Below, piece after piece: positions 1-64,000 of a DNA stretch of 64,000 nt. Under the pieces are notes generated by a model. The model searched no databases. It saw only the letters and a program-made list of their open reading frames with translations, and was not told the DNA's origin. Source of the stretch: Beverwykella pulmonaria (taxonomy: Eukaryota; Ascomycota; Dothideomycetes; Pleosporales; Melanommataceae); assembly GCA_001599595.1 (NCBI GenBank), contig BCHH01000001.1, positions 3,811,068 to 3,875,067 on the forward strand, given 5' to 3'. The position numbers and the translations under genes were made by a program. Positions within the stretch are counted from its first letter, which is position 1. Every line of letters begins with the position of its first letter.

Positions 1-641
1 CGCTGCCATGACCTTGTGAGCGACTTAGGATTTATATAGGAGTGGGTGACTTCATGCGCAGACGTCATACGGAGATAATTAGAGTGAATTAAGCATGGAT
101 TCAAGGAAGAGCTGGGATCAGATAGTTATGATGTGGCTGAATTCAATGGTAGAACTAGGTGGCGGAGATTTATCATGCTAGAAGAACTGCAACTTCAAGT
201 TAGACGAAGCCGGCTATTCCTAGACATCGTGGAAAACCTTGACGAAGCGTGTCCAGACTAACTTCACGTAGGGCCCTTAGTCAAGAGGCGTAGCTTCTAG
301 GCACACTTTACTCGGTGTTTCGGATGCATGATATGTGCGCCACAAACTAGAAGAGAGTAGGTTTCCTAAAACGCTATTGCTTATAAGATTAGTCCAATCA
401 CTCATTTCACATGTGGAGTTCGCCCCTCATTTCACATGTGGAGTTCGCCCCTCATCAGGCGGGTAGAGCAGAGTGCCGCAAATATAACAGGCGCGCGCGA
501 ATTGGGAATTCCGACTTCGGAATGGGTGATGAGTAAGCTTTATCTTACCACTCGAATTGTATAGTTTCTTGGCGCACAACTTCGGCTGGGTATGGCTCAC
601 TCATCACGATACCATCCACACGGACACTATACGACTTGAAC
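1..641. other. Intergenic, upstream of the rRNA methyltransferase gene
   Basis: I see no convincing coding region here. The stretch holds the 25-bp tandem duplication at 401-450 and presumably the promoter and 5' leader of the gene starting at 642. Short antisense reading frames that overlap the methyltransferase look like shadows of its codons. Confidence 0.5.
401..450. repeat. Perfect 25-bp tandem duplication
   Basis: Positions 401-425 and 426-450 are identical and directly adjacent. Each unit contains the palindromic core CACATGTG, and a further five bases of the unit (CTCAT) follow at 451-455. It lies about 190 bp upstream of the methyltransferase start, so it doubles an E-box-like hexamer (CACATG/CATGTG) in a likely promoter. 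Function is unknown. Confidence 0.9.
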
Positions 642-1715
642 ATGGGCCCACCGCGACCAAGAGGGACTGAGAAGAACAAGAGACCGGCGGTAGATGCAAA
701 GCCCAAAAAGCAGAAGCCAAAGCCAAAGGAAAAGGAGCAGAAGCCAAAAGACCAGGATTTCGTCCCCCTCGAACTCCAGCAGCTCCTTCTAAACATCTTC
801 AAAAATGCCTTCTCGGAGCGCCTGCAAGCGGACATGCAGCCGCTTCTCCAGGAAATCAAAGGTCATCTCTACAACAGAGACTTCTTGGCGGCGTTTGGCA
901 GAGAGGACTATCTAGAAGCGTATGCGGCGCGGTGGAGTCCTTCGCGGGTGTTGGGGTTCTTGCAAGTTTTCATCGATTTGCAGGAGCATTTTTTGCCGGC
1001 CGAGGAAGAGGCGGATGGTGGAAATGGGGCAGGAAAGAAGGTGGCGTGTCTGGGTGGGGGCGGAGGAGCTGAGATCGTGGCGTGGGGAGGGTTTCTCAAC
1101 GCTTTGCACCGCAGCGAAACCGCGTCCCCACAACTCAAACGCTTGGAAGTTGTGGCCATCGACATCGCCCACTGGACATCCGTAATCGAAACCTTGTATG
1201 CGGGCCTTACGTCCGCGCCCCCCATCTCCCAATATGCGTCGGCCGCTGCGCAAGCCGCCAATATTCCACTCGTCGACCCCTCGACCTTCACCGTCACGCC
1301 CCACCAGCTCGACATCTTGAACACGGACTTCTCCATCCTCGGCCCCTTGCTCCATGACGCGAATCTCATCACCATCATGTTCACGCTCAACGAACTCTAC
1401 GCCACATCCCTCTCCCTCACCCAGAAATTCCTTCTCCAGCTCACGGCCTGTGTGCCGCCCGGCGCTCTGCTCTTGGTGGGCGACAGTCCGGGCAGCTACT
1501 CGAGCGTGAGTATGGATGGGTCCGAGAAGAAGTATCCGATGCAGTGGTTGCTTGATCATACGCTATTGAGGCTAGGTCCCAAGGGGGAGGAGAGCAAGTG
1601 GGTTAAGGTGGTACAGGAGGAGAGTAGGTGGTGGAGACGGAGGGAGGAGCTGAGGTATCCGATTGAGTTGGAAAACATGAGGTTCCAGGTGCACCTGTAC
1701 AGGAGAGTGGGCTGA
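642..1715 (+). CDS. BMT6: 25S rRNA (uridine-N3)-methyltransferase, BMT6-like
   Basis: This is an intronless 357-aa protein. The first ATG in frame is at 642; the frame is open a little upstream only through a TTG codon. The N-terminus (about residues 1-40) is very rich in Lys, Pro and Gln, as expected for a nucleolar protein with a basic tail. A SAM-binding loop rich in glycine (CLGGGGGAE) follows at about residue 135. The overall pattern, including the segment around RWSPSRVL, fits the fungal Rossmann-fold family that contains yeast Bmt6, which methylates N3 of a uridine in 25S rRNA during 60S subunit biogenesis. Family placement is from recognition, not a search. Bmt5 is the related alternative. 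Nothing appears broken. Confidence 0.75.
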   Translation: MGPPRPRGTEKNKRPAVDAKPKKQKPKPKEKEQKPKDQDFVPLELQQLLLNIFKNAFSERLQADMQPLLQEIKGHLYNRDFLAAFGREDYLEAYAARWSPSRVLGFLQVFIDLQEHFLPAEEEADGGNGAGKKVACLGGGGGAEIVAWGGFLNALHRSETASPQLKRLEVVAIDIAHWTSVIETLYAGLTSAPPISQYASAAAQAANIPLVDPSTFTVTPHQLDILNTDFSILGPLLHDANLITIMFTLNELYATSLSLTQKFLLQLTACVPPGALLLVGDSPGSYSSVSMDGSEKKYPMQWLLDHTLLRLGPKGEESKWVKVVQEESRWWRRREELRYPIELENMRFQVHLYRRVG

Positions 1716-1822
1716 TGGGGCTCCATTGTGGTGGTGAAGGAAGCAGCTGTATGGATAAGAAGAGTTGGCCTACCTCGACGACTGCTATACTCGGTGAAGG
1801 ACAGGACTCAAAATCAGTAATA

Positions 1823-2005
1823 CAGTCGACCCTCGTTAGTGCGATCTTGATGATATTGCGCTAGCAGTAGAATTAGGCTTAATAGTTTCTATATTAAGCC
1901 TAGAAGTGTCTGTATCAAGCCTAATACCTTCTAAACTAAGCCTAGTACCTCGATATTGCAATACTGCGATACAAAAAATTGTATCGCGCTAACGAGAGTC
2001 GACTG
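1823..2005. mobile_element. Pogo/Fot1-type MITE, 183 bp
   Basis: The two ends form inverted repeats of about 23 bp, starting CAGTCGACCCTCG on the left (1823) and, on the complementary strand, CAGTCGACTCTCG on the right (2005); they differ at two positions. A TA dinucleotide flanks each end (1821-1822 and 2006-2007). CAGT ends plus TA duplication are typical of fungal pogo/Fot1 elements of the Tc1-mariner superfamily. There is no transposase frame, so this is a non-autonomous miniature element. The interior has several copies of a TAAGCCTA/TAGGCTTA motif that could pair with each other. It lies 3' of the methyltransferase gene. Confidence 0.8.
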
Positions 2006-2521
2006 TACTCCCTGTTCGCTCAAAGGCAGGCTGGATCCAGACGTTAGCGCCCTTTTCCAACACGAGCCCTACCCGTTCCATCCACCACGACCCCCATTTA
2101 GCAACTGGTCTCCTTATTTCGCACCCTGTTCAACCCAAAAACGCGGCAACAAATTTCACGCACGCAATGCATCGTCGCGTTTGGCCAGTGCCAAAATGAC
2201 GTTGCAGCCACAATGGTAACACGCGCTTACGCGTGAAGCCAATCAGCGGCACCCGTAGGGCTACACGCATAATCAGCCCTACGCCACCACGCTGCAAAAC
2301 ATCTAGTTCACGAACGACCAAGGAACTTTACACAAACCAAAGTTCGTGTTCAGCCCTCCACGACAAAACCGAAGCGGGCCGGTGACGTGCGTTCGTTTTC
2401 TCATGGGTGTCTGCATTTTCTTCTGCTTATTGATTCCCTGAATGACTTCGTGACGTTCGCCACTCCTCAACTCTCTACAATTACTCCACTTCATTCCAAT
2501 ATCAAGAACTGGGCTTTCATA

Positions 2522-3171
2522 ATGGTGGCTATGTCACCACCTTCCTCGAAACGTCTTGCTATTCCAAAAAACACAGCCGTGAATCACGCTTTCCGACGCG
2601 CCATTCAACAACGAGACATTTCAAGACCAATTGCCTCAATCAAGACCACACAGAGAGCCATCCCATCTTCCACTTTATCGACCAATGTTCGTTAATTGCC
2701 ACAGTCAAACATGTCACATTACTTATATCTTCCCAGCTTTCCGTCACACCTCACAAACTCGGCACATCGACAATTTCCAGAGCCTCAACGCCCACGGCTT
2801 CGACCCGTACACCCAGCGCTCGGACTCCTGCAACGACGCCTACGTCTAGATCCCCGCCACGGAATTCATCTTCCGACGGTGGGTTTTCAGCCATGGCACT
2901 GGGAGGTATCCTTGCCGCCATCGCCTTTCTCCTTGTCGCAGTTTTCGTGCTGGGTTTCTTGCTAAGGAGGCATAAGAGGAAAGCATATCGGAAGATGATT
3001 GAAGAGTCTACGAGCAGTAAATTCAAGAAGAAAGTGGAGAGTGGTACGGAGATCGTGGTAACACAGAGGGTTGAGAGTAGGGAATCAGTGGTGAGGGGGA
3101 AAGAGGAGGGGGTTTGGGAGAGTAAGGTTAGATTTGAGGTAGAGGCGGAGAGGAGATGGATTGGGGCGTGA
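2522..3171 (+). CDS. Predicted Ser/Thr-rich single-pass membrane protein
   Basis: Proposed model: exon 1 2522-2686, a 50-nt intron 2687-2736 (GTTCGT..CCCAG), exon 2 2737-3171, giving 199 aa. Phase is conserved across the intron, and exon 2 is open but lacks an upstream ATG, which is why an intron is needed. The first 105 residues or so are Ser/Thr/Pro/Arg-rich. One strong hydrophobic segment follows (LAAIAFLLVAVFVLGFLL), then a basic stop-transfer cluster (RRHKRKAYRK) and a charged cytoplasmic tail. No signal peptide is obvious. I recognise no family. The layout resembles small fungal wall-sensor or stalk proteins, but that is only an analogy. The 5' splice site is weak, so the start is uncertain. 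Confidence 0.45.
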
Positions 3172-4587
3172 GTGTGTTTGGAAATGGTGAGGTATGCAAC
3201 CGAGATCATCCAGACATGCACCAATTCACTTCTGGATGCAGGCTAAGTAACCACAGCTTCTAGATTTCACGCCACATAATATCCAACGTTACTATGATCA
3301 TGTATAGAAATGCCGACACGTTCCATTCTTCGTCCCAGCCCAGCATTCCTCCATTCGTCTATTTGCAACGCTCAACTTCCACACTACCTATTACAAAGCC
3401 CCTAGCGTAGCCAGCCCCCCGCCTGCACAACCGGCGCCATACCCCCGATCCCATGAAAATGAACGAAAGGGGAAATACGCCCGCGAAAAGCTCTGACATA
3501 GTGGCAGGCTGAAGAATAGTGAGTGTTGGGAAATAGACATGGGGTAGTTATACTATGGGGGATTGTTGAATGTGAAAGAGGTGCCTAGAGGTGCTGATGC
3601 ATTGTGTGTTGGCGTCGGCTGATGTTGGATAGGAGATATCAATGATGGAGGTTTGAAAGAGGGTTGGAGGGGGAGGAAAAGCCGCGAATGTAGTTGAAGA
3701 AGAAATGGTAGTATGTGGTATCCTTACTGCGTTTCCTCACAGATCCGATGTCGGCGTGCTTGGTTTGCCGAATCGTCTTTGAGATGAGATTCCCGCTTTG
3801 CCCTACGACAACCAAAAGTGCCAAGTCCGGTTTGAACGAAAGAAAGACTCCGATGCAAATTACAACCACCAGGACCACCATGCAACGAGTCACGCTGAAT
3901 TCTGTACACGATTCAAACAGAGTAGATGTCCGATAAACTGCCAATTGCCAAGAGCGTGCATGGTCAAGCGTTTCGCCATGAATCTTCGAATGGGGACTGA
4001 GGATTAGTTGCTTACAAGAGGGTGATTATTTTGATCATGAAGAGTCGGCCGATTACCCAGTCTCATGATGGTCGCCAAGCAATGCTTCACGGTCAGTGCT
4101 GACCGTGGCTGTGAGGGACGTTGGCTCCACGATGAAACAAGCGTGTGAGTAAGACGGAGAGAAAACAGCAAGCTAAGTGAACAGCCACAGCAAAGACCGT
4201 ACAGTATTGGCGCACGGGTACGAGAGCTCTGCAGGGGGCCGTATGCAACGCCACATCATTCGTACGACACAGTTTTGCTCCGAGCAGTAGACACAACCTT
4301 CTACGAAGAAACAATGATCGTGGATACACTGTCTACATGTACTCCTGAAGAATCGTTCTGCAGACTGGTTTTCTACCTAGTGAGGTACGTTGTAGGCCCC
4401 CAAATGAGTTTTGTTTCAAAACATGTTTCGTTCCTCGGACTTGATCCACTCGAATCAGAAAGCTCCGACTGGTCGCCTTTCTGACTATATCGTTCGTTGT
4501 TCAGCGTGAGCGGAGATCCAAGCACAGCTTTTCGTGAGATTGGACGGGGCTGGAGAAGGATGGCTCATTGCTCGTCAGGAAAGGTCA
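3172..4587. other. Intergenic, no supported gene
   Basis: Small frames occur on both strands. One on the minus strand around 3640-3880 has a hydrophobic stretch (VVLVVVICIGVFL), but only a TTG or an internal ATG could start it, and nothing else supports it. I see no tRNA or repeat family here. Confidence 0.4.
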
Positions 4588-4594
4588 TATAAAA
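4588..4594 (+). promoter_or_regulatory. TATA box of the HExxH protein gene
   Basis: TATAAAA lies 74 bp upstream of the ATG at 4668, a normal fungal spacing. This supports the ATG at 4668, where a signal peptide begins directly, over the ATG at 4617. Confidence 0.6.
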
Positions 4595-4667
4595 GATATA
4601 GGCCCGAGAACATGTCTTGACGCATCACTTCCACAGCTTGTTGCTTTTTTATTACGTGTTCTTCATC

Positions 4668-5558
4668 ATGTCTTCACTCACCCGTTTGGTACTCCTCGCA
4701 TCCCTCTTCTCCCCAGCCATCTTCGGCCAAGACACCAAAACCGCCTTCCTCGAAGACTTCGCCGTCCTCGACGAACGAGCTGAACATAAACCCCCTTTCG
4801 CCGCTAGCACAGTAACAAAATGGGGCAATAGCTCCTACCCATCCTTCTGCTATGACACAGCCAACGCTGCAAAAGCCGACGACGACCCACGCGTTAATTG
4901 TGCAATCCCAAACCTCGAAGTCTTCGACGTAGCGTACGCGGACTGCCCCGACAAACCATGGACAGTGTGCCGGTGTACAGATGCGCAATTGAGCGTGGAG
5001 CAGATGGTGAATGCATTCGGACGGGTGCCTCCTGGCGTACGGAGCCACGTCGTGCACATCATGATCGTCGACGGGAGTCTGCCTGACGGATCGATATCGA
5101 AGTCTGGAGGATCCAACAACGACCGGTTCGTGATTCGAGGACCCATCGACGACGCAGCCTTCGCGCACGAAGCCTTCCACAGCGTCGACGCTGGGTTCTC
5201 TGGGAGCGAAAACTTCACCGCTGCGCACGAAATCGACTCCTGCGTGCCAGACAACTACGCGAATGCGAGCCCCGCAGAGGACTTTGCGCAGCTGGGTGTT
5301 TGGCTCGACTACGAGACCAATGGAATCCCGATTAGCGATTATGTCGGCCCTCATAGGGATCAGAGCTGTATGGTCGCGCAGCTTACGCTTGTGCGGAAGT
5401 ATACACATCAATGGATGGATCTGCGCGAGAGCAAGTGCTTTGAGAGGAAACCAAATGATGAGCTTGTTACGCCGTCGGAGAATGTTGGGGCGATGGATGT
5501 GGAGTCTGAGAAGGGTCCTGCGCCGCCAATTAAGTTTGCGTTCGATGATAAGTGGTAG
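4668..5558 (+). CDS. Secreted HExxH zinc-peptidase-like protein (conidiation-specific CON-13-like)
   Basis: Intronless, 296 aa. Residues 1-20 form a clean signal peptide (LVLLASLFSPAIFG, then Gln). The mature protein has the zinc-binding motif HEAFH at residues 167-171. It is followed about 35 residues later by PAEDFAQ, whose Glu sits where a gluzincin third ligand would be. Several Cys residues suggest disulfides, and NxS/T sites occur. The arrangement resembles a fungal secreted family annotated as conidiation-specific protein 13. Proteolytic activity is inferred from the motif only. The C-terminal 40 residues are acidic and Pro-rich. The neighbour ending at 5909 is convergent, 350 bp away. 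Confidence 0.6.
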   Translation: MSSLTRLVLLASLFSPAIFGQDTKTAFLEDFAVLDERAEHKPPFAASTVTKWGNSSYPSFCYDTANAAKADDDPRVNCAIPNLEVFDVAYADCPDKPWTVCRCTDAQLSVEQMVNAFGRVPPGVRSHVVHIMIVDGSLPDGSISKSGGSNNDRFVIRGPIDDAAFAHEAFHSVDAGFSGSENFTAAHEIDSCVPDNYANASPAEDFAQLGVWLDYETNGIPISDYVGPHRDQSCMVAQLTLVRKYTHQWMDLRESKCFERKPNDELVTPSENVGAMDVESEKGPAPPIKFAFDDKW

Positions 5559-5908
5559 TCTGTTGTTGATCAAGATCACCTTGGGAGCTGTAAGATTGAG
5601 ATTTCTGTATATACCCTTTGAATTTACATTGGTGAAGCTTGCATTCTACAAGGCTAACTAGTGTGAGGCTCCGTGAAAGTGATTCTGTGATGGATCAAAG
5701 CGAATCTGCCAAGCCTTTCGAAGCAATGCCCCCGGGCCTTTCAATATAGCACATGCTCAACTGTTCAACGTGAATCCGACCTATCGTTGACATGAATGCC
5801 GCTCATCTGAGTGTTTTCACGCATATAGGCGTTATAAGTCTTCAAATTACGGCAGCATGCATTCCCCTATCAAGAGTTCGTTCACTATCGAGGCCAGCAG
5901 TCTCGGGA

Positions 5909-6763
5909 TCATAAAACCATCCCCAATCCCACACCAAGCAAACCCAACATTCCCCTCCCAGGTCGCCCTCCCACCATGCCCTCCCCTTTACTCATCGTCG
6001 TGGTTACAGCTGCATTCACAGTCACACTGCCCGCTCTTACTCCCGAACTCGTAGGTCCTGAAGTGAGCGTTGGCGTTGGTGTGGGAGAAGGCGCGAGCGT
6101 CTCCGACACACATCCCGGATCATTAAAGCCATGGCAAAGCGGGTACGTGAGGCCGCAGACGGAGCCAGGAGGACAGTACCAGTCATCTTCCGCTGAGACA
6201 CACTGGACGGAAGGTTTGGGGTTCAATGCGGCTGCCGTGCAGGCTGGTTTGGACTGCTCTTAAAATTAGATTTGGAAAATCGAATGAGTCCAATTGAGCG
6301 TTCAGCCAGACAGCCCCGTCTTCATGCTGCAATTTCCAAAAAGATAGACTTACATAGCTCGCCACACTAGCACCACAATTCTCCTTATCCCCAAGCGGAC
6401 AGCAACCCTCATTCTCACTCCCCACGTTCTAAAGGCGAGGGTTCCAGGTTAGTATAATTCTTTACAGTAAGTAGATACTACATCAGTGCCATGTGCAAAG
6501 TGGCAAGACAACACCTAGGTAGTGCCACACCTACTTTGCAACATTTGCACCTTGGGCGAACGTACCACACACCACGCCGTAATAGGACAACAGCCCCCGG
6601 CACAGCACGCCGCACCGCCGGAGCAACAACCGGGTTGGTTTGGACAAGTCGCCTGTCCAAACGCGATGCCACCGCTGCAGTCGGAAACTGGAAACGGGTT
6701 GACAAATTGAGATGTCGTTATGACAGGAAGAAGGGTAAGAATGAGGCCCACGCTTGGTAGCAT
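5909..6763 (-). CDS. Secreted cysteine-rich, probably GPI-anchored protein
   Basis: Three exons on the minus strand: 6763-6566, 6428-6354 and 6253-5909, giving about 205 aa. Intron 1 (6565-6429) starts GTACGT and has a perfect TACTAAC branch site. Intron 2 (6353-6254) starts GTAAGT. Phases agree. Residues 1-18 are a signal peptide. Exon 1 is a run of closely spaced Cys, many paired as CC (GCCSGGAACCAGGCCP). I count about 18 Cys in all. The C-terminal 60 residues are Thr/Pro-rich and end in a hydrophobic tail (MLGLLGVGLGMVL) typical of a GPI-attachment signal. No enzyme domain is visible. A wall or surface role is inferred from layout alone. Confidence 0.65.
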
Positions 6764-7271
6764 GGTGTCTGTGTGAGTCGCTTAGGGTTTGTGATAATCT
6801 TGCAACTGAGAAGAGGAGCTGTTGAAGAGAATGTGAAATGAACGGGAAGATAAAACCAATGTAGAAACAAGGCTGTCTCGCCTTCTTCAGTTCATGAGTG
6901 AACCTCGAGCGGCTTTGCGATATTCGCTTCCCCATGTACAAATTGCAAGCCATGAATAAATAAAATTTCAGCTCGAGGACCCTGAACAGAAGTGATCGAC
7001 AATATGATTCCGTTTTGGGCAATGGTTCTGGATCCACGTGGAACGCGAGAGACGGGAAGCCACAAACTCGGAGGCTGCAGGAACTGGTCGGTTGGGGCCT
7101 GAACTGCACCACAAGGCTGACATGCGTAGCCCGACGTTAAAATAGAAAGCGTTCTCAAGCAATGGGTATCAAAGTTGCTATCTTTCGTAGGTAGAGATAG
7201 TGGTACCAGAAAAGCCACACGCAGTGGCCAAACCCCGGGTATCATCCGTATCCATCTCCCATCATAGGTGT

Positions 7272-9458
7272 CTAAGGTAAGAGCTTCTTCTCAGGCTCAG
7301 CTCTCGCCCTGTAGTAAGCCAACCCAATCGGGATCAAGCCTGAGTATCCCACATCGCCCTGCGCGTTCTCCAATTTCCGCATAATATTCCCCACAATCTT
7401 CGCAATCCACCTGTCATTCGCCACCGCATTGACGGTGTTGATACCAGCCTTGCGCATCCCATCTTTCACATTGACACCCATATCCTTCCACCCACGATCC
7501 ATTTTGCGCATGAGCCTGTTGAAAGACTTTGGGGATGTTGCACGCATGGTCGAAGTAGTAGACGTAGCAGAATCAGTGGTGTCGCTACTTGCAATGCTAA
7601 TGTTATCAGATGCAGCTGAATCAGCCCTTGCAAGCTCTTGTTCGAACTCGAGGGTTTCTACACGTTTGAGCACCAGTTCTTCGTGGTCACGTTCCATTTC
7701 GATGATTTTCGTCGCCTTGACGAGTGCAGCGACGAAGTTGAGCAGTGCCTGGTCAAAGACAGCGGGTAAGTGCGCATGCGCCGAAATCTTGATATTTGTT
7801 TCATCCTTCTGGAGCTGTTCCAACTCCCTGGTCAACTGGACCGTGTTTGGGGTACCGTCGGCGTCGTTGATCTCCTGTTCGAGATTCATTTCATCCTTTT
7901 CTGTCGGCTTCACTGGAAGGATGTGCTCGTGGTGCGGGAGGAGATATGATGGGATTGACACTGTGGCGTCGGCACCCCCCAGACGGATAACTTGGGTAAG
8001 ATTGGCGGCATCGGGCAGCGCTCGGTAGGCCATGAGATCGCCAACTTGGAGATGTGCTTCGATGTTGTAAGTTGTATTTATGGGAACATGTGCTGTGCAA
8101 TGAACAGCTCCCAGCTCCACGGCAAAGTTGGCGTCGGCAAGCCAGGCAGAGATGCGTGCTTCGAGTCGGCGGATCTCCCCGTCCTGTGTTGGGTAGTGCT
8201 TGAAAAAGTGATGCTGCATCAATGAGACCATCCATTTACCAGAGCCCGCCGTCGTTATGGTCTTGATGGAGATGGGGTGGAAGTAGCTTATCGGACTGAG
8301 CAGCGCTCGGAGGAGGAATGGTAATCGATGGAGGAACCTCTTGACTGCTGGCGAGGAGGAGTTTTGAAGCGTAGAGACACGGATTGACTGTGAAGGAGGA
8401 TGGGGTATCGTTGGCTGGTCATGGATGTGGGTGCAGACGGCTGCGCGTAGATTGCTCTCAGAGTCTAGATTGCTGTCGGCCTCTTCATCTTCTGTGGCTT
8501 TCCGCAAAGTCTCGATTGCAATGTTGATGGTGCTCGTCTCGGAGATGTGACGCAGCTTTCTTTCGTATCTCATACGAGCTTCCTCTTCGTCAGGCGAGAG
8601 CTGTATGATTGAATTCCGGAAAGCTTTTGTGTCCGACAAATCCTCTGGAGACTTACCGTCTGGTAAAGAAGCCCGCATCTCCGCTGAACCGTCGAGGGCG
8701 GCAGAGGCAGCCTTGAGAATAGCCGTATCGCTTGACACTAGATCCTCACCAGGCTTTGCTTTTGGACCCGGCTTAAGAGTGCCAAAGCTCATCTCATATT
8801 CCCCACCTTTTATGTTGCAGTAGACATCGCCGATTTCGATCTTTCGGAGCAGCGAGACGGTGACTTTTTCTGTCTGTATCGCAAGTTCCATATCGTCGGA
8901 TAATTTTATGCCAACTTCGATACCGTGTGCAGTACCAGTGAGAGTCGATAGAGAGAAAGTGAAGCCCCGTATCACGAGTAATCCGTTCACCTCGGTGTCG
9001 ATCTCCAATGCAGGAAGATTGAAGAAGCTGATCGTGTCCTGGATGAAGTGCAGATCGCGAAGCAAGGATCTGAAAGCCCGACGAGCAAGCATGGCCGCCA
9101 TATCGAACTGGAAGAGGCACGATAGAAGAATGGTGATATAACATAAGAAGGCAAACACCCAGTAAAGTAGCCAAGACGTGGCAGCCACGACATATACGAG
9201 ATTCAGAGTGGTGAAGATGGTCCATAGAGGGATGTAGGGTAAGATGCGGTACCCTTTCGACTGACCAAGCAGGATGGAGTATACAAGCAACGGGGCGCCT
9301 GAGACAACCCATCGCAATGGCCAGCTGAATATGGCTATACTGGCAAATGTGCATGCGGCAAAGACATTGGGCGTGAACGAGCCAGTTGCGGTTAGAGGCA
9401 AAGCTTTGGCCACAGGTTTGCGGTGAGAGGCCTGGAATTTGGCGTCGGCAGCTCCCAT
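7272..9458 (-). CDS. Conserved fungal-type membrane protein of unknown function, 728 aa
   Basis: Intronless frame starting at an ATG (9458). Hydrophobic segments lie near residues 30-65 and 75-120, so the N-terminus has probably two to four membrane helices or hairpins. The rest looks soluble. It has beta-rich stretches (ALEIDTEVNGLLVIRGFTFS and following), an acidic region near residues 270-330, and a charged helix (KIIEMERDHEELVLKRVE) near residue 590. A Ser/Thr-rich stretch follows, then a basic C-terminus (FNRLMRKMDRGWKDMG). The membrane anchor followed by repeating beta segments loosely recalls lipid-transfer bridge proteins such as Csf1 or Mdm31, but I cannot assign it. The codons look normal and there are no stops. 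Confidence 0.7.
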   Translation of the reverse strand: MGAADAKFQASHRKPVAKALPLTATGSFTPNVFAACTFASIAIFSWPLRWVVSGAPLLVYSILLGQSKGYRILPYIPLWTIFTTLNLVYVVAATSWLLYWVFAFLCYITILLSCLFQFDMAAMLARRAFRSLLRDLHFIQDTISFFNLPALEIDTEVNGLLVIRGFTFSLSTLTGTAHGIEVGIKLSDDMELAIQTEKVTVSLLRKIEIGDVYCNIKGGEYEMSFGTLKPGPKAKPGEDLVSSDTAILKAASAALDGSAEMRASLPDGKSPEDLSDTKAFRNSIIQLSPDEEEARMRYERKLRHISETSTINIAIETLRKATEDEEADSNLDSESNLRAAVCTHIHDQPTIPHPPSQSIRVSTLQNSSSPAVKRFLHRLPFLLRALLSPISYFHPISIKTITTAGSGKWMVSLMQHHFFKHYPTQDGEIRRLEARISAWLADANFAVELGAVHCTAHVPINTTYNIEAHLQVGDLMAYRALPDAANLTQVIRLGGADATVSIPSYLLPHHEHILPVKPTEKDEMNLEQEINDADGTPNTVQLTRELEQLQKDETNIKISAHAHLPAVFDQALLNFVAALVKATKIIEMERDHEELVLKRVETLEFEQELARADSAASDNISIASSDTTDSATSTTSTMRATSPKSFNRLMRKMDRGWKDMGVNVKDGMRKAGINTVNAVANDRWIAKIVGNIMRKLENAQGDVGYSGLIPIGLAYYRARAEPEKKLLP

Positions 9459-9920
9459 CGTAACTGTGTGGAAGGCAGCTATAGTGGCGCGAAGTCGCTT
9501 TCTCGTTGCAGACCAACGTAAATCTATGAGAAGGTTAGATATGTTGGCACAGCTTTACGCTATAATTGGAGGACTGATTCCATACCTACCGCAAAATTAA
9601 ATGCTAATGGGAAAGGAGACTCGAGTAGTTACTGTAGCGCGGAGGACATGGTTGATGTTTATACCTGCTGTTTGAGGTCGTGATGTGGCGCTAGATCGTG
9701 GCGTCCAACTTCTGTGCGTAGTGGTTCTTTTTCTAACCTCTTAGGTTTGTCCTGGAGATTTTGATGTGGGTCACAGCTACTTGTTGTGTGTATCACCATT
9801 CCAACGCAACTTTGAGTTAGAAGGCAGCTGGCAGAGGGTTCGTTGGCGGCATCATTTCCGTAATTACCAGTGATGACGTACCCCAAAAAAGCTCTCCTTA
9901 AGCGAGAATATGGCCACGAA
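9459..9920. other. Intergenic, upstream of the 728-aa gene, up to the MULE insertion site
   Basis: No supported gene. It holds the presumed promoter of the minus-strand 728-aa gene. It ends at the 9-bp target sequence into which the MULE inserted. Confidence 0.5.
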
Positions 9921-9929
9921 GGCGGAATT
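9921..9929 (+). repeat. Left 9-bp target-site duplication of the MULE
   Basis: GGCGGAATT here is repeated in direct orientation at 14863-14871, immediately outside the two inverted termini. Neighbouring bases beyond the 9-mer differ (GAA versus CTC before it), so the duplication is exactly 9 bp. That is the usual size for the Mutator superfamily. Confidence 0.9.
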
Positions 9930-9972
9930 GAGACTACAGCTCAGCTGACCCACACTAGAGCGTCGCTTAATT
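9930..9972 (+). repeat. Left terminal inverted repeat of the MULE
   Basis: This end starts GAGACTACAGCTCAGCTG. It matches the reverse complement of 14820-14862 with differences only at positions 4, 5, 33 and 39, and an uninterrupted match of 27 bases from position 6 to 32. It contains CAGCTG-type palindromes. The accessory gene ATG lies 148 bp inside this end. Confidence 0.9.
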
Positions 9973-10077
9973 TAGCGTCGCACGGACCTACCCACAATAA
10001 CTGAGATGACTCCTCCACTTTCTCGCCTTCTCACCTTCTCTATCAACTCTTCAACTCACCTCCAATTATATCACAAC

Positions 10078-11143
10078 ATGTCCAAAGCGCTCGAGTCCTC
10101 AGTAAGTACAGTTATCACATATAGAAACGTTCTGATCGTTCTGTAGACCTCATACAGAGCGTATAAGGCGCTCGGCGAGCTTCCGCTAGGCGCAGACAAA
10201 TTTGCGGTTCTGGGTGACATTGTAAGCGAGAAACAATGTCTTGTCATACTGTTCTGAACATGTTCACAAGGCTGGTATTCCAGAGATTCATGTGGAATTT
10301 GGAGAGCTCTATTGCCGAGTTGAGCTCCCAGGTCTGAATGGAGAGCTTTGCGGCGTAAGTTGAACCCCTTCTGAAGCGGTTCCCAAGCTGTTCTTGAGAT
10401 GAACTAGATTGTTGTTAACACATTCTCAACATATTCAGAAGGTCTTTGATAGCCGTGGCGCACTCTGCACTCATATCAAAAAGCATCATCAAGATCTTGT
10501 CCGTGTGCAACCATCTGGTCATACTGGAAATCCTTCAACCAAGAGAGTCGAGGAAGCTCGTCGTAAGAAATTCGATAATTGCTTCTGAATATATTCATAA
10601 CAATCCCGCAGCTTTCTACGCGCAAATTATGGCTAAACACAATACCAATGTCGCCGAAAAGGGTTCTGAACAAGTTGAGAACATGATCCCTCCGCCGCCG
10701 CGAACGTCGAAAAAAGCCTCGCGCCCGCCGAAGCCGTCTCCAATTCGTTCTCAACGTGTCGATGCACCCGTCTACAAGTCTGCCAACAAGAAGAGGAATC
10801 AAATTAAAGGACAAGTGAGTGAATTCTGTTAACATACTGTTAGGAACGTGTTGACAATGTGTTTAGCTCAATCTTAAGGCTTGCTCAAAGATCGCTAAGG
10901 CGAAGGGTGGAGATGTGCCTTGTGCCGGGTGTGTTCGTGATGCAGCAGCCATGAGCCAAGAAATTCCAACGCGTAAGAAAGTCATATGAAGGTGTTGCAA
11001 ACACGTTACTAACATGTTCAGACTGTCTGTTCACCTTGTGCTGTGAGAACATCAAATTCTTCAAAGGCTTGTTTGACGGAGATGATAGCGAGGAAGATGA
11101 GCAGGAGGATGACGATGATGATGGTGATTATGCCGACATTTAG
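10078..11143 (+). CDS. MULE accessory protein, zinc-finger-like with acidic tail, 245 aa
   Basis: Seven exons: 10078-10101, 10147-10221, 10271-10354, 10439-10562, 10612-10814, 10867-10972 and 11022-11143. All six introns (45-84 nt) keep phase. The N-terminal half has a zinc-finger-like spacing, C-x11-C-x12-H-x3-H, spanning exons 3-4 (ELCGKVFDSRGALCTHIKKH), with the second half matching a classical C2H2 finger. The middle is basic and Pro-rich (IPPPPRTSKKASRPPKP). A Cys-rich patch (VPCAGCVRD, then LCCENIKFF) precedes a C-terminal Asp/Glu run. I recognise no family. Lying inside a transposon beside its transposase, it is plausibly a DNA-binding helper, perhaps recognising the 11-bp units. That role is inferred, not shown. 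All six introns carry those units in more or less diverged form. Confidence 0.8.
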
Positions 11144-14100
11144 AGGTTGGACGAATTAGTGGAGAAGGGAAATCTTAAGACGTTATGGTAATGTTCTGAA
11201 CACGTTCAGAACATGGTGAGTAGATGAAGTTGGCTGGGCAGTGAGGAGACTTTGAGTAGATATACTCAACCATTACCAACAGGTTCTCAACGGCTTCGGA
11301 ACATGTTCACAATGTATCTAATAAACATCCAACATATATCAATCAACACTTTCTCAACATGTTGACAATATATTGACAAAGTTACAAACCATTTAACCTC
11401 ATTCTTTCTGCCATCTCCTTCTCCTGTATTGCGAGATCTAGCTCTAGCCTTTGAGTTTCTAGTCTTGTTGATCTAAGCTTTACTTCTCGCTGCCGGAGTA
11501 ACTCTTCCTCCTCTTGTTGCTCAAGACGTAGGCGTCTTGCTTGTAATTCTGCATTATTATTTAGTGCTTGACGCTTTAATCTCTCGTTTCCTGGCATAGG
11601 CCTTGTCAATATGTTAGCAACACGTTGTCAAAACGTTAGTAACATGCTTACGAGGCACTCTGCATTTCTTGTGTAGATGAGCGACGTCTGCTTTGGCTTG
11701 CACTTCTACTACCTCTCCTGCTCCTTGCACGACCCCTTCTTTCTGAAGATGGAGCTCGTACAACGCCTGAGGATGAGGATCGGAATAAGATACTGTCATC
11801 AGTCTCATCACATAGGAGTTCGTCGGGAATAGGGTCAGAGTATCTATCTTGACGTCGTTCTGAACATGTTAGAAACCTGTTCCTATAACATTGGAACACA
11901 TACTATCTCTGGCCAGATGGTTGATATAACGGGCAGACATGGCTGTTGAACGAGCAATATGTCTCATTCCGTAGTCCTCACGAGCCCTATACTGACTAAC
12001 ATCCCGCATGTCAAGCTTTTGCGCACTATAACATGTTACGAACGTGTTCCAGACGTGTTCCAGACGTGTTTATAACTGACTTACGATTGAATTGCTCTTA
12101 GTAGTTTCATTCTCATCCCATACGAATAGGACTTGTTGCCACTCTGCTCAACAGCATTAGAAGTCTTTGAGAACTCATCCCAATCAGCTTTTTCCATTAA
12201 AGAACAGCTATGGTTAAGCCCTGCTGCAATTACTGGATTCTTTTTATGCAAAGCCCAACGGCGTACAGAAGGAGATTCATGCCCTACTGTCTAATTAGTT
12301 GCTAACATGTTCAGAAGGGATTCGCAACTAACTCATAAGAAGGTCGCAAAGATTATTGTACTCTGCCTGACTTTGGCATGTGAGAAGGGATCTCATACGA
12401 GAATGGGGAGAGTAGTGCCCCTCTGCAGTCCCAGCAGTTGCTGTTACACTTCGTAGGAAGTGAATTTGGCAGAATATAACACAGTTTTGAAGGTGCCACT
12501 GCCACGGGCGCTGCTGTACGTCAATACTAGCGAGGTAATGACCAAATCCTTGTCAACATGTTAGCAACGAGTTCCAAACAGGATTAATCTCTTTACCTGA
12601 CATCTGTTTAGAGTCCATATCAATTGTAATTCCGGCAAAACCCTCGCCGTGCAGATGTTTCCATTGTATTTCCTTCTGAACACATTGTGAAAGTAATTGA
12701 AAGAATTTCTGAAAGCATATTGTATATACGTCTTTTCGTTCACTGTTGACAAGAACACGTGCAAGAGTTATAACTAAACATATTAGAATGTCAACATGTT
12801 CAGGACGTGTTCACATACCCTTCCCATGATCTTCATGAAACATCGCAAAAATCAGCTCTTTGAAGTTCTGATCCTTGATACGCTTAAAAGAAAGATCTAT
12901 TTGAAAGCTTCTTTGCAAGACAAAGAGATCTGCCTGTTCTTTGTAGAAGCAAAAAATAAGCGTGCCCAGTTCTGAACTCTGTACGTGCTGGATGTATGCC
13001 TGCTCCTGTTATCAACATGATGTAAACACCTTCAGAACACATTAACATACTGTTTCAGGGTTTAACGCTTGCCTGCGCCACTCGAACTCAACCCCAGCAA
13101 GCTCTTGACCTCTTGGAAATGTAATAAGATTTGTTCGATATACCTGGCGCTCTGTCCAGCTAAGATTAACTAATGTTGGGTGTAATTGAGTATAGTGTGT
13201 TACGCTATGAGCCTTGCAAAGCTCGTCTAGGAAAGGACTGCAGAGAAACTTTGCTATCAACATGTTAACAACTTAATCACAACCTATTAAGAACACATTA
13301 CAAACCTGTTGTTAACCCAGGATCATTAATACGTTGGATAAGTTGGATAATTTCGTTTGTTAAAGCCTCAGGCGTTTTATGTGGAGGTGGAGGGGGATGC
13401 TCATGAACCCCACGTGACGTAAATGTGTAGTATGGAGTCTGTACTAAGTTATGGGGAATAATTATATCAAATTTTACTTCGCAGCTCTGGGCTATAAGCT
13501 GCCCAGGCCCTTGTGGATGGTCAATATCTGTAATACAGTTATGAACCTGTTGAGAACATGTTTAGAACACTTACTGCAGTTTTTCATCCTTGTCAAGGTT
13601 GACTCAATAGTACCGCAGGATTCTGGCTGCAGCTCAACGTCCCCTAGGCCATCTCTAAATAGTACTTGAAGACGAGGAATACTATACCTCTCAGCTAGTA
13701 TCTTAAAGAAATGCCTCTCAGTATTAGGAAGCGCGTAGCTCCATGTTGCACAGCCAATATACCAGTGCTGAATACCAGAAACAGACTATATTATGTTCAG
13801 AATTACTTCACAAGTTATTTAGAAGAATTACCTTGTTAGCCATTTGCCGCAGGATAGGCGCACATTGAGGCTTTCGGCTACCGCAAGCAATTCCACTCTG
13901 AAATCGACTCATAATTGATAAATATAAACTTAACATGTTAGCAACACGTTCACATTATGTTCACAATAACTACCTGGTAGAATTCTGACTCTGCTTATCT
14001 ATGTGAGTTCTCTCAATTCCCTGCCGGGCTTGCTTTAGCAGCTCCCAAGTCTCTGGGGTGACACTAGTATGTGAATGTGTTCGCAACGTGTTATGAAGAT

Positions 14101-14697
14101 ATTTACAACGTCGTACTCCAGTGCATCGGTATTTATACCTTGTAGCAGGCACACCAAGAAACGGGGAGCTAGTAGCCTTTGGTGGGGCTCTCCGTCTTCG
14201 ACAATATTGGATCTAAAGATGTTCAGATTGGCTCTGTAACACGTTCATAACATAATCCGCTTACTTGGAGAGCCTCTTCAAGAACATGCTCGTGTTCTGC
14301 ACTGTGCTGGTCTATTTTTACGCAGTAGGTGTAACCATGTGCAGCTGTTTCTGGGTATTCAGGCAGCAACGCAATATGAGTAAGATGTTGGCTGAGTAAT
14401 GGTTCTGCAGGGCCAGTCGTAATTTGATAAGGTTCAGGTATTGTCTTGTAAACAGGTTACTAACATGTTCTCAACGTGTTGGTCTTTTTCTACCTCATCT
14501 ATCGTTTCACTCTCCTGTAGCTCATCCTGCATTGCATCTTCAACAGTAGGCTCTGGCGTATCATTAAGCTCTATGAAATAATCTTCGTAGTCGCTGCTGT
14601 GTGGAGTAACATTGTTGAACGAGGTGTTGCAGGGCGATATCTGGGAAGAGTCTAGTTTCATGAGAATACGTTGTGAATACGTTGGGAAGCAATTTAC
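10102..14697. repeat. 11-bp unit family AACATGTTNNN in MULE introns and spacer
   Basis: Tandem or single units occur in nearly every one of the 20 MULE introns. Clear runs include 12026-12084 (four units in register), 14445-14493 (three), 11602-11651 (three), 13528-13574 (three), 13908-13973 (three), 10973-11021 (three) and 10222-10270 (three). Typical units are AACATGTTCAG, AACACGTTGAG and AACGTGTTGCT. The core AACATGTT is a palindrome, and joined units create YTNAAC branch-site-like sequences and sometimes the CAG acceptor itself. Weak or diverged versions lie in introns 10102-10146, 13786-13831 and 14213-14264. Host introns that I spliced in the same window do not show the unit. Confidence 0.9.
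11144..11381. repeat. Spacer between convergent MULE genes, with 11-bp units
   Basis: This 238-bp gap holds no gene. It carries 11-bp units in register at 11199-11220, 11289-11310 and 11345-11377. The last is three consecutive units ending four bases before the transposase stop codon. Both 3' ends of the convergent genes must terminate here. I see no classical terminator-like element. Confidence 0.8.
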
Positions 14698-14701
14698 CCA
14701 T
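11382..14701 (-). CDS. MULE transposase, DDE type, 874 aa
   Basis: Fifteen exons on the minus strand: 14701-14698, 14651-14494, 14444-14265, 14212-13974, 13907-13832, 13785-13575, 13527-13306, 13253-13051, 13005-12819, 12773-12597, 12548-12333, 12286-12085, 12025-11904, 11859-11652 and 11601-11382. All 14 introns (44-66 nt) keep phase and total length is a multiple of three. The N-terminal 110 residues are acidic. Next comes a Cys/His-rich region ending in SRGVHEHPPPPP, like the WRKY/GCM-type zinc fingers of MULEs. Catalytic candidates are D468 (QIDLSFKR), D545 (ITIDMD) and E671 (TSNAVEQ), with C579-x2-H582 between D545 and E671. An Arg/Ser-rich stretch and a Gln/Glu-rich coiled coil close the protein. 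Exon 1 is only ATGG; an alternative start is the ATG at 14661. It appears intact. Confidence 0.88.
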
Positions 14702-14819
14702 GGCTAGTTGTGAGCTATCTGAAATAGGAAGTCAGTTGGCAGAAAGGACTCCGTTGAAAGTTGGGCAGTCACCCCCTTAAATCGAGAAATTTTTGTACAG
14801 GGGTCTGCAGCGCCAAGAG

Positions 14820-14862
14820 AATTTAGCGAGGCTCTAGTGTGGGTCAGCTGAGCTGTAACCTC
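14820..14862 (-). repeat. Right terminal inverted repeat of the MULE
   Basis: Read on the minus strand from 14862 it starts GAGGTTACAGCTCAGCTG and pairs with the left end at 9930-9972. The transposase start lies about 160 bp inside, so the promoter must be in or next to this terminus. Confidence 0.9.
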
Positions 14863-14871
14863 GGCGGAATT
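14863..14871 (+). repeat. Right 9-bp target-site duplication of the MULE
   Basis: GGCGGAATT in direct orientation matches 9921-9929. Removing the element and one copy would restore an uninterrupted host sequence joining 9929 to 14872. Confidence 0.9.
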
Positions 14872-15161
14872 CACGACGAGACTTATAAACGATGCCATTG
14901 TTGTTTTTGGTTTTGCGGCCTTGCTGTTTCGACTAGTCGGATAATGTTTGTTCTTAAGTAAAGATTAGCTTCGCTGACGTTGATGCAACCTGGACATGGA
15001 TGGTCCATGTAAGTCTCATCACGTGATTTAATAGCTAGAATGCCTCATCAGATCGAACTTAATCATATGGCTAATAAAGCAGAAGCTATACTTTCGGAAC
15101 TTGATGCGTGAAAATTGACACAAACCGAGCTACAGACCAGGCATTTATTATAGCAATGATT

Positions 15162-17001
15162 CTATTGCTCCTCTGGCGGGTACACTACGATGCGATCTAA
15201 GTCCGCACCTTTCGTCTCAAAGCCATTCCACAACCCGCCTACAGTGATAGTGTTCTCAGACCCCTTTGTCAGATTCAGTAGGAGAGGGGCTGACAGAATG
15301 ATACCCTTATGCGTGTCACGCTGGTACAGTGTCTCAACATTCTTTGTATCGCCGTTCACAGTCACGCTGCTGATGCGTCGAAGCTGCCATGTACCTCCGA
15401 ATCTATCTGGTGTGCCGCCCCTAATTTGACAAGAGTAATTTAGCACACTCTTTTGTTGAACATAAGCTCTATCACTGAAGGATTCAACTCACGGTTGATC
15501 TCCAAACCCCATGTCATCAGTGTTTTGGTAGTAGAACGACACCCATTGTGGCTTCCCGGCACCTTTGATGTTGGAAAATGTTACTGTGCTGTCATTACCA
15601 GTGATCCCAGTCAGGATGACCCCACCACTCCCGAAGTTCTGCCAAAGTCAGCAAGAAGCAATATTTCCCTGAGGCATACGCACGGCCTCCTGCTTGAAAG
15701 CATCACCATTGGTGATGGCATCCTTTCCGTAGTACGTTTGCCCATTGATTGGAGTTACCTCGCCAGTTTTCCTAAAGAATTGTGAGTAACTGCTTTGAAG
15801 AATCCACAACCCGTACTCACACATTAAGATCGTAAACATCGTGCCACACAACGCGGAGGTCCTTCTTTTGCTCATCTATCTCTACAGGCAGCCAAATGTA
15901 TCGACTCTCCCAGAGAGAGTTGGAGTCCCACTGTGGAGATGTTAACATTTCATTCCAAAGTAACTTGACAAGACTGTTTCAATACCTGATCGCCCAAATA
16001 TAAATAGGTCGTTTTTCTGGTCCCTTTGATTCTCAACGTAAATCCGGACTGTGAATTATAAGTGCGAGTGTTCAAAGGCGAGACAATAAAAGGCTGCGAC
16101 CACGGCCCATTGAGAGAGTCGGCGCGGAAGGCAACAACATCTACATCATCGGTCAGACTCAACACTCTAATCGAAACGGGACGTCTTCTCACTGTTTGGT
16201 CTATACCCAGTCTTGTGGCTCATCAAAGCAAAATAGCTCTTTTCTGTCTGAAGGATAGTCGGCGCCTCAAGATCATACTTGTCAAAACGGTGTACAACCT
16301 GATCAAGGGCAGTGATTTCGTCATTATAGCGTGTGAGATAAACGTCGCGGCCTTCTTTGCGATCGCCATTGGAGTACAGTCCATAAGCCTTGCCGTCCTT
16401 GTAATCCGTAAACAGCCCAAAATCTTGCGACCAGTTGCCGAGCGGAGCCGTTGCATCGATGAATTTGTATGGCCCGGCGATATTGTCAGATTGGGCGAGT
16501 CCTTGGAGAAGCCGGCCGTAGGTGGAGTTATCTGCGTGCCACCACATCTGTTGTAATGTCAGATTCAATGGTTACGTATATGGATTCGAGTGCTTACATG
16601 ATACTTCTTGGTGTTCTTACTATATACAACCTTCGGTCTCTGGATGATATGTTCAGGTGCAATGTATGGGTGGCCGGCAATCGGCGCTATAAGTGTATAC
16701 GTTAGTTATGATCCAAATGTAGCCATGATAGAAGGAATATACCAAGTGCTATGCCTTCGTTCTTCCAAGTCGCAAGATCCTCAGAACTGTATACTGAAAC
16801 GCCGCCTCCCTCTACCTGTCCCTCGACCTTGTACTCCCCGAACCAGAAGAATTTCCCTGTGGCTTGATCCAAAGTCACGCCTCCAGCATGTGCATTTACC
16901 AGACCACCGTCTGTATCCCTCCATCTTGCGCCAGGTACAATCCATTTTGCCTGCACAGTGGCAGCAAGAACAATGAGCCCACCAGTATGGAAGCCAATCA
17001 T
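15162..17001 (-). CDS. Secreted GH43 galactan 1,3-beta-galactosidase-like enzyme
   Basis: Eight exons on the minus strand: 17001-16743, 16686-16598, 16547-16193, 16140-15986, 15930-15821, 15771-15684, 15638-15493 and 15420-15162, giving 486 aa with all seven introns in phase. Residues 1-18 are a signal peptide. The catalytic five-bladed propeller begins with NAHAGGVTLD and FFWFGEY, and continues with YSKNTKKYH and the acid motif EAPTI (Glu about 210). These are marks of the GH43 subgroup of exo-beta-1,3-galactanases. The C-terminal part (ENTITVGGLWNGFETKGADL) looks like a CBM35-type beta-sandwich. It would act outside the cell on arabinogalactan side chains. The gene ends 291 bp from the MULE insertion but is undamaged. 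Confidence 0.82.
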
Positions 17002-17370
17002 CTTGGCAGTGTGATGTGGTAGAGCAGGTACCCGTCCAGTGGGTATATGAAGACAGTAAAGTAGAGGCGTTGAAATTCGTAGCCCGGTCGTATTTAACCC
17101 GAGTACCATGCAGTCGTGGAAAATATTCCGGCTAAGGTAGGTACTCCGCATCTTACCCATTTGATTACGAAGTATATTTCTCCGGATCTTGGCGCTACGC
17201 GAAACTGTAAAATTGAGGAATATCATCAAAGTTGCTTCTCCGAGGTCGAAGGGCTTGGACTACCGCCCTCCTCGATTCAGTCGTCATCGTTGACCTCGAC
17301 CTCGACCACTACTGGAAATAGTTTACTCTCGGCATTATTGAAACCTATCACAATATCAAACATATAAATT

Positions 17371-18110
17371 CTATGCGTACGTTTGCCACACATCTTCTGT
17401 CAGTGAAAGGTAATCCGTTAGATCACATTGACGCACTGGTCTTCGACGACTGCTGAATGGCACTCTGTAGTTAAACTTGTATAGAATAGAGATTGCTGAG
17501 CCAGCCGCAACAAGTTCCTCATAGACCGGCTTGAAAGTCTCGAGTAGATGACCTAAGTGTTTAAGACTGTATTTCTCGTATTCTTCTGTTTCTAGAGAGA
17601 ACACGAATTGGTCCTTGCGTGTAACGCTAAGCAAAGAATCGAAGCATAACTTCCAGGGCGGTCGAATGGTTCTGTTATAAACAAATTCGGGATCTCTGAG
17701 AGGCTCTTCTGAGTAGAGATTCCAGCACACAGTGAGTTCCCGCATAAACCGAAGAGGAATTAAGCCAGTGTGATATAAATCAGCGGTTGCCAGGGTTTGC
17801 AAGACCGATATTCGAGTGCAGATGCTCCACGTCGCGAACAGTCGTTTGCAAAGGATGCTAAGTATCTCGACCCGGATATTGTCGCCAACGAAGGTTGTTT
17901 GGATGAAGAATGGCTGCGCAAATGGCTGCGCAATGGTTCAATGCGATCCAAGTCTAATTCAAGGGCCGAATCGATGTCCAGGAGCTGCATACCATAATCA
18001 AGTCGAAGGAAGTGAGTGGAAACCATATTGCGCAACTTGAGTGGGAGAGCGGCGTGGAATTCTTCGGCGAATTTTCGACATGCGACTTTGGAGTATAATA
18101 GTATCGCTAC
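17371..18110 (-). pseudogene. Decayed or frame-disrupted F-box-like gene
   Basis: The 3' frame (17371 up to about 17930) is open and reads like the Leu-rich body of fungal F-box or similar modular proteins (ILSILCKRLFATW, then RFMRELTVCWNLYSEEPLRD). Upstream, a different frame continues in the same style (FAEEFHAALPLKL, LRLDYGMQLLDIDSALELDL). No canonical intron joins the two in phase, and upstream of about 18110 stops appear. A short direct repeat of TGCGCAGCCATT occurs near the switch at about 17915-17940. I take it as a broken gene, but an unusual intron could rescue it. Function unknown. Confidence 0.35.
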
Positions 18111-19677
18111 TTCGAGGTCTCTGGATGGAAATGGTCACGAAGGCGAAGTCTTCGCCATGAGGACGCGTACCTATTGGTCGCCCGATACACGCTTCCCTCA
18201 ACGGCAAGCTACATCGATTGAGTCTTAAATTGCGAATGTCGTTAATTTCTAGCGTATACCGACAATGGAAATCTCGTTCAAGACTATGGATTCTGCGATA
18301 AAGAGTGTTATTTGGTTGACAGATATGGAGTAAGCATGAAGTTCAGAGTTGCACTCCAATACCTTAAACTTCTTGCCCTACGTACCTGCGAATCTCATTG
18401 AGGGCAGCATTGATTTTATCATCTGGTGAAGGAGTAATATTTGGCTCTGTAAGAGCTGACATGCCGACGAGAAAAACTATGAAAGAGGCTGAGAAGATAG
18501 AGGCGTGAAGAGACGCGTATCTTGGCTTACATTCACGCGCCGAGCCCGGACTGTTTGGTTATGTAATACCGGTAGCGTTACCAACACCATCTCGAAAATC
18601 GCAAGTATATAATACTAAAAATCCTCAATACCTTGATACCACATGACACTCGATCAACTCAACGCTCGAAATCCTGGTTTCGAAGCGCTTGAAAAATCTT
18701 CAAAATGCGCATGTATACACCGGATCGATTGACGAGAGCAACTTTGTATTCGAGCAGGCTACCCAGATCGGCGCCGATATCTTAGCCAAAGAATCTTAGG
18801 CATATCTGAGACATAGTAAAGGGAATATAGAACAGAATCAGGAAAAGAAATTGATGGCTATACTGGAAGATATTGTGGAGAGTGTATGGATCGATGTGAT
18901 TGAGCAAGATTGCCTGCGCAAATAATCAACGCAGAAATGGCAGGGGCGACCATCTTTGCAACAGGCTTTGTGAGGAAGAGAGTAGCAGGAACAACACCAA
19001 GTTTATGGAGGGGGAAACCAGAATGATTACAAAAAGCTGGGATACTGGACACTATACAGGCCTATTCGTGTTGGCCACAGAGAAGAGAAGAGGAGATAGG
19101 AATGGCGGTTATCTCTCTATGCGACCTGTTACGCAGAAATAACATCCGACCGAGGTCTACCGTTGTACTAACTGCAGGCTGTCGATGTAGATGGGTTAGA
19201 AAGTAAAGAGACGGACAGGAAGCCAATTGTTGAATGCACATGCTTGTCGATTTAAAACATGGGCATCAAAGGATATTCAAGGATCGCCAGTCAGCAGGCC
19301 AGATAAGACGAGATATGCCTTGGAAGATTCCAATGGTCGATTATATGTGACAATCTGATTTCCCCCGCTTTATGTCTTTTCTGCATGAACCCCACTTCAT
19401 AAGCAACGTCTCACACCGATCTGCATCCATGCCCCCTAATACAAGTCACCGTTTTCGATTCACGCAATTCATACTCCTCGGTTTACCTCTACATTTAGCC
19501 TAGTCAGTATGACTTCGTCATGTTTATCTTATTGAAAGGCCCCGAACAACCGTCACGACCTGTAGTGAAACATTGATATCAAAAGGATATATTATATGCT
19601 CGGGTGATACTCGCACTGGTGGAGTATTCTTCTCTATCTTTTCGCTTCTAGATCAACAATTGCTGGACCTCGACAAA
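18111..19677. other. Intergenic, no supported gene
   Basis: AT-moderate sequence without a frame I can defend. The 3' part should contain the P450 promoter. A run like GGATATATTATATG near 19582 could be its TATA region, although it lies roughly 85-100 bp upstream of the ATG. Confidence 0.4.
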
Positions 19678-21543
19678 ATGACATCAACTCCCTTCTTCAT
19701 TCCCATAGTTTGGAGCTGCCTTTGCGTTTTCGTTCTATACTTATTCCAGAAACTACTCCGCTTCGGCCACAGAGAAAAGTATCTCCCGCCTGGACCACCA
19801 ACTATTCCCATTTTAGGCAACGCACATCAGATTCCAGCGAAGAATGTTTTTCTTAAGTAAGACGCCGATCCTGCTGTGCACTTTTGCACTTAGAGAACCT
19901 CACTCACGAGAACATAGGCTCAAAGAATGGAGTGATCAGTATGGTCCAGTGTACTCCTTGAAAATCGGAAAGGGCACTCTCATCATCCTTAACGACCAGC
20001 GTGCCGTCCACGATCTTGTCGACAAGAAAAGCGCAATATATTCCGGCCGGCCATTCGACCACAATAGCGAAATCTGCTTTGGAAAGGAGAATTTTGCCTT
20101 CATGGATGCGACGCAATTGTGGCGGGCGCAGAGGAAGATTGCGTCGCAGAATCTGGCGCCAAAGGTTCTCGACGAAAAAGTCGCGCCTATACAGGAGGCA
20201 GAGTTAATGCCCTGGCCCTGAATAATCTAAAAGGTACCAACTAAATTTATAAAGATTCTGTCAACTGGTGTACGATCTGCTCGAGACACCAGATAAGTTT
20301 ACCGCACATATTCACCGGGGGACGGCTTCGGTAGCGAGCATTATAGTGTTTGGCTTTCGCGCACCAACGTTTAATAGTTTTTGGGCTACTGTATGTTCTC
20401 TTCTTCATTTTAATTTCGCAACCCTTTTTGCTGACATATGTGTTTGGCAGTGCGTTGGCAAAACCATGAGCTTTGTATGATTGTTCGCCTTTGGCAACGT
20501 ATCCCACCGCTAACACAACATCACAGATCAACGAAGCCGTAGCACCTGGTTCCTACCTCCCCATTGAGGAATTCCCTATCCTGAAATATATACCCGATCA
20601 TTGGGCCCCCTCAAAACAACGCGCAAAACACTGTTACATTAACGTCACCAAAGTGTGGACCGAAGCCCGCGAGCGCGTTGAGGCGCGTCGTCGAAATGGC
20701 GACGAACGCATTTCCCTCGTGGACAGGCTGCTCAGTGGCGACTTGAAATCAGACGTACCTTTTACTTACAACCAATTCAACAACTTTCTTGGGGCCCTCC
20801 ACCAAGGCGCAGCAGACACAACCACGAGCGCGATGCTGACGATCCTCTTGTTCCTCGCCAAGTACCCTTCGGTCCAAGAGAAGGCACAGTTGGAATTAGA
20901 TCGCGTGTGTGGGACGGAGAGAATGCCCACATGGGCAGACTTCAAGGATCTTCCGTATATCAACTGCATTGTCAAGGAGTGCCTTCGCATTCGTCCAATG
21001 TAAGCTCCCCCATCCATCCAGTTTCGAGATATTAAACATCTCTTTGATAGCATTGGGTCTGGTGTACCCCACCGCGTAGCCCGAGATGACTGGTTCGATG
21101 GCATGCTGATACCCAAAGACGCCGCCATCTTCATTCCGCCCTACGTGCTGCACCAGAATATGCACAAGGACCCCGAGACGTTCAATCCAGATAGATATCT
21201 GGGTCACCCCAAGCTTGCAATGGACTACGCGGGTAGTCCAGACTACATGAATCGCGATCATTACACCTACGGAGCCGGTCGTCGGATTTGCCCTGGCATT
21301 CATTTGGCTGAGCGGACGCAGTGGCGGTTTACGGCGAGAGTGTTGTGGGCGTTTAGGCTGGAGCCTGCCGTCAATGAGAAGACTGGCTTGAGAATCGAGT
21401 TAGATACGGATGCGTACACTGATGGCTTTGTACGACAACCAAAGCCTTATCAGCTGAAGATTACACCGAGGGGGGAGAAGTTTGCAGAGGTTATTCGCAG
21501 GGATTTCAAGAATGTAGAGGAATATCTTAGGAAATGGGAGTAG
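19678..21543 (+). CDS. Cytochrome P450 monooxygenase
   Basis: Six exons: 19678-19856, 19918-20202, 20255-20390, 20451-20474, 20527-20999 and 21051-21543, giving 529 aa with all introns (51-61 nt) in phase. An N-terminal membrane anchor (residues about 5-25) precedes the Pro-rich hinge [12 protein letters not shown]. The I-helix motif AADTTT lies at residues 303-308 and the ExxR motif ECLR at 359-362. FNPDRY follows near 410, and the heme loop [10 protein letters not shown] has the ligand Cys446. It resembles fungal microsomal P450s often annotated as O-methylsterigmatocystin oxidoreductase-like. The substrate cannot be told. No polyketide or terpene backbone gene lies nearby, so cluster membership is not supported. 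A 24-nt micro-exon (20451-20474) is notable. Confidence 0.85.
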
Positions 21544-21810
21544 CTTCTAGGGACCAAGAATGCTACTGAGTCAAGTTTCTATGAATTAGGAAAGGAGCAT
21601 GTTCCCTTGCAAGAGCTGGGGAGAAAGGAAGAGGACGAAGGTGACTAGACACTAATCTTTAAGGAATAATAGGAAGAAGTATCTTGTTCGTTCAGACCAT
21701 CCAAGTCTCAGCGAACAGTTCTTTATACTGCCGAACATCATCTAACGTAGATTGTTACCTAATACAAGCCCATCACAAGCCTATAATCAAAATTTAATCA
21801 ACCTTGGAGC

Positions 21811-22960
21811 CTACGGGGAGGCATAGTCAAACTCTAGTACATGTGCTTTAATAAAAGCAATCTGGTCTACGCGATACGTGTCCGGCTTAACATGAACGTT
21901 AAGGCTTGCATCTGTGGCATTGAACACCATATGTCCGGCAGAGGCGCCATAGTCTGGCCAATCAGGCACACCCTCGACAGCAGCCGGGTCTGGATTCCCG
22001 CCTGTATAAGCGAATGATATCCAATTGTTACCATGGCGTGGCTCAGCGCGATATGCGTGCTCACATTCTTGACGGGCAGATAGGAGTTCAACGGCGTAGA
22101 ATATCCTGTGGGGGGGGGGGGTTCAAACTCATATGCCAACTCTGCCCCGTGCCTGGCGAAGCCCGGACCGAGCCCAATCCAATTAACGAGTGTAATTTCG
22201 GCTGGGTCGATGCTGAAACGGAAAGAGTAGACAAGAAGCCTGAGACGCACCTATTGTTCTGTGGTGAGTCTACGCGAGGCCTGAGAAGAAGTCTCTACTA
22301 TTGCGGCAAAGCGTCGCCACTAACTTCCGCAAGCGAGATGGATAGCCAACATCTTCTCACACTATGGATAGCCGGGGAAAGGACGTAGTGAGGGGCTGGG
22401 CCTTCCTTGGGATAGAGCTCGAGTAGACGGTCGATTGTCGAATTGTAGGAACCAGGAAATACTAGGCCTAAGAATACGCGCAGTGTCGCGTGTGAGTCGA
22501 TTGTTTGGTTCAGAAGCGTGGCGCTAAATAAGCTTTCGTCGGAATTGCTACCGATTATTACTGGTTCTATTGCTAGATTACCTTTATTCAACTCAAGTAA
22601 CGGGGCTCCGCGGATGAAGTCTCCATCAATGATTGGCGACCAGGGGGTTGTGCTGACTGAGTCTTCATACGGATAGAGGACACTCAGAAGGGCTTTTCAG
22701 AGGCAGTCTAGGGTGTCGAGTGAGCTAGTACAATTCGCGTTGCTGACAACGGCATTGTATTGGAGTTGGTATTGTGTGTCTGGTGCATATTCCGGATGCA
22801 CAGTACCAACTGGAAGCCGCTCACCATGATGCCAGCTCGAAAAATTTTCATCCCTTCACTGGCGATGTATCCCATGATTTGATATGCGACAGAAACTCCT
22901 CCCGCAGACTTGCTCCATATCCTGCCTGCCTTACCTTCGCCCTTTATGATATCCTAGTTA
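21811..22960 (-). pseudogene. Type-B carboxylesterase pseudogene
   Basis: Minus-strand pieces of a carboxylesterase/lipase line up in order. They are a nucleophile-elbow region (SAGGVSVAYQIMG), AGIM, EYAPDTQYQLQYNAVVSN, STTPWSPIIDGDFIRGAP, PVIIGSNSDES, YNSTIDRLLELYP, VYSFRF, LPVKNVSTHIALSHAM, DWPDYG and EFDYASP then stop at 21811. The frame breaks several times: one base is lost near 22820, a TGA replaces a likely CGA near 22700, and shifts occur near 22280 and 22030. A long G run sits at about 22108. The active-site GESAG reads SKSAG, two G-to-A changes. The N-terminal third is not recognisable. C-to-T type changes suggest RIP-like decay. Confidence 0.7.
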
Positions 22961-24657
22961 TCTCTAAAAGTTATACTTTGAAGACCCCATTTTTCAAGAA
23001 AGAGCACAGTAGGATAGCTCGAAAGTTTAGTAACATGGCAGAGATGTTACGCTTCCTGTGTCCTGCGGAGGCTTCAACTTTCTCCGATTCCATTATGTAA
23101 ACAGTCAAAGACATATTCCTTATGCCGCGCTTAGTGACTCCTGTAATTTCTAGAAAGCTTGAGTAGACAAGGAAAGTATAGAACTACGTCTCAAAGATCA
23201 AAATTAAAGAGACCGTTACTGAAGGGCATACATCGAAACCTCAAGCCACCATATCTTCCTGCCTCCTGTTAAGGGAACATACAAAGAGAGCTTGACATAT
23301 CATCGTTTTTGATAAGTAATACGCTCTTCTTTCCCTAAGATAAAATCACTAGTTGACCACTGTGGAAGCGTTTACGCCTGTTGAAGAAAGAAAATAAACT
23401 TGAGACACTAGAGCGAAAGAGGAATCCGCTAAAAAGCCATGGGCGCGTCTTGGAGACCCTCACGAAGATCGCACGTTGTTCATGCCACAGTCACATACAT
23501 GATATCATACTCCCCACTATGATGCGACGTTCTTAGGGGTCGCGAGGAATCAAAGCGGCTATGCCGTTATCAGCCTTAGATTCCCTTCGTATTTAAGAGA
23601 TTACGAAGAGAATTGTCCAAGGCTTTCCTCACCATTTTATCTTCTCTTACTGTTCCATCCGACCGTACGAGATGATGTTCGCTACACAATTTTCTTGGCT
23701 AAGGCGCAGGGTGTAAGACGATTAGTGAGGGACTTGATAGGGCCGGCTGCAAACTTTGTGGCGCCATTTGCTGTGATATCTGCACATCTATCAACCCAAT
23801 AACGAAACTCGTTGTATAAGACTAGGTTAAAGCAGGGATGATTCCACGTGCGTTGGAAACATTCGGCCCCTCGTGTTCATGCTTACATGCAGCAGCGGGC
23901 CCGGCCGCGATTAGCTGTAAGTCGCGTTGCTTTTTCCCTTCTTACTTACCATTCCCCACACAATAAAACTATGAGTATGTGACAGAGGGAATATTGTGGC
24001 ATCAGAATGTCTCTCACAGTTCCACCGCATACATTTCCTTATTTGCTCGATGGTGGAAAATAAACCTCAGCGAAAGCCACATCGCGAAGGTTTGAGACAC
24101 AAGAACTCGATTAATGGCACTACTCATGCCACAAAATGAATTCATGGATTCTTCAATAGGAATGGTCCTCGTCTGAGCGCTAGACAATTGGGGCTGTATC
24201 AATCCGTTGGTGGCTTTCATGCGAAGGTTGAGCTCTCTAAATCTACATTCTAGAATCTCGGTTTTGAGTTTCTGTCTTTCCTCACCGGATTTCTAGCGTG
24301 ATCTAATCGGCTCAAAAAGGGGTGGAAGCAGGGAATGTGCCTGGTGGTTGGCTGGATAATATTTCGTGTATGTATGTGCATCGACCGTGCGGCTTACGTT
24401 TGGAGTCTTGGGTGTGCTCTGTGGCTAAAAACTTTGACGACAACACTGCCTCCTCGTGCTGAAAACTTTTTGATAATAACAGCTATACGTGATATCAACT
24501 GCGAGATTCGGAATCAACGGACCGTGAAGACCACACTATTATTCAATTGGACGCGACAATGGGTTGAGGCCGGACTCCACGGGCCGAGACGAAGAAGAGC
24601 CCTCAATAGAGAGAAGAAAGAGGTTATCGCATCGACTTATGAAGCGTAAAGAAAAGG
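22961..24657. other. Gene-free, decayed-looking sequence
   Basis: I find no coherent frame, inverted termini or known repeat over 1.7 kb. It may hold the eroded 5' part of the esterase pseudogene and the upstream region of the AA9 gene. Confidence 0.4.
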
Positions 24658-24664
24658 TATATAA
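24658..24664 (+). promoter_or_regulatory. TATA box of the AA9 gene
   Basis: TATATAA lies about 103 bp upstream of the AA9 start codon at 24767, within the range for fungal genes with a leader of some 70 nt. CT-rich leader sequence follows. Confidence 0.55.
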
Positions 24665-24766
24665 GTCAGGGGAATCACAAATAAAAATTTCTTCCTTATT
24701 TTGCAGCTTCAGCAAGCAACTTCATCTTCTCCATATTTGAAATTCCACTCTGCTCTACAAGTCAAC

Positions 24767-25570
24767 ATGCTTTTCAAAGCTCCCATCTATCTCCTCCTTT
24801 TCCCATCTTTTTCGTTGTTAGCTCGGGGACACTCCTTCCTCGAGAAAATATGGGCCAACGGCATTCAGTACACCGCCTGGGATCCCAATGCTGGGTCCCT
24901 GGGAACTCCTTACCCGAACAACACTCCATCTTGGTACACGACCAATGTGGGAGGCAATCCATTGAAACCTGTCAAGGCCAACACAAATGATATCATTTGC
25001 GCCCTAAATGCCTCTCCTGCAAACATGAGCGCACCCATCACCTCCGGCAGCACCCTCACCGTCAAGTGGTGGCAAGCCGGCATCCCATTCCCTGATGCTC
25101 ATTGGGGACCAATCGTCGATTATATTGCTGCCTGCAACGGGCCTTGCGCCAAGGTCGATCCATCCAACTTGAAGTTTGTCAAAATCGCGCAACGGGGCTG
25201 GATTAACAACTCGACGTACGCCGAGGGCTTCTGGGCAACCAACCAGATGATTGCCGCCAACGGTACCTGGCCTATCAAAATTCCTTCGGGGCTTAGGGCT
25301 GGAGAGTACGTTGTTCGTCACGAGCTCATTGCGCTCCACGTCGCCTATGAAGCTATCGGGAAGGGTCCATACTACACTGATGGTGCTGAATTTTATCCTC
25401 AGTGCGTCAGCATCAAGATTGGAGGATTTGGAACTAAGACGATTACTGGTGGAATCGGTGCCAAATCTCTCTATCGTGGCGATGAACCTGGTCTTGCGAT
25501 CAACATCCATACCACATCAAACCATGCCGACTACATTATTCCTGGGCCAGCTATATGGTCTGGTGCATAG
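24767..25570 (+). CDS. AA9 lytic polysaccharide monooxygenase
   Basis: Intronless, 267 aa. The ATG at 24767 is chosen because it begins the signal peptide. The frame runs further upstream, but those 22 residues lack signal character. Cleavage after residue 21 would expose His22 as the N-terminal copper ligand (HSFLEKIWANG). The second brace His is in PDAHWGP. The axial Tyr is in AEFYPQC. The YVVRHELIALH motif near residue 185 is diagnostic of AA9. There is no cellulose-binding module. Such enzymes oxidatively cleave crystalline cellulose or hemicellulose outside the cell using copper and an electron donor. The gene is intact in an otherwise decayed neighbourhood. Confidence 0.9.
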   Translation: MLFKAPIYLLLFPSFSLLARGHSFLEKIWANGIQYTAWDPNAGSLGTPYPNNTPSWYTTNVGGNPLKPVKANTNDIICALNASPANMSAPITSGSTLTVKWWQAGIPFPDAHWGPIVDYIAACNGPCAKVDPSNLKFVKIAQRGWINNSTYAEGFWATNQMIAANGTWPIKIPSGLRAGEYVVRHELIALHVAYEAIGKGPYYTDGAEFYPQCVSIKIGGFGTKTITGGIGAKSLYRGDEPGLAINIHTTSNHADYIIPGPAIWSGA

Positions 25571-26279
25571 TTATCTAGATCACGGGGAGGCTTCAAGTGG
25601 GTTTAGTGCGTGGTAGTGTTGGTTGTCAATTTTCATTGGTTTTCAAGAGATTCACTCTTGTTGATTTACTCCGGTTCTGGCCGTACTTGCTAAGTGGAGA
25701 CTTTCTTCAAAATTAACTCAGTATTGAAATGCGATATATTCGCTGCCTAGCTCAAATAGAGTCATATTGCTCTTTACAATGATACTTGAAAAGCCCGTCT
25801 CCTTCATCAATATTGAAACAGAAGAGAGTGTACATTGGGAATATTTGGACGATTGATCGTACTCTCTGCTTTGAACAAAGATTTGACCACCAGGGGTGAT
25901 CCAATACATTATTTTGGATTTTTTTGTTCACGAACACGAGTTCATGTTACGTTGCCTTAGGCGTTGAGCTCTTCAACGTAAAACCTCGGACACCTTCGAC
26001 ACCTTCGACTAGATGGTTTGTGCACAAGAATTGAGTATGATCCAAGCTGTTTCATAGATTGGCAGCATGGACTCATAAATTCAAATAAAAAGATGGTAAA
26101 GAGACACATTAGAACGTTTCCTACCCTTTTATAGTGTACGTTTGGAAGACTCCGATGGCAAAGTGCAAGGTGCCAGAAACCTCGCCTTAATCACTCCTGG
26201 TAGGGCAGCAGTCAGGCTACTCGCTGGGAGTGAGGCAGCATTGTTTTTCCACTTGATCTTAATCGCAAATGCCTTCTTT
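25571..26279. other. 3' flank of the AA9 gene, no gene seen
   Basis: Only short, incoherent frames. The first part should carry the 3' UTR of the AA9 gene. Confidence 0.4.
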
Positions 26280-27570
26280 AGTTCATTTCCATGTGACTAA
26301 AGATCCGGAAGTTGAAATCAAGGTGAGGAAAAGTTATCCCCACTGGATAGGGTGGTCCACCATTAGTAATTCCGAGGTGCAAACCTTCGACAATATATGT
26401 GTCGGAACAAAATGTGAACACACTTTGTCCCTGCGTTGATTGGCATATATTCCTCCCAACAATATGGATCCAAGGGAATCCCATTCTCGCAGAAACAATG
26501 AACGGCCAACGTCTCTTGATCGCTAGCGAGCCGTTTTCCAGTCATTTTCCGGCCTCGATGCTCTTGTTCCTCCCTACCCATTTCGTCTTACCTGCGCCTG
26601 AACCTTCTCGCATTTCCATTTGCGGCTTCTCTCAAAAGGCTGCATCAAAGTTGGAATTTCGCTGGCCGAGTGAGCTCTGTGTAGGAATACAGATAGCGAC
26701 CCAGTGCCTTCCATTGCTATTGCCACACTTTGAGTAAGTAATTGGAGCATCCCATTAGCGGTACCTCCTACGAAGAAAAATTTTCCCGACCTGTACTTCC
26801 ACCTGGTCAATCGTGAAACTCCGCCAATGCCCAGGACTTGCAGTCTCTCACATGACCCATGATATCCTGCAGAACTGGATCCAACTCTCGGGATTGCTTT
26901 TGAATTTCGGCGATGTTGGAAGGTTTGTTCCAATCTGCCACAGCATCGTTACCCGCAGGATAAAGTGCCGTTCAGGTAGAAGATCTCTCCATTTTCTCAA
27001 CAGTATATGATGATGTATCGAGATAGCCCACCCAAGCATTCGTTCTGCGTTTTTCCAACAGTGCTGCTATTAAGGGATCGAAGAGGAGTCCTCCTCTTGA
27101 AGCTCTAGCCCTGCAAGATGAGAGTGTCTGAAGCACTGGCGAGACATCTCGGTGAGATTTTATCCCGGTCACAGTTTAGCCATATGGCAACAATGCTTAG
27201 ACTCATTTCTTACTATCGGTTAATATGATAAGATCAGCTCTCATTATTTCACCGCTTTCCGGCTTAACGAAGGGTAGATCTTCGTCAGTCCCAAAACCCT
27301 TTGTCCCAAACGGAACTGGCAGCCTACTTCACAGCAACCTCATACAAGGCTTGCTAATAGTCGGCTCGTCGTATTTTCACCAAAGTCAATCATAATCCCC
27401 AATTTTAAGCACCAATGTTGAATATAGTGTGATATGTATTCCAACCTAATAGGCAATAACTCTCGTGAACGCTTGAGGATGATCACGTCGAGGCTGAACT
27501 TCCCCAGGCTAATGCCAGTGCAAAGACCTGCGATTCCCGCACCGCGGATGAGAGCTTGTGGCTTTTAGGT
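26280..27570 (-). pseudogene. Decayed FAD-dependent monooxygenase (salicylate-hydroxylase-like)
   Basis: On the minus strand near 27545-27445 a clear FAD Rossmann start can be read (RGAGIAGLCTGISLGK, then FSLDVIILKRSREL) with the GxGxxG fingerprint. Downstream pieces in changing frames read like the family: TGIKSHRDVSPVLQT near 27170, and LLPERHFIL followed by NPESW near 26990-26880. Stops and shifts interrupt it throughout and no ATG-initiated frame survives. The original enzyme was probably an aromatic-ring hydroxylase. The exact end is uncertain. Confidence 0.45.
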
Positions 27571-28157
27571 CATCATAAAAATAAGACGAGAAAGATTCCA
27601 AGAAATTTTACGTAAACTGAAGATTCAGTTGACTGCGATTCATTACAAGTCTCTTGAGAGGTTGGCCGCTCTATGCTCCTAGCCAACATTACAAACTATG
27701 CACTTAAACCAAGTAGACTATGATTCTTGGATTACTACGATGTTAAGCTCGTCAAGAGAATGAGGCTCAAAAGTGGGACTATGATCGGAGTTGGGTCGAT
27801 GTAGGGTGGAAACCGAGCACCATGTCCGGATCTCCGGGCTAAACTAAACATGTCTAGTGATTTTCTGTAATCAATACGTGAAGGCTGCATCATGGAACCC
27901 AAACTAGCCACTTCGGGAAAGGTCTCTTTTGCGATCGCTCTTTCCGGCTGCCGGAATGCCGTCTCCGAGTCCTTAGCTTCATTTGTACGGTGATCTGCAT
28001 ATCCATACTAATCTCCGCTTTCTCATAATTGAAATCTAGGCTTTTGGCTATGCTGGTAACTCTATAGATGCAACTATATCACTAGCCTTTCTCTCACGAA
28101 GTGAAGAGTCAACAAAATCCAGCGAAGCTACCATACTTTTTGCATTTCACATCTACA

Positions 28158-28832
28158 ATGGTACCCAGTCCTCTTTCATTTCTGCGTCGCCGCAGTCCAT
28201 CTCGCACGCGAACTGCACATCAAAATCCTGTCGCAATAGAGGACACACACAACCGACTCTTTGAATTCGAGTTCCACATCCCATCACCAGCTGGCCACCT
28301 CACAAGACAAACTTTCCCGCTCCCAAAAGTCGGAGCAACCACCTCACCAAGCTTCTACACCCCGCCCGCCCACTACCACCTCCTACAAGACGAGTACTTC
28401 AAAGTCCTTTCTGGCTCTGGAGTCTGGCATCTCTGGGCCGGAAAATCCGTCCTCCTAAAAACTGGCGACGAGATCATGGTCCCAGCGTGGAAATGGCATA
28501 CCTTTGAAATTAGTCCCGAGTCTGAAGAGCCGCTGACAGTCGTGAATCGTTACGATAAGGAGTATGCAGAGATGGAGGAACGATTTTTTAGGAATATTTT
28601 GAGTTATATGGGGGATTGTCAAAGGATGGGGGTGGAGCCGAGCGTGTTTCAAATGATGGTCATTTCATTGCATAATTGGATGCCGATTTCGATGAGAGTT
28701 AAGGGGCCGGAATGGTTTGATTTGTTAGTGAGTACTGTGTTTATGGTTGTTGTGGGGTGCGTGGGGGAGTGGTTGTTGGGATATAGGGTGAGTTATCCGG
28801 AGTACTATTCTAAAGGAGAAAAGTCAAATTAG
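28158..28832 (+). CDS. Cupin-domain protein with C-terminal hydrophobic segment
   Basis: Intronless, 224 aa from the ATG at 28158. The central cupin barrel shows motif 1 as AHYHLLQDEYFKVLSG (H-x-H-x4-E then G) around residues 75-90. Motif 2 is GDEIMVPAWKWHTF around residues 107-120. Together they supply the usual two or three His and one Glu metal ligands. The last 45 residues contain a hydrophobic stretch (LLVSTVFMVVVGCVGEWLLG) that could anchor it in a membrane. No close functional family is recognised. Cupins range from sugar epimerases to dioxygenases, so the reaction cannot be named. The N-terminal 20 residues are basic and Ser-rich. Confidence 0.7.
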   Translation: MVPSPLSFLRRRSPSRTRTAHQNPVAIEDTHNRLFEFEFHIPSPAGHLTRQTFPLPKVGATTSPSFYTPPAHYHLLQDEYFKVLSGSGVWHLWAGKSVLLKTGDEIMVPAWKWHTFEISPESEEPLTVVNRYDKEYAEMEERFFRNILSYMGDCQRMGVEPSVFQMMVISLHNWMPISMRVKGPEWFDLLVSTVFMVVVGCVGEWLLGYRVSYPEYYSKGEKSN

Positions 28833-29701
28833 GAAGGCTCATACTGCCCCAAATTCCATTATCACATAATCGCATACTATTTGATGAACCTAATCCTTTC
28901 GTGGAAGTCTCTATATGGACCATTAATTAACGCATGCAGTAAACTTTTCAATCTGCGTACCGTGACAGCCACACAATTGAATGCAAATTTTACGAGAGGT
29001 ACTGATGGATATACGTATCCTAGAAGCGCAAATCCCTTCTCTGTACTTAGGTCCTCAAATTTACGTTCTCTTTATTTGCCGAGGAGTTATAATGGTCTCA
29101 GGATTCTCCAAGTATTGCACGGAAGAAATCTTTACGTACTTGCATGTCTACTTGCAAGGATGCGGTGTACATTTTGTCGCGGTGGGACGAATTTTGATAG
29201 AGAGATGGATGTCGGTTGTATATTTATTCTACAGAAGAGCTACCGAAGAAATATCTATTATTATTTATTCTATTTACCGTCTGGTACCGGCCCCGGTTTG
29301 GGCCATGCAGACTTTTGCCTAAGGAAAAACCTATCTACAAGGAAAACCCTTCGTGTGCCTTATATACTGTAAGTACGCTCTTGAGCGTATACAGCTATTT
29401 CCTTAACAATCGACCGCCCGTCCTGTCACACTTGCCCCTATGTATAGGGGAAATCAGGAAAGAAAGAGAGAGAGGGAAAGTAGGTAGTGGAGTTGAAAGA
29501 GCTGAAGGAGAGAGGGGAGGGAGGGGAGTGGGGGGAGGAAAATGATAGAGAGAGAGAGGGTGAGGTTCAGGTATTCTCTTCGTCGTCGTTACGCCTTCGC
29601 TCCCACGTCGATAGTCAGTTTGCTTACTAGTATTTGTCTATTGCCTCGTTTTCTAGCTCTTTTGCTACTGCAAATTGCCGCAGGACGTTCTGCTGTATAA
29701 A
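28833..29701. other. Gene-free stretch with a purine-rich tract
   Basis: No supported gene. Positions about 29455-29560 are almost purely A and G on the plus strand, close to the 3' end of the LINE remnant. The tract may be a simple-sequence expansion associated with that element. Confidence 0.5.
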
Positions 29702-30515
29702 CTATTTTGCCACAGCTCCTGCTTGTGGGGGGTCTTCTAGCACTTTGTGCAGTTGCTCGCTACGCAGGCGAGGCAGTAGCGTTTCGCGGTTGTATTTTGG
29801 GCAGTGGAAGACTACATGTTGTACTGTCTGTTCGCGCCACCCACATGTGCATTCCTTTGTCACGCTAGGGACGTGTTAGGTAGTAAGCCATCTGTTTAGT
29901 CCTATTGCTTCAGTGCGCATAAGGAATAGTGCTGTTGATTAGGCTTTCGTAAGGTTGTTGTATAGCCGGCGGGGGTTCTTCGTCCATGCTTTGCGCCATG
30001 TTGTTTCTCTTCAGTTTGCTCTGTGTTGTTCTGCCCATTTTAGATCTAAATATGTTCTAGTTGGTTGTTTTGTCTGTCGATGTTCTGCCTGATGTTTATT
30101 CCACTCCTGTATCTCTGCTAACCTTTCTTTTGCTATTATTCTTGTAATCTTGCTCTGGGTTAGTGGTTTCTCTGCGCGGGTGTTTTGGTGTTGTGTTGCT
30201 AGCAAGTCCCATACAGCTTGTGTTGTCCAGGATATTGCCTGTTCCACTGTTGTGTCTGCGGTGCGAGCAGCGTATTGCATTGCCTGTTCCTCTGCCCATA
30301 GGTCAAGCTGGGGGACCCCTATCTCACGCTCAATAGCTGTGCGGGGGGTTCCCTTGTAGGCTCCTGTAGCTTTCTGCAGGCATCTCTTCTGGATGTCTGC
30401 AAGTGGCTTTATTGTGCTGGTTGCAAGCGGTTTGCCGTCGGGTCGCAGACTCCACGTCTGCGAGCCGTACATCATTGCTGGTCTAGCCACTGCCGTGTAC
30501 AGGAGTAGAAGAAAT
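29702..30515 (-). mobile_element. 5'-truncated, decayed LINE (Tad1/I-type) ORF2 tail
   Basis: On the minus strand the frame reads LLYTAVARPAMMYGSQTW at its start. It continues with IQKRCLQKATGAYKGTPRTA and VPQLDLWAEEQAM, which is the segment after the reverse-transcriptase domain of fungal non-LTR elements. After about 30011 the frame is interrupted by stops. It resumes as a zinc-knuckle segment (KECTCGWREQ, then HVVFHCPKY) ending at a TAG at 29702. The reverse transcriptase, endonuclease and ORF1 are absent, consistent with 5' truncation on insertion. Some stops look like CAA-to-TAA changes. It is not functional. Confidence 0.75.
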
Positions 30516-31708
30516 ATCTATAGTCTTACCAAGTACGCTGGGAGCCTGCCAAGATAGTGAAAGCAAACATAGAGGTGACTCATCATGTGACCCACGGGCC
30601 AACACATTTAGCTTACACTTGTGGCATAGCTGGCCAATCACTCCCACCCTCAAAATTCTTGCCACATAGCCCAAATACCATCTTTCGGATAACAAACTTA
30701 TCTTCCTTCCCAGCTTTTGCTTCTGCCTCGCATCGTTTGTAGATCGTGAGTACTAGTTCGCTAGCCGACTATCAGGTACGACTGAATCGATTTCCCTAAG
30801 GATTTTGATTGCTTCGGCAAGATGTTCTCGGAAGGGCTGTGTAAAATCTTTGATCGACGGTTGAACTCATGTGCAAGAGTATCGTTCGACCATATAGCAG
30901 TAGCGTAATTTTGCAATGCTTCCAGACCTTCAGCAAAAGCGTGGTGCTGTTCAATACTGGACTAGAGAGATCCCGGGGCCACACCTGGAACGTTTTCAAA
31001 TGAAGGAAAGATGTTCGATTCCTCCATGCTATGGTGTTGCATCACCTATGCAGAGCAGGAGGAAGCGAAGAAGTGGATGTCCGGTATGTCTGGGAGAGTT
31101 ACCTGAGGAGCTTGGAATTACATAACTTTGAGACTGTGTAGCATCGCTTTGTGAGCTTATATATTTTCCTTCGCGATGTAGTGAGCAGAATGATCGCTCT
31201 GAGGAGCAGTTCATGAAGAATGCTATGGATACAGAATGGCGGACATGACTTACAGTGACATTTTTTTACAGAAGTCGTCTCAAGGAGATGCAAAAGACTG
31301 CCAGCATAGCTATTAGAAAGTGGTATGGATGAAGTTTAGAAAATGATGGTTAAGAGTCTTGGGGAACCACGTGCTCGTGTGTACTTAAATAGACCGGGAA
31401 TCTTACTCCACGTGAGACCCACACGTCATACAGGAACTTGAACTAACTGTTTATGCGCTATCCTGTTGCTAAATATGCCATTTCTCTCTCGCTTGACGGG
31501 GTTACTGGGGACAGCTTAATCCAGTCGAAACATTCTACATGTGTCTTCCTATGAAGTTTCCTCTATAGCGACATATAGTTATTCAACTCTGGGGCATAAC
31601 TGTAATAACTGTTGTATTCAACTGACATGTCGTCGGTAAGTAAATCAAGACATAAAAATGTGGGGAGAATCATTCGTTGGCGTCTAAACTTGTACCTCCC
31701 GAAGTTAT
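30516..31708. other. Intergenic, no supported gene
   Basis: Short frames on both strands without recognisable content. No inverted termini or tandem repeats stood out. Confidence 0.4.
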
Positions 31709-32691
31709 TTAATTATCAGTTAGAAAAGAGCCCAGGATCTGGAAGTATCGATCTCGTTCTTCCCAGTGACCCATATGCGCTGACTTCTCCAACGTCACCC
31801 ACTTTACCTTTGGGATTGCGTGGAACCATGGTTTCATGCAAGAGTCCGTCACTTCATCGTATCTTCCATTCATGAGAAGGGTTTCCACATTGATGTCGTT
31901 GGCCTTCGAGTGGCCCTCCCAATCGATCAATGATCCAGTAATCTCGAACTCTGATGGTCCTTGCCTGTGATCATGATTACAAGATGTCCATGGTTATGGT
32001 AAAATGATGGAGCGACTTACAAGGTGAGGTAGACAGTCGGATCTTCTTTCAAGTTTCCAAAGCCTTCAATCAACTCGGCTGGCCAGGGATTGAGACGGCA
32101 GATAAACCTCGTGTAGAACTCCATGCTCGCTTTTTCCCATCTTTCACTTTCGTGATCACCAATTTTGTCCAGCTCTGCCAGTGTATCCTGAACATCCTGA
32201 GGCAGTTCCTTCAAGAGAGCTTTGGTGGCTTCTATGAATAACCTCATGCTTGCTGGGGCACTGGTCAAGATCAACTTTTTGAGACCGAGCGGCTGCTTTG
32301 CAGCGTAGGCACCGCCAAGCATACCTCCCCAGCTCTGGCCGTACAGGAAGAACCCTCGATTGCGGAGATCGAAGTGATCAATTAGATTTTCGAGTTCCTT
32401 GATAAACAGATCGACGGTCCAGAAAGAAGCGTCGCCGGCCTTGTGTCGTAGATGGGTTGAGCGACCACAGCCAATCTGATCATACATAATCACTGGGATG
32501 TTATGCTTCGTATAGAGGTCTTCGAAAGGTGAGAAATAGTCGTGCCCAGCTCCTGGTCCCCCATGGAGCGTGATCAAAGGAATACTTGAATCATTGAGCC
32601 CTCCTATGACCTTGTACCATGTGCTGCAGGGCACTCCCGCGCTTGGAACGTTGAAAGGAATTTCACCAACTGCAACTGAAATGTTCGACAT
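31709..32691 (-). CDS. Proline iminopeptidase-like alpha/beta hydrolase
   Basis: Two exons on the minus strand, 32691-32021 and 31964-31709, with a 56-nt intron (GTAAGT..CACAG). The product is 308 aa. The oxyanion motif HGGPGAGHDY lies near residue 43 and the nucleophile elbow GQSWGG near 120. The family motif GPSEFEITGSL directly follows the intron. The acid is in NGRYDE, and the catalytic His is in SAHMGHWEE near the C-terminus. These match S33 family enzymes that remove N-terminal proline from peptides, typically in the cytosol; no signal peptide is seen. The gene appears intact. Related family members act on other small amides, so the substrate is not certain. Confidence 0.85.
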
Positions 32692-34427
32692 GGCGTCTTG
32701 GCCACGTTACGTTTGAAGCAGGATAGTCGATAAGTGTTTAAAAGATAGATGAATAGCGTACAAGCGTCGATACCACGGCAAGTGGACGTGTGCTACTGTT
32801 ATATAACTCGGTTCGTTGATTATCGCGCTTTGGACAAGGAATGCAATACTGTTTTTGTCCAAGCATTTTTCTCCATCCTCACAAGGGTACTGCTTACGTG
32901 AACGGAGAAGTATATATTGATTGGGGTTGAATATCTTCAACATGTATCAACGCCGTAACTTTAATTAAGCAAAGGATCACTCTCAGGGCATATCGAGTAC
33001 AAAACCCATCACTACTGGGCCCAGTCGCTCATTTACTGCGGGCTTCCTTGGGTCGACGCCGCATACGCCGCAACAATACTTGAGCTTATAGTGCCCGCAT
33101 GCGCTTGCAAGATTTTCGGGTCTTTCTACAACATGCATCTGTGCCACAATGCAACACTCCAACGCCGCAATAACAATATGGTGCGACCCCACTCCGATAT
33201 CACAAACCAACGTCCACCTTCCATTTTCGCTGTGCGAAATAAAAAAATGAGAGGCAGAGGCGAGAATGTAATGAAGCGTGCAGAGCCATCACTTGTTCCC
33301 TCTTTATCCTGTTCCCAGAGAGCTAGCTTTTTATCTTCTCTCGAACAGTTCCTTGCCATTGCCGAGGGTTGACTCCTCGTACAATAAGCTTCTTGAACAT
33401 AATATTACTCATAATTATTGAGTGAGCATTGGGATTTCTGAGGCGTGGAAGAGACGTATTTGTATTGGCTCGCATGGTGATAAATTAGTGGTTTTCATCT
33501 AACTTTATGACCTATCCATCATTCTTCTGACTGTGCTCAAAAGGACTACTAAGATACTTGGTGTCTTCTGGGTCCAGCTCTCTTTCCGTTGCCGGTGAAT
33601 TCAGTGAGTTACAAACAATAAATTCCCTGGTAAGATTATGTGGAAAGACTGATGACAGATGCCTGCCTTCGGACTCCGTTGAGGTATCTCTCCTTTCTTT
33701 TCTTTTGGTCATTCTGATCGCCTATGACCCCCATTACCCCTGAGACTATGAACTTCAGCGTTCTACTGCTTGGAGGAGCATGTTATTTTGTGTTCTGTGA
33801 TACGCTTTCCGAGCGCGAGATAGTTTCCGAGGCCCTCTTCCAGAAGAGGGCGATGACACAATCTGAACTCGAACGCTACATTGTAGGATCTGGAACATTT
33901 CGAATCTCTAGTGTTCAAACGTTGTCTAGTGGCAGTGGAGGTGGTGGCATGGAAGGCGAAAATTTCGCGTAGGCCTTCAAAACATAAGTATTGTCTCACG
34001 TTGATTGTCTATAATATTCTCATGTAAGGCAGTAGCAGATGTGCATAAAGATATTTGTAAATTTGAGAACTATCCGTAGCACTAGTCCGTAATTGGCCTA
34101 ACACGATAACCACATACTGGCATTGCATGGCGTGCGCACTAATTGTACCTAAGATTAACATTTATTTCTTCAACTTTTCACAATAGGGTACAAAAGACGT
34201 GTCGTTTGCGTACTACTCGGCATACCTAGGAATGGCGTACACAACGAATTTTTCCTTTTAGCCACTTGTGGAATGATAACCACGGAGTGCGAAAAACTAG
34301 ACATGGCATCATCGATAAGGATCCACAGCTTACTTCGTAGCCATGCCATAATATCTCGGCCTCTTCTTACATTGTCTTTTGCAACGTCAACTCAACTCAA
34401 CATCTGCTTCGAGATCCGAACATCACC
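32692..34427. other. Intergenic between divergent hydrolase and permease genes
   Basis: A 1.7-kb divergent intergenic region without a supported gene. It must hold both promoters. The short frames show no family features. Confidence 0.4.
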
Positions 34428-36048
34428 ATGACCGACTTTGTGCCAGTGACGAACGATCAACGACCCACGTCAGATACGAAGCAGCCAGTAACAACTACCC
34501 AGAAAGACGCAATACCTCCCACGAAGGCAGGTTTAGATGCAGCTCTTCACCTGCTCAAGGAGACCAATGGAGTTCGCCAACCAATAGACTCCGAGGCCGG
34601 AAAACGACTTCTACGTAAGATAGATCTGCACATCATGCCCTTGATATGCATTGTGTACTTCTTGCAGTACATCGACAAAACTGCAATTTCATACGCTAGC
34701 GTCACAGGAATCCAAGCTTCGACCAATCTGCATGGCAATCAATTCAACTGGGTGGCTTCCATCTTCTTCTTTGGGTCAGTAGTCGCTATTCCTTCTATTA
34801 TCTATCTTTTGAACTGCGAAGCTAACAACGAGATCATACAGTCAACTCACATTCGAGTTCCCCACTATCCGTCTAATCCAACTCTTTCCCCTCGCCAAAT
34901 ACGTCGCTGTCAACGTGACCATCTGGGGCGCCATCCTCGCCTCCCTCTCCGCATGCAAGTCTTACGCCTCGCTCCTAGCATGTCGTTTCCTACTCGGCGC
35001 CGCCGAAGCGGCCATCGTACCTGCCTGGGTGATGTTCACTAGCCAATGGTACACGCGTAACGAGCAAGCCTTCCGCGTGGGGATCTGGTTCTCCGTCTGT
35101 GGCGCGGCGCAGATGTTTGGCGGCTACTTCGCGTACGGAGTTGCTAATCATGTCGGGGGCGACGTGAACGCGGCCTTGAAAGGGTGGCAAGTCATCTTTT
35201 TGTTTTTGGGGCTGCTGACGAGTCTTATTGGGATTAGCTTTTGGTTTATCATGCCTGATTCTCCGGAGTATGCGGGGTGGTTGACTGCGGAGGAGAAGGC
35301 GCTGCACATTGAGCGAATAAGGGGGAATGAACAGGGTATTGGGTCGCGCACGTTCAAGTGGAATCAGTTTCGGGAGGCACTTACGGATCCGATGACTTGG
35401 CTGTATGCGTTTTGGATTTTTGCAGCGAATATTCCAAATTCGATCGCTACTTCGTTTGGGAATATCTTGGTGAAGGGGATGGGGTATACGAGTAAAGAAT
35501 CGCTGCTTCTTGTCACGCCGCTGGGAGCGTATGAGATTGTTGCGCTTGTTGGACTGACGTGGATTGCGATGAAGACAGATCAGAGACTGTATGCATGCAT
35601 CGCAGGCCATATCCCCGCCATCATCGGCGCCATCCTCATGGCGACTACGGAGAAGGCGCCCGCACTCATAGGGTACTACCTCTCCGGTGGAATTCCCATT
35701 GGCTGGACCACGATCCTCGGGCTACAGGCGTCCAATGTCGCGGGCTCGACCAAGAAAGTCACCGTAGCCGTCATCGGAACGATTGCCTATACAATCGGCA
35801 ATATCATTTCGCCGCACACTTTCCAAGCTAAGGATGCACCCAGATACTTGCCAGCGAAGGTGTCGATTGTGATTCTATACTTCCTCATCACGGTCGATCT
35901 GGTACTGATGCGGTGGATGTTTGTGAGAAGGAATAGGTTGAGGGAGGAAGAGAAGAAGGCAAAGGGTGACGATTGGAAGATTGAGCATAACCATGAATTT
36001 TTTGACCTGACGGATTTGGAAAACAGGGAGTTTAGATATGCACTATGA
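34428..36048 (+). CDS. MFS anion:cation symporter, Dal5-like (allantoate permease family)
   Basis: Two exons, 34428-34774 and 34842-36048, with a 67-nt intron in phase 2. The product is 517 aa, normal for the family. A cytoplasmic N-terminus of about 65 residues leads into the first membrane helix (IMPLICIVYFLQYIDKTAISYA), which carries the typical D-K pair. Later features include FEFPTIRLIQLFPLAKY after the intron, the RFLLGAAEAAIVP motif, and twelve hydrophobic segments in all. The charged C-terminus ends EFRYAL. Family members import ureides, vitamins such as biotin precursors or pantothenate, and dipeptides. The substrate here is unknown. Confidence 0.85.
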
Positions 36049-36649
36049 GTCAGGGATAGGAGTACGATGGGCATCATAGGGAAGGTAGGAGAGGGTGTGG
36101 GGTGTAGGGATCATAATAGAAATGAAATATATTTACCGTCGCCCTTGATGCAAACAATAAATATAAAAGAAGAAAATCACCACCTCGCCTATACAATTTG
36201 GTCCTCAATCACACAATCAGCGCAGTCTCAACTGGCTCCATGTACCTCAAAACCACCCCTAACAAAACCCATCCTATTCCTCCTCTACAAACTTTTTTGT
36301 CAATGTGCCCTTCATACCCGCATTAAAGTCCGGTTTCCTCCAAGCTTAGCTAGGGTCCCATATCATCACAACGCCGAAACTCGAGAGAGTCGCCGAATAT
36401 TGGATGATGGGAGCTGGATCCGTCGTACTCTTATACCCTCCGCTTGGAGCTGCGGAAGCATCCGCAGGAACACGTAGCAATACCTTGACAGGTTTTTTTT
36501 TTTTTTTTTGGCAAATCGGTCGTCGCCTAGTTGTTCTAATTCTTAAAGTGGATTACCAGCCGCTCTGGCGCCCCAGACTGAAAGATGCAACTATCACCCT
36601 CCTGGTTATTGCAGAACTGAACATCTACCATATCGAAAGCAACAGTGCT
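36049..36649. other. Intergenic with an 18-base T tract
   Basis: No gene is supported. A homopolymer T tract lies near 36493-36510. It could be the poly(A) tail trace of a retrocopy on the minus strand or simple slippage; no target duplication was identified. Confidence 0.4.
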
Positions 36650-37347
36650 GAGAAGTTTCTTGTTGGAAATTTGCATTGAGGCACAGCGCTTAGGTAGAAC
36701 TTCTTACACCTGTCGTCGTTCATCAGCTTGCGAAGCTGCTTCGCAAATTCGTCCATCTGGGGCATTTCATTTTGAAAATCGAAGTCGAAGCCGTCCAGGA
36801 TGAAGGTGTTGAAGGGACGGAGTGCGACGGAGTTAGATTGGGAGGCCCCAAGGCTGCCCAGATCTTCTTCACAACCTCGACTGCGTCCGAGGGTGTAGTA
36901 AATTCGCCCCTCATGACCGTGTCTCCACCAAAAGAGGAGAATGGTTTACTCTTTGCTTGACAGGTTGCAATTTCAGTCCTGGCCAAAAACTTAGTGATGG
37001 AAAATGGCGGCGGAATGACGTACGGACGTGATCTTAGGCAGTTAAACATTTCGGTGCTGGGGAATGTTAGGCACCATTAATTCGTAAATTTCAGGATAGA
37101 TACGAGGGACGATACATCAATCTTCGCATCTATTAAAAGTAATTAGCCGAGAAGGAAAGAGGAGCAGAGAGAAGTCACCGTTGAAGTATTCCGAGAGTTG
37201 TTTCTTAAGAGTCTTATTGTTATCCTTGGCACCAACCGAGTTTTGGCACCAGTATCCAGCGATGTTCAACTTGTTGCCTCGGTTAAAGCTGGCAGACACA
37301 TGTCCCACATAACTCAGTAGCAGAAACAAGGATGACAACAGACGCAT
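36650..37347 (-). pseudogene. GH18 chitinase (class III type) pseudogene
   Basis: Minus strand. The first exon starts MRLLSSLFLLLSYVGHVSAS, a signal peptide, then NIAGYWCQNSVG, the family start (normally YWGQNS). An intron 37185-37137 or close is plausible. A TAA then interrupts after KFTN. Further on, TCQAKSK and the segment VEVVKKIWAALGPP follow, then a frame change, LRPFNTFILDGFDFDFQN, and YLSAVPQCKFP. The GH18 catalytic motif DGxDxDxE reads DGFDFDFQ, so the acid Glu is Gln. The stop, the frameshift, the active-site change and the missing C-terminal half all argue for a dead gene. Confidence 0.75.
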
Positions 37348-37832
37348 CCTAGTAAAAATCGTGGTTGGAACAGCTGTAAATTATCAGGAGAGCCTGGAGA
37401 GACAGATATAGAAGAGCAATCAATCCAGACACTAAAAAGGTCAACACGGAGGTCGAAGGAATAAAGGTGGAGGAGGCGAGCAGAGACCGCAATATATATT
37501 GAACAATGGGTCGAAGGAGGTGATTCCATAACAAGATGTTACAGTTCGCAGTCCGTGAGTTGGAAGTCTGTGAGTCGAATGTCGGTGGCAGGAGTCGGTG
37601 ACACTGACCACAAATGGCGTAGAGGGCCAATGAACTTGACCTTTGGCGGCTTCCTTCACGATCGGTTCCGCTCAGCACCCAAATATAGCATCTTCAACGA
37701 CCTTTTTCATGCCGAAGCTTAAATGGCCGACTATCACAGAGTGTTTAAATTGAAGTAGGGGTGAAACGTATCCGAACGTTCGAAAATGAATTGCCCCTGC
37801 TAAAATCAATGCTAGACTCATCAACATAGAGT
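37348..37832. other. Intergenic between the chitinase pseudogene and the Zn2Cys6 gene
   Basis: I see no gene. It contains the former chitinase promoter and the 3' end of the regulator gene. Confidence 0.4.
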
Positions 37833-39645
37833 TCAAGGCAAACGGACCATGCTCCCCACTACGGATTGGCTTGAGCGTCCCTTTAGAGTATAATCTGGAA
37901 ACTCGTCTTCGGATCTATTCCTCAACATGGCCCTTAGTTGCGACAGGTCCTCGTCAGGGGTGCTCCCTTCCATCCACTGGATACGGTCGTAGATCCAATT
38001 TCGCATAGACTCTGGCAAGAGCTTTATTTTGGAAAGAGTATGGAGCTGGTAGAGCATGTGGTATAGACTTTCCGGTCGGGGAGATGGAAACTCGGGTGAG
38101 GGTTTTGTTGTTGACGTAGAGGGCGTTGAACGTCGTTTAAATGGGCCTGGATCGTAAAGGAAGTGTGTGCTCAATGCGACACTGGTTGATGTCTTGCCCG
38201 CTGATTCGCATGGAGGCTCCGCGGGGAAGTCTGCGTTATCCTTTTTCGAGTAGGATTGGAGGGACTCTAGATATCCCGCTAATTGTGGCACTGAAGCGCA
38301 GATCTCGTGCGCTGCATCTCTGATGATGGCCTCTGACGCGGTTATCCGGGCGTGTAGAGAGGACTTTTCCACTTGTGAGCGAAGCAGAATGGCGCATTGA
38401 GTTAGTATGACGCGGTTGACCCGAATTCGACATAGGCGAACATTATTCCATAGGTGTGCCGTGAAATATCGGGGATAGACTGGCATCGTATTAGCTTTTG
38501 TAGGCAGTACGACACTGTGCCATATACCATGGTAATATCCCCCATAGACTAGCTGCTCTGCCTCTATAGATGAACGATAGCTTTTGAAATGTCCCGTCTT
38601 TGGCATATTCTCTCCAAAGAGTTTGAAACGATGCTCCAGTGCGACAGCTTCTGAGATGATGGTAGCAGGTGAAGCATACGCTCCACTATTCAATGTGGAG
38701 CGGAACTGGATGAGATCCATGACAACATCCAGGAAGTTTGCGTGTATGGAGGAAGGATTCGATTTCCCGCCCAAGTGCTTTTTGAAAGCCACGAATTCTA
38801 CCGGAAGAGGTAGATTTTGCATCCAGCAATTCATGATTACGCCTTGAACAAGAGTGCTCAAAAGCCTCCTGCCAATGTCTGTGTATATTCCCTGTTTGAG
38901 GCGCAGACTGGCAATGGATATCGCACCGTCCAAGTGCTTTGTGAGGTTCTGCAGTCCAGAAGCGCGAGGGAGAATCATCACTTCGAACATTGCCAACAGC
39001 ATGACAGAAATCAAAGTAGAATCTTGCGCGGCAGAGACCTCAGTCGACAAGGCCTTGTTGACCTCTCGAATAGCGGCAATGTAGCTCTTGGTTGCGGGCA
39101 GAACTAGATCAGAGCGGCGTGTAGCTTTCGCAAAGCCTGCTAAGCCGACTGCCTCGATGCTCTGCTGAAGTTCGGGGCTGGGGTATCCATCACGAAGGTA
39201 GAAGCTCGGAAGATAGTCGAATTGTGAAGTCGTGGGATCGCTGCCGACATAGTTTGCCATGAAGAAGTTCACAGCAAGGTCATTCAATGGCTGATACATT
39301 ACAACGCTGGTAAGCTGTATCGGTGCTGCATATTGGGCTTCCGGGGTGCTACTCGTACGAGAGCGTCCTCGGACGGCTAACGATGGGTCCGTGGATGTGG
39401 TAGGATTTATTCGGTTCTTCTTGACAACCTTGCTGCTCTCATCGAAGAACATTAGATCTGCAGGATTCCGATAACCTGAACATGTCCGCTTGGCCTTGAT
39501 GCATTGCCCACATGACGGCACAGATTGGTCACACTGGGAAAATGGTGAGCTAGTAGGTAGGGAACAGAACTCCAAACGTCCATACCCTGCTTCTTCGCTT
39601 CCTGCATTCCGCACATGCTGCTGAGGGCTTACCGCGATACACCAT
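37833..39645 (-). CDS. Zn2Cys6 (Gal4-type) transcription factor
   Basis: Two exons on the minus strand, 39645-39586 and 39533-37833, with a 52-nt intron splitting the zinc cluster. The product is 586 aa. The spliced N-terminus gives the six-Cys pattern C-x2-C-x6-C-x6-C-x2-C-x6-C (CAECRKRRSRC, then CDQSVPSCGQCIKAKRTC), which a model beginning inside exon 2 would lose. A basic linker (KKNRINPTT) follows. A fungal regulator middle region runs from about residue 110 (FFMANYVGSDPT), and conserved Leu-rich helices continue to the C-terminus. It would bind DNA as a dimer at CGG-type half sites in the nucleus. Its targets are unknown. The closest enzyme-type genes are the permease and iminopeptidase at 31.7-36 kb. 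Confidence 0.88.
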
Positions 39646-40373
39646 CACGGCAAATCAGCGACAGTGCCTGCACTGTCACTCCCCACTCGTCCTGGGAAAG
39701 TAACCCTTGCGCTAGTGAAAACTTCCTGCGACCCAAGATTGGTTGAGGGTGAACAATATGGCAAACGTCCGTATCCGTGTCCGACCGAGGCGTCCCGCAT
39801 GTTTGGAGCGAGGAAAGGGGCGGTCGGTAGTGGAGTGGTAAAAGAAGCAGGCAGCTGTTGGAAGGTTCCGGATAAACCTAAAACGCACTAGTGCTGATGT
39901 CTGACCTAACGGTCATGTGACAACGCAATTCACTCCGTCCAGCTCAATCTAAAAATGGCCAGATTTATGGTCAAGAGAATTTTGGGGTGTTGCTTGAAAG
40001 ATTTATCCCAATTGATCTGCCCACGTTAGGTGGGCCCTCGAAAACCCACCTAGCCAACCTACAACTTAACAGTACACTACAAAGGCAGTGAAGCACTTGC
40101 AGTTGTTCATGGACAATGAATGAAGCACTAAGTAAGCACCGAGCATGATATCATGCAAGTGACAGATGCGATATAAAATCTTCTGTCTGATCTTGTATTC
40201 TGTTCACAAGTCGAGACTCGTAGGTATTCCGACCACCCAGGGCCTCGCAATGCCTAAACGCCTTGGGCCAGGTGCCGCCTTCCGATATACACCAGATATT
40301 ATACAGTTCTGTGCTTTCTCCTCCTCTCAAGTATGCATTTCGTAGCCTGTCTCTTCTCCCTTACCCTCCTCCC
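39646..40373. other. Intergenic between the regulator and MRP17
   Basis: No gene supported. A GC-rich hairpin-capable stretch lies at about 40027-40052 (GGTGGGC, then CCCACC). It contains the regulator's promoter and the MRP17 3' flank. Confidence 0.45.
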
Positions 40374-40821
40374 TCATCTAAAGCTCGCATGCCCAGGCAC
40401 ATCCTTAATTTCCTCGAATTTAATCCCCATCTTCACAATCGAATACCTGATCATCCTAGGATCCAAACTCATCGTCCGCCTCAGCGCGTGCTGTGTCTTT
40501 GGGCTCGCATCAAAGCGCATAATGAAGTGGTGGCCGACGTGGTGTGTGGACTGCAGTTTCTTTGCGGGCTTAGGGAGGAGGAAGGTGCCCCAGTTTGTGA
40601 CGCCACGGACCACGCCGTTCTTTTCGAGGACGATCTTGCCGGCGGTTTTGGCGATTCTAAGCCGGGGAGATGGTTAGAGGGTGGAGGGTGGAGGGTGGGA
40701 GAGGAGGGAGAAATACTCTTTTACTTCGGAGAGGCGGCCTGGCCGGACCTATGGATGTTAGCGATTCGATTGAGACGTGCACTGTATGGGGTCTTACCAC
40801 TCCAATCATTTCATACAGCAT
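40374..40821 (-). CDS. MRP17: Mitochondrial small-subunit ribosomal protein bS6m
   Basis: Three exons on the minus strand: 40821-40798, 40748-40717 and 40656-40374, with introns of 49 and 60 nt in phase. The product is 112 aa. It starts MLYEMIGVVRPGRLSEVKEIA, the S6 fold start. It continues with NGVVRGVTNWGTFLLPKPAKK, HHFIMRFDASPKTQH and RTMSLDPRMIRYSIVK, the last being the C-terminal strand of S6. It is a structural protein of the mitochondrial 37S subunit. Intron 2 includes a short tandem repeat of a GGGTGGA-type unit. It is head to head with GCV3, with starts 170 bp apart. Confidence 0.88.
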
Positions 40822-40991
40822 GGTGGCGGTAGTGATCTTGCACGGTTTCTGTCTTCGCGAAAACATCTCGACATTGTCGGCAAAAGCCCTTGTTGGCTCC
40901 GTGCTTGGCACGCCGTCATTTGGAGCTATCACCATTACTTTTGCCCACCAACCCTCCACTACCCACCTCCCCCACGCTGCACATACCCAAC
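40822..40991. promoter_or_regulatory. Bidirectional promoter of MRP17 and GCV3
   Basis: Only 170 bp separate two divergent start codons of nuclear genes for mitochondrial proteins. Both promoters and leaders must be packed here, so shared regulation is likely but not shown. The GCV3 side ends in a C-rich leader. Confidence 0.6.
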
Positions 40992-41571
40992 ATGGCTGCC
41001 CGCCTCTCCGCTGCTCGTGCACTTCGCCAATTGACCTCGTCCGCTCTCCCTCGATCCTCCTTCCCCTCAACATGCGCACGCAGGACCGCCACACCGCTCC
41101 AGCGACGGCTATTCGCGGTATCAGCAGCTGGTCAGAAATTCTCGATAACGCATTGAGCAAACATGGAGAGACAGGCGTGCTGACGACGCAGTAGCAAAGG
41201 AGAGGAAGTACACCGAAGACCACGAATGGATTGACGTTTCCGCCGACGGCAAAACAGCAACACTGGGCATCTCCGATTACGCCGCCAAAGCCCTGGGCGA
41301 TGTCGTTTTCATCGAGCTACCGCAGGTGAATATGGAAATCAACGCTGGGGACGCAATTGGCGCCGTCGAGTCTGTTAAGTCGGCCTCGGATATCCTGACT
41401 CCGATCAGTGGAAAGGTGACGGAGGTAAATCATGTGTTGGAGGAAAAGCCCGGAAACATAAATGTCGACCCAGAGGGCGATGGATGGATTGCGAAGGTGG
41501 CGATTCATGGAGAGCCCGAGGGTACGATGATGACGAAAGAGGAGTATACTACCTTCACGGAGGCGATATAG
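40992..41571 (+). CDS. GCV3: Glycine cleavage system H protein, mitochondrial
   Basis: Two exons, 40992-41130 and 41192-41571, with a 61-nt intron (GTCAGA..CGCAG, phase 1). The product is 172 aa. The first 45 residues form an Arg/Ser/Ala-rich mitochondrial presequence (MAARLSAARALRQL). The mature domain starts KYTEDHEWIDV, the H-protein signature. The lipoyl-lysine motif is GAVESVKSASDI. The C-terminus PEGDGWIAKV is canonical. The protein carries the aminomethyl group between the P, T and L proteins in the matrix. The gene is intact. Confidence 0.95.
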
Positions 41572-41846
41572 GTTAGGCGGAGAATTGGATTCAGGGCAGG
41601 TATACCATGGAATTAGGTCCTGGTGCTCTTTCAACAATTGAGCCCTGTTAATGACCCACCGACACCCCTTCGTCGCTTCGGTGCCAGCTAGTCATCTCGC
41701 TCAGTACAGTATCCCGGCCGTTCTGAATCAACACCATGGACAGCAAGAGATCGAGCGCCATAGAAAAGACGTAGTTCGAATTAATCATTACTTCACATCA
41801 CCCGCTAAAGACAAGACGGAAACAAAATCTGACCATGGCAAACCAC

Positions 41847-42866
41847 CTACTCTTCCTCATCCCCCATCCTCAGCACCACCTTTCCCCGCGCATGCCCAGA
41901 GGCCGTCTTCGCAAACGCCTGTTCAAATTCCTCAATCTTCCACACACCATCCACCCACGTCCTCACCAGCCCCTTCTCAATGAACTTCCCAATCTTCTCT
42001 AAGTCCTCCCCCCTCGATTCCATAATAAAGAACTTACTTTTAACCCCTTTCGGTTTGCCGCCCTCCGGCTCCTTAAATCCCGGCACAACAGAAATGTACG
42101 TCCCGTTCTCCTTGACAGCGTTCCAGCCATCGAGCATAGACTTTCCGCCCACGCAATCGAACACGAGATCGAACTTCTTCTGCTCTTCGCCGGCAACCCA
42201 GGCCGCTACAGTAGTTTTGGTGTAGTTGAGCACCTCATCAATACCCAACTCTTTCAAAAACGCCTCGTTCTTCCCGCTCGCTGTCCCGACTGTATACGCG
42301 CCAGCAATTTTCGCGAATTGCGTAGCGAACAACCCCACACCACCCGCCGCATTGAGAATAAGCACTCTCTTCCCCTTCCCCAGGCCGCCGACTACTTCTC
42401 CATTCTCATTCACAAATGGTGCATCCGCAAACGTCCCATTCAGCAACCCCTGCTCGAAAAGCGCCTGCCACGCCGTATGCGCGCTCATCGGGACACTACT
42501 CGCCTCTAGCATCTCCAGCCCCTTTGGCACGAGCGCGGCTTCAGACGGGAGGATGGTCGCGTATGGGCGGGCGGAACCCTCACGGCCGGCGTCTATGCGG
42601 CCGTATATTTTATCTCCGATATTAAATTTTGAGCCGGGGACGGGGGTGACTACAGTGCCGGAGACGTCGAAGCAGGGAATGTGTTCATTGGGCCAGTTTG
42701 TAAAGGGCGCCCAGGTAAGTTCGCCATTTGTTATGGCAGTGGAGTGGACGCGGATTACGTGTTCGGTGGAGGAGGCGGTAGGAACTGATGACGATGTAGT
42801 AAGGGAAAGCTCATTGCTCGTGAGGTTGAAGATGACGGCTTTTTGGGTACTAGGAAGGGTGGTCAT
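41847..42866 (-). CDS. Zinc-independent MDR oxidoreductase (quinone-reductase-like)
   Basis: Intronless on the minus strand, 339 aa from the ATG at 42866. The frame runs another 68 codons upstream, but these do not look like part of the fold and may be leader. The N-terminal GroES-like domain contains FDVSGTVV and FNIGDKIYGRI. The nucleotide-binding motif is LNAAGGVGLFATQFAK near residue 175, with GTASGKNEAFLKELGIDEVLNY after it and VFDCVGG near 235. The Cys ligands of zinc alcohol dehydrogenases are absent. Such enzymes reduce quinones, enones or similar carbonyls with NAD(P)H. The substrate is unknown. Confidence 0.8.
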   Translation of the reverse strand: MTTLPSTQKAVIFNLTSNELSLTTSSSVPTASSTEHVIRVHSTAITNGELTWAPFTNWPNEHIPCFDVSGTVVTPVPGSKFNIGDKIYGRIDAGREGSARPYATILPSEAALVPKGLEMLEASSVPMSAHTAWQALFEQGLLNGTFADAPFVNENGEVVGGLGKGKRVLILNAAGGVGLFATQFAKIAGAYTVGTASGKNEAFLKELGIDEVLNYTKTTVAAWVAGEEQKKFDLVFDCVGGKSMLDGWNAVKENGTYISVVPGFKEPEGGKPKGVKSKFFIMESRGEDLEKIGKFIEKGLVRTWVDGVWKIEEFEQAFAKTASGHARGKVVLRMGDEEE

Positions 42867-43567
42867 TTTGGTGACTAGGTGGTGCTGATTGAAAAGCGAT
42901 GCCGTTGAAAACAAGTTTGGACTAGGTTGGAAGAGATTAAGAGTTGTAGATATAGTTGGTAAGAAGCCTTTTGTGTGGGAAGTATTGTTGAAGGATTGAA
43001 AATTGTATCGTTTGATGCGGAGACTGCTGCGGATCATGATGAGAGAACCACAGCCTGTCTCTCCATCCATTCTATATATACTCCTTTTCAGCCTCCTACA
43101 AGACTATTCTTTCACGATTCAACACAACATCCCGAGTCACCGATGCCGGCTTGCGGAAATACATTTGTTGCATTATCGCCAAGGCGATTAGTGTCTCTAT
43201 AGGGCTGGATTATAAGCATCTAAGTCCTTTAGTCACCGAGCACGCGTGCTTCATTTATTCACGGTGTGCATGAGAGGCCGAAGTTTGACGTGGAGAACCG
43301 AATCTGGCGTAAGGCAGACAAAGAGCGAGTAATCAAAATGCATGCATATGGCCAATCAGATGCAACGTCGGCAACTCGGTCGGTTTTCCACCTCTTAGCA
43401 GCGTCAAGTCTCCGCGGACATGTTATATGGGAAACTTGCTCACAGCAATGGCATAATGTGTAGAGATAATGTCGATTGTTTTCGATTATGAGTGAAAGTG
43501 ATATCAAACTGTACTTCCCTTTCCTACTCCTCCAAAATGCTATGCACCCCTAAATGCAATCTCCGTC
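42867..43567. other. Intergenic between the MDR gene and NUP192
   Basis: Contains the upstream region of the MDR gene (minus strand) and the 3' flank of NUP192. No other gene is supported. Confidence 0.45.
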
Positions 43568-46500
43568 CTATGAAAACATGTTTGCTCGCGCCATTTTGGA
43601 TTTGGATGAATCCTCATACTGCGATTCAGTTAGTATAGCACTCTCGATTTGCCTTCTATAGAAATACATACCTGTAAGAACCCCGTGATCTCCACCAGGA
43701 CGGTAAAGCAATCCACTAAATCATCCAAATCCTCAGCTGGACCTACATCCTGACTTGACCCAACACCAACATTGACACTCCTTTTGAAAATTGCCACCAT
43801 GCTATGTCTGTTCTCCTTCAAAAACTCTCGCGCTTGGAAGATAGTCTGTTCGTTTTGGCGCCCGCGGGCAATGACGGCAGCGTTGATGACACGAAGGACG
43901 GCAAGCATTAGTTCGTAATATTTCTTGAGGGCGTTGGGATTGTCGAACTCCAAACCAATATCAGGATCTACATCGAAGATTTTTGACTCACGAACCGAGG
44001 GGAAAAGGCCTGCGTTGAGGACGTAAGCAGCGCCGAGTCTAGTCTGACAAATCCGCAATAGAAGGGCAAGACTCGAATCATAGTATGCCAGCAGTATGGG
44101 AACATGGGGTGCTGACGCAGCTCGTAATTCTTCGGGGATGTGCTTAATGTTGTCGACTAGAACGCCGATGAAGTTCAAGGACACGAAAGACTCCAGGATG
44201 TATTTCGACTCCTGTCGTGTAGCCACGGCCACGAAGGCGTTCAGAAGAAGAAGAGCAGAGATCTTGCATGTTCCTTGACCACAATAGGCATCGTCGCAGA
44301 TGACTTCAAGGAGATGGTTCCCACAGTTTTTGACCGTGTTCAGGGTGTGACGTCCAAGCGGTGAGCCCTTCGTAGATTTGTTGAAGGTGCCTTGAACATA
44401 GCGGAAGCAGATCTGATAGCAGTGCTCCCGAAGCTCTGGGGTAGTCACAGGGCTATATATCCCAACCAAGGCGGCGCGGAATAGTTGAGAAAGTCGATCG
44501 TTCGCAAAGTCCCCAGTCCTTGTCTTCTCGAACGCGGTACAATCGAAGTCAATCTTCTGAATGAGGGCGTCGGCTAGACTAGCGAGTTGCAACGCTGTGA
44601 ATATATCCTCGTTATATGAGACTTCAAGCTTGGGCAAGATAACTTGAAGAGCTTGGAGGATGAAAGAAGTGCGTGCGCTGACGTCAAAGTCACAGCCTTG
44701 GACCGTCACCATCAGTACTTGAACCCAAGACCGGAGTATATCTCTATGGCAGTGGAGGAGCTGTGCGCGTCGGTTGCAGTCGTTGAATAGGGCGAGTAAC
44801 TGCTGCGCAGCTTCGAGCATTTCGATCTTCTGTTTGCCGTCCTCGGTGAACAACCCTTCCTTCGTCCAGTACTTCATCCGTAACAAAAACAGTTGCTCCA
44901 CTAGGGGAAGCACGTAAAGTATCACCCCGTTCTTCTCTTCTTGACAGATGGAAAGATCGACACCTTCGAGGAGTGGGTGTGAATCCGGGATAATTCTCTC
45001 TGGATAAGCAAATTCAATGAAGTCAAACAAGTCAAAGATATTGGGATTTGACACTGGTTCTTCGCCTGGTCGAATCGTTGAGCCAAAAAGGACCGATTGG
45101 ATCCTTGACTTCATCGTTGTCATTCCTTCCTTCACCGCGAGTCGCAACTCTCTCGATTCATAATCGAGGAAAGCCGCACGTTGTTGGAGGAAATTCTGTA
45201 GTGCAGCGGCAGGAGGTCCACAGAAGAAGTCCGAAAATATTCCATCCACCTGTCCTTCGATGCCTTGCACAAGAGAGATGCCGTTCCACGGAGTCTCAGT
45301 GGTGATGGTCTGTAATGATGGCGCCTGAATGAAAAGAAGCTCATTGAGCCTTAACTCCTCCATGACATGCGCACTGGTCAGCGGAGATCGCCATAATTTC
45401 TGAAGAATGTCCCAGCTTCGACACTTGATATCAGACATCCATGTTACAAACGTCTCCGAGTCATTGTCTGGGTAGTTCACAGCTAATAGCATGACAGCGT
45501 GGAACAGCGACTTGCCATTGGCCCAGAGACTGTCATCAGCAATGTGAACAGTGGTACCACCACACTGAAAGCCAAGGAGCACATGGGCTATCGTGGGTCT
45601 CGAAGATACGGCAGCAAGACAGCTATTGAGGAAGTCGAGAATGCGAATCTTGACTACGAACCCTGATGAGTCTGGCCCAGCCTCAATCTCTTCCTCGCGA
45701 TATTGCATCAAATTGTAAAGACAACGGCCAATTCGTTCCGATTCGTCGTCCTTTTCCAAAATGCCAACAATCTTGCTACGGCTAGAACGGTGGCCAAATC
45801 CAGCTGGGGAAACGGCAAGCTTTCGAGACGATGACAACTTCTCAAGTAGTTCAAGAGAGGCAATGGTAAGAGACTCATGACCAGTACCACAATAAAGGCC
45901 AAGATCGACTATAAGCTGCAAGTTATTGAGAATTGCGTCCTCGAACGAGGCAAGCGATAGGTTTGAAACAGGCGAATGCTGATGCGAGGACTCTTTGAGA
46001 ATGGGTCTGACTATGTCGAGATAGGTGGCCTGTAATTTCATGACCAAGTCCATGACCTCGATGCTTAACAACAGTGACTGAACCAAAGGTGAATCCTGCG
46101 GGGCTGCGTCAACCTCGTTGACATCGTGATGAGACGCAGCGAAGAGAGCCTTCAAAACCTTGTCATTGAACAGCCATGCCATTACCCGTGTAAACGGATG
46201 GAGAGTGACATATGCTGCTAGAGAAGAAGGATCGATAACGGAGTCGACTGGAATGTTGGACTTGTTCGCGAATACAACAAGATTTTCGTTGAATGTTGAA
46301 AGACAAGTTACAATGAAGCGCAAACAAGCCCACCTCATTACATTACGCTGCAGCGAGTCCTGGACCTCTGAGCAACGCTCTGAGAAAACTTGCTGCATAG
46401 CGAAGTCGACATACTTCTCAATGCCGGGCATTCGGCGTGTGGAGCTTAGACTCTCCGGAAATGGCAGGCTGTCGTTGAGTCCTTCGTTATCTGGATATGG

Positions 46501-48636
46501 CTCTGTAAGTGCTTGGAGGAGGTGAACGAATGCAATCGACTCGTCGTAACCGTCAGCCAGTGTACTCCAGAATTCGTCACGAGGGAAGGGGCTGAGCGTA
46601 TTGTTGGGTTTGGAGCCTACGTAGAACCCTGAGACGGTCCAATCATCAAGCAAATTCCATATCGCACTTGCCCGTGAAACGTCCTTGCCGACGAGCAAAG
46701 CCGTGATAGCATCGAATGCAGCTGCTCGGAGGCCGCTTTCGACTTTGTCGTTACACAACCCAAAGCAGATGCCCGCAAGATTGTACTCTTGGGATTCTAA
46801 CATCCAATTTCGGGCCATTGGCCCTTGTCGACAGAGATGCGCGAGCAGGCGTAGATAACTTTCCAGCATGGCGGCACTTTCAGGCTCCACGATTTGGTCA
46901 ACGGGATTCTGTTGCGCAGGTGCATATAGGCCCCCTTGTATCGTTTTTTTGGGCTCATGAATGTTGATCTGGAACTCGAGGAGCTCACTGAAGATGTGGG
47001 TATAGCTGAGAGAACTTGTTCTCCGAATCTTGCCCGCCGATGGTCCACTTTCTTCAATGAGAAATCTGTGCGCTGATTCTGCGTTGGTGTCTCCCGTCGA
47101 AATGGCCCGAAGCATCTCGCAGAACATGGCTATGCGAGGTGTCGGTTGTCGCTTCGCAGCCCACTGCAGGAATCCATAGAGGTTGCTCTCCTTGTCGTTC
47201 CAAAATTCTTCGGCTGCCTCTGGAAATCCGTCAAAGGCAAAGGATACGATGACCAGGAATCTCTCTAGGTGAAGTGGATGTTCGCCCGTCGCCCGCTGGA
47301 AGTGCATTTGCAGACGTCTCCGTTGATCGTCTTCTTCAGCCTTGAGTCTTCGCAGCGTGTCCGGCATGTTGGTAATGAAGGAATCAGCAAAGACCTGTAG
47401 CTGCTCCATGAGCAGATCGCGGAAGAAGTCTTCCGGCTGACCTGAATCTGGCGATAAGACGGCAGTGTCTTGCAAAAGCGTCGATATCATGCTCGTCTTA
47501 GCCGGGTCGTACCACCGTGTCGGCCGCACGTCTTGGCTGACTGAGAGCATAAAGTGGAAGGCTCCATCGTTGAGTGCTTTGAGAAACGTCTCAGATCGGG
47601 CATTTGCCTCCTCGTCGAGCTTGACCCCGCGGAGTTCGGGATCCTGGAGGTTAGGATCCATGTATCTGCCGCTGTACTCTGCGAGCCACCAGGTCACGGT
47701 GGCGGCGTGGAAATTGCGCAGAGCCCAGTTGTCGCTCTCCCTTCCCGCCATGAGCGAGTCGTGCAAGGCTCGTGCCTCTTTGGTAGTCGTGCTCGACTCC
47801 AATGCCACCCACGACGCCAGGCGGATGATGATGGGAATATAGTGGATGGTAATGATGTCGTGCTTGTCAATGGTCTTTAATTTGGCCAGGAGCGCGTTGA
47901 AGTTGGCCAGGCTCGCGAAACCAGCCTTGATCATGTGGGTGCAGATGGTGGCAAGGTTCTCGTGCTGTCTTGTGAGGCTTTCGCGCTGGTAGGTCATAAT
48001 CTCCAGCAAGTCTGGTGAAGGCACCTGGTTGACCACGCGGATGCTTTCCAGACGCTCCGCAATATTGCGCAGCCACACTTCGATCGCTTCCATGCCCGCC
48101 AAACACTTGGCCCAGAACTGGTGGGCAGGCTCAAAGTCGACGCCTTCGACGCCCGTGATGATGCGCACGGCCATGAGCAGGGCGGGCTGTCCTTCCACCT
48201 CGGCGTCTCCATTGTCCAGTGCGGTCTTGACCAGTATACGCAGACACAAGAGTACATACTCGCGGCGGCGGTGGAATCGTATGATGGCCGTCTGGAGCTG
48301 CGATCGGTCCAGCTCTTGCGACTCCTTCTCGGCGCCGTGGAAGAGCGCGGCGGCCTCGAGCTCGTCTAGGTGGAGGGCCTCGGCCAGCTCGACGGTCTGC
48401 TGCTGGAACTCGCTGTTGATCTGGTACTCCTCGTCGTCAATGGTGATTTTTCCCTCGCTCAGTCTCTTTCTGCTGGCATCGTTCTTGGGGCGCTTGTCCA
48501 GGAGCGCCTTGAACTCGTCCAGGCGCGTTTCCAGGCTCTGAAGCAGGCGATCCAGCACGGGAAGTTTGAGGTCGATTAGGGCACAGAGATCGCGATGCAG
48601 GCTCTCGAGGCCGCTGAGGCTGTCATTTTCAGCCAT
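43568..48636 (-). CDS. NUP192: Nucleoporin Nup192 (Nup205 family)
   Basis: Minus strand. Exon 1 runs 48636-43672. A 53-nt intron (43671-43619) follows, with GTATGT, a perfect TACTAAC branch site and a CGCAG acceptor. A 51-nt last exon runs 43618-43568, giving 1671 aa. Reading through the intron would end 15 codons later at 43630, so the spliced end is preferred. The N-terminus (LESLHRDLCALIDLKLPVLDRLL) and the long all-helical solenoid match fungal Nup192, a scaffold of the nuclear pore inner ring that binds Nic96 and Nup53. Length fits the family. The start faces TEL1, about 580 bp away. Confidence 0.9.
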
Positions 48637-49213
48637 GGGGAAGTCGGGTCGCGAAGCTGCGCATGCCGCACGCAGTGGGAGGACGGCCGGGGACGCTGCG
48701 GGCGGTTGGGGGAGAGCGCAACCGGATCGGAGTAGCCGTGGAAAGGACTGCGGTGTTGGGCAGAGGGAGTGTGTGTCGCAGCGGGCGGCGGGTGGTTGTT
48801 TGGGTGTCCAGCAAGCTCAGAACTTTTGGCGACGCGTCTGATCCCTGTCGCTTGGCAGGGCCGACGTTCAACTGTCATAGCTTCTGTATACACACCCGTC
48901 CACACATAAAAGTTAGAGAGAGGCAGAGGGACTCGCATACGTCTGCACCGCACTGCACCGCACTGCGCCGCACCACCGTACCGCCGTAAACGCTACAGGG
49001 ACTCAACACCCAAGCCCTCCAATGCGCGCCTTTCCCCGCGACGACCCCCGGACGGAGAGCTACGAGTGCTACACCTCTGCCGCACCGGTACGATGGCGGT
49101 GACCACTATCCAGGATGCAAAGGGCCAGTACCCTCCACCCTCAATGGCCATCTCTCGCGTGCACGTGCTGATTTCGTCCAGTCCTCATCTCCTCCACCAA
49201 GGTGGCGGACCGC
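48637..49213. promoter_or_regulatory. Divergent promoter region of NUP192 and TEL1
   Basis: The gap holds both promoters and probably a short first exon of TEL1. It includes GC-rich sequence and a GCACCGCACTGC-type short repeat at about 48945-48970. Confidence 0.5.
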
Positions 49214-52200
49214 ATGACAGGTCTCAAGGACCTCATCCACATCCTCAAGTACAACCGCGGCAAGCCCGAATTGGAAAACCTCAACAATAAGGGCTATCTA
49301 GCTCTGTGCGATGCGCTCTTCCAATTGATGCGCGACCAGAGGTCCTCGTACCTGCGCGCCAAGTCCAAGACCACCGCCAAAACCATGCTCCCCCTCGCAG
49401 CCACAGCTCTCCGAACTGTTTTACATACTGGCGTGCGCATAATCAAGGCCTCCACTGTAGAGCTCCTTGTCGACAGCATTATCGAAGTGCTGTCATCACA
49501 GGACGGCATGCTCCTTCCGCCGTTGATTGAGGACTTGCCAAAAGCCTTGAGGGCCCTCCTGGAATATCCGCCCCATGTCGAGCGCATGTCCAACGAGTGT
49601 TGGGATACCGTCGTGGATTTCAGCATAGAGTCTCTTTCCAGCTTCTTCGTAGACCCAGATCCGGAAGTACACGATAGTTGGAGTACCGCTGTCTCTTCCA
49701 GACGCGCCCGAACGCCCCTGGACTCCGGTGATGTCGCTTCGAAGCCCAGCTCACGCGACCCCTCGGTGAAAGCCAAGCAGGTCCCTGACAAGTTCACCCG
49801 CACGGCTGAGGATTTCGTGCACTGTTTGCGGTTGCTAGTCATGGCGTCAAACGCTCCGCTCCTAGACAAGGCTGATCAGATCCTAGCCATATTAGTCCAG
49901 TACCTGCAACGCAAGTCAGGCCGTGCCTACTCTACCGCGCTCGCGGTGCTCAACTTTGTCTTGGCGCGAATTTCACTTCATGCCACTCAACTTGTAAAAC
50001 GCACCATTCGAGATTTGCTGCCCTCGATGAAATACATGTGGTCTGACACTCTGTCAAGGGACGAGCTAATCGTCACTTTGATGCACACAGAGGCACATCT
50101 CTCGAGTATCCTTGCTGACAAGCATGAGGACACTGTGAGATTCGATCTTGAAGCTCTGGTAGAGACCATATACGGCGACTATCGACGCAGGCAAGAGAGC
50201 ACTGCGTTACAATATCTAGAGGATGATCACCTTTGTTTCCGAAGCATTGGAAAGCCTCGCAACGACACCCATCCGCTGAATACGTATGCCTTCTCCCTAG
50301 ATACAGAGCATCTCCGCTGCGAGGGTCTTTGGGGCACCGTCTCAACCATTGCCCACTTCTCATTTATGCTTGACGAAAGGAAGCGTACAATAGCCCAGGA
50401 TCGAGAGGACGGAGACGAGGGTCTTATTAAGCGGCTCCGCATTACTCATCACTTCCAGGAGTACCTTCGCCACGTTTCTGAACCCAGATCCAATGCGAAG
50501 CGGGCGGCGTTGCAAGTCGTCGCCTTCATGGTGCAGGAGGGGCCATTAGGCGAAGAGGACGTTCAAGTGACGCTGGAAAAGCTCACAGCTTACATTACAG
50601 ATGAAAATGCAGTTCATTCAGTCTGGGCACTGATAGCATTGACTGCGTGAGTGTTTTTTTAATTGATCCAATCAACCCGGCTAATCATTACTCCAGTGCA
50701 GCCTTCCAGCCTGTATCGAAACATGATGCATTGCTTCCCTATTGGATTTCTGCATGGCAGAGCGCATCTCGAGTCATCACGTCTGTGTCTTCGTCCCGAG
50801 CCGCCTGCCATTTTATGAATGTTCTTTTGAAACTAAACATCATTCCATTTTCTGCCGTTTCCGAAACAGTCCAAACCATGTTGTTGTCGATTGAGCTTAG
50901 TGGTCCAGCGTTGCTCACCGAGACGAGTTCATCTCTGTTGACTACAGTGCTGCAAGAAAGGATTGTCGAGAATCCAACCCACTACAGTCAAACCGCCGAG
51001 CGAATCTTAAATTGGCTCATCAGCAAGTGGACTCCCAGTAAGGCGCACATGGTACAAAGATATCTCATTTATCACTAATGAATGGGCAGGTTTGTGGCCG
51101 GAACGCAACTACTCAATGCTCAATGCCCATCATTGCGGTGCCCACGATGTGCTACGGCTTGTCCACGCCTGCCTCGATCGACCTTTTGTTCCCGTTGGCG
51201 TGTCCCCCTTTATCATTACAGGCCCGGTAGCGCAAGCACGAATTCATACGTCCTTCAATCGCGGTCTTAGTCAATATCTACTTCTTTTAGACGACCATAT
51301 CGATTTTCAGATCCAAGCAAATACGAATTCCATTTCTCTAGACACTGCCCCTTCCGATCATCATCCCACACAATTAGAGAATAGAATACTCGACTTTTGT
51401 ATTTCTGAGTTGGAAAAAGTAAGGCAACGTTGGAAAGAGTGGACTCAACAAAACCCGCAGGGCATCACGTCGGACATGATACGGATCGTCACAAACTTTT
51501 GCATTGTCACGCCAGCACTAAGTCTTCTCACGAATCCGCATGACCGTCGCATCCCTAACCTAAATTCGTCGATCGATAATCTCACACAATCCTTGGTTAG
51601 CTTTCTGATACGACCCCAAACCGAGCAATATAAGGTAGATGCGGTGCTAGAAATCTGCAGTCAGAACTTACCAGATATACGCCTTGTTGAGTCCTTATCT
51701 CAAAGACCTTTCCAGGAATCAGGTATCCTTTATCTCGCAAACCATTTGGCGAGAGCCCTTGGAGATCGTAAGGAGCTTAAGCAGTCCTTCTATGCAGAAG
51801 ACGATGATTTCATGGACGTCGATGAAGCCCCAAACTCCCAACTTACTGGAGGAGCCTTCAACCCAGACATTGATGTCCCTCGACACAACTTCCAGACCGC
51901 AACTGATCCCGCGGTCTTTCGCAGCTGCTGCTCTGCTTATTTCCATCTCGTGTCAGCAATAGCACATTCGCCAAACCAAGAGCAAGATCAAGACGAAGAT
52001 CATGTTCAAATTCCTCTCATGTTTGTGGAATATCTAACGTCAGTTCACGAAACTGAACTTCTTCGATCCCGCATCTTTCTGCACGCCCTCCTGTCAACCC
52101 ACTTTGAATGGTCGGTATCGTCTTGTTTGAAACTCCTGGATCATCTTGGTGAAAGTTTACTCGATCCTCTCGCACGCGAATACAACACGTCCGAGGTTGC

Positions 52201-55200
52201 GAATAGTATGGTGGTTGAAGTCTTAATCGGTACCACTTCCGTTTGGAGCTTATCCTCGACTGACCGTGAAGGCCAAACCCTGTATGAAAGTGTTGAAGCC
52301 TTGTATGCCTACTTTGTCAGGGGATTAGAAAAGCATGGTGTGAGAAGATCGGCGAACCTCCAAAGATCCATTGCAGATTTCCTTCATGAGCTACTCAAGC
52401 ATCATCCAGATTTTGGCCAGAACCGCAAAATACCATCAGCACGGACTAGCCTCTTCGAGCTTCTCGCACATGGAGAAGTTGTTGTCAAATACCACATTGC
52501 AGAACGCTTACCCACCATTTTTGAGAATTTCATCCTGTCTGAACACGATAAAATTCTCCAGGACGTAGACAGCAGCCTTCCCAGCGATACCGAGTGGATT
52601 GAAGGCATTGCTATTCGATTGCTTGTTTTGTCAAAACTAGCATCCAGATGGTACACCCTCCTGCGTCAGAGTGTCTATCGTATCTTTGCAACAGCAGGTT
52701 CCGTTGAGCGTGCTTCTAGCCATGCGAAACGGTGCATTTCTGCAGTGGCTAAAGCGAGAAACCTAGACAATTCACAAATCTTGTTTCGACTTTTCGCGCC
52801 TCAGATCATCTTCACGTGGCTGGATCGAAAGAGGACGTTTTCGGAAATACCATTTCTACCATTTGACTACAATACTCTCGTTGACCTTCTCCGCGACATC
52901 GAATCCGAGGCTGTCGGACAGGCCATAATGCTTGGTCTCAAAGATGAAGTGGAATACTTGGCCCGACAGCTAGGAACAACAACACCCGATGTCCTAACGA
53001 AAAATATCTCGAAAGCGGCTGCTTATACAATTTCTTGGGATACCTGCAAGGGCTTTGCAAGAAACAAGGCGGACCCCAGTAACGCTGTGCTGCTTCGTGA
53101 CCTTGTTGGCGGTGGCCACGACCAATATCCTCATCTAGTTCACCTTCACTTCCCGCGAATTCTAGGGTACATCATACAGACAATGGATCATGAAGAGAAA
53201 GCCAGCAAAGCACTCGAAAAGCGACCCGCCTTTGCAGCTGCAGCGAAAGCATTGGCAGAGATGAACAGTATCAGCCAGTCAAGTCAGGGTCTCAACATTG
53301 GTATCGAGCCTTCATTTTCTGCTTACTATTTGTTCGATCAAATCGAGAGACTTTGTCGTCGTACAGGAGACAATCCCGTCACCTTTTGGACGCCAAGCAT
53401 ATATTCTTTCGTTATGCGCATGCTTCTTGACCGGATACAGCCCGCGTTGGGCTCACTTTACGCTCGATCGATCATTCGCAAGGTTAGGATTCTTGTTGCT
53501 CTTGCTGGACCTGTGGCCTATGAAGGTTATCCCCTGCAGATGACTCTTCAATCGCTACGTCCTTTTCTGAACGACAGTCAGTGTGCGGAGGATACGTTAG
53601 GGATCATGCAGTATCTCTTCGATCACGGAGCACACTATCTGCGAAACCATCTGAGTTTTATGACCGGAATTGGCTTGTCTATCCTAATTTCAACGCGAGT
53701 CTTTCTCGGATCATCCCAGGATAGTACAACTCAACAGTCTCAACACACAGCAACGATGAGCAAGGCGCAGCGATTTCACTCATGGTTCACAACATATCTT
53801 GAATCGTACGCCAAGGCGCTTTCCTCCAGCGAAAGAGCCTCGAATGTGAAAGCTTTCAGACTCATCACAAATGCTGCATCTCAAGTGCGTACAGAGGGCA
53901 ATTCCATTCGTGGCAGTGAGGAGAGCAAACTGCTTCTAGAGATATTGGATGACGTTCGGTCCGGTCGAAAACTTCTTAACAACACGTCCCGAGAAGTTGC
54001 GCTCAACCTGCTTTGCCAGAACTTCAGACCTGCTCCAACAGCGAAGGAGGACGTCCTCGGAACAGACACAGACGTTGCTGCTTACGCTTCCCAAGTTTGG
54101 GAGTCATGCCAGAGGAATAATATTGGAGACGGCTACCTACTTTGGGCAGCGAGGGTATTAGGTCGAACGTTTAGCGCCCACGGTGAAGTGAAGCGCAGCA
54201 CAGATCATTCGCGTCCGTGGTCTACCCAATTCCACTCGACGAAGGATTCACTAGGCAAAGCTTCAAGGGAAGCAATCATCAAGAACATAATAGACCTCTT
54301 CTACAGCGACGATCGTAAGGAAGTTAGTCTTGCAGAGGACGGTGTTCGCCTTCTCATTTCACGCCTCACCAACGACAGCTATGTGGCAGAGCTACAAAAG
54401 ACCATACCCAAATCCATCGGTGAAGCCTTAGGTTCGCTAGTTCCTGGAGAGCCGGAACAAACCATACAACAGTCGCCCCAGACGCTAGAGCAAAGCGCAT
54501 TTCCCACAGACAGTAAATTGGTGTGTGTCTGGATTCGAGACTTGGCTGTATCGCTATGCCAAGTAGCCTCGCGTGATCCCATTCTCGGCTCCTTGTCAAA
54601 GCTTCTTCAAGGGATCAATCAAATGGCTGAGAGGCTTTTTCCCTATATTCTCCATTTAGTTCTTCTTGAAGAGTTCGATGGGGACCGTAAAACCCGAGAG
54701 ATCATGTCCGAGGCAGCCATGGCATGGTTCTGCGATTGTGAACCAACGAGGGCTTCATACGTACGGATCGTCATCCAAGCCATTCTCTACCTTCGTAGCC
54801 AGCCTGTTCCTAAAGAACTTACCAGAGTTGACCGGGATCGGTGGTTGGAAATCGACTATTTGAAAGCAGCGCAGGCAGCGACAATGTGTGGCATGCATAG
54901 GAGTGCTCTGTTGTTTGCAGAGACGTCATCTGGTCAACCAATTATCAAAAGCAGCTCAAGAAGATCCTCTGTTTTCAGTGACGCTCCCAAACTTCCAATC
55001 GACCTGCAGCTGTCTATCTACAAAAACCTGGATGAACCAGACTCGTTCTATGGTGTCGATAGAGGGGCGAGTTTGTCTTCGGTATTAGACCGCTTGGACT
55101 ATGAGGGTGATGGTGTGAAGAGCCTGTTGCTTCGAGGGCCCCGCCTAGACAGCCAGATCCGCCGCTCAAACATGATTGAATCGAACGACTCTCGCGGCGT

Positions 55201-58200
55201 GGTAAAATCTCTTATCATGCTCAATATGAATAGCATAACGCATTCACTTCTATCGAACGACCAATTTAGGGATATTGGAGATGATGTCGTGGAGAGCACA
55301 CTTCACACGGCGCGGAAACTTGGCCAATGGGATATCAAAGCACCAGAGGGAAATCACACCGAGGCTAGTACATTGTTCAAAGCTTTCCAGGGTCTACACT
55401 ACGCCACGGATATTCTCGGAGCTAAAAAACAGCTTGATCGGCAGCTTCTCGCCACCGTCAACTTCCTATCTAGCAGGGACAGCTCTTCAATCTCTACTAG
55501 CTCTCGATTACGAACGTTAGCAGTATTGACGGAAGCTGATGAGCTCATTACCACGTCACATCCGGAGCAATTGCTTGACATTTGGGACCGAATGAAAGGG
55601 CGAGAGAGATGGATGCGGGCAGGCGAGTAAGTATCATCCTACATTTGTATTTCTCACTATTGACCAGTCTTCAGATTTGAAGATGTTCGCCTTCTCCTTT
55701 CTTGTCGAGAAACTTTATTCGGTGTCCTAAGTACGAACGCTTCATTGCTTGAGTCTTTGCGCGCACGCACTGGTACAATGCGTCATATGGAAGTTGAAGC
55801 CCTTGTTTCATCATCTGCTATCTGCAGAAAGCATGGAGCACTCCAGGATTCCCTAGCCAGCGTTACGTACCTTTCGGATATCGTACAACAATGTAAATCG
55901 GTTGGGCTTGATATCGAAGCTACCGCGCAACATGAGGTTGCAAGTGTATTATGGGAACGAGGCGAAGCCGAAACATCAATTAAAATGCGACAGTATCTCA
56001 TCGATCATGCCAATTTTGATTCTCAAGCCTCAGACATAAGTTTACCTGTCCTGCTTGCAAAGCTGGTAAGCACACACTGCAATTGACATGGCGCGATCTT
56101 ACTGATTTGTTTGACCAGGGACATCACCTCGCCGAAGCACGTCTGGCAAAGCCTGACACAATCATTCAAGAATACCTCGAGCCAGCTATCCGCGAGTTGA
56201 AAGGACAGTCACAAGGCACTGGCCCAGGCCAGGTCTTCCATGAATTTGCACTGTTCTGCGACAAGCAACTACAAAATCCGGAGGCGGCCGAAGACCTTGA
56301 ACGTATCAAGACTGTGATGGATCGGAAGTTGCAAGAGTATCAAGACTTTGTTAAGCTTTCAACTACTGACAAGAGCAAGAGCATGCGCGATACCTACAAG
56401 AAAAGTGCCCAACGTGCGAAGAATTGGTACAACCTAGACCATGCTGAATACGAGAGACTTTACCAGGGCCGAGAACAGTTCTTACGGCAGTGCCTAGAGA
56501 ACTATCTGCTCTCTTTACAAGCAAGCGACGAATACAATAATGACGCCCTCCGTGTCTTCTCTCTATGGCTCGAACATTCCGACACACCGTTGGCGAACGA
56601 AGCCGTCAAACCATACCTCAAAAATGTTCCCAGCGGCAAGTTTGCCTTGTTAATGAATCAATTGTCATCCCGGTTACAAGCTGAAGCAACTGATTTCCAG
56701 ACACTGTTATCGGAGTTGGTCTTTCGCATCTGCGTGGACCACCCATACCATGGCATGCATCAAATCTTTGCCATTCAAATGAAGGTGGGTGCCATCTCAC
56801 GCGAAGATGTCGTCAGATCCAAAGACGAGTTGGCTAGATCTCGACAACGTGCTGCAGCATCCATCGCACAAATGCTGAGCACTGACAAGAGAGCGCAATC
56901 TTACTGGAGAGCAATATCTCAGTCTAACACGCTTTATCATGAATTAGCCATGTTCAAGAATGAGGCCGATAATAGGCAGGGGAGAGAAATTGGGCTTGAC
57001 AAGTATAATGAGTCCAAGGCACTGGTCAAGAAAATCCCTCTCCTCAACGTGCCACCTGCCACGCTACAAATAGAGGTTCGGCCGAACTGCGATTATAGCA
57101 ACCTACCAAAGATTACGCGATTTAAATCGAAGATGAGTATTGCAAATGGCCTTAGCGCACCAAAAGTCATCACTGCGATTGGTGACGATGGCAAGCCATA
57201 CAAACAACTTGTATGTTTACTATTAATTGCTAACTAGACCTCACTAATTCTTTCATAGTTCAAGTCTGGCAATGATGACCTTCGCCAAGACGCAATCATG
57301 GAACAAGTCTTCGATCAAGTCTCGCGTCTCTTGAAAAACCACACCGCAACTCGCTTACGAAACCTCGGGATCCGTACCTATAAAGTCCTCCCCTTGTCCA
57401 CGCGATCCGGTCTCATGGAGTTCGTTCCGGACACGATACCACTCCACCAATGGGTAATGCCGGCTCACGAAAAATACTATCCAAATGACTGGAAAGCGGA
57501 TAGATTCCGAAAAGAAATAGGGGCATGCCAGGGAGACTCTCTGGCCACCCGCCTCAAGGTCTGGAAACGAGGCGCAGAAAACTTCCACCCAGTGATGCGC
57601 TACTTCCTCCTCGAGCGCTTCGAGGATCCAGACGAGTGGTTCGAAAGACGTCTTGCATACACGAGGTCTACGGCTGCGATATCAATTCTTGGACATGTTC
57701 TGGGTCTTGGGGATCGCCACTGCCATAACATTCTTCTCGACGAGAAAAGCGGAGAGGTCATACATATCGACCTTGGTGTCAGTTTCGAAGCCGGGCGCGT
57801 ACTTCCCGTTCCCGAAGTTGTTCCTTTTAGACTGACGCGTGATCTTGTCGATGCAATGGGCTACACTAAAACCGAAGGCGTGTTCAGAAGGTGCTGCGAG
57901 TTCACCATGGATACCCTCCGCGAAGAACGCGAGTCCATCATGACACTCCTAAATGTCCTACGGTACGATCCCCTCGTCAACTGGAGCGTAACGCCCACAA
58001 AAGCCAAGCGCATGCAAGAGGGACAAGAAACGAATGCTCAGAATGGGGTGCGTGGGGGGACAGTGGGTCCGGCTGGTACGCCAGGGCTATCGGGTGTGCC
58101 GCCTGTCTTGGACGAAGCACTCCAGGAGAGTGACAAGAAGAGAGAAGAGCAGGCTGGAGAAGCAGGGAGGGCTCTCAGCGTAGTCGAGAAGAAGTTGAGT

Positions 58201-58302
58201 AAGACCTTAAGTACGCGCGCGACGGTCAATGAGTTGATTCAGACGGCAACGGATGAGAAGAATTTGGCGGTTTTGTATTGTGGTTGGGCGAGCTACGCGT
58301 AG
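49214..58302 (+). CDS. TEL1: Serine/threonine kinase Tel1 (ATM homologue)
   Basis: Six exons read: 49214-50646, 50697-51037, 51090-55626, 55675-56065, 56119-57210 and 57259-58302, with introns of 48-53 nt in phase. The product is about 2945 aa. The frame continues upstream of the ATG at 49214 as ISSTKVADR, which matches the usual Tel1 N-terminus, so a short upstream exon is likely missing. The N-terminal TAN region and HEAT solenoid lead to FAT. The kinase domain has [11 protein letters not shown] and [13 protein letters not shown], and the FATC end is [12 protein letters not shown]. It senses double-strand breaks with the Mre11 complex and maintains telomeres. All key kinase residues are present. 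Confidence 0.93.
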
Positions 58303-58384
58303 TATCGATGTTTACCTGGGTGTATATGGTTTGGGTTGGTAGCGCTGAAGCGAGGCGTAGTATAATTTTCTCGTTTTAGGAGAT

Positions 58385-58422
58385 GTGTATAGGGTTAGCG
58401 GGCGTGTATAGGGTTAGCGGGG
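58385..58422 (+). repeat. 19-bp tandem repeat containing TAGGGTTAG
   Basis: Two adjacent 19-bp units (58385-58403 and 58404-58422) differ at the last base only. Each contains TATAGGGTTAGCGGG, including one and a half telomere-type repeats. It lies about 80 bp after the TEL1 stop, so it is within or near its 3' UTR. Confidence 0.8.
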
Positions 58423-58810
58423 CGTATATAGGTCTAAGTAAATGGGGTAGAGAATTTGATGTACCAATAGAATTGTATATAACTTGGCGCTCACCAACCA
58501 ATCAAATACCTGGTTTTTGTCTAAGGTCAAGAAGTGTACTCATGCGCCGATCATTCCATCCTGAGTTAGCCATCACGACCCCCATCTACCTCACCACGCC
58601 TTTATGACGTCAATGTTCTAAGAACAGGTCCCGAGTCTCATTACTATAACACGAACTTCGAAGTTCCTTCTACCTCAACCATTTTTGCTGAAACTTCTCG
58701 GCCCACGGCACTGAGGAAACGCTACCATACCGAAGACTTTGGGTCTCAACCAATAGTAGTAGGATTGAGGAAGCCTCAAATTGGAATTCGTTCCGAAACT
58801 CTCGATCAAC

Positions 58811-59174
58811 ATGGCGAAACTCCAGGCTCGTAGCGGTGGCAGCACAGAGATCCCATACACACCCCCTCCATCTATCGGCCACGAGTTGGGCATCGCATTC
58901 GGCTTCATTGGTATGTCCAACGCCCACTCATCGACCCAAGTTCAAGCTGTGAACACGGTTGTGCTGCCCTGTATGGGACGGGGTAATAGCTGATGTCTTG
59001 CCAGGTCTCATGCTCATATGCATGCTCGCCTACGGCTTCGTATGGCAGATCGGAAACAAGCGGAACCAGAAGAGGGAAACGGAGCGCATTGAGAAGTTGA
59101 AGGCGAGTGGGCTGCTGAAGGGGGAGAAGGAGAGTGAGGGCGTTCGTCGACTGGGAAGTGGTTATGGTTTGTGA
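58811..59174 (+). CDS. Small single-pass membrane protein, 89 aa
   Basis: Two exons, 58811-58910 and 59005-59174, with a 94-nt intron (GTATGT..TGCCAG) in phase 1. After a polar N-terminus (STEIPYTPPPSIGHEL) one hydrophobic helix spans the splice junction (GIAFGFIGLMLICMLAYGFVW). A strongly charged tail follows (NKRNQKRETERIEKLKASG), probably a short coiled helix. The gene is small but the intron placement inside the membrane helix and the phase support it. No family is recognised. A mitochondrial or ER assembly factor would fit the layout, but that is a guess. Confidence 0.6.
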
Positions 59175-61427
59175 GGGTGCGAGGTTCTGCTGTGTGAGGT
59201 CACTTGGGCGTAGATGATGAATAATGTCATACTAATGACATAGTACACTATTTCCGAAGTTTTTCAATGTATGAAGATTTGATAGCGTGGATATCTGTAG
59301 GCACCTAATCCGTTAGGGACCCATGTGTTCGGCAAAACATCCTGCAATTAATGTGCTTGCACCGCACACTGCCAAAAGAGACGAGAAGAAAAGCAGTCAA
59401 TCCTTGTAACCGTCTGTGCATTCCCAACTCGTACACGGAATCGCAGCAAGATAACATCCTGACCCTAACCTCAGGCCCAGACCACGAAACAAAGCTCCCA
59501 AGGAAGCTCGCTCACATATAACACTACAAAATCTACGCACACGGAACAAAACAGTCAATGCAACCTCTACCTCTCCCGATAAGAAACCCACATTTAGGAG
59601 CCGCCCTTGCACTTAGGCATAAACTTACAGTATACACGAAACAAAACGAAACCAACGCCATGGTTCGACTCCACCGTTGGTGGCGACATGCACTCAATCC
59701 ATCCATGCCGCTATTCTCGGTACCGTATCGATAAGGGAATGCAAATCCGGGGTTTGGTAGCATGCTCATCTCATCTCACCTCACCTTACCACATGGCCAT
59801 ACCCATGTTGCTGTACATGCAGACGAAGTCCGATGCACCCAAGTGCCCAGTTGTGTCCGTCCGTACCGTATAGAAACCGATCGCCAAATGCAGTACAATA
59901 GCGCGATGTTTGTTTTTTGTTGAGAGGGGCTGAGAATGCGACGGTGGGCTGGCCTGCAGTTCAAGTGCAACTTACTGTGCCGGTCGGTGGGCGAATGCAA
60001 GGCTGTGTTAACAATGGCGCGATGGGGCTCTGTGGCTGTGCGTTGGTGAGGTATACTGCCGAGTGGAGAAGTTGTAGCGAGAGGGCGTAAATCTGCCCAG
60101 TTGCGAAAGGTAAACAGGAAGTGGGGAGCCTACTGCAGCAGAGTCGGTTGATGGTTGGTTGGCATACATGGTATAAAATACTCACCAATCACAGCACAGC
60201 AACCATCTTCAACCCTAACCTCCAAAGATCCCACTCCCATAAACCATAATGTTCCCAAATTATCAATCCCGAGACAAACGCCATTATAGTTTGTCCCATC
60301 CTCTGCTGATCCTCAGTCTATCCCAACACCCATCCTCTCATCCATTCAATCCCAGATCTCCCAACCCTGGTTGGTCCCTACGCCGGAACCATGAAACACG
60401 CTCGCTGACCTCACCTCACCCTACCACACACCCCTATACCCAAAACGCTCGCCACCACCCCACCAGTACAGTAGCCGAGGGAACCAACGAACAATCGGTG
60501 TGCTTCAGGTCTGAAATAAATAATAAAGATCTGACATCCACGTGAGAAACTCGGGCGATGCTAATGCCACAAACGTGCTAACACAGTGCAGTGCAGCCTC
60601 GCAGGAAGGATAAGCATGAGGCAGACGGATGTAACGAGACACGCGCGAGTGGGGGGCGCGCGGGCACAGTCAGGCAGTATGGGTTAGTGTATTAGTCGGT
60701 TGGTGGATGCTATGCTAAGTACATGGGGGGAAGGAACGAGGATTGATGACGTGGGTTGGAGGATTAATGAGAGGATTAATGAGACCTACAGAGAAGGGTG
60801 AGGTGGTAGAGAACGACGACACGGGCGTAGAACGCAAAATGCAGAAGGGAAGGTGGCAATGCAAGTGAGATGAAACACAACGAATGATGAGACAGCATTA
60901 ATAATTATTTTGGTCTTCACCTCTATATGTAAATTTTGTGTCCATCGTAGTTTTGACTTCCATCGCTTTTGAACAGAAAACATGACATATTGGGGTATAG
61001 TCCTACAATCCAAACAATTTCGCTGTCCAAACCCAATCGTAGATACAATCGACCCGAGAAGAAAAGACCCGTGATCCTCTATGGGATGCCATTGTGAAAC
61101 GCCAATGCGCGCCGGCATGCTGTACTGAAGCGACAGGCTAGTATCCACCCGCAATGCAAGTCTATGTGATAAAAGGAAATGATCGTGAGAGCGTGTTTGA
61201 AGTGACTGGTGATGGAGATGAAGTGTCGTCAGGATGCGTGCATGTCCGAAATAGGATTTCTGCGTTTGGTGCGTCGCAGATCGGATACCGATGCAAACAT
61301 GGAGACCGGACATTTTCGTGGTAACCGATGAAACGCCATTCTCAGCCCCGAGAAGGAACTCCAGAACCAAAATGAGAGCAAGAAGTAATCACATGGCGCG
61401 CACTGATGTGTCGCGCAAGACGAAAGT
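59175..61427. other. Long intergenic stretch, no supported gene
   Basis: A 2.25-kb region between a plus-strand gene and the 3' end of the phosducin gene. It is rich in CA/CT and short low-complexity runs near 60250-60450. No frame shows conserved features, and I found no tRNA. It may hold long UTRs or a non-coding RNA. Confidence 0.4.
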
Positions 61428-62387
61428 TTAGATCATTTGGCGCCTGCAGATGCTCGCGTCAGCTACTGTTCGGTTTCACTTGGCGTGCATGGAAGCCCAT
61501 TCGGGAGTTCAATTGCACGAGGACAAAACGTACCGTCTAAAGCATGTCTCTAAGCTGATAACGCTGAGCTCAGAGTCGTCGGGCAGGGCATTGATCAAAG
61601 GCACCATGCTTACGAGCATCTCGGAGTTCTTGTATGCAAGGACAGCGGGCACGCCGGCGACCTCAACTTCGGCGTCTTCGTAGTGCAGCTTGATAAAGCG
61701 CGTGGTGTTATTCCTCTGGGCGATCTCGCGCATGTAGGTTTCGCACAAGGACGAGATGTCGGACTGGAGGTAGTCAGTTGAGTGAACTTGCCAAGCAGTG
61801 ACGAGGGGTACACATACTGCGTCGTCATATATGAAGACAACCACCACGGTGTCTCTTGATACCTTCTCAATGGCATCGAGATAGCCTAGGGCGTCGACGG
61901 TGGGGAAGTTGCCGTAGATCTTCCGGCTGGGGCTGGTTGTCCGCGAGCGTATCCGCTGGCCAGCGTTCTGGAGGTCCCGCAGTCTCGACTCACGCCACTT
62001 CTTCATGAAGCTGTCCTCGCCATCGTCCTCTTCCGACTTCTCGTCGTGGTAGGCAGTGACGCTGTACGAGCTGGGCGGCGATGTCTTCCTCCAGATGGAG
62101 CGGCGGGCCTGCTTCTTGGCCTGCTCAAAGGCGTGGGCATCTGCAATGACGCCCTTGGGGCCGGTGTTGGCCTCGGACCGGATCGAAGGGAGGTAGTAGT
62201 TGGAACGCATGTCTGCTGGGAGGTCGAGCTCGTCGTCCGTGTCAGTCCTCTCGAGGTAGTCGGCGGCGTGGGGAGACTCGGCGTCGGAGTGGTCGCTGTC
62301 AGTGTGTCTGTCTTCGGGGTGCTTGTGGTGGGTGTCCTTGTCGCGGAGGAGCTCGTTGAGTTCGTCTTGGGCGGCTGTAGTAGTCAT
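61428..62387 (-). CDS. Phosducin-like protein
   Basis: Three exons on the minus strand: 62387-61818, 61763-61534 and 61443-61428, with introns of 54 and 90 nt. The product is 271 aa. The N-terminal 120 residues are acidic and polar (TDSDHSDAESPHAADYLERTDTDD in part). The phosducin thioredoxin-like fold follows: KIYGNFPTVDALGYLDAIEK, VVVVFIYDD, NTTRFIKLHYEDAEV and VAGVPAVLAYKNSEMLVSMV. It would act as a chaperone for G-protein beta-gamma assembly, like fungal BDM-1/PhnA. The first intron is 54 nt and in frame, so retention would insert 18 residues without a stop. The last exon codes for only five residues plus stop. Confidence 0.8.
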
Positions 62388-64000
62388 GGCAAAAGAAGGC
62401 CGGCTGTGTCGGCGGGCGGCGAGGGTATTTGTACGTGTGGGCGCGGGTGCTGGGTTGTGCTGGGGAAGGAACAGTGTTGCGGCCCTGCGATAGCAGTGAC
62501 AGTGCTTGGCGCACCACCGCTCACCCACACCAGAAGGCTGCATCCCCGCCGCCAGGGGTGTTCCGTGCTATTTTGATTCTTTTTTCGCCGGCTTCACGCC
62601 GCCATTGGACGCCGACGGGCTGGAAGGCGTGAACCGCAGAGGCCTTTCAGGCCAGCCAAAGCACGAGTTTGGAACGTGCGGCAGCAGTTGCAGGGCGCGC
62701 TGCAGGGACGCCCCCTTCATCTGCCCCAAGCCGACACGCTCGCTCGCCGGGCTTCCCTAGGGCTGAGCTGAGGTGTTGACGGCGCCAAAAGGCCACGCGA
62801 CAGCGTCTCCACCGCCTTCAACTCCTGCATCGCCCAGAGATTGGCGAGGGCAGCGACGACGGCCTGAAACAGACCCTCGACAGCGAAACAAAGGAGCCAT
62901 CAGTCACCGCATATACCGCCCCTCCTCCAATGGCAACACCCCGCGGCGCTGCTCGCCCGCGCGGCCGCACCGCTGAAACCCCAACTGCAACGCCCGCCGG
63001 CTGCAGCGACACGATGGCGAGAGAACCCGGCCATTCCTGGGCTCGCCGCCGCGGCGAAAAAGCAAGCCCTCTTATGCGCTTGCCTGGTGGCCGTCTGATC
63101 GGAGCACCATCCTTCCATCTCGGAGCGCGTGCATGGCAGTTTGGTTATGCGGCAGATCGTGACGTCCCCGGACGTGATGTGAAAGGGGCGCTGCAGGAGG
63201 CTGCTTGGTGCAGTCCTCCCCCGGCGTCCATGGGCTCCTCTTCCTTCTCTGAAGCCCTTCTAGAAGCTCCTGCATCGGATCGCGAAGTTCCCATGCTGCA
63301 CGCAAGCAGCAATGCTGTGAGAGCTAAGATTGCACAAGACGACGCATCTTGCTCCCTCTCTCATAAAAATAGGGCGCACGGACTTGAGTTGCAAGACGGC
63401 GCCACGTGCGTGCATGTCCTTCGTGTCCACGTTTGGCCTCGGATCTGCGTGCAGGAAGTGCGTGGTTACGTGGTGGTCTGTCGTACGAAGCTTCGAGGGC
63501 TCAATTCCAATCAGATCATGCTGTGGCCTGTAGGTATCGCGGCGCCCCTTTCCCATTCACAACCTCATGGCCAGAATGGCACTTCACGAGCGCTCAGATA
63601 GGTCCTCGCACACCGAGCCCTGTCGATACAGCACACACAAGGCTTCAATCCCCGGTTCCTCGTATGTTTCTCAGCGGAGAAGGAGTTCATCTTCAACATT
63701 CATGCTCAACACCCAGCACAATCCAATCACAATTTCATCTCATCTCCGCCTCTCGTCTCTTCTCTCCTCTGTCGTCCAGCACGCCGGCAACCTTTCATTA
63801 GCACACCTCCATGATCCCAACTCATCCCAGTCAACCACACAAGACCGTGGGCCACACTCGCCGCAAAATAGTAGCACCACACACACTTCCATCCTCATTT
63901 CCACGTTGTACAGCAACCTACCCCCTCGGATCCTCTGTTGGCACTATTAATGCCACGACCCCAACATTACTATCTCCCTCATCTCAGTCCAGCCACACAG
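62388..64000. other. GC-rich upstream-type region, no supported gene
   Basis: A 223-codon frame at 62930-63601 has no recognisable domain and low-complexity Ala/Arg/Pro composition, so I do not call it. From about 63650 the plus strand is C/T-rich, as in long fungal 5' leaders. A gene probably starts beyond the window edge. Confidence 0.4.

Follow-up and report, generated by a model that had tools for sequence, protein, structure and literature searches.

Why does a transposon carry the same 11-bp unit, in register, through nearly all of its introns, and what might read it? The question is raised by positions 9930-14862 of the window, by which we mean the whole 64,000-nucleotide stretch analysed here. 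An earlier note, made from the letters of this DNA, had described the units in two transposon genes and offered them as splicing modules, binding arrays, or both. We judge it somewhat probable that the arrays are DNA recognition sites for a protein encoded by the element, most likely the C2H2 zinc-finger protein of its first gene, a proposal on binding and function that draws on sequence comparison. Splicing as the only reason for the arrays is disfavoured, while a role in splicing is supported.

The element and its two genes

The region is a complete Mutator-like element (MULE) with the following parts.

9921..9929, no strand: left target-site duplication GGCGGAATT, a perfect 9-bp direct repeat of 14863-14871
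9930..9972, + strand: left terminal inverted repeat, 43 bp, 91% complementary to 14820-14862
10078..11143, + strand: gene 1, C2H2-like zinc-finger protein of 245 aa, 7 exons (spliced frame, Pfam scan, homologs)
11382..14701, - strand: gene 2, MULE-type transposase of 874 aa, 15 exons (spliced frame, Pfam scan, homologs)
14820..14862, - strand: right terminal inverted repeat, 43 bp, 91% complementary to the left repeat
14863..14871, no strand: right target-site duplication GGCGGAATT, a perfect 9-bp direct repeat of 9921..9929

Its ends are those of a MULE: the 43-bp terminal inverted repeats are 91% complementary, and the target-site duplication, 9 bp within the expected 8 to 11, is perfect in five of five full copies and different in each. 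These five copies in the genome are near-identical, each with its own duplication.

Splicing out 20 introns, 6 in gene 1 and 14 in gene 2, yields two open frames of 245 and 874 aa that converge on 11144..11381. The intron models stand up well, with 19 of the 20 backed by proteins of other fungi in spliced alignments. For gene 2, each of two homologs out of five (P0001 and P0002, ungapped spliced alignment) recovers 13 of 14 introns; the 5'-most, 14652-14697, receives no support from homolog spliced alignments, and boundaries shift between alignments at 13929-13973, at 13000-13050 and at an acceptor placed at 12284 or 12287. Two short introns proposed by P0001 (11486-11527 and 11943-11981) were dropped from the model, and 14066-14140 was ruled out as an extra gene 2 intron because it aligns with protein in all five homologs. 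For gene 1, spliced alignment with one homolog, P0006 from Melanomma (47-48% identity), recovers all 6 introns, with P0007 4, and with P0008 3 plus three aberrant ones.

Domain matches to both proteins are weak. Gene 1 matches zf-C2H2_4 at E 7.5e-5, under Pfam's cut-off, and gene 2 matches PF10551 at E 0.008 (17 bits vs a 27.6-bit cut-off), a profile with no match in any of five gene 2 homologs. By the usual MULE patterns, D468, D547 and E671 are candidates for the catalytic acidic residues of gene 2; the two aspartates are invariant in six sequences, one of which has K in place of E671. Structure predictions were of too low quality to use (pLDDT 48.8 for a transposase homolog, 46.4 for a gene 1 homolog). 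A single-sequence homology search with gene 1 returned no relatives, and a four-row alignment as query returned four. Gene 1 relatives adjoin a transposase (family C9) or units elsewhere in the genome, and also occur in other Dothideomycetes.

Palindromic units at 11-bp steps

The introns, and three further places where units lie, are as follows; unit positions are those of the window.

10102..10146, + strand: gene 1 intron 1, no unit within 2 mismatches
10222..10270, + strand: gene 1 intron 2, one exact core, 10257
10355..10438, + strand: gene 1 intron 3, units 10417, 10428
10563..10611, + strand: gene 1 intron 4, one unit with 2 mismatches
10669..10687, no strand: two in-register units inside a gene 1 exon
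10815..10866, + strand: gene 1 intron 5, units 10845, 10856
10973..11021, + strand: gene 1 intron 6, units 10989, 11000, 11011
11144..11381, no strand: array-bearing stretch between the genes, 9 cores within 2 mismatches, lag-11 identity 0.476
11602..11651, - strand: gene 2 intron, units 11608, 11619, 11630, 11641
11860..11903, - strand: gene 2 intron, units 11863, 11874
12026..12084, - strand: gene 2 intron, four units, 12030, 12041, 12052, 12063
12287..12332, - strand: gene 2 intron, exact core 12304, acceptor 12284 or 12287
12549..12596, - strand: gene 2 intron, units 12555, 12566, 12577
12774..12818, - strand: gene 2 intron, units 12793, 12804
13000..13050, - strand: gene 2 intron, units 13014, 13025, 13036
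13254..13305, - strand: gene 2 intron, units 13259, 13281, 13292
13528..13574, - strand: gene 2 intron, units 13544, 13555
13786..13831, - strand: gene 2 intron, two weak units out of register
13929..13973, - strand: gene 2 intron, units 13932, 13943, 13954
14074..14103, no strand: three in-register units inside a conserved gene 2 exon
14213..14264, - strand: gene 2 intron, units 14216, 14238, 14249 in register
14445..14493, - strand: gene 2 intron, units 14451, 14462, 14473
14652..14697, - strand: gene 2 intron 1, without homolog support, units 14665, 14676

The units are 8-bp palindromic cores (AACATGTT) repeated at 11-bp steps in the introns and likewise in the 238-bp intergenic stretch. 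The earlier note had reported units in nearly all 20 introns; a core within 2 mismatches is present in 19 of them, and 15 have at least two in an 11- or 22-bp register. The run of four consecutive units that it saw in 12026-12084 is there, and identical units lie side by side in this intron. Among the three introns it called weak, 10102-10146 lacks units at this threshold, 13786-13831 is indeed weak, and 14213-14264, with three in register, is not.

The comparison of introns with exons that the note had suggested separates them clearly: the introns hold 27 cores within 1 mismatch of AACATGTT in their 1008 nt (26.8/kb) and the exons 7 in 3378 nt (2.1/kb), the latter including a core at 10075 that straddles the gene 1 start codon. 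In 500 dinucleotide shuffles of the element introns the mean was 1.7 cores and the maximum 8. The stretch between the genes holds 5 in 238 nt (21.0/kb), the 309 terminal nt of the element hold none, and the remaining 59 kb of the window hold 32 (0.54/kb). The period is equally plain in the suggested autocorrelation: identity at lag 11 is 0.487 in introns, vs 0.251 (sd 0.038) at their other lags, and 0.476 in the intergenic stretch and 0.261 in exons. Successive units in noncoding DNA are spaced exactly 11 bp apart in 27 of 39 cases and never 10 or 12. Thus the arrays are a feature of the introns, as first described, but not specific to them, being the same between the genes and, as shown below, in a derivative without genes.

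Related families and the rest of the genome

A gene-less derivative of 1,045 bp, with no open frame over 53 aa, occurs as the same sequence at two sites, each flanked by a different 9-bp duplication, and carries 17 units in 5 arrays (mean 0.3 and maximum 3 in 100 shuffles). The window element shares its intron positions and 11-bp period with four diverged families of transposase in this genome, and the transposase is conserved in all five. Among lags 4-33, lag 11 scores highest for the introns of every one of the five families, and no base shuffle of 1000 per set reaches it. For the period and folding tests, 7 of 16 proposed introns of C9 were used, the rest being long, off the shared positions or spanning N; C25 contributed 10 introns from two alternative models, C13, a near-twin of C9, was left out of the intron counts, and locus C2:4458738 was excluded for want of a usable intron model.

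The core differs between families, being AACnnGTT in three and AATnnATT in two, one of which is degraded and weakly supported. Intron counts of the two forms are 18/0 in window gene 2, 12/0 in C7, 1/29 in C1b (one intron added by hand) and 0/4 in C25, a degraded family with 9-10 stops and few unit data; C9 stands outside this count. Core positions 3 and 6 switch jointly from CG to TA, C9 included. In neighbours 11 bp from a seed, whose own content was not selected, cores are conserved and spacers more weakly so, with the C1b spacer leaning to GCT. The pattern AATAYATTnnnAATAYATT has six matches in the genome, all within the C1b element (the backwards pattern has 4, without positions).

Shared intron positions extend to relatives of roughly 30-45% protein identity, some with differing units. 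Introner-like spread, the insertion of the same sequence as new introns at unshared positions, does not describe these introns, whose positions are common to diverged relatives.

Could the arrays simply be an 11-bp word that slippage and conversion multiplied where the DNA was free of constraint, with later drift of each family? One unit length, 11 bases at 12042..12052 (no strand), is present in 2 of 5 full copies and absent in 3, so tandem slippage also acts, and the identical neighbours in 12026-12084 fit such expansion. We consider neutral expansion unlikely as the whole account, since cores are better kept than spacers and the period and palindrome are the same in five families despite different cores. 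In small raw counts, substitutions are also rarer in cores than at other noncoding sites, both against a 91% identical relative (4/64 vs 30/219) and among copies (3/411 vs 11/835).

Across the 45.6-Mb genome, exact AACATGTT pairs at gaps of 0-28 all have gap 3 (9 of 9; one pair in the backwards control). Within 2 mismatches there are 194 pairs, 148 of them within the ~88 kb of examined loci (29 in the control) and 46 without location. Three of the nine exact pairs (C5:3198713, C18:3555 and C12:16683) lie in loci that match no family and hold 5 of the 148 pairs; C2:1540964 and C2:3802599 also match no family and lie outside the 148. Four loci with matching ends (C2:5126245, C7:2166782, C7:2110243 and C2:372707) hold no pairs. 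The host-intron controls, 7 strict and 95 loose candidates called by frame bridging with many false calls in the loose set, give no lag-11 signal; in the 7590 nt of the loose set there are 6 cores within 1 mismatch, none of them paired at lag 11. That host introns lack the units, as the earlier note held of those it spliced, is thus indirectly supported, most genome pairs falling in the examined loci.

Candidate readers and known systems

The phase of the units follows the 3' splice site. Measured from that site, the main phase falls in five neighbouring registers of 11 for 50 of 60 introns (registers picked post hoc), and in 34 of 61 a branch-like YTnAY is itself part of a unit, as had been noted for many units. 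The units therefore often do double duty as branch sites; binding alone would not predict such phasing. Multiplication of units as branch sites (YTnAAC) at the right distance from the acceptor, for the splicing of short introns, would account for this phase and accord with the intron positions that diverged families have in common. It is nevertheless a doubtful explanation of the arrays as a whole, since the intergenic stretch is equally periodic, gene-less derivatives carry dense arrays, the palindrome is kept across the core change and candidate host introns give no lag-11 signal. Moreover, one branch site should suffice, and many introns carry three or four units. A self-complementary core might also let neighbouring units pair as hairpins in the transcript, a notion we find scarcely credible: mean folding z-scores range from -0.52 to 0.11 over six intron sets, and neighbouring units are not significantly more complementary than shuffled pairs in any of five sets (lowest p 0.17).

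Recognition by a DNA-binding protein gains because the arrays are also intergenic and in a gene-less mobile derivative, because the core keeps its palindrome through changes of sequence from one family to the next, and because most unit pairs of the genome fall in these loci. An 8-bp inverted repeat (AAY-NN-RTT) with a largely free 3-bp spacer would suit a dimeric protein, and the fixed step is about one helical turn. Fungal silencing of repeats is well known, and a host factor might bind the arrays for or against the element; we hold this to be very unlikely, as one such factor does not readily explain two cores kept by different families in one genome.

The binder would most likely be encoded by the element, with the gene 1 C2H2 protein as best candidate and the transposase as second. 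In C1b, gene 1 was undetected by tblastn and spliced alignment, with one short gene-1-like piece seen by eye, and the arrays are kept; in the C7 relative no gene 1 was found in the flanks. Hence gene 1 need not be the binder. The plant elements Ac and En/Spm contain many short subterminal sites for their transposase. Comparable sites that bind the transposase itself and assemble a transposition complex would be in keeping with a transposase conserved in all five families where full gene 1 was not found in C1b or C7. Here, however, the units are internal and the 309 terminal bases are free of any core within 1 mismatch, and we rate such sites as improbable.

On the favoured reading, a protein bound along the internal noncoding DNA would enable each family to recognise copies of itself, even derivatives without genes; one use might be to hold them open or expressed in the face of host silencing. 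Introns would be the place where a gene-dense element stores its sites, the unit nearest the 3' splice site often serving also as branch-point sequence, and at least two cores among families are what co-evolution of protein and sites would produce. A fuller version, which we put forward tentatively, is that a dimeric zinc-finger protein of the element reads family-specific palindrome arrays, that core and reader switch together (AAC..GTT to AAT..ATT), that gene-less derivatives are read in trans, that the same letters double as branch sites and that the system evolved independently in a fungal Mutator lineage. The pattern looks as though every family labels its own DNA so that a protein can recognise it. 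If so, transposon introns would gain a purpose, since they can hold cis-acting sites and leave the protein unaltered. With five families and at least two cores present in one genome, the co-evolution of protein and DNA can be tested by standard binding assays, which might also bring to light new DNA-binding proteins together with their sites.

Our literature search found no description of a fungal element with such arrays, in keeping with the earlier note, which knew of none; a plant parallel does exist. Among ascomycete MULEs, Mutyl of Yarrowia lipolytica resembles the window element in its 9- to 10-bp target duplication, its C2H2 motif and a second, antisense gene of unknown function, and differs, by description, in its 22-bp inverted repeats and 7.4-kb length (PMC6446971, PMC5014426). 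Hop and other fungal MULEs likewise have a Mutator-type transposase, Hop with a 9-bp duplication; the parts of these reports compared here mention no noncoding arrays in them and no intron or noncoding arrays in Mutyl (PMC6446971, PMC5014426).

The plant parallel lies in VANDAL elements, which belong to the same superfamily as MULEs. In Arabidopsis they act with VANC anti-silencing proteins and, in the portions of the report used here, they too have an extra gene, a short motif repeated in noncoding DNA, repeats gained or lost between copies and targets that differ between related families, as the cores do here (Hosaka 2017, PMC5735166). Their motif, YAGTATTAY, is non-palindromic, in a single orientation and present in introns, intergenic and terminal noncoding DNA (PMC5735166), whereas the fungal element has a palindromic core at a strict 11-bp step, in nearly all introns and between genes, with free termini. 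A Pfam scan of gene 1 gave no match to the VANC domains DUF1985 and DUF287 and only weak C2H2 matches, one homolog having none. The likeness is put forward as an analogy and no more: both systems have motif arrays in the noncoding DNA of the element, with a motif that differs between related families, and if a protein of the element reads the arrays, such arrays arose in both fungal and plant Mutator elements.

Element, genes and copies

The Mutator-like element is 4,933 bp long (window 9930-14862), with 91% complementarity between its 43-bp ends and a perfect 9-bp duplication, GGCGGAATT, on both sides. The 45.6-Mb genome holds five full copies at 99-100% identity, including the window copy, and a perfect 9-bp duplication of its own flanks every one of them. 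Two convergent genes lie within the element:

10078-11143, plus strand: gene 1, 245 aa, weak C2H2 match (Pfam)
11382-14701, minus strand: gene 2, transposase, 874 aa

Homologs of gene 1 are found in Melanomma, Zopfia and Lindgomyces, and the gene-2 homologs whose source is named are hypothetical proteins of Pleomassaria (53% identity), Bimuria and Plenodomus; Pleomassaria, Zopfia and Melanomma are Dothideomycetes by lineage lookup. The Pfam MULE profile matches gene 2 at E 0.008, under the Pfam cut-off, and none of five gene-2 homologs, so that it is chiefly the ends and the 9-bp duplication that justify the label. The earlier note's intron models are largely supported by spliced alignment with proteins from other fungi, which recovered 13 of the 14 gene-2 introns and all six of gene 1.

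The 11-bp unit inside and outside the element

The 11-bp motif, an 8-bp palindromic core (AAYnnRTT) followed by a largely free 3-bp spacer, is real. Cores within 1 mismatch reach 26.8/kb in element introns vs 2.1/kb in exons, 21.0/kb in the stretch separating the genes, 0 in the termini and 0.54/kb across the rest of the window. The proposed 11-bp autocorrelation likewise appeared: identity at lag 11 reaches 0.487 in introns and 0.476 in the stretch separating the genes, vs 0.261 in exons and 0.25-0.26 at other lags. The element has 82 words within 2 mismatches, which form 31 pairs at a distance of 11 and 16 at a distance of 22; every other spacing up to 60 has at most five pairs, and the 59 kb outside hold 295 such words with just three pairs 11 apart. 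Successive units in element noncoding DNA are spaced by 11 in 27 of 39 gaps and never by 10 or 12.

Unit pairs within 2 mismatches number 194 genome-wide on one strand (backwards pattern, 29), with none in the host part of the window (59 kb). Of these, 148 fall within fetched loci totalling about 88 kb, which are family elements and loci that bear arrays, plus some flanking DNA; 46 were not located. When gaps of 0 to 28 were allowed between exact units, all nine pairs had gap 3 (backwards control, one), and six lie within recognised family derivatives. The other three, at C5:3198713, C18:3555 and C12:16683, are in loci matching no family found; two of them are near contig ends, with an identical spacer. 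Indirect controls support the earlier note's view that host introns lack the units: there is no signal at lag 11 in candidate host introns (0.254 against 0.260), a loose set of 95 has no AAYnnRTT pair at lag 11 and six single cores in 7590 nt, near background, and seven strict candidates have no cores.

The units had been viewed as a feature of introns, where they are indeed dense, but they also occur elsewhere. The 238 bases separating the genes, with no intron model, contain nine cores within 2 mismatches, and two short in-register arrays lie inside exons:

10669-10687: array inside exon
14074-14103: array inside exon, in a conserved protein stretch

Gene-less derivatives carry them too. A 1,045-bp derivative with no frame above 53 aa has 17 units in five arrays and is identical at two sites with their own duplications, CAGTTTAGA and AGGGGCAGC; it thus appears to have moved without genes, carrying its arrays along. 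Two longer derivatives, of 1.8 and 3.5 kb, contain chains with 10 and 20 units respectively, and no perfect duplication was found at the ends tested. Within the 3.5-kb derivative, C4:141700-142240 is a repetitive minisatellite-like stretch, visible as repeats in open frames.

Diverged families, slippage and splicing

A search with one homolog found more transposase loci in the genome, including four families with usable intron models besides the window element:

C7:919603-922781: family C7, 846 aa, no stop
C1:1254971-1258040: family C1b, no stop
C25: transposase family, 9-10 stops
C9/C13: pair of loci, 99.5% identity across 4,187 bp, partly broken frames

The C7 locus has an intact transposase frame, with inverted repeats and gene 1 not found nearby, and is suggested to be a relic or domesticated gene. 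Eleven gene-2 intron positions are common to the window, C7 and C1b within two alignment columns (122, 202, 234, 308, 382, 451, 512, 574, 648, 714 and 755); C25 has 10 of them in at least one of two models, and C9 has fewer than C7, C1b or C25.

Lag 11 is strongest in all five families, a result reached by none of 1000 shuffles, and the cores differ among families. In introns, AACnnGTT and AATnnATT occur 18 and 0 times in window gene 2, 12 and 0 times in C7, 1 and 29 times in C1b, and 0 and 4 times in C25. Among AA....TT words, core positions 3 and 6 covary, with CG in 26/58 for window introns and intergenic DNA, 12/21 for C7 and 14/21 for C9, vs TA in 26/32 for C1b and 4/14 for C25. All six genome matches (both strands) to AATAYATTnnnAATAYATT are in C1b; its backwards control has four, their places not shown. 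When neighbours were read 11 bp from a seed, and so not picked for their own content, their consensus was AACaTGTT for gene 2 of the window element and AATatATT for C1b; spacers held less information than cores, although the C1b spacer leans to GCT.

Against a 91% identical relative, differences affect 4/64 core, 30/219 other noncoding and 40/550 exon sites, and among the five copies 3/411, 11/835 and 14/3378; these are small raw counts, and the cores were defined on the window copy. Slippage acts too: two of the copies have an 11-base stretch that the other three lack.

The earlier note left splicing modules, protein-binding arrays or both as readings. Measured from the intron end, the main unit phase is non-random, falling in registers 10, 0, 1, 2 or 3 in 50 of 60 introns (binomial p 2e-9, registers picked post hoc), and a branch-like YTnAY is part of a unit in 34 of 61; the branch region is thus often provided by a unit, which accounts for the register. 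A splicing role, however, leaves the intergenic arrays, the gene-less arrays and the palindrome without account.

A candidate reader and comparison with known systems

Most simply, the units would form a row of predicted dimer sites along one helix face for an element-encoded protein to read, gene 1 being the natural candidate. The gene-1 motif GE..CR...CG..[FY]..RGAL..H recurs in relatives at C9, C1:910159 and C13:417063-417438, whose introns, by eye, also contain units. The gene-1 homolog at C1:909761-910651, which includes C1:910159, has unit-rich surroundings and no adjoining transposase match; the relative at C13:417063-417438 (minus strand) has AACnnGTT units in its proposed introns. In C1b, a short gene-1-like piece seen by eye near the transposase gene end was missed by both tblastn and spliced alignment, and nothing resembling gene 1 was seen in C7, so the transposase is still a possible binder of the arrays. 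Ordinary subterminal transposase sites are argued against by the termini, which have no units.

In agreement with the earlier note, no description of such arrays in a fungal transposon was found in the open-licence literature surveyed, partly by narrow multi-term queries and mostly at the level of search listings. Mutyl of Yarrowia resembles our element in its 9-bp duplication, its C2H2 and a second gene that runs antisense, but the portions of its descriptions consulted make no mention of arrays (PMC6446971, PMC5014426). The motif bound by VANC21 in Arabidopsis VANDAL21 is YAGTATTAY, which forms arrays in the introns and in intergenic and terminal noncoding DNA; these tandem repeats are quickly gained and lost, and related VANCs have differing targets (PMC5735166). 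Unpublished VANC-DNA work, according to a 2026 meeting report, suggests co-evolution (PMC12859917). On paper the fungal element, with its putative binding, would work alike, but we do not claim VANDAL/VANC membership, no VANC domain having been found in it.
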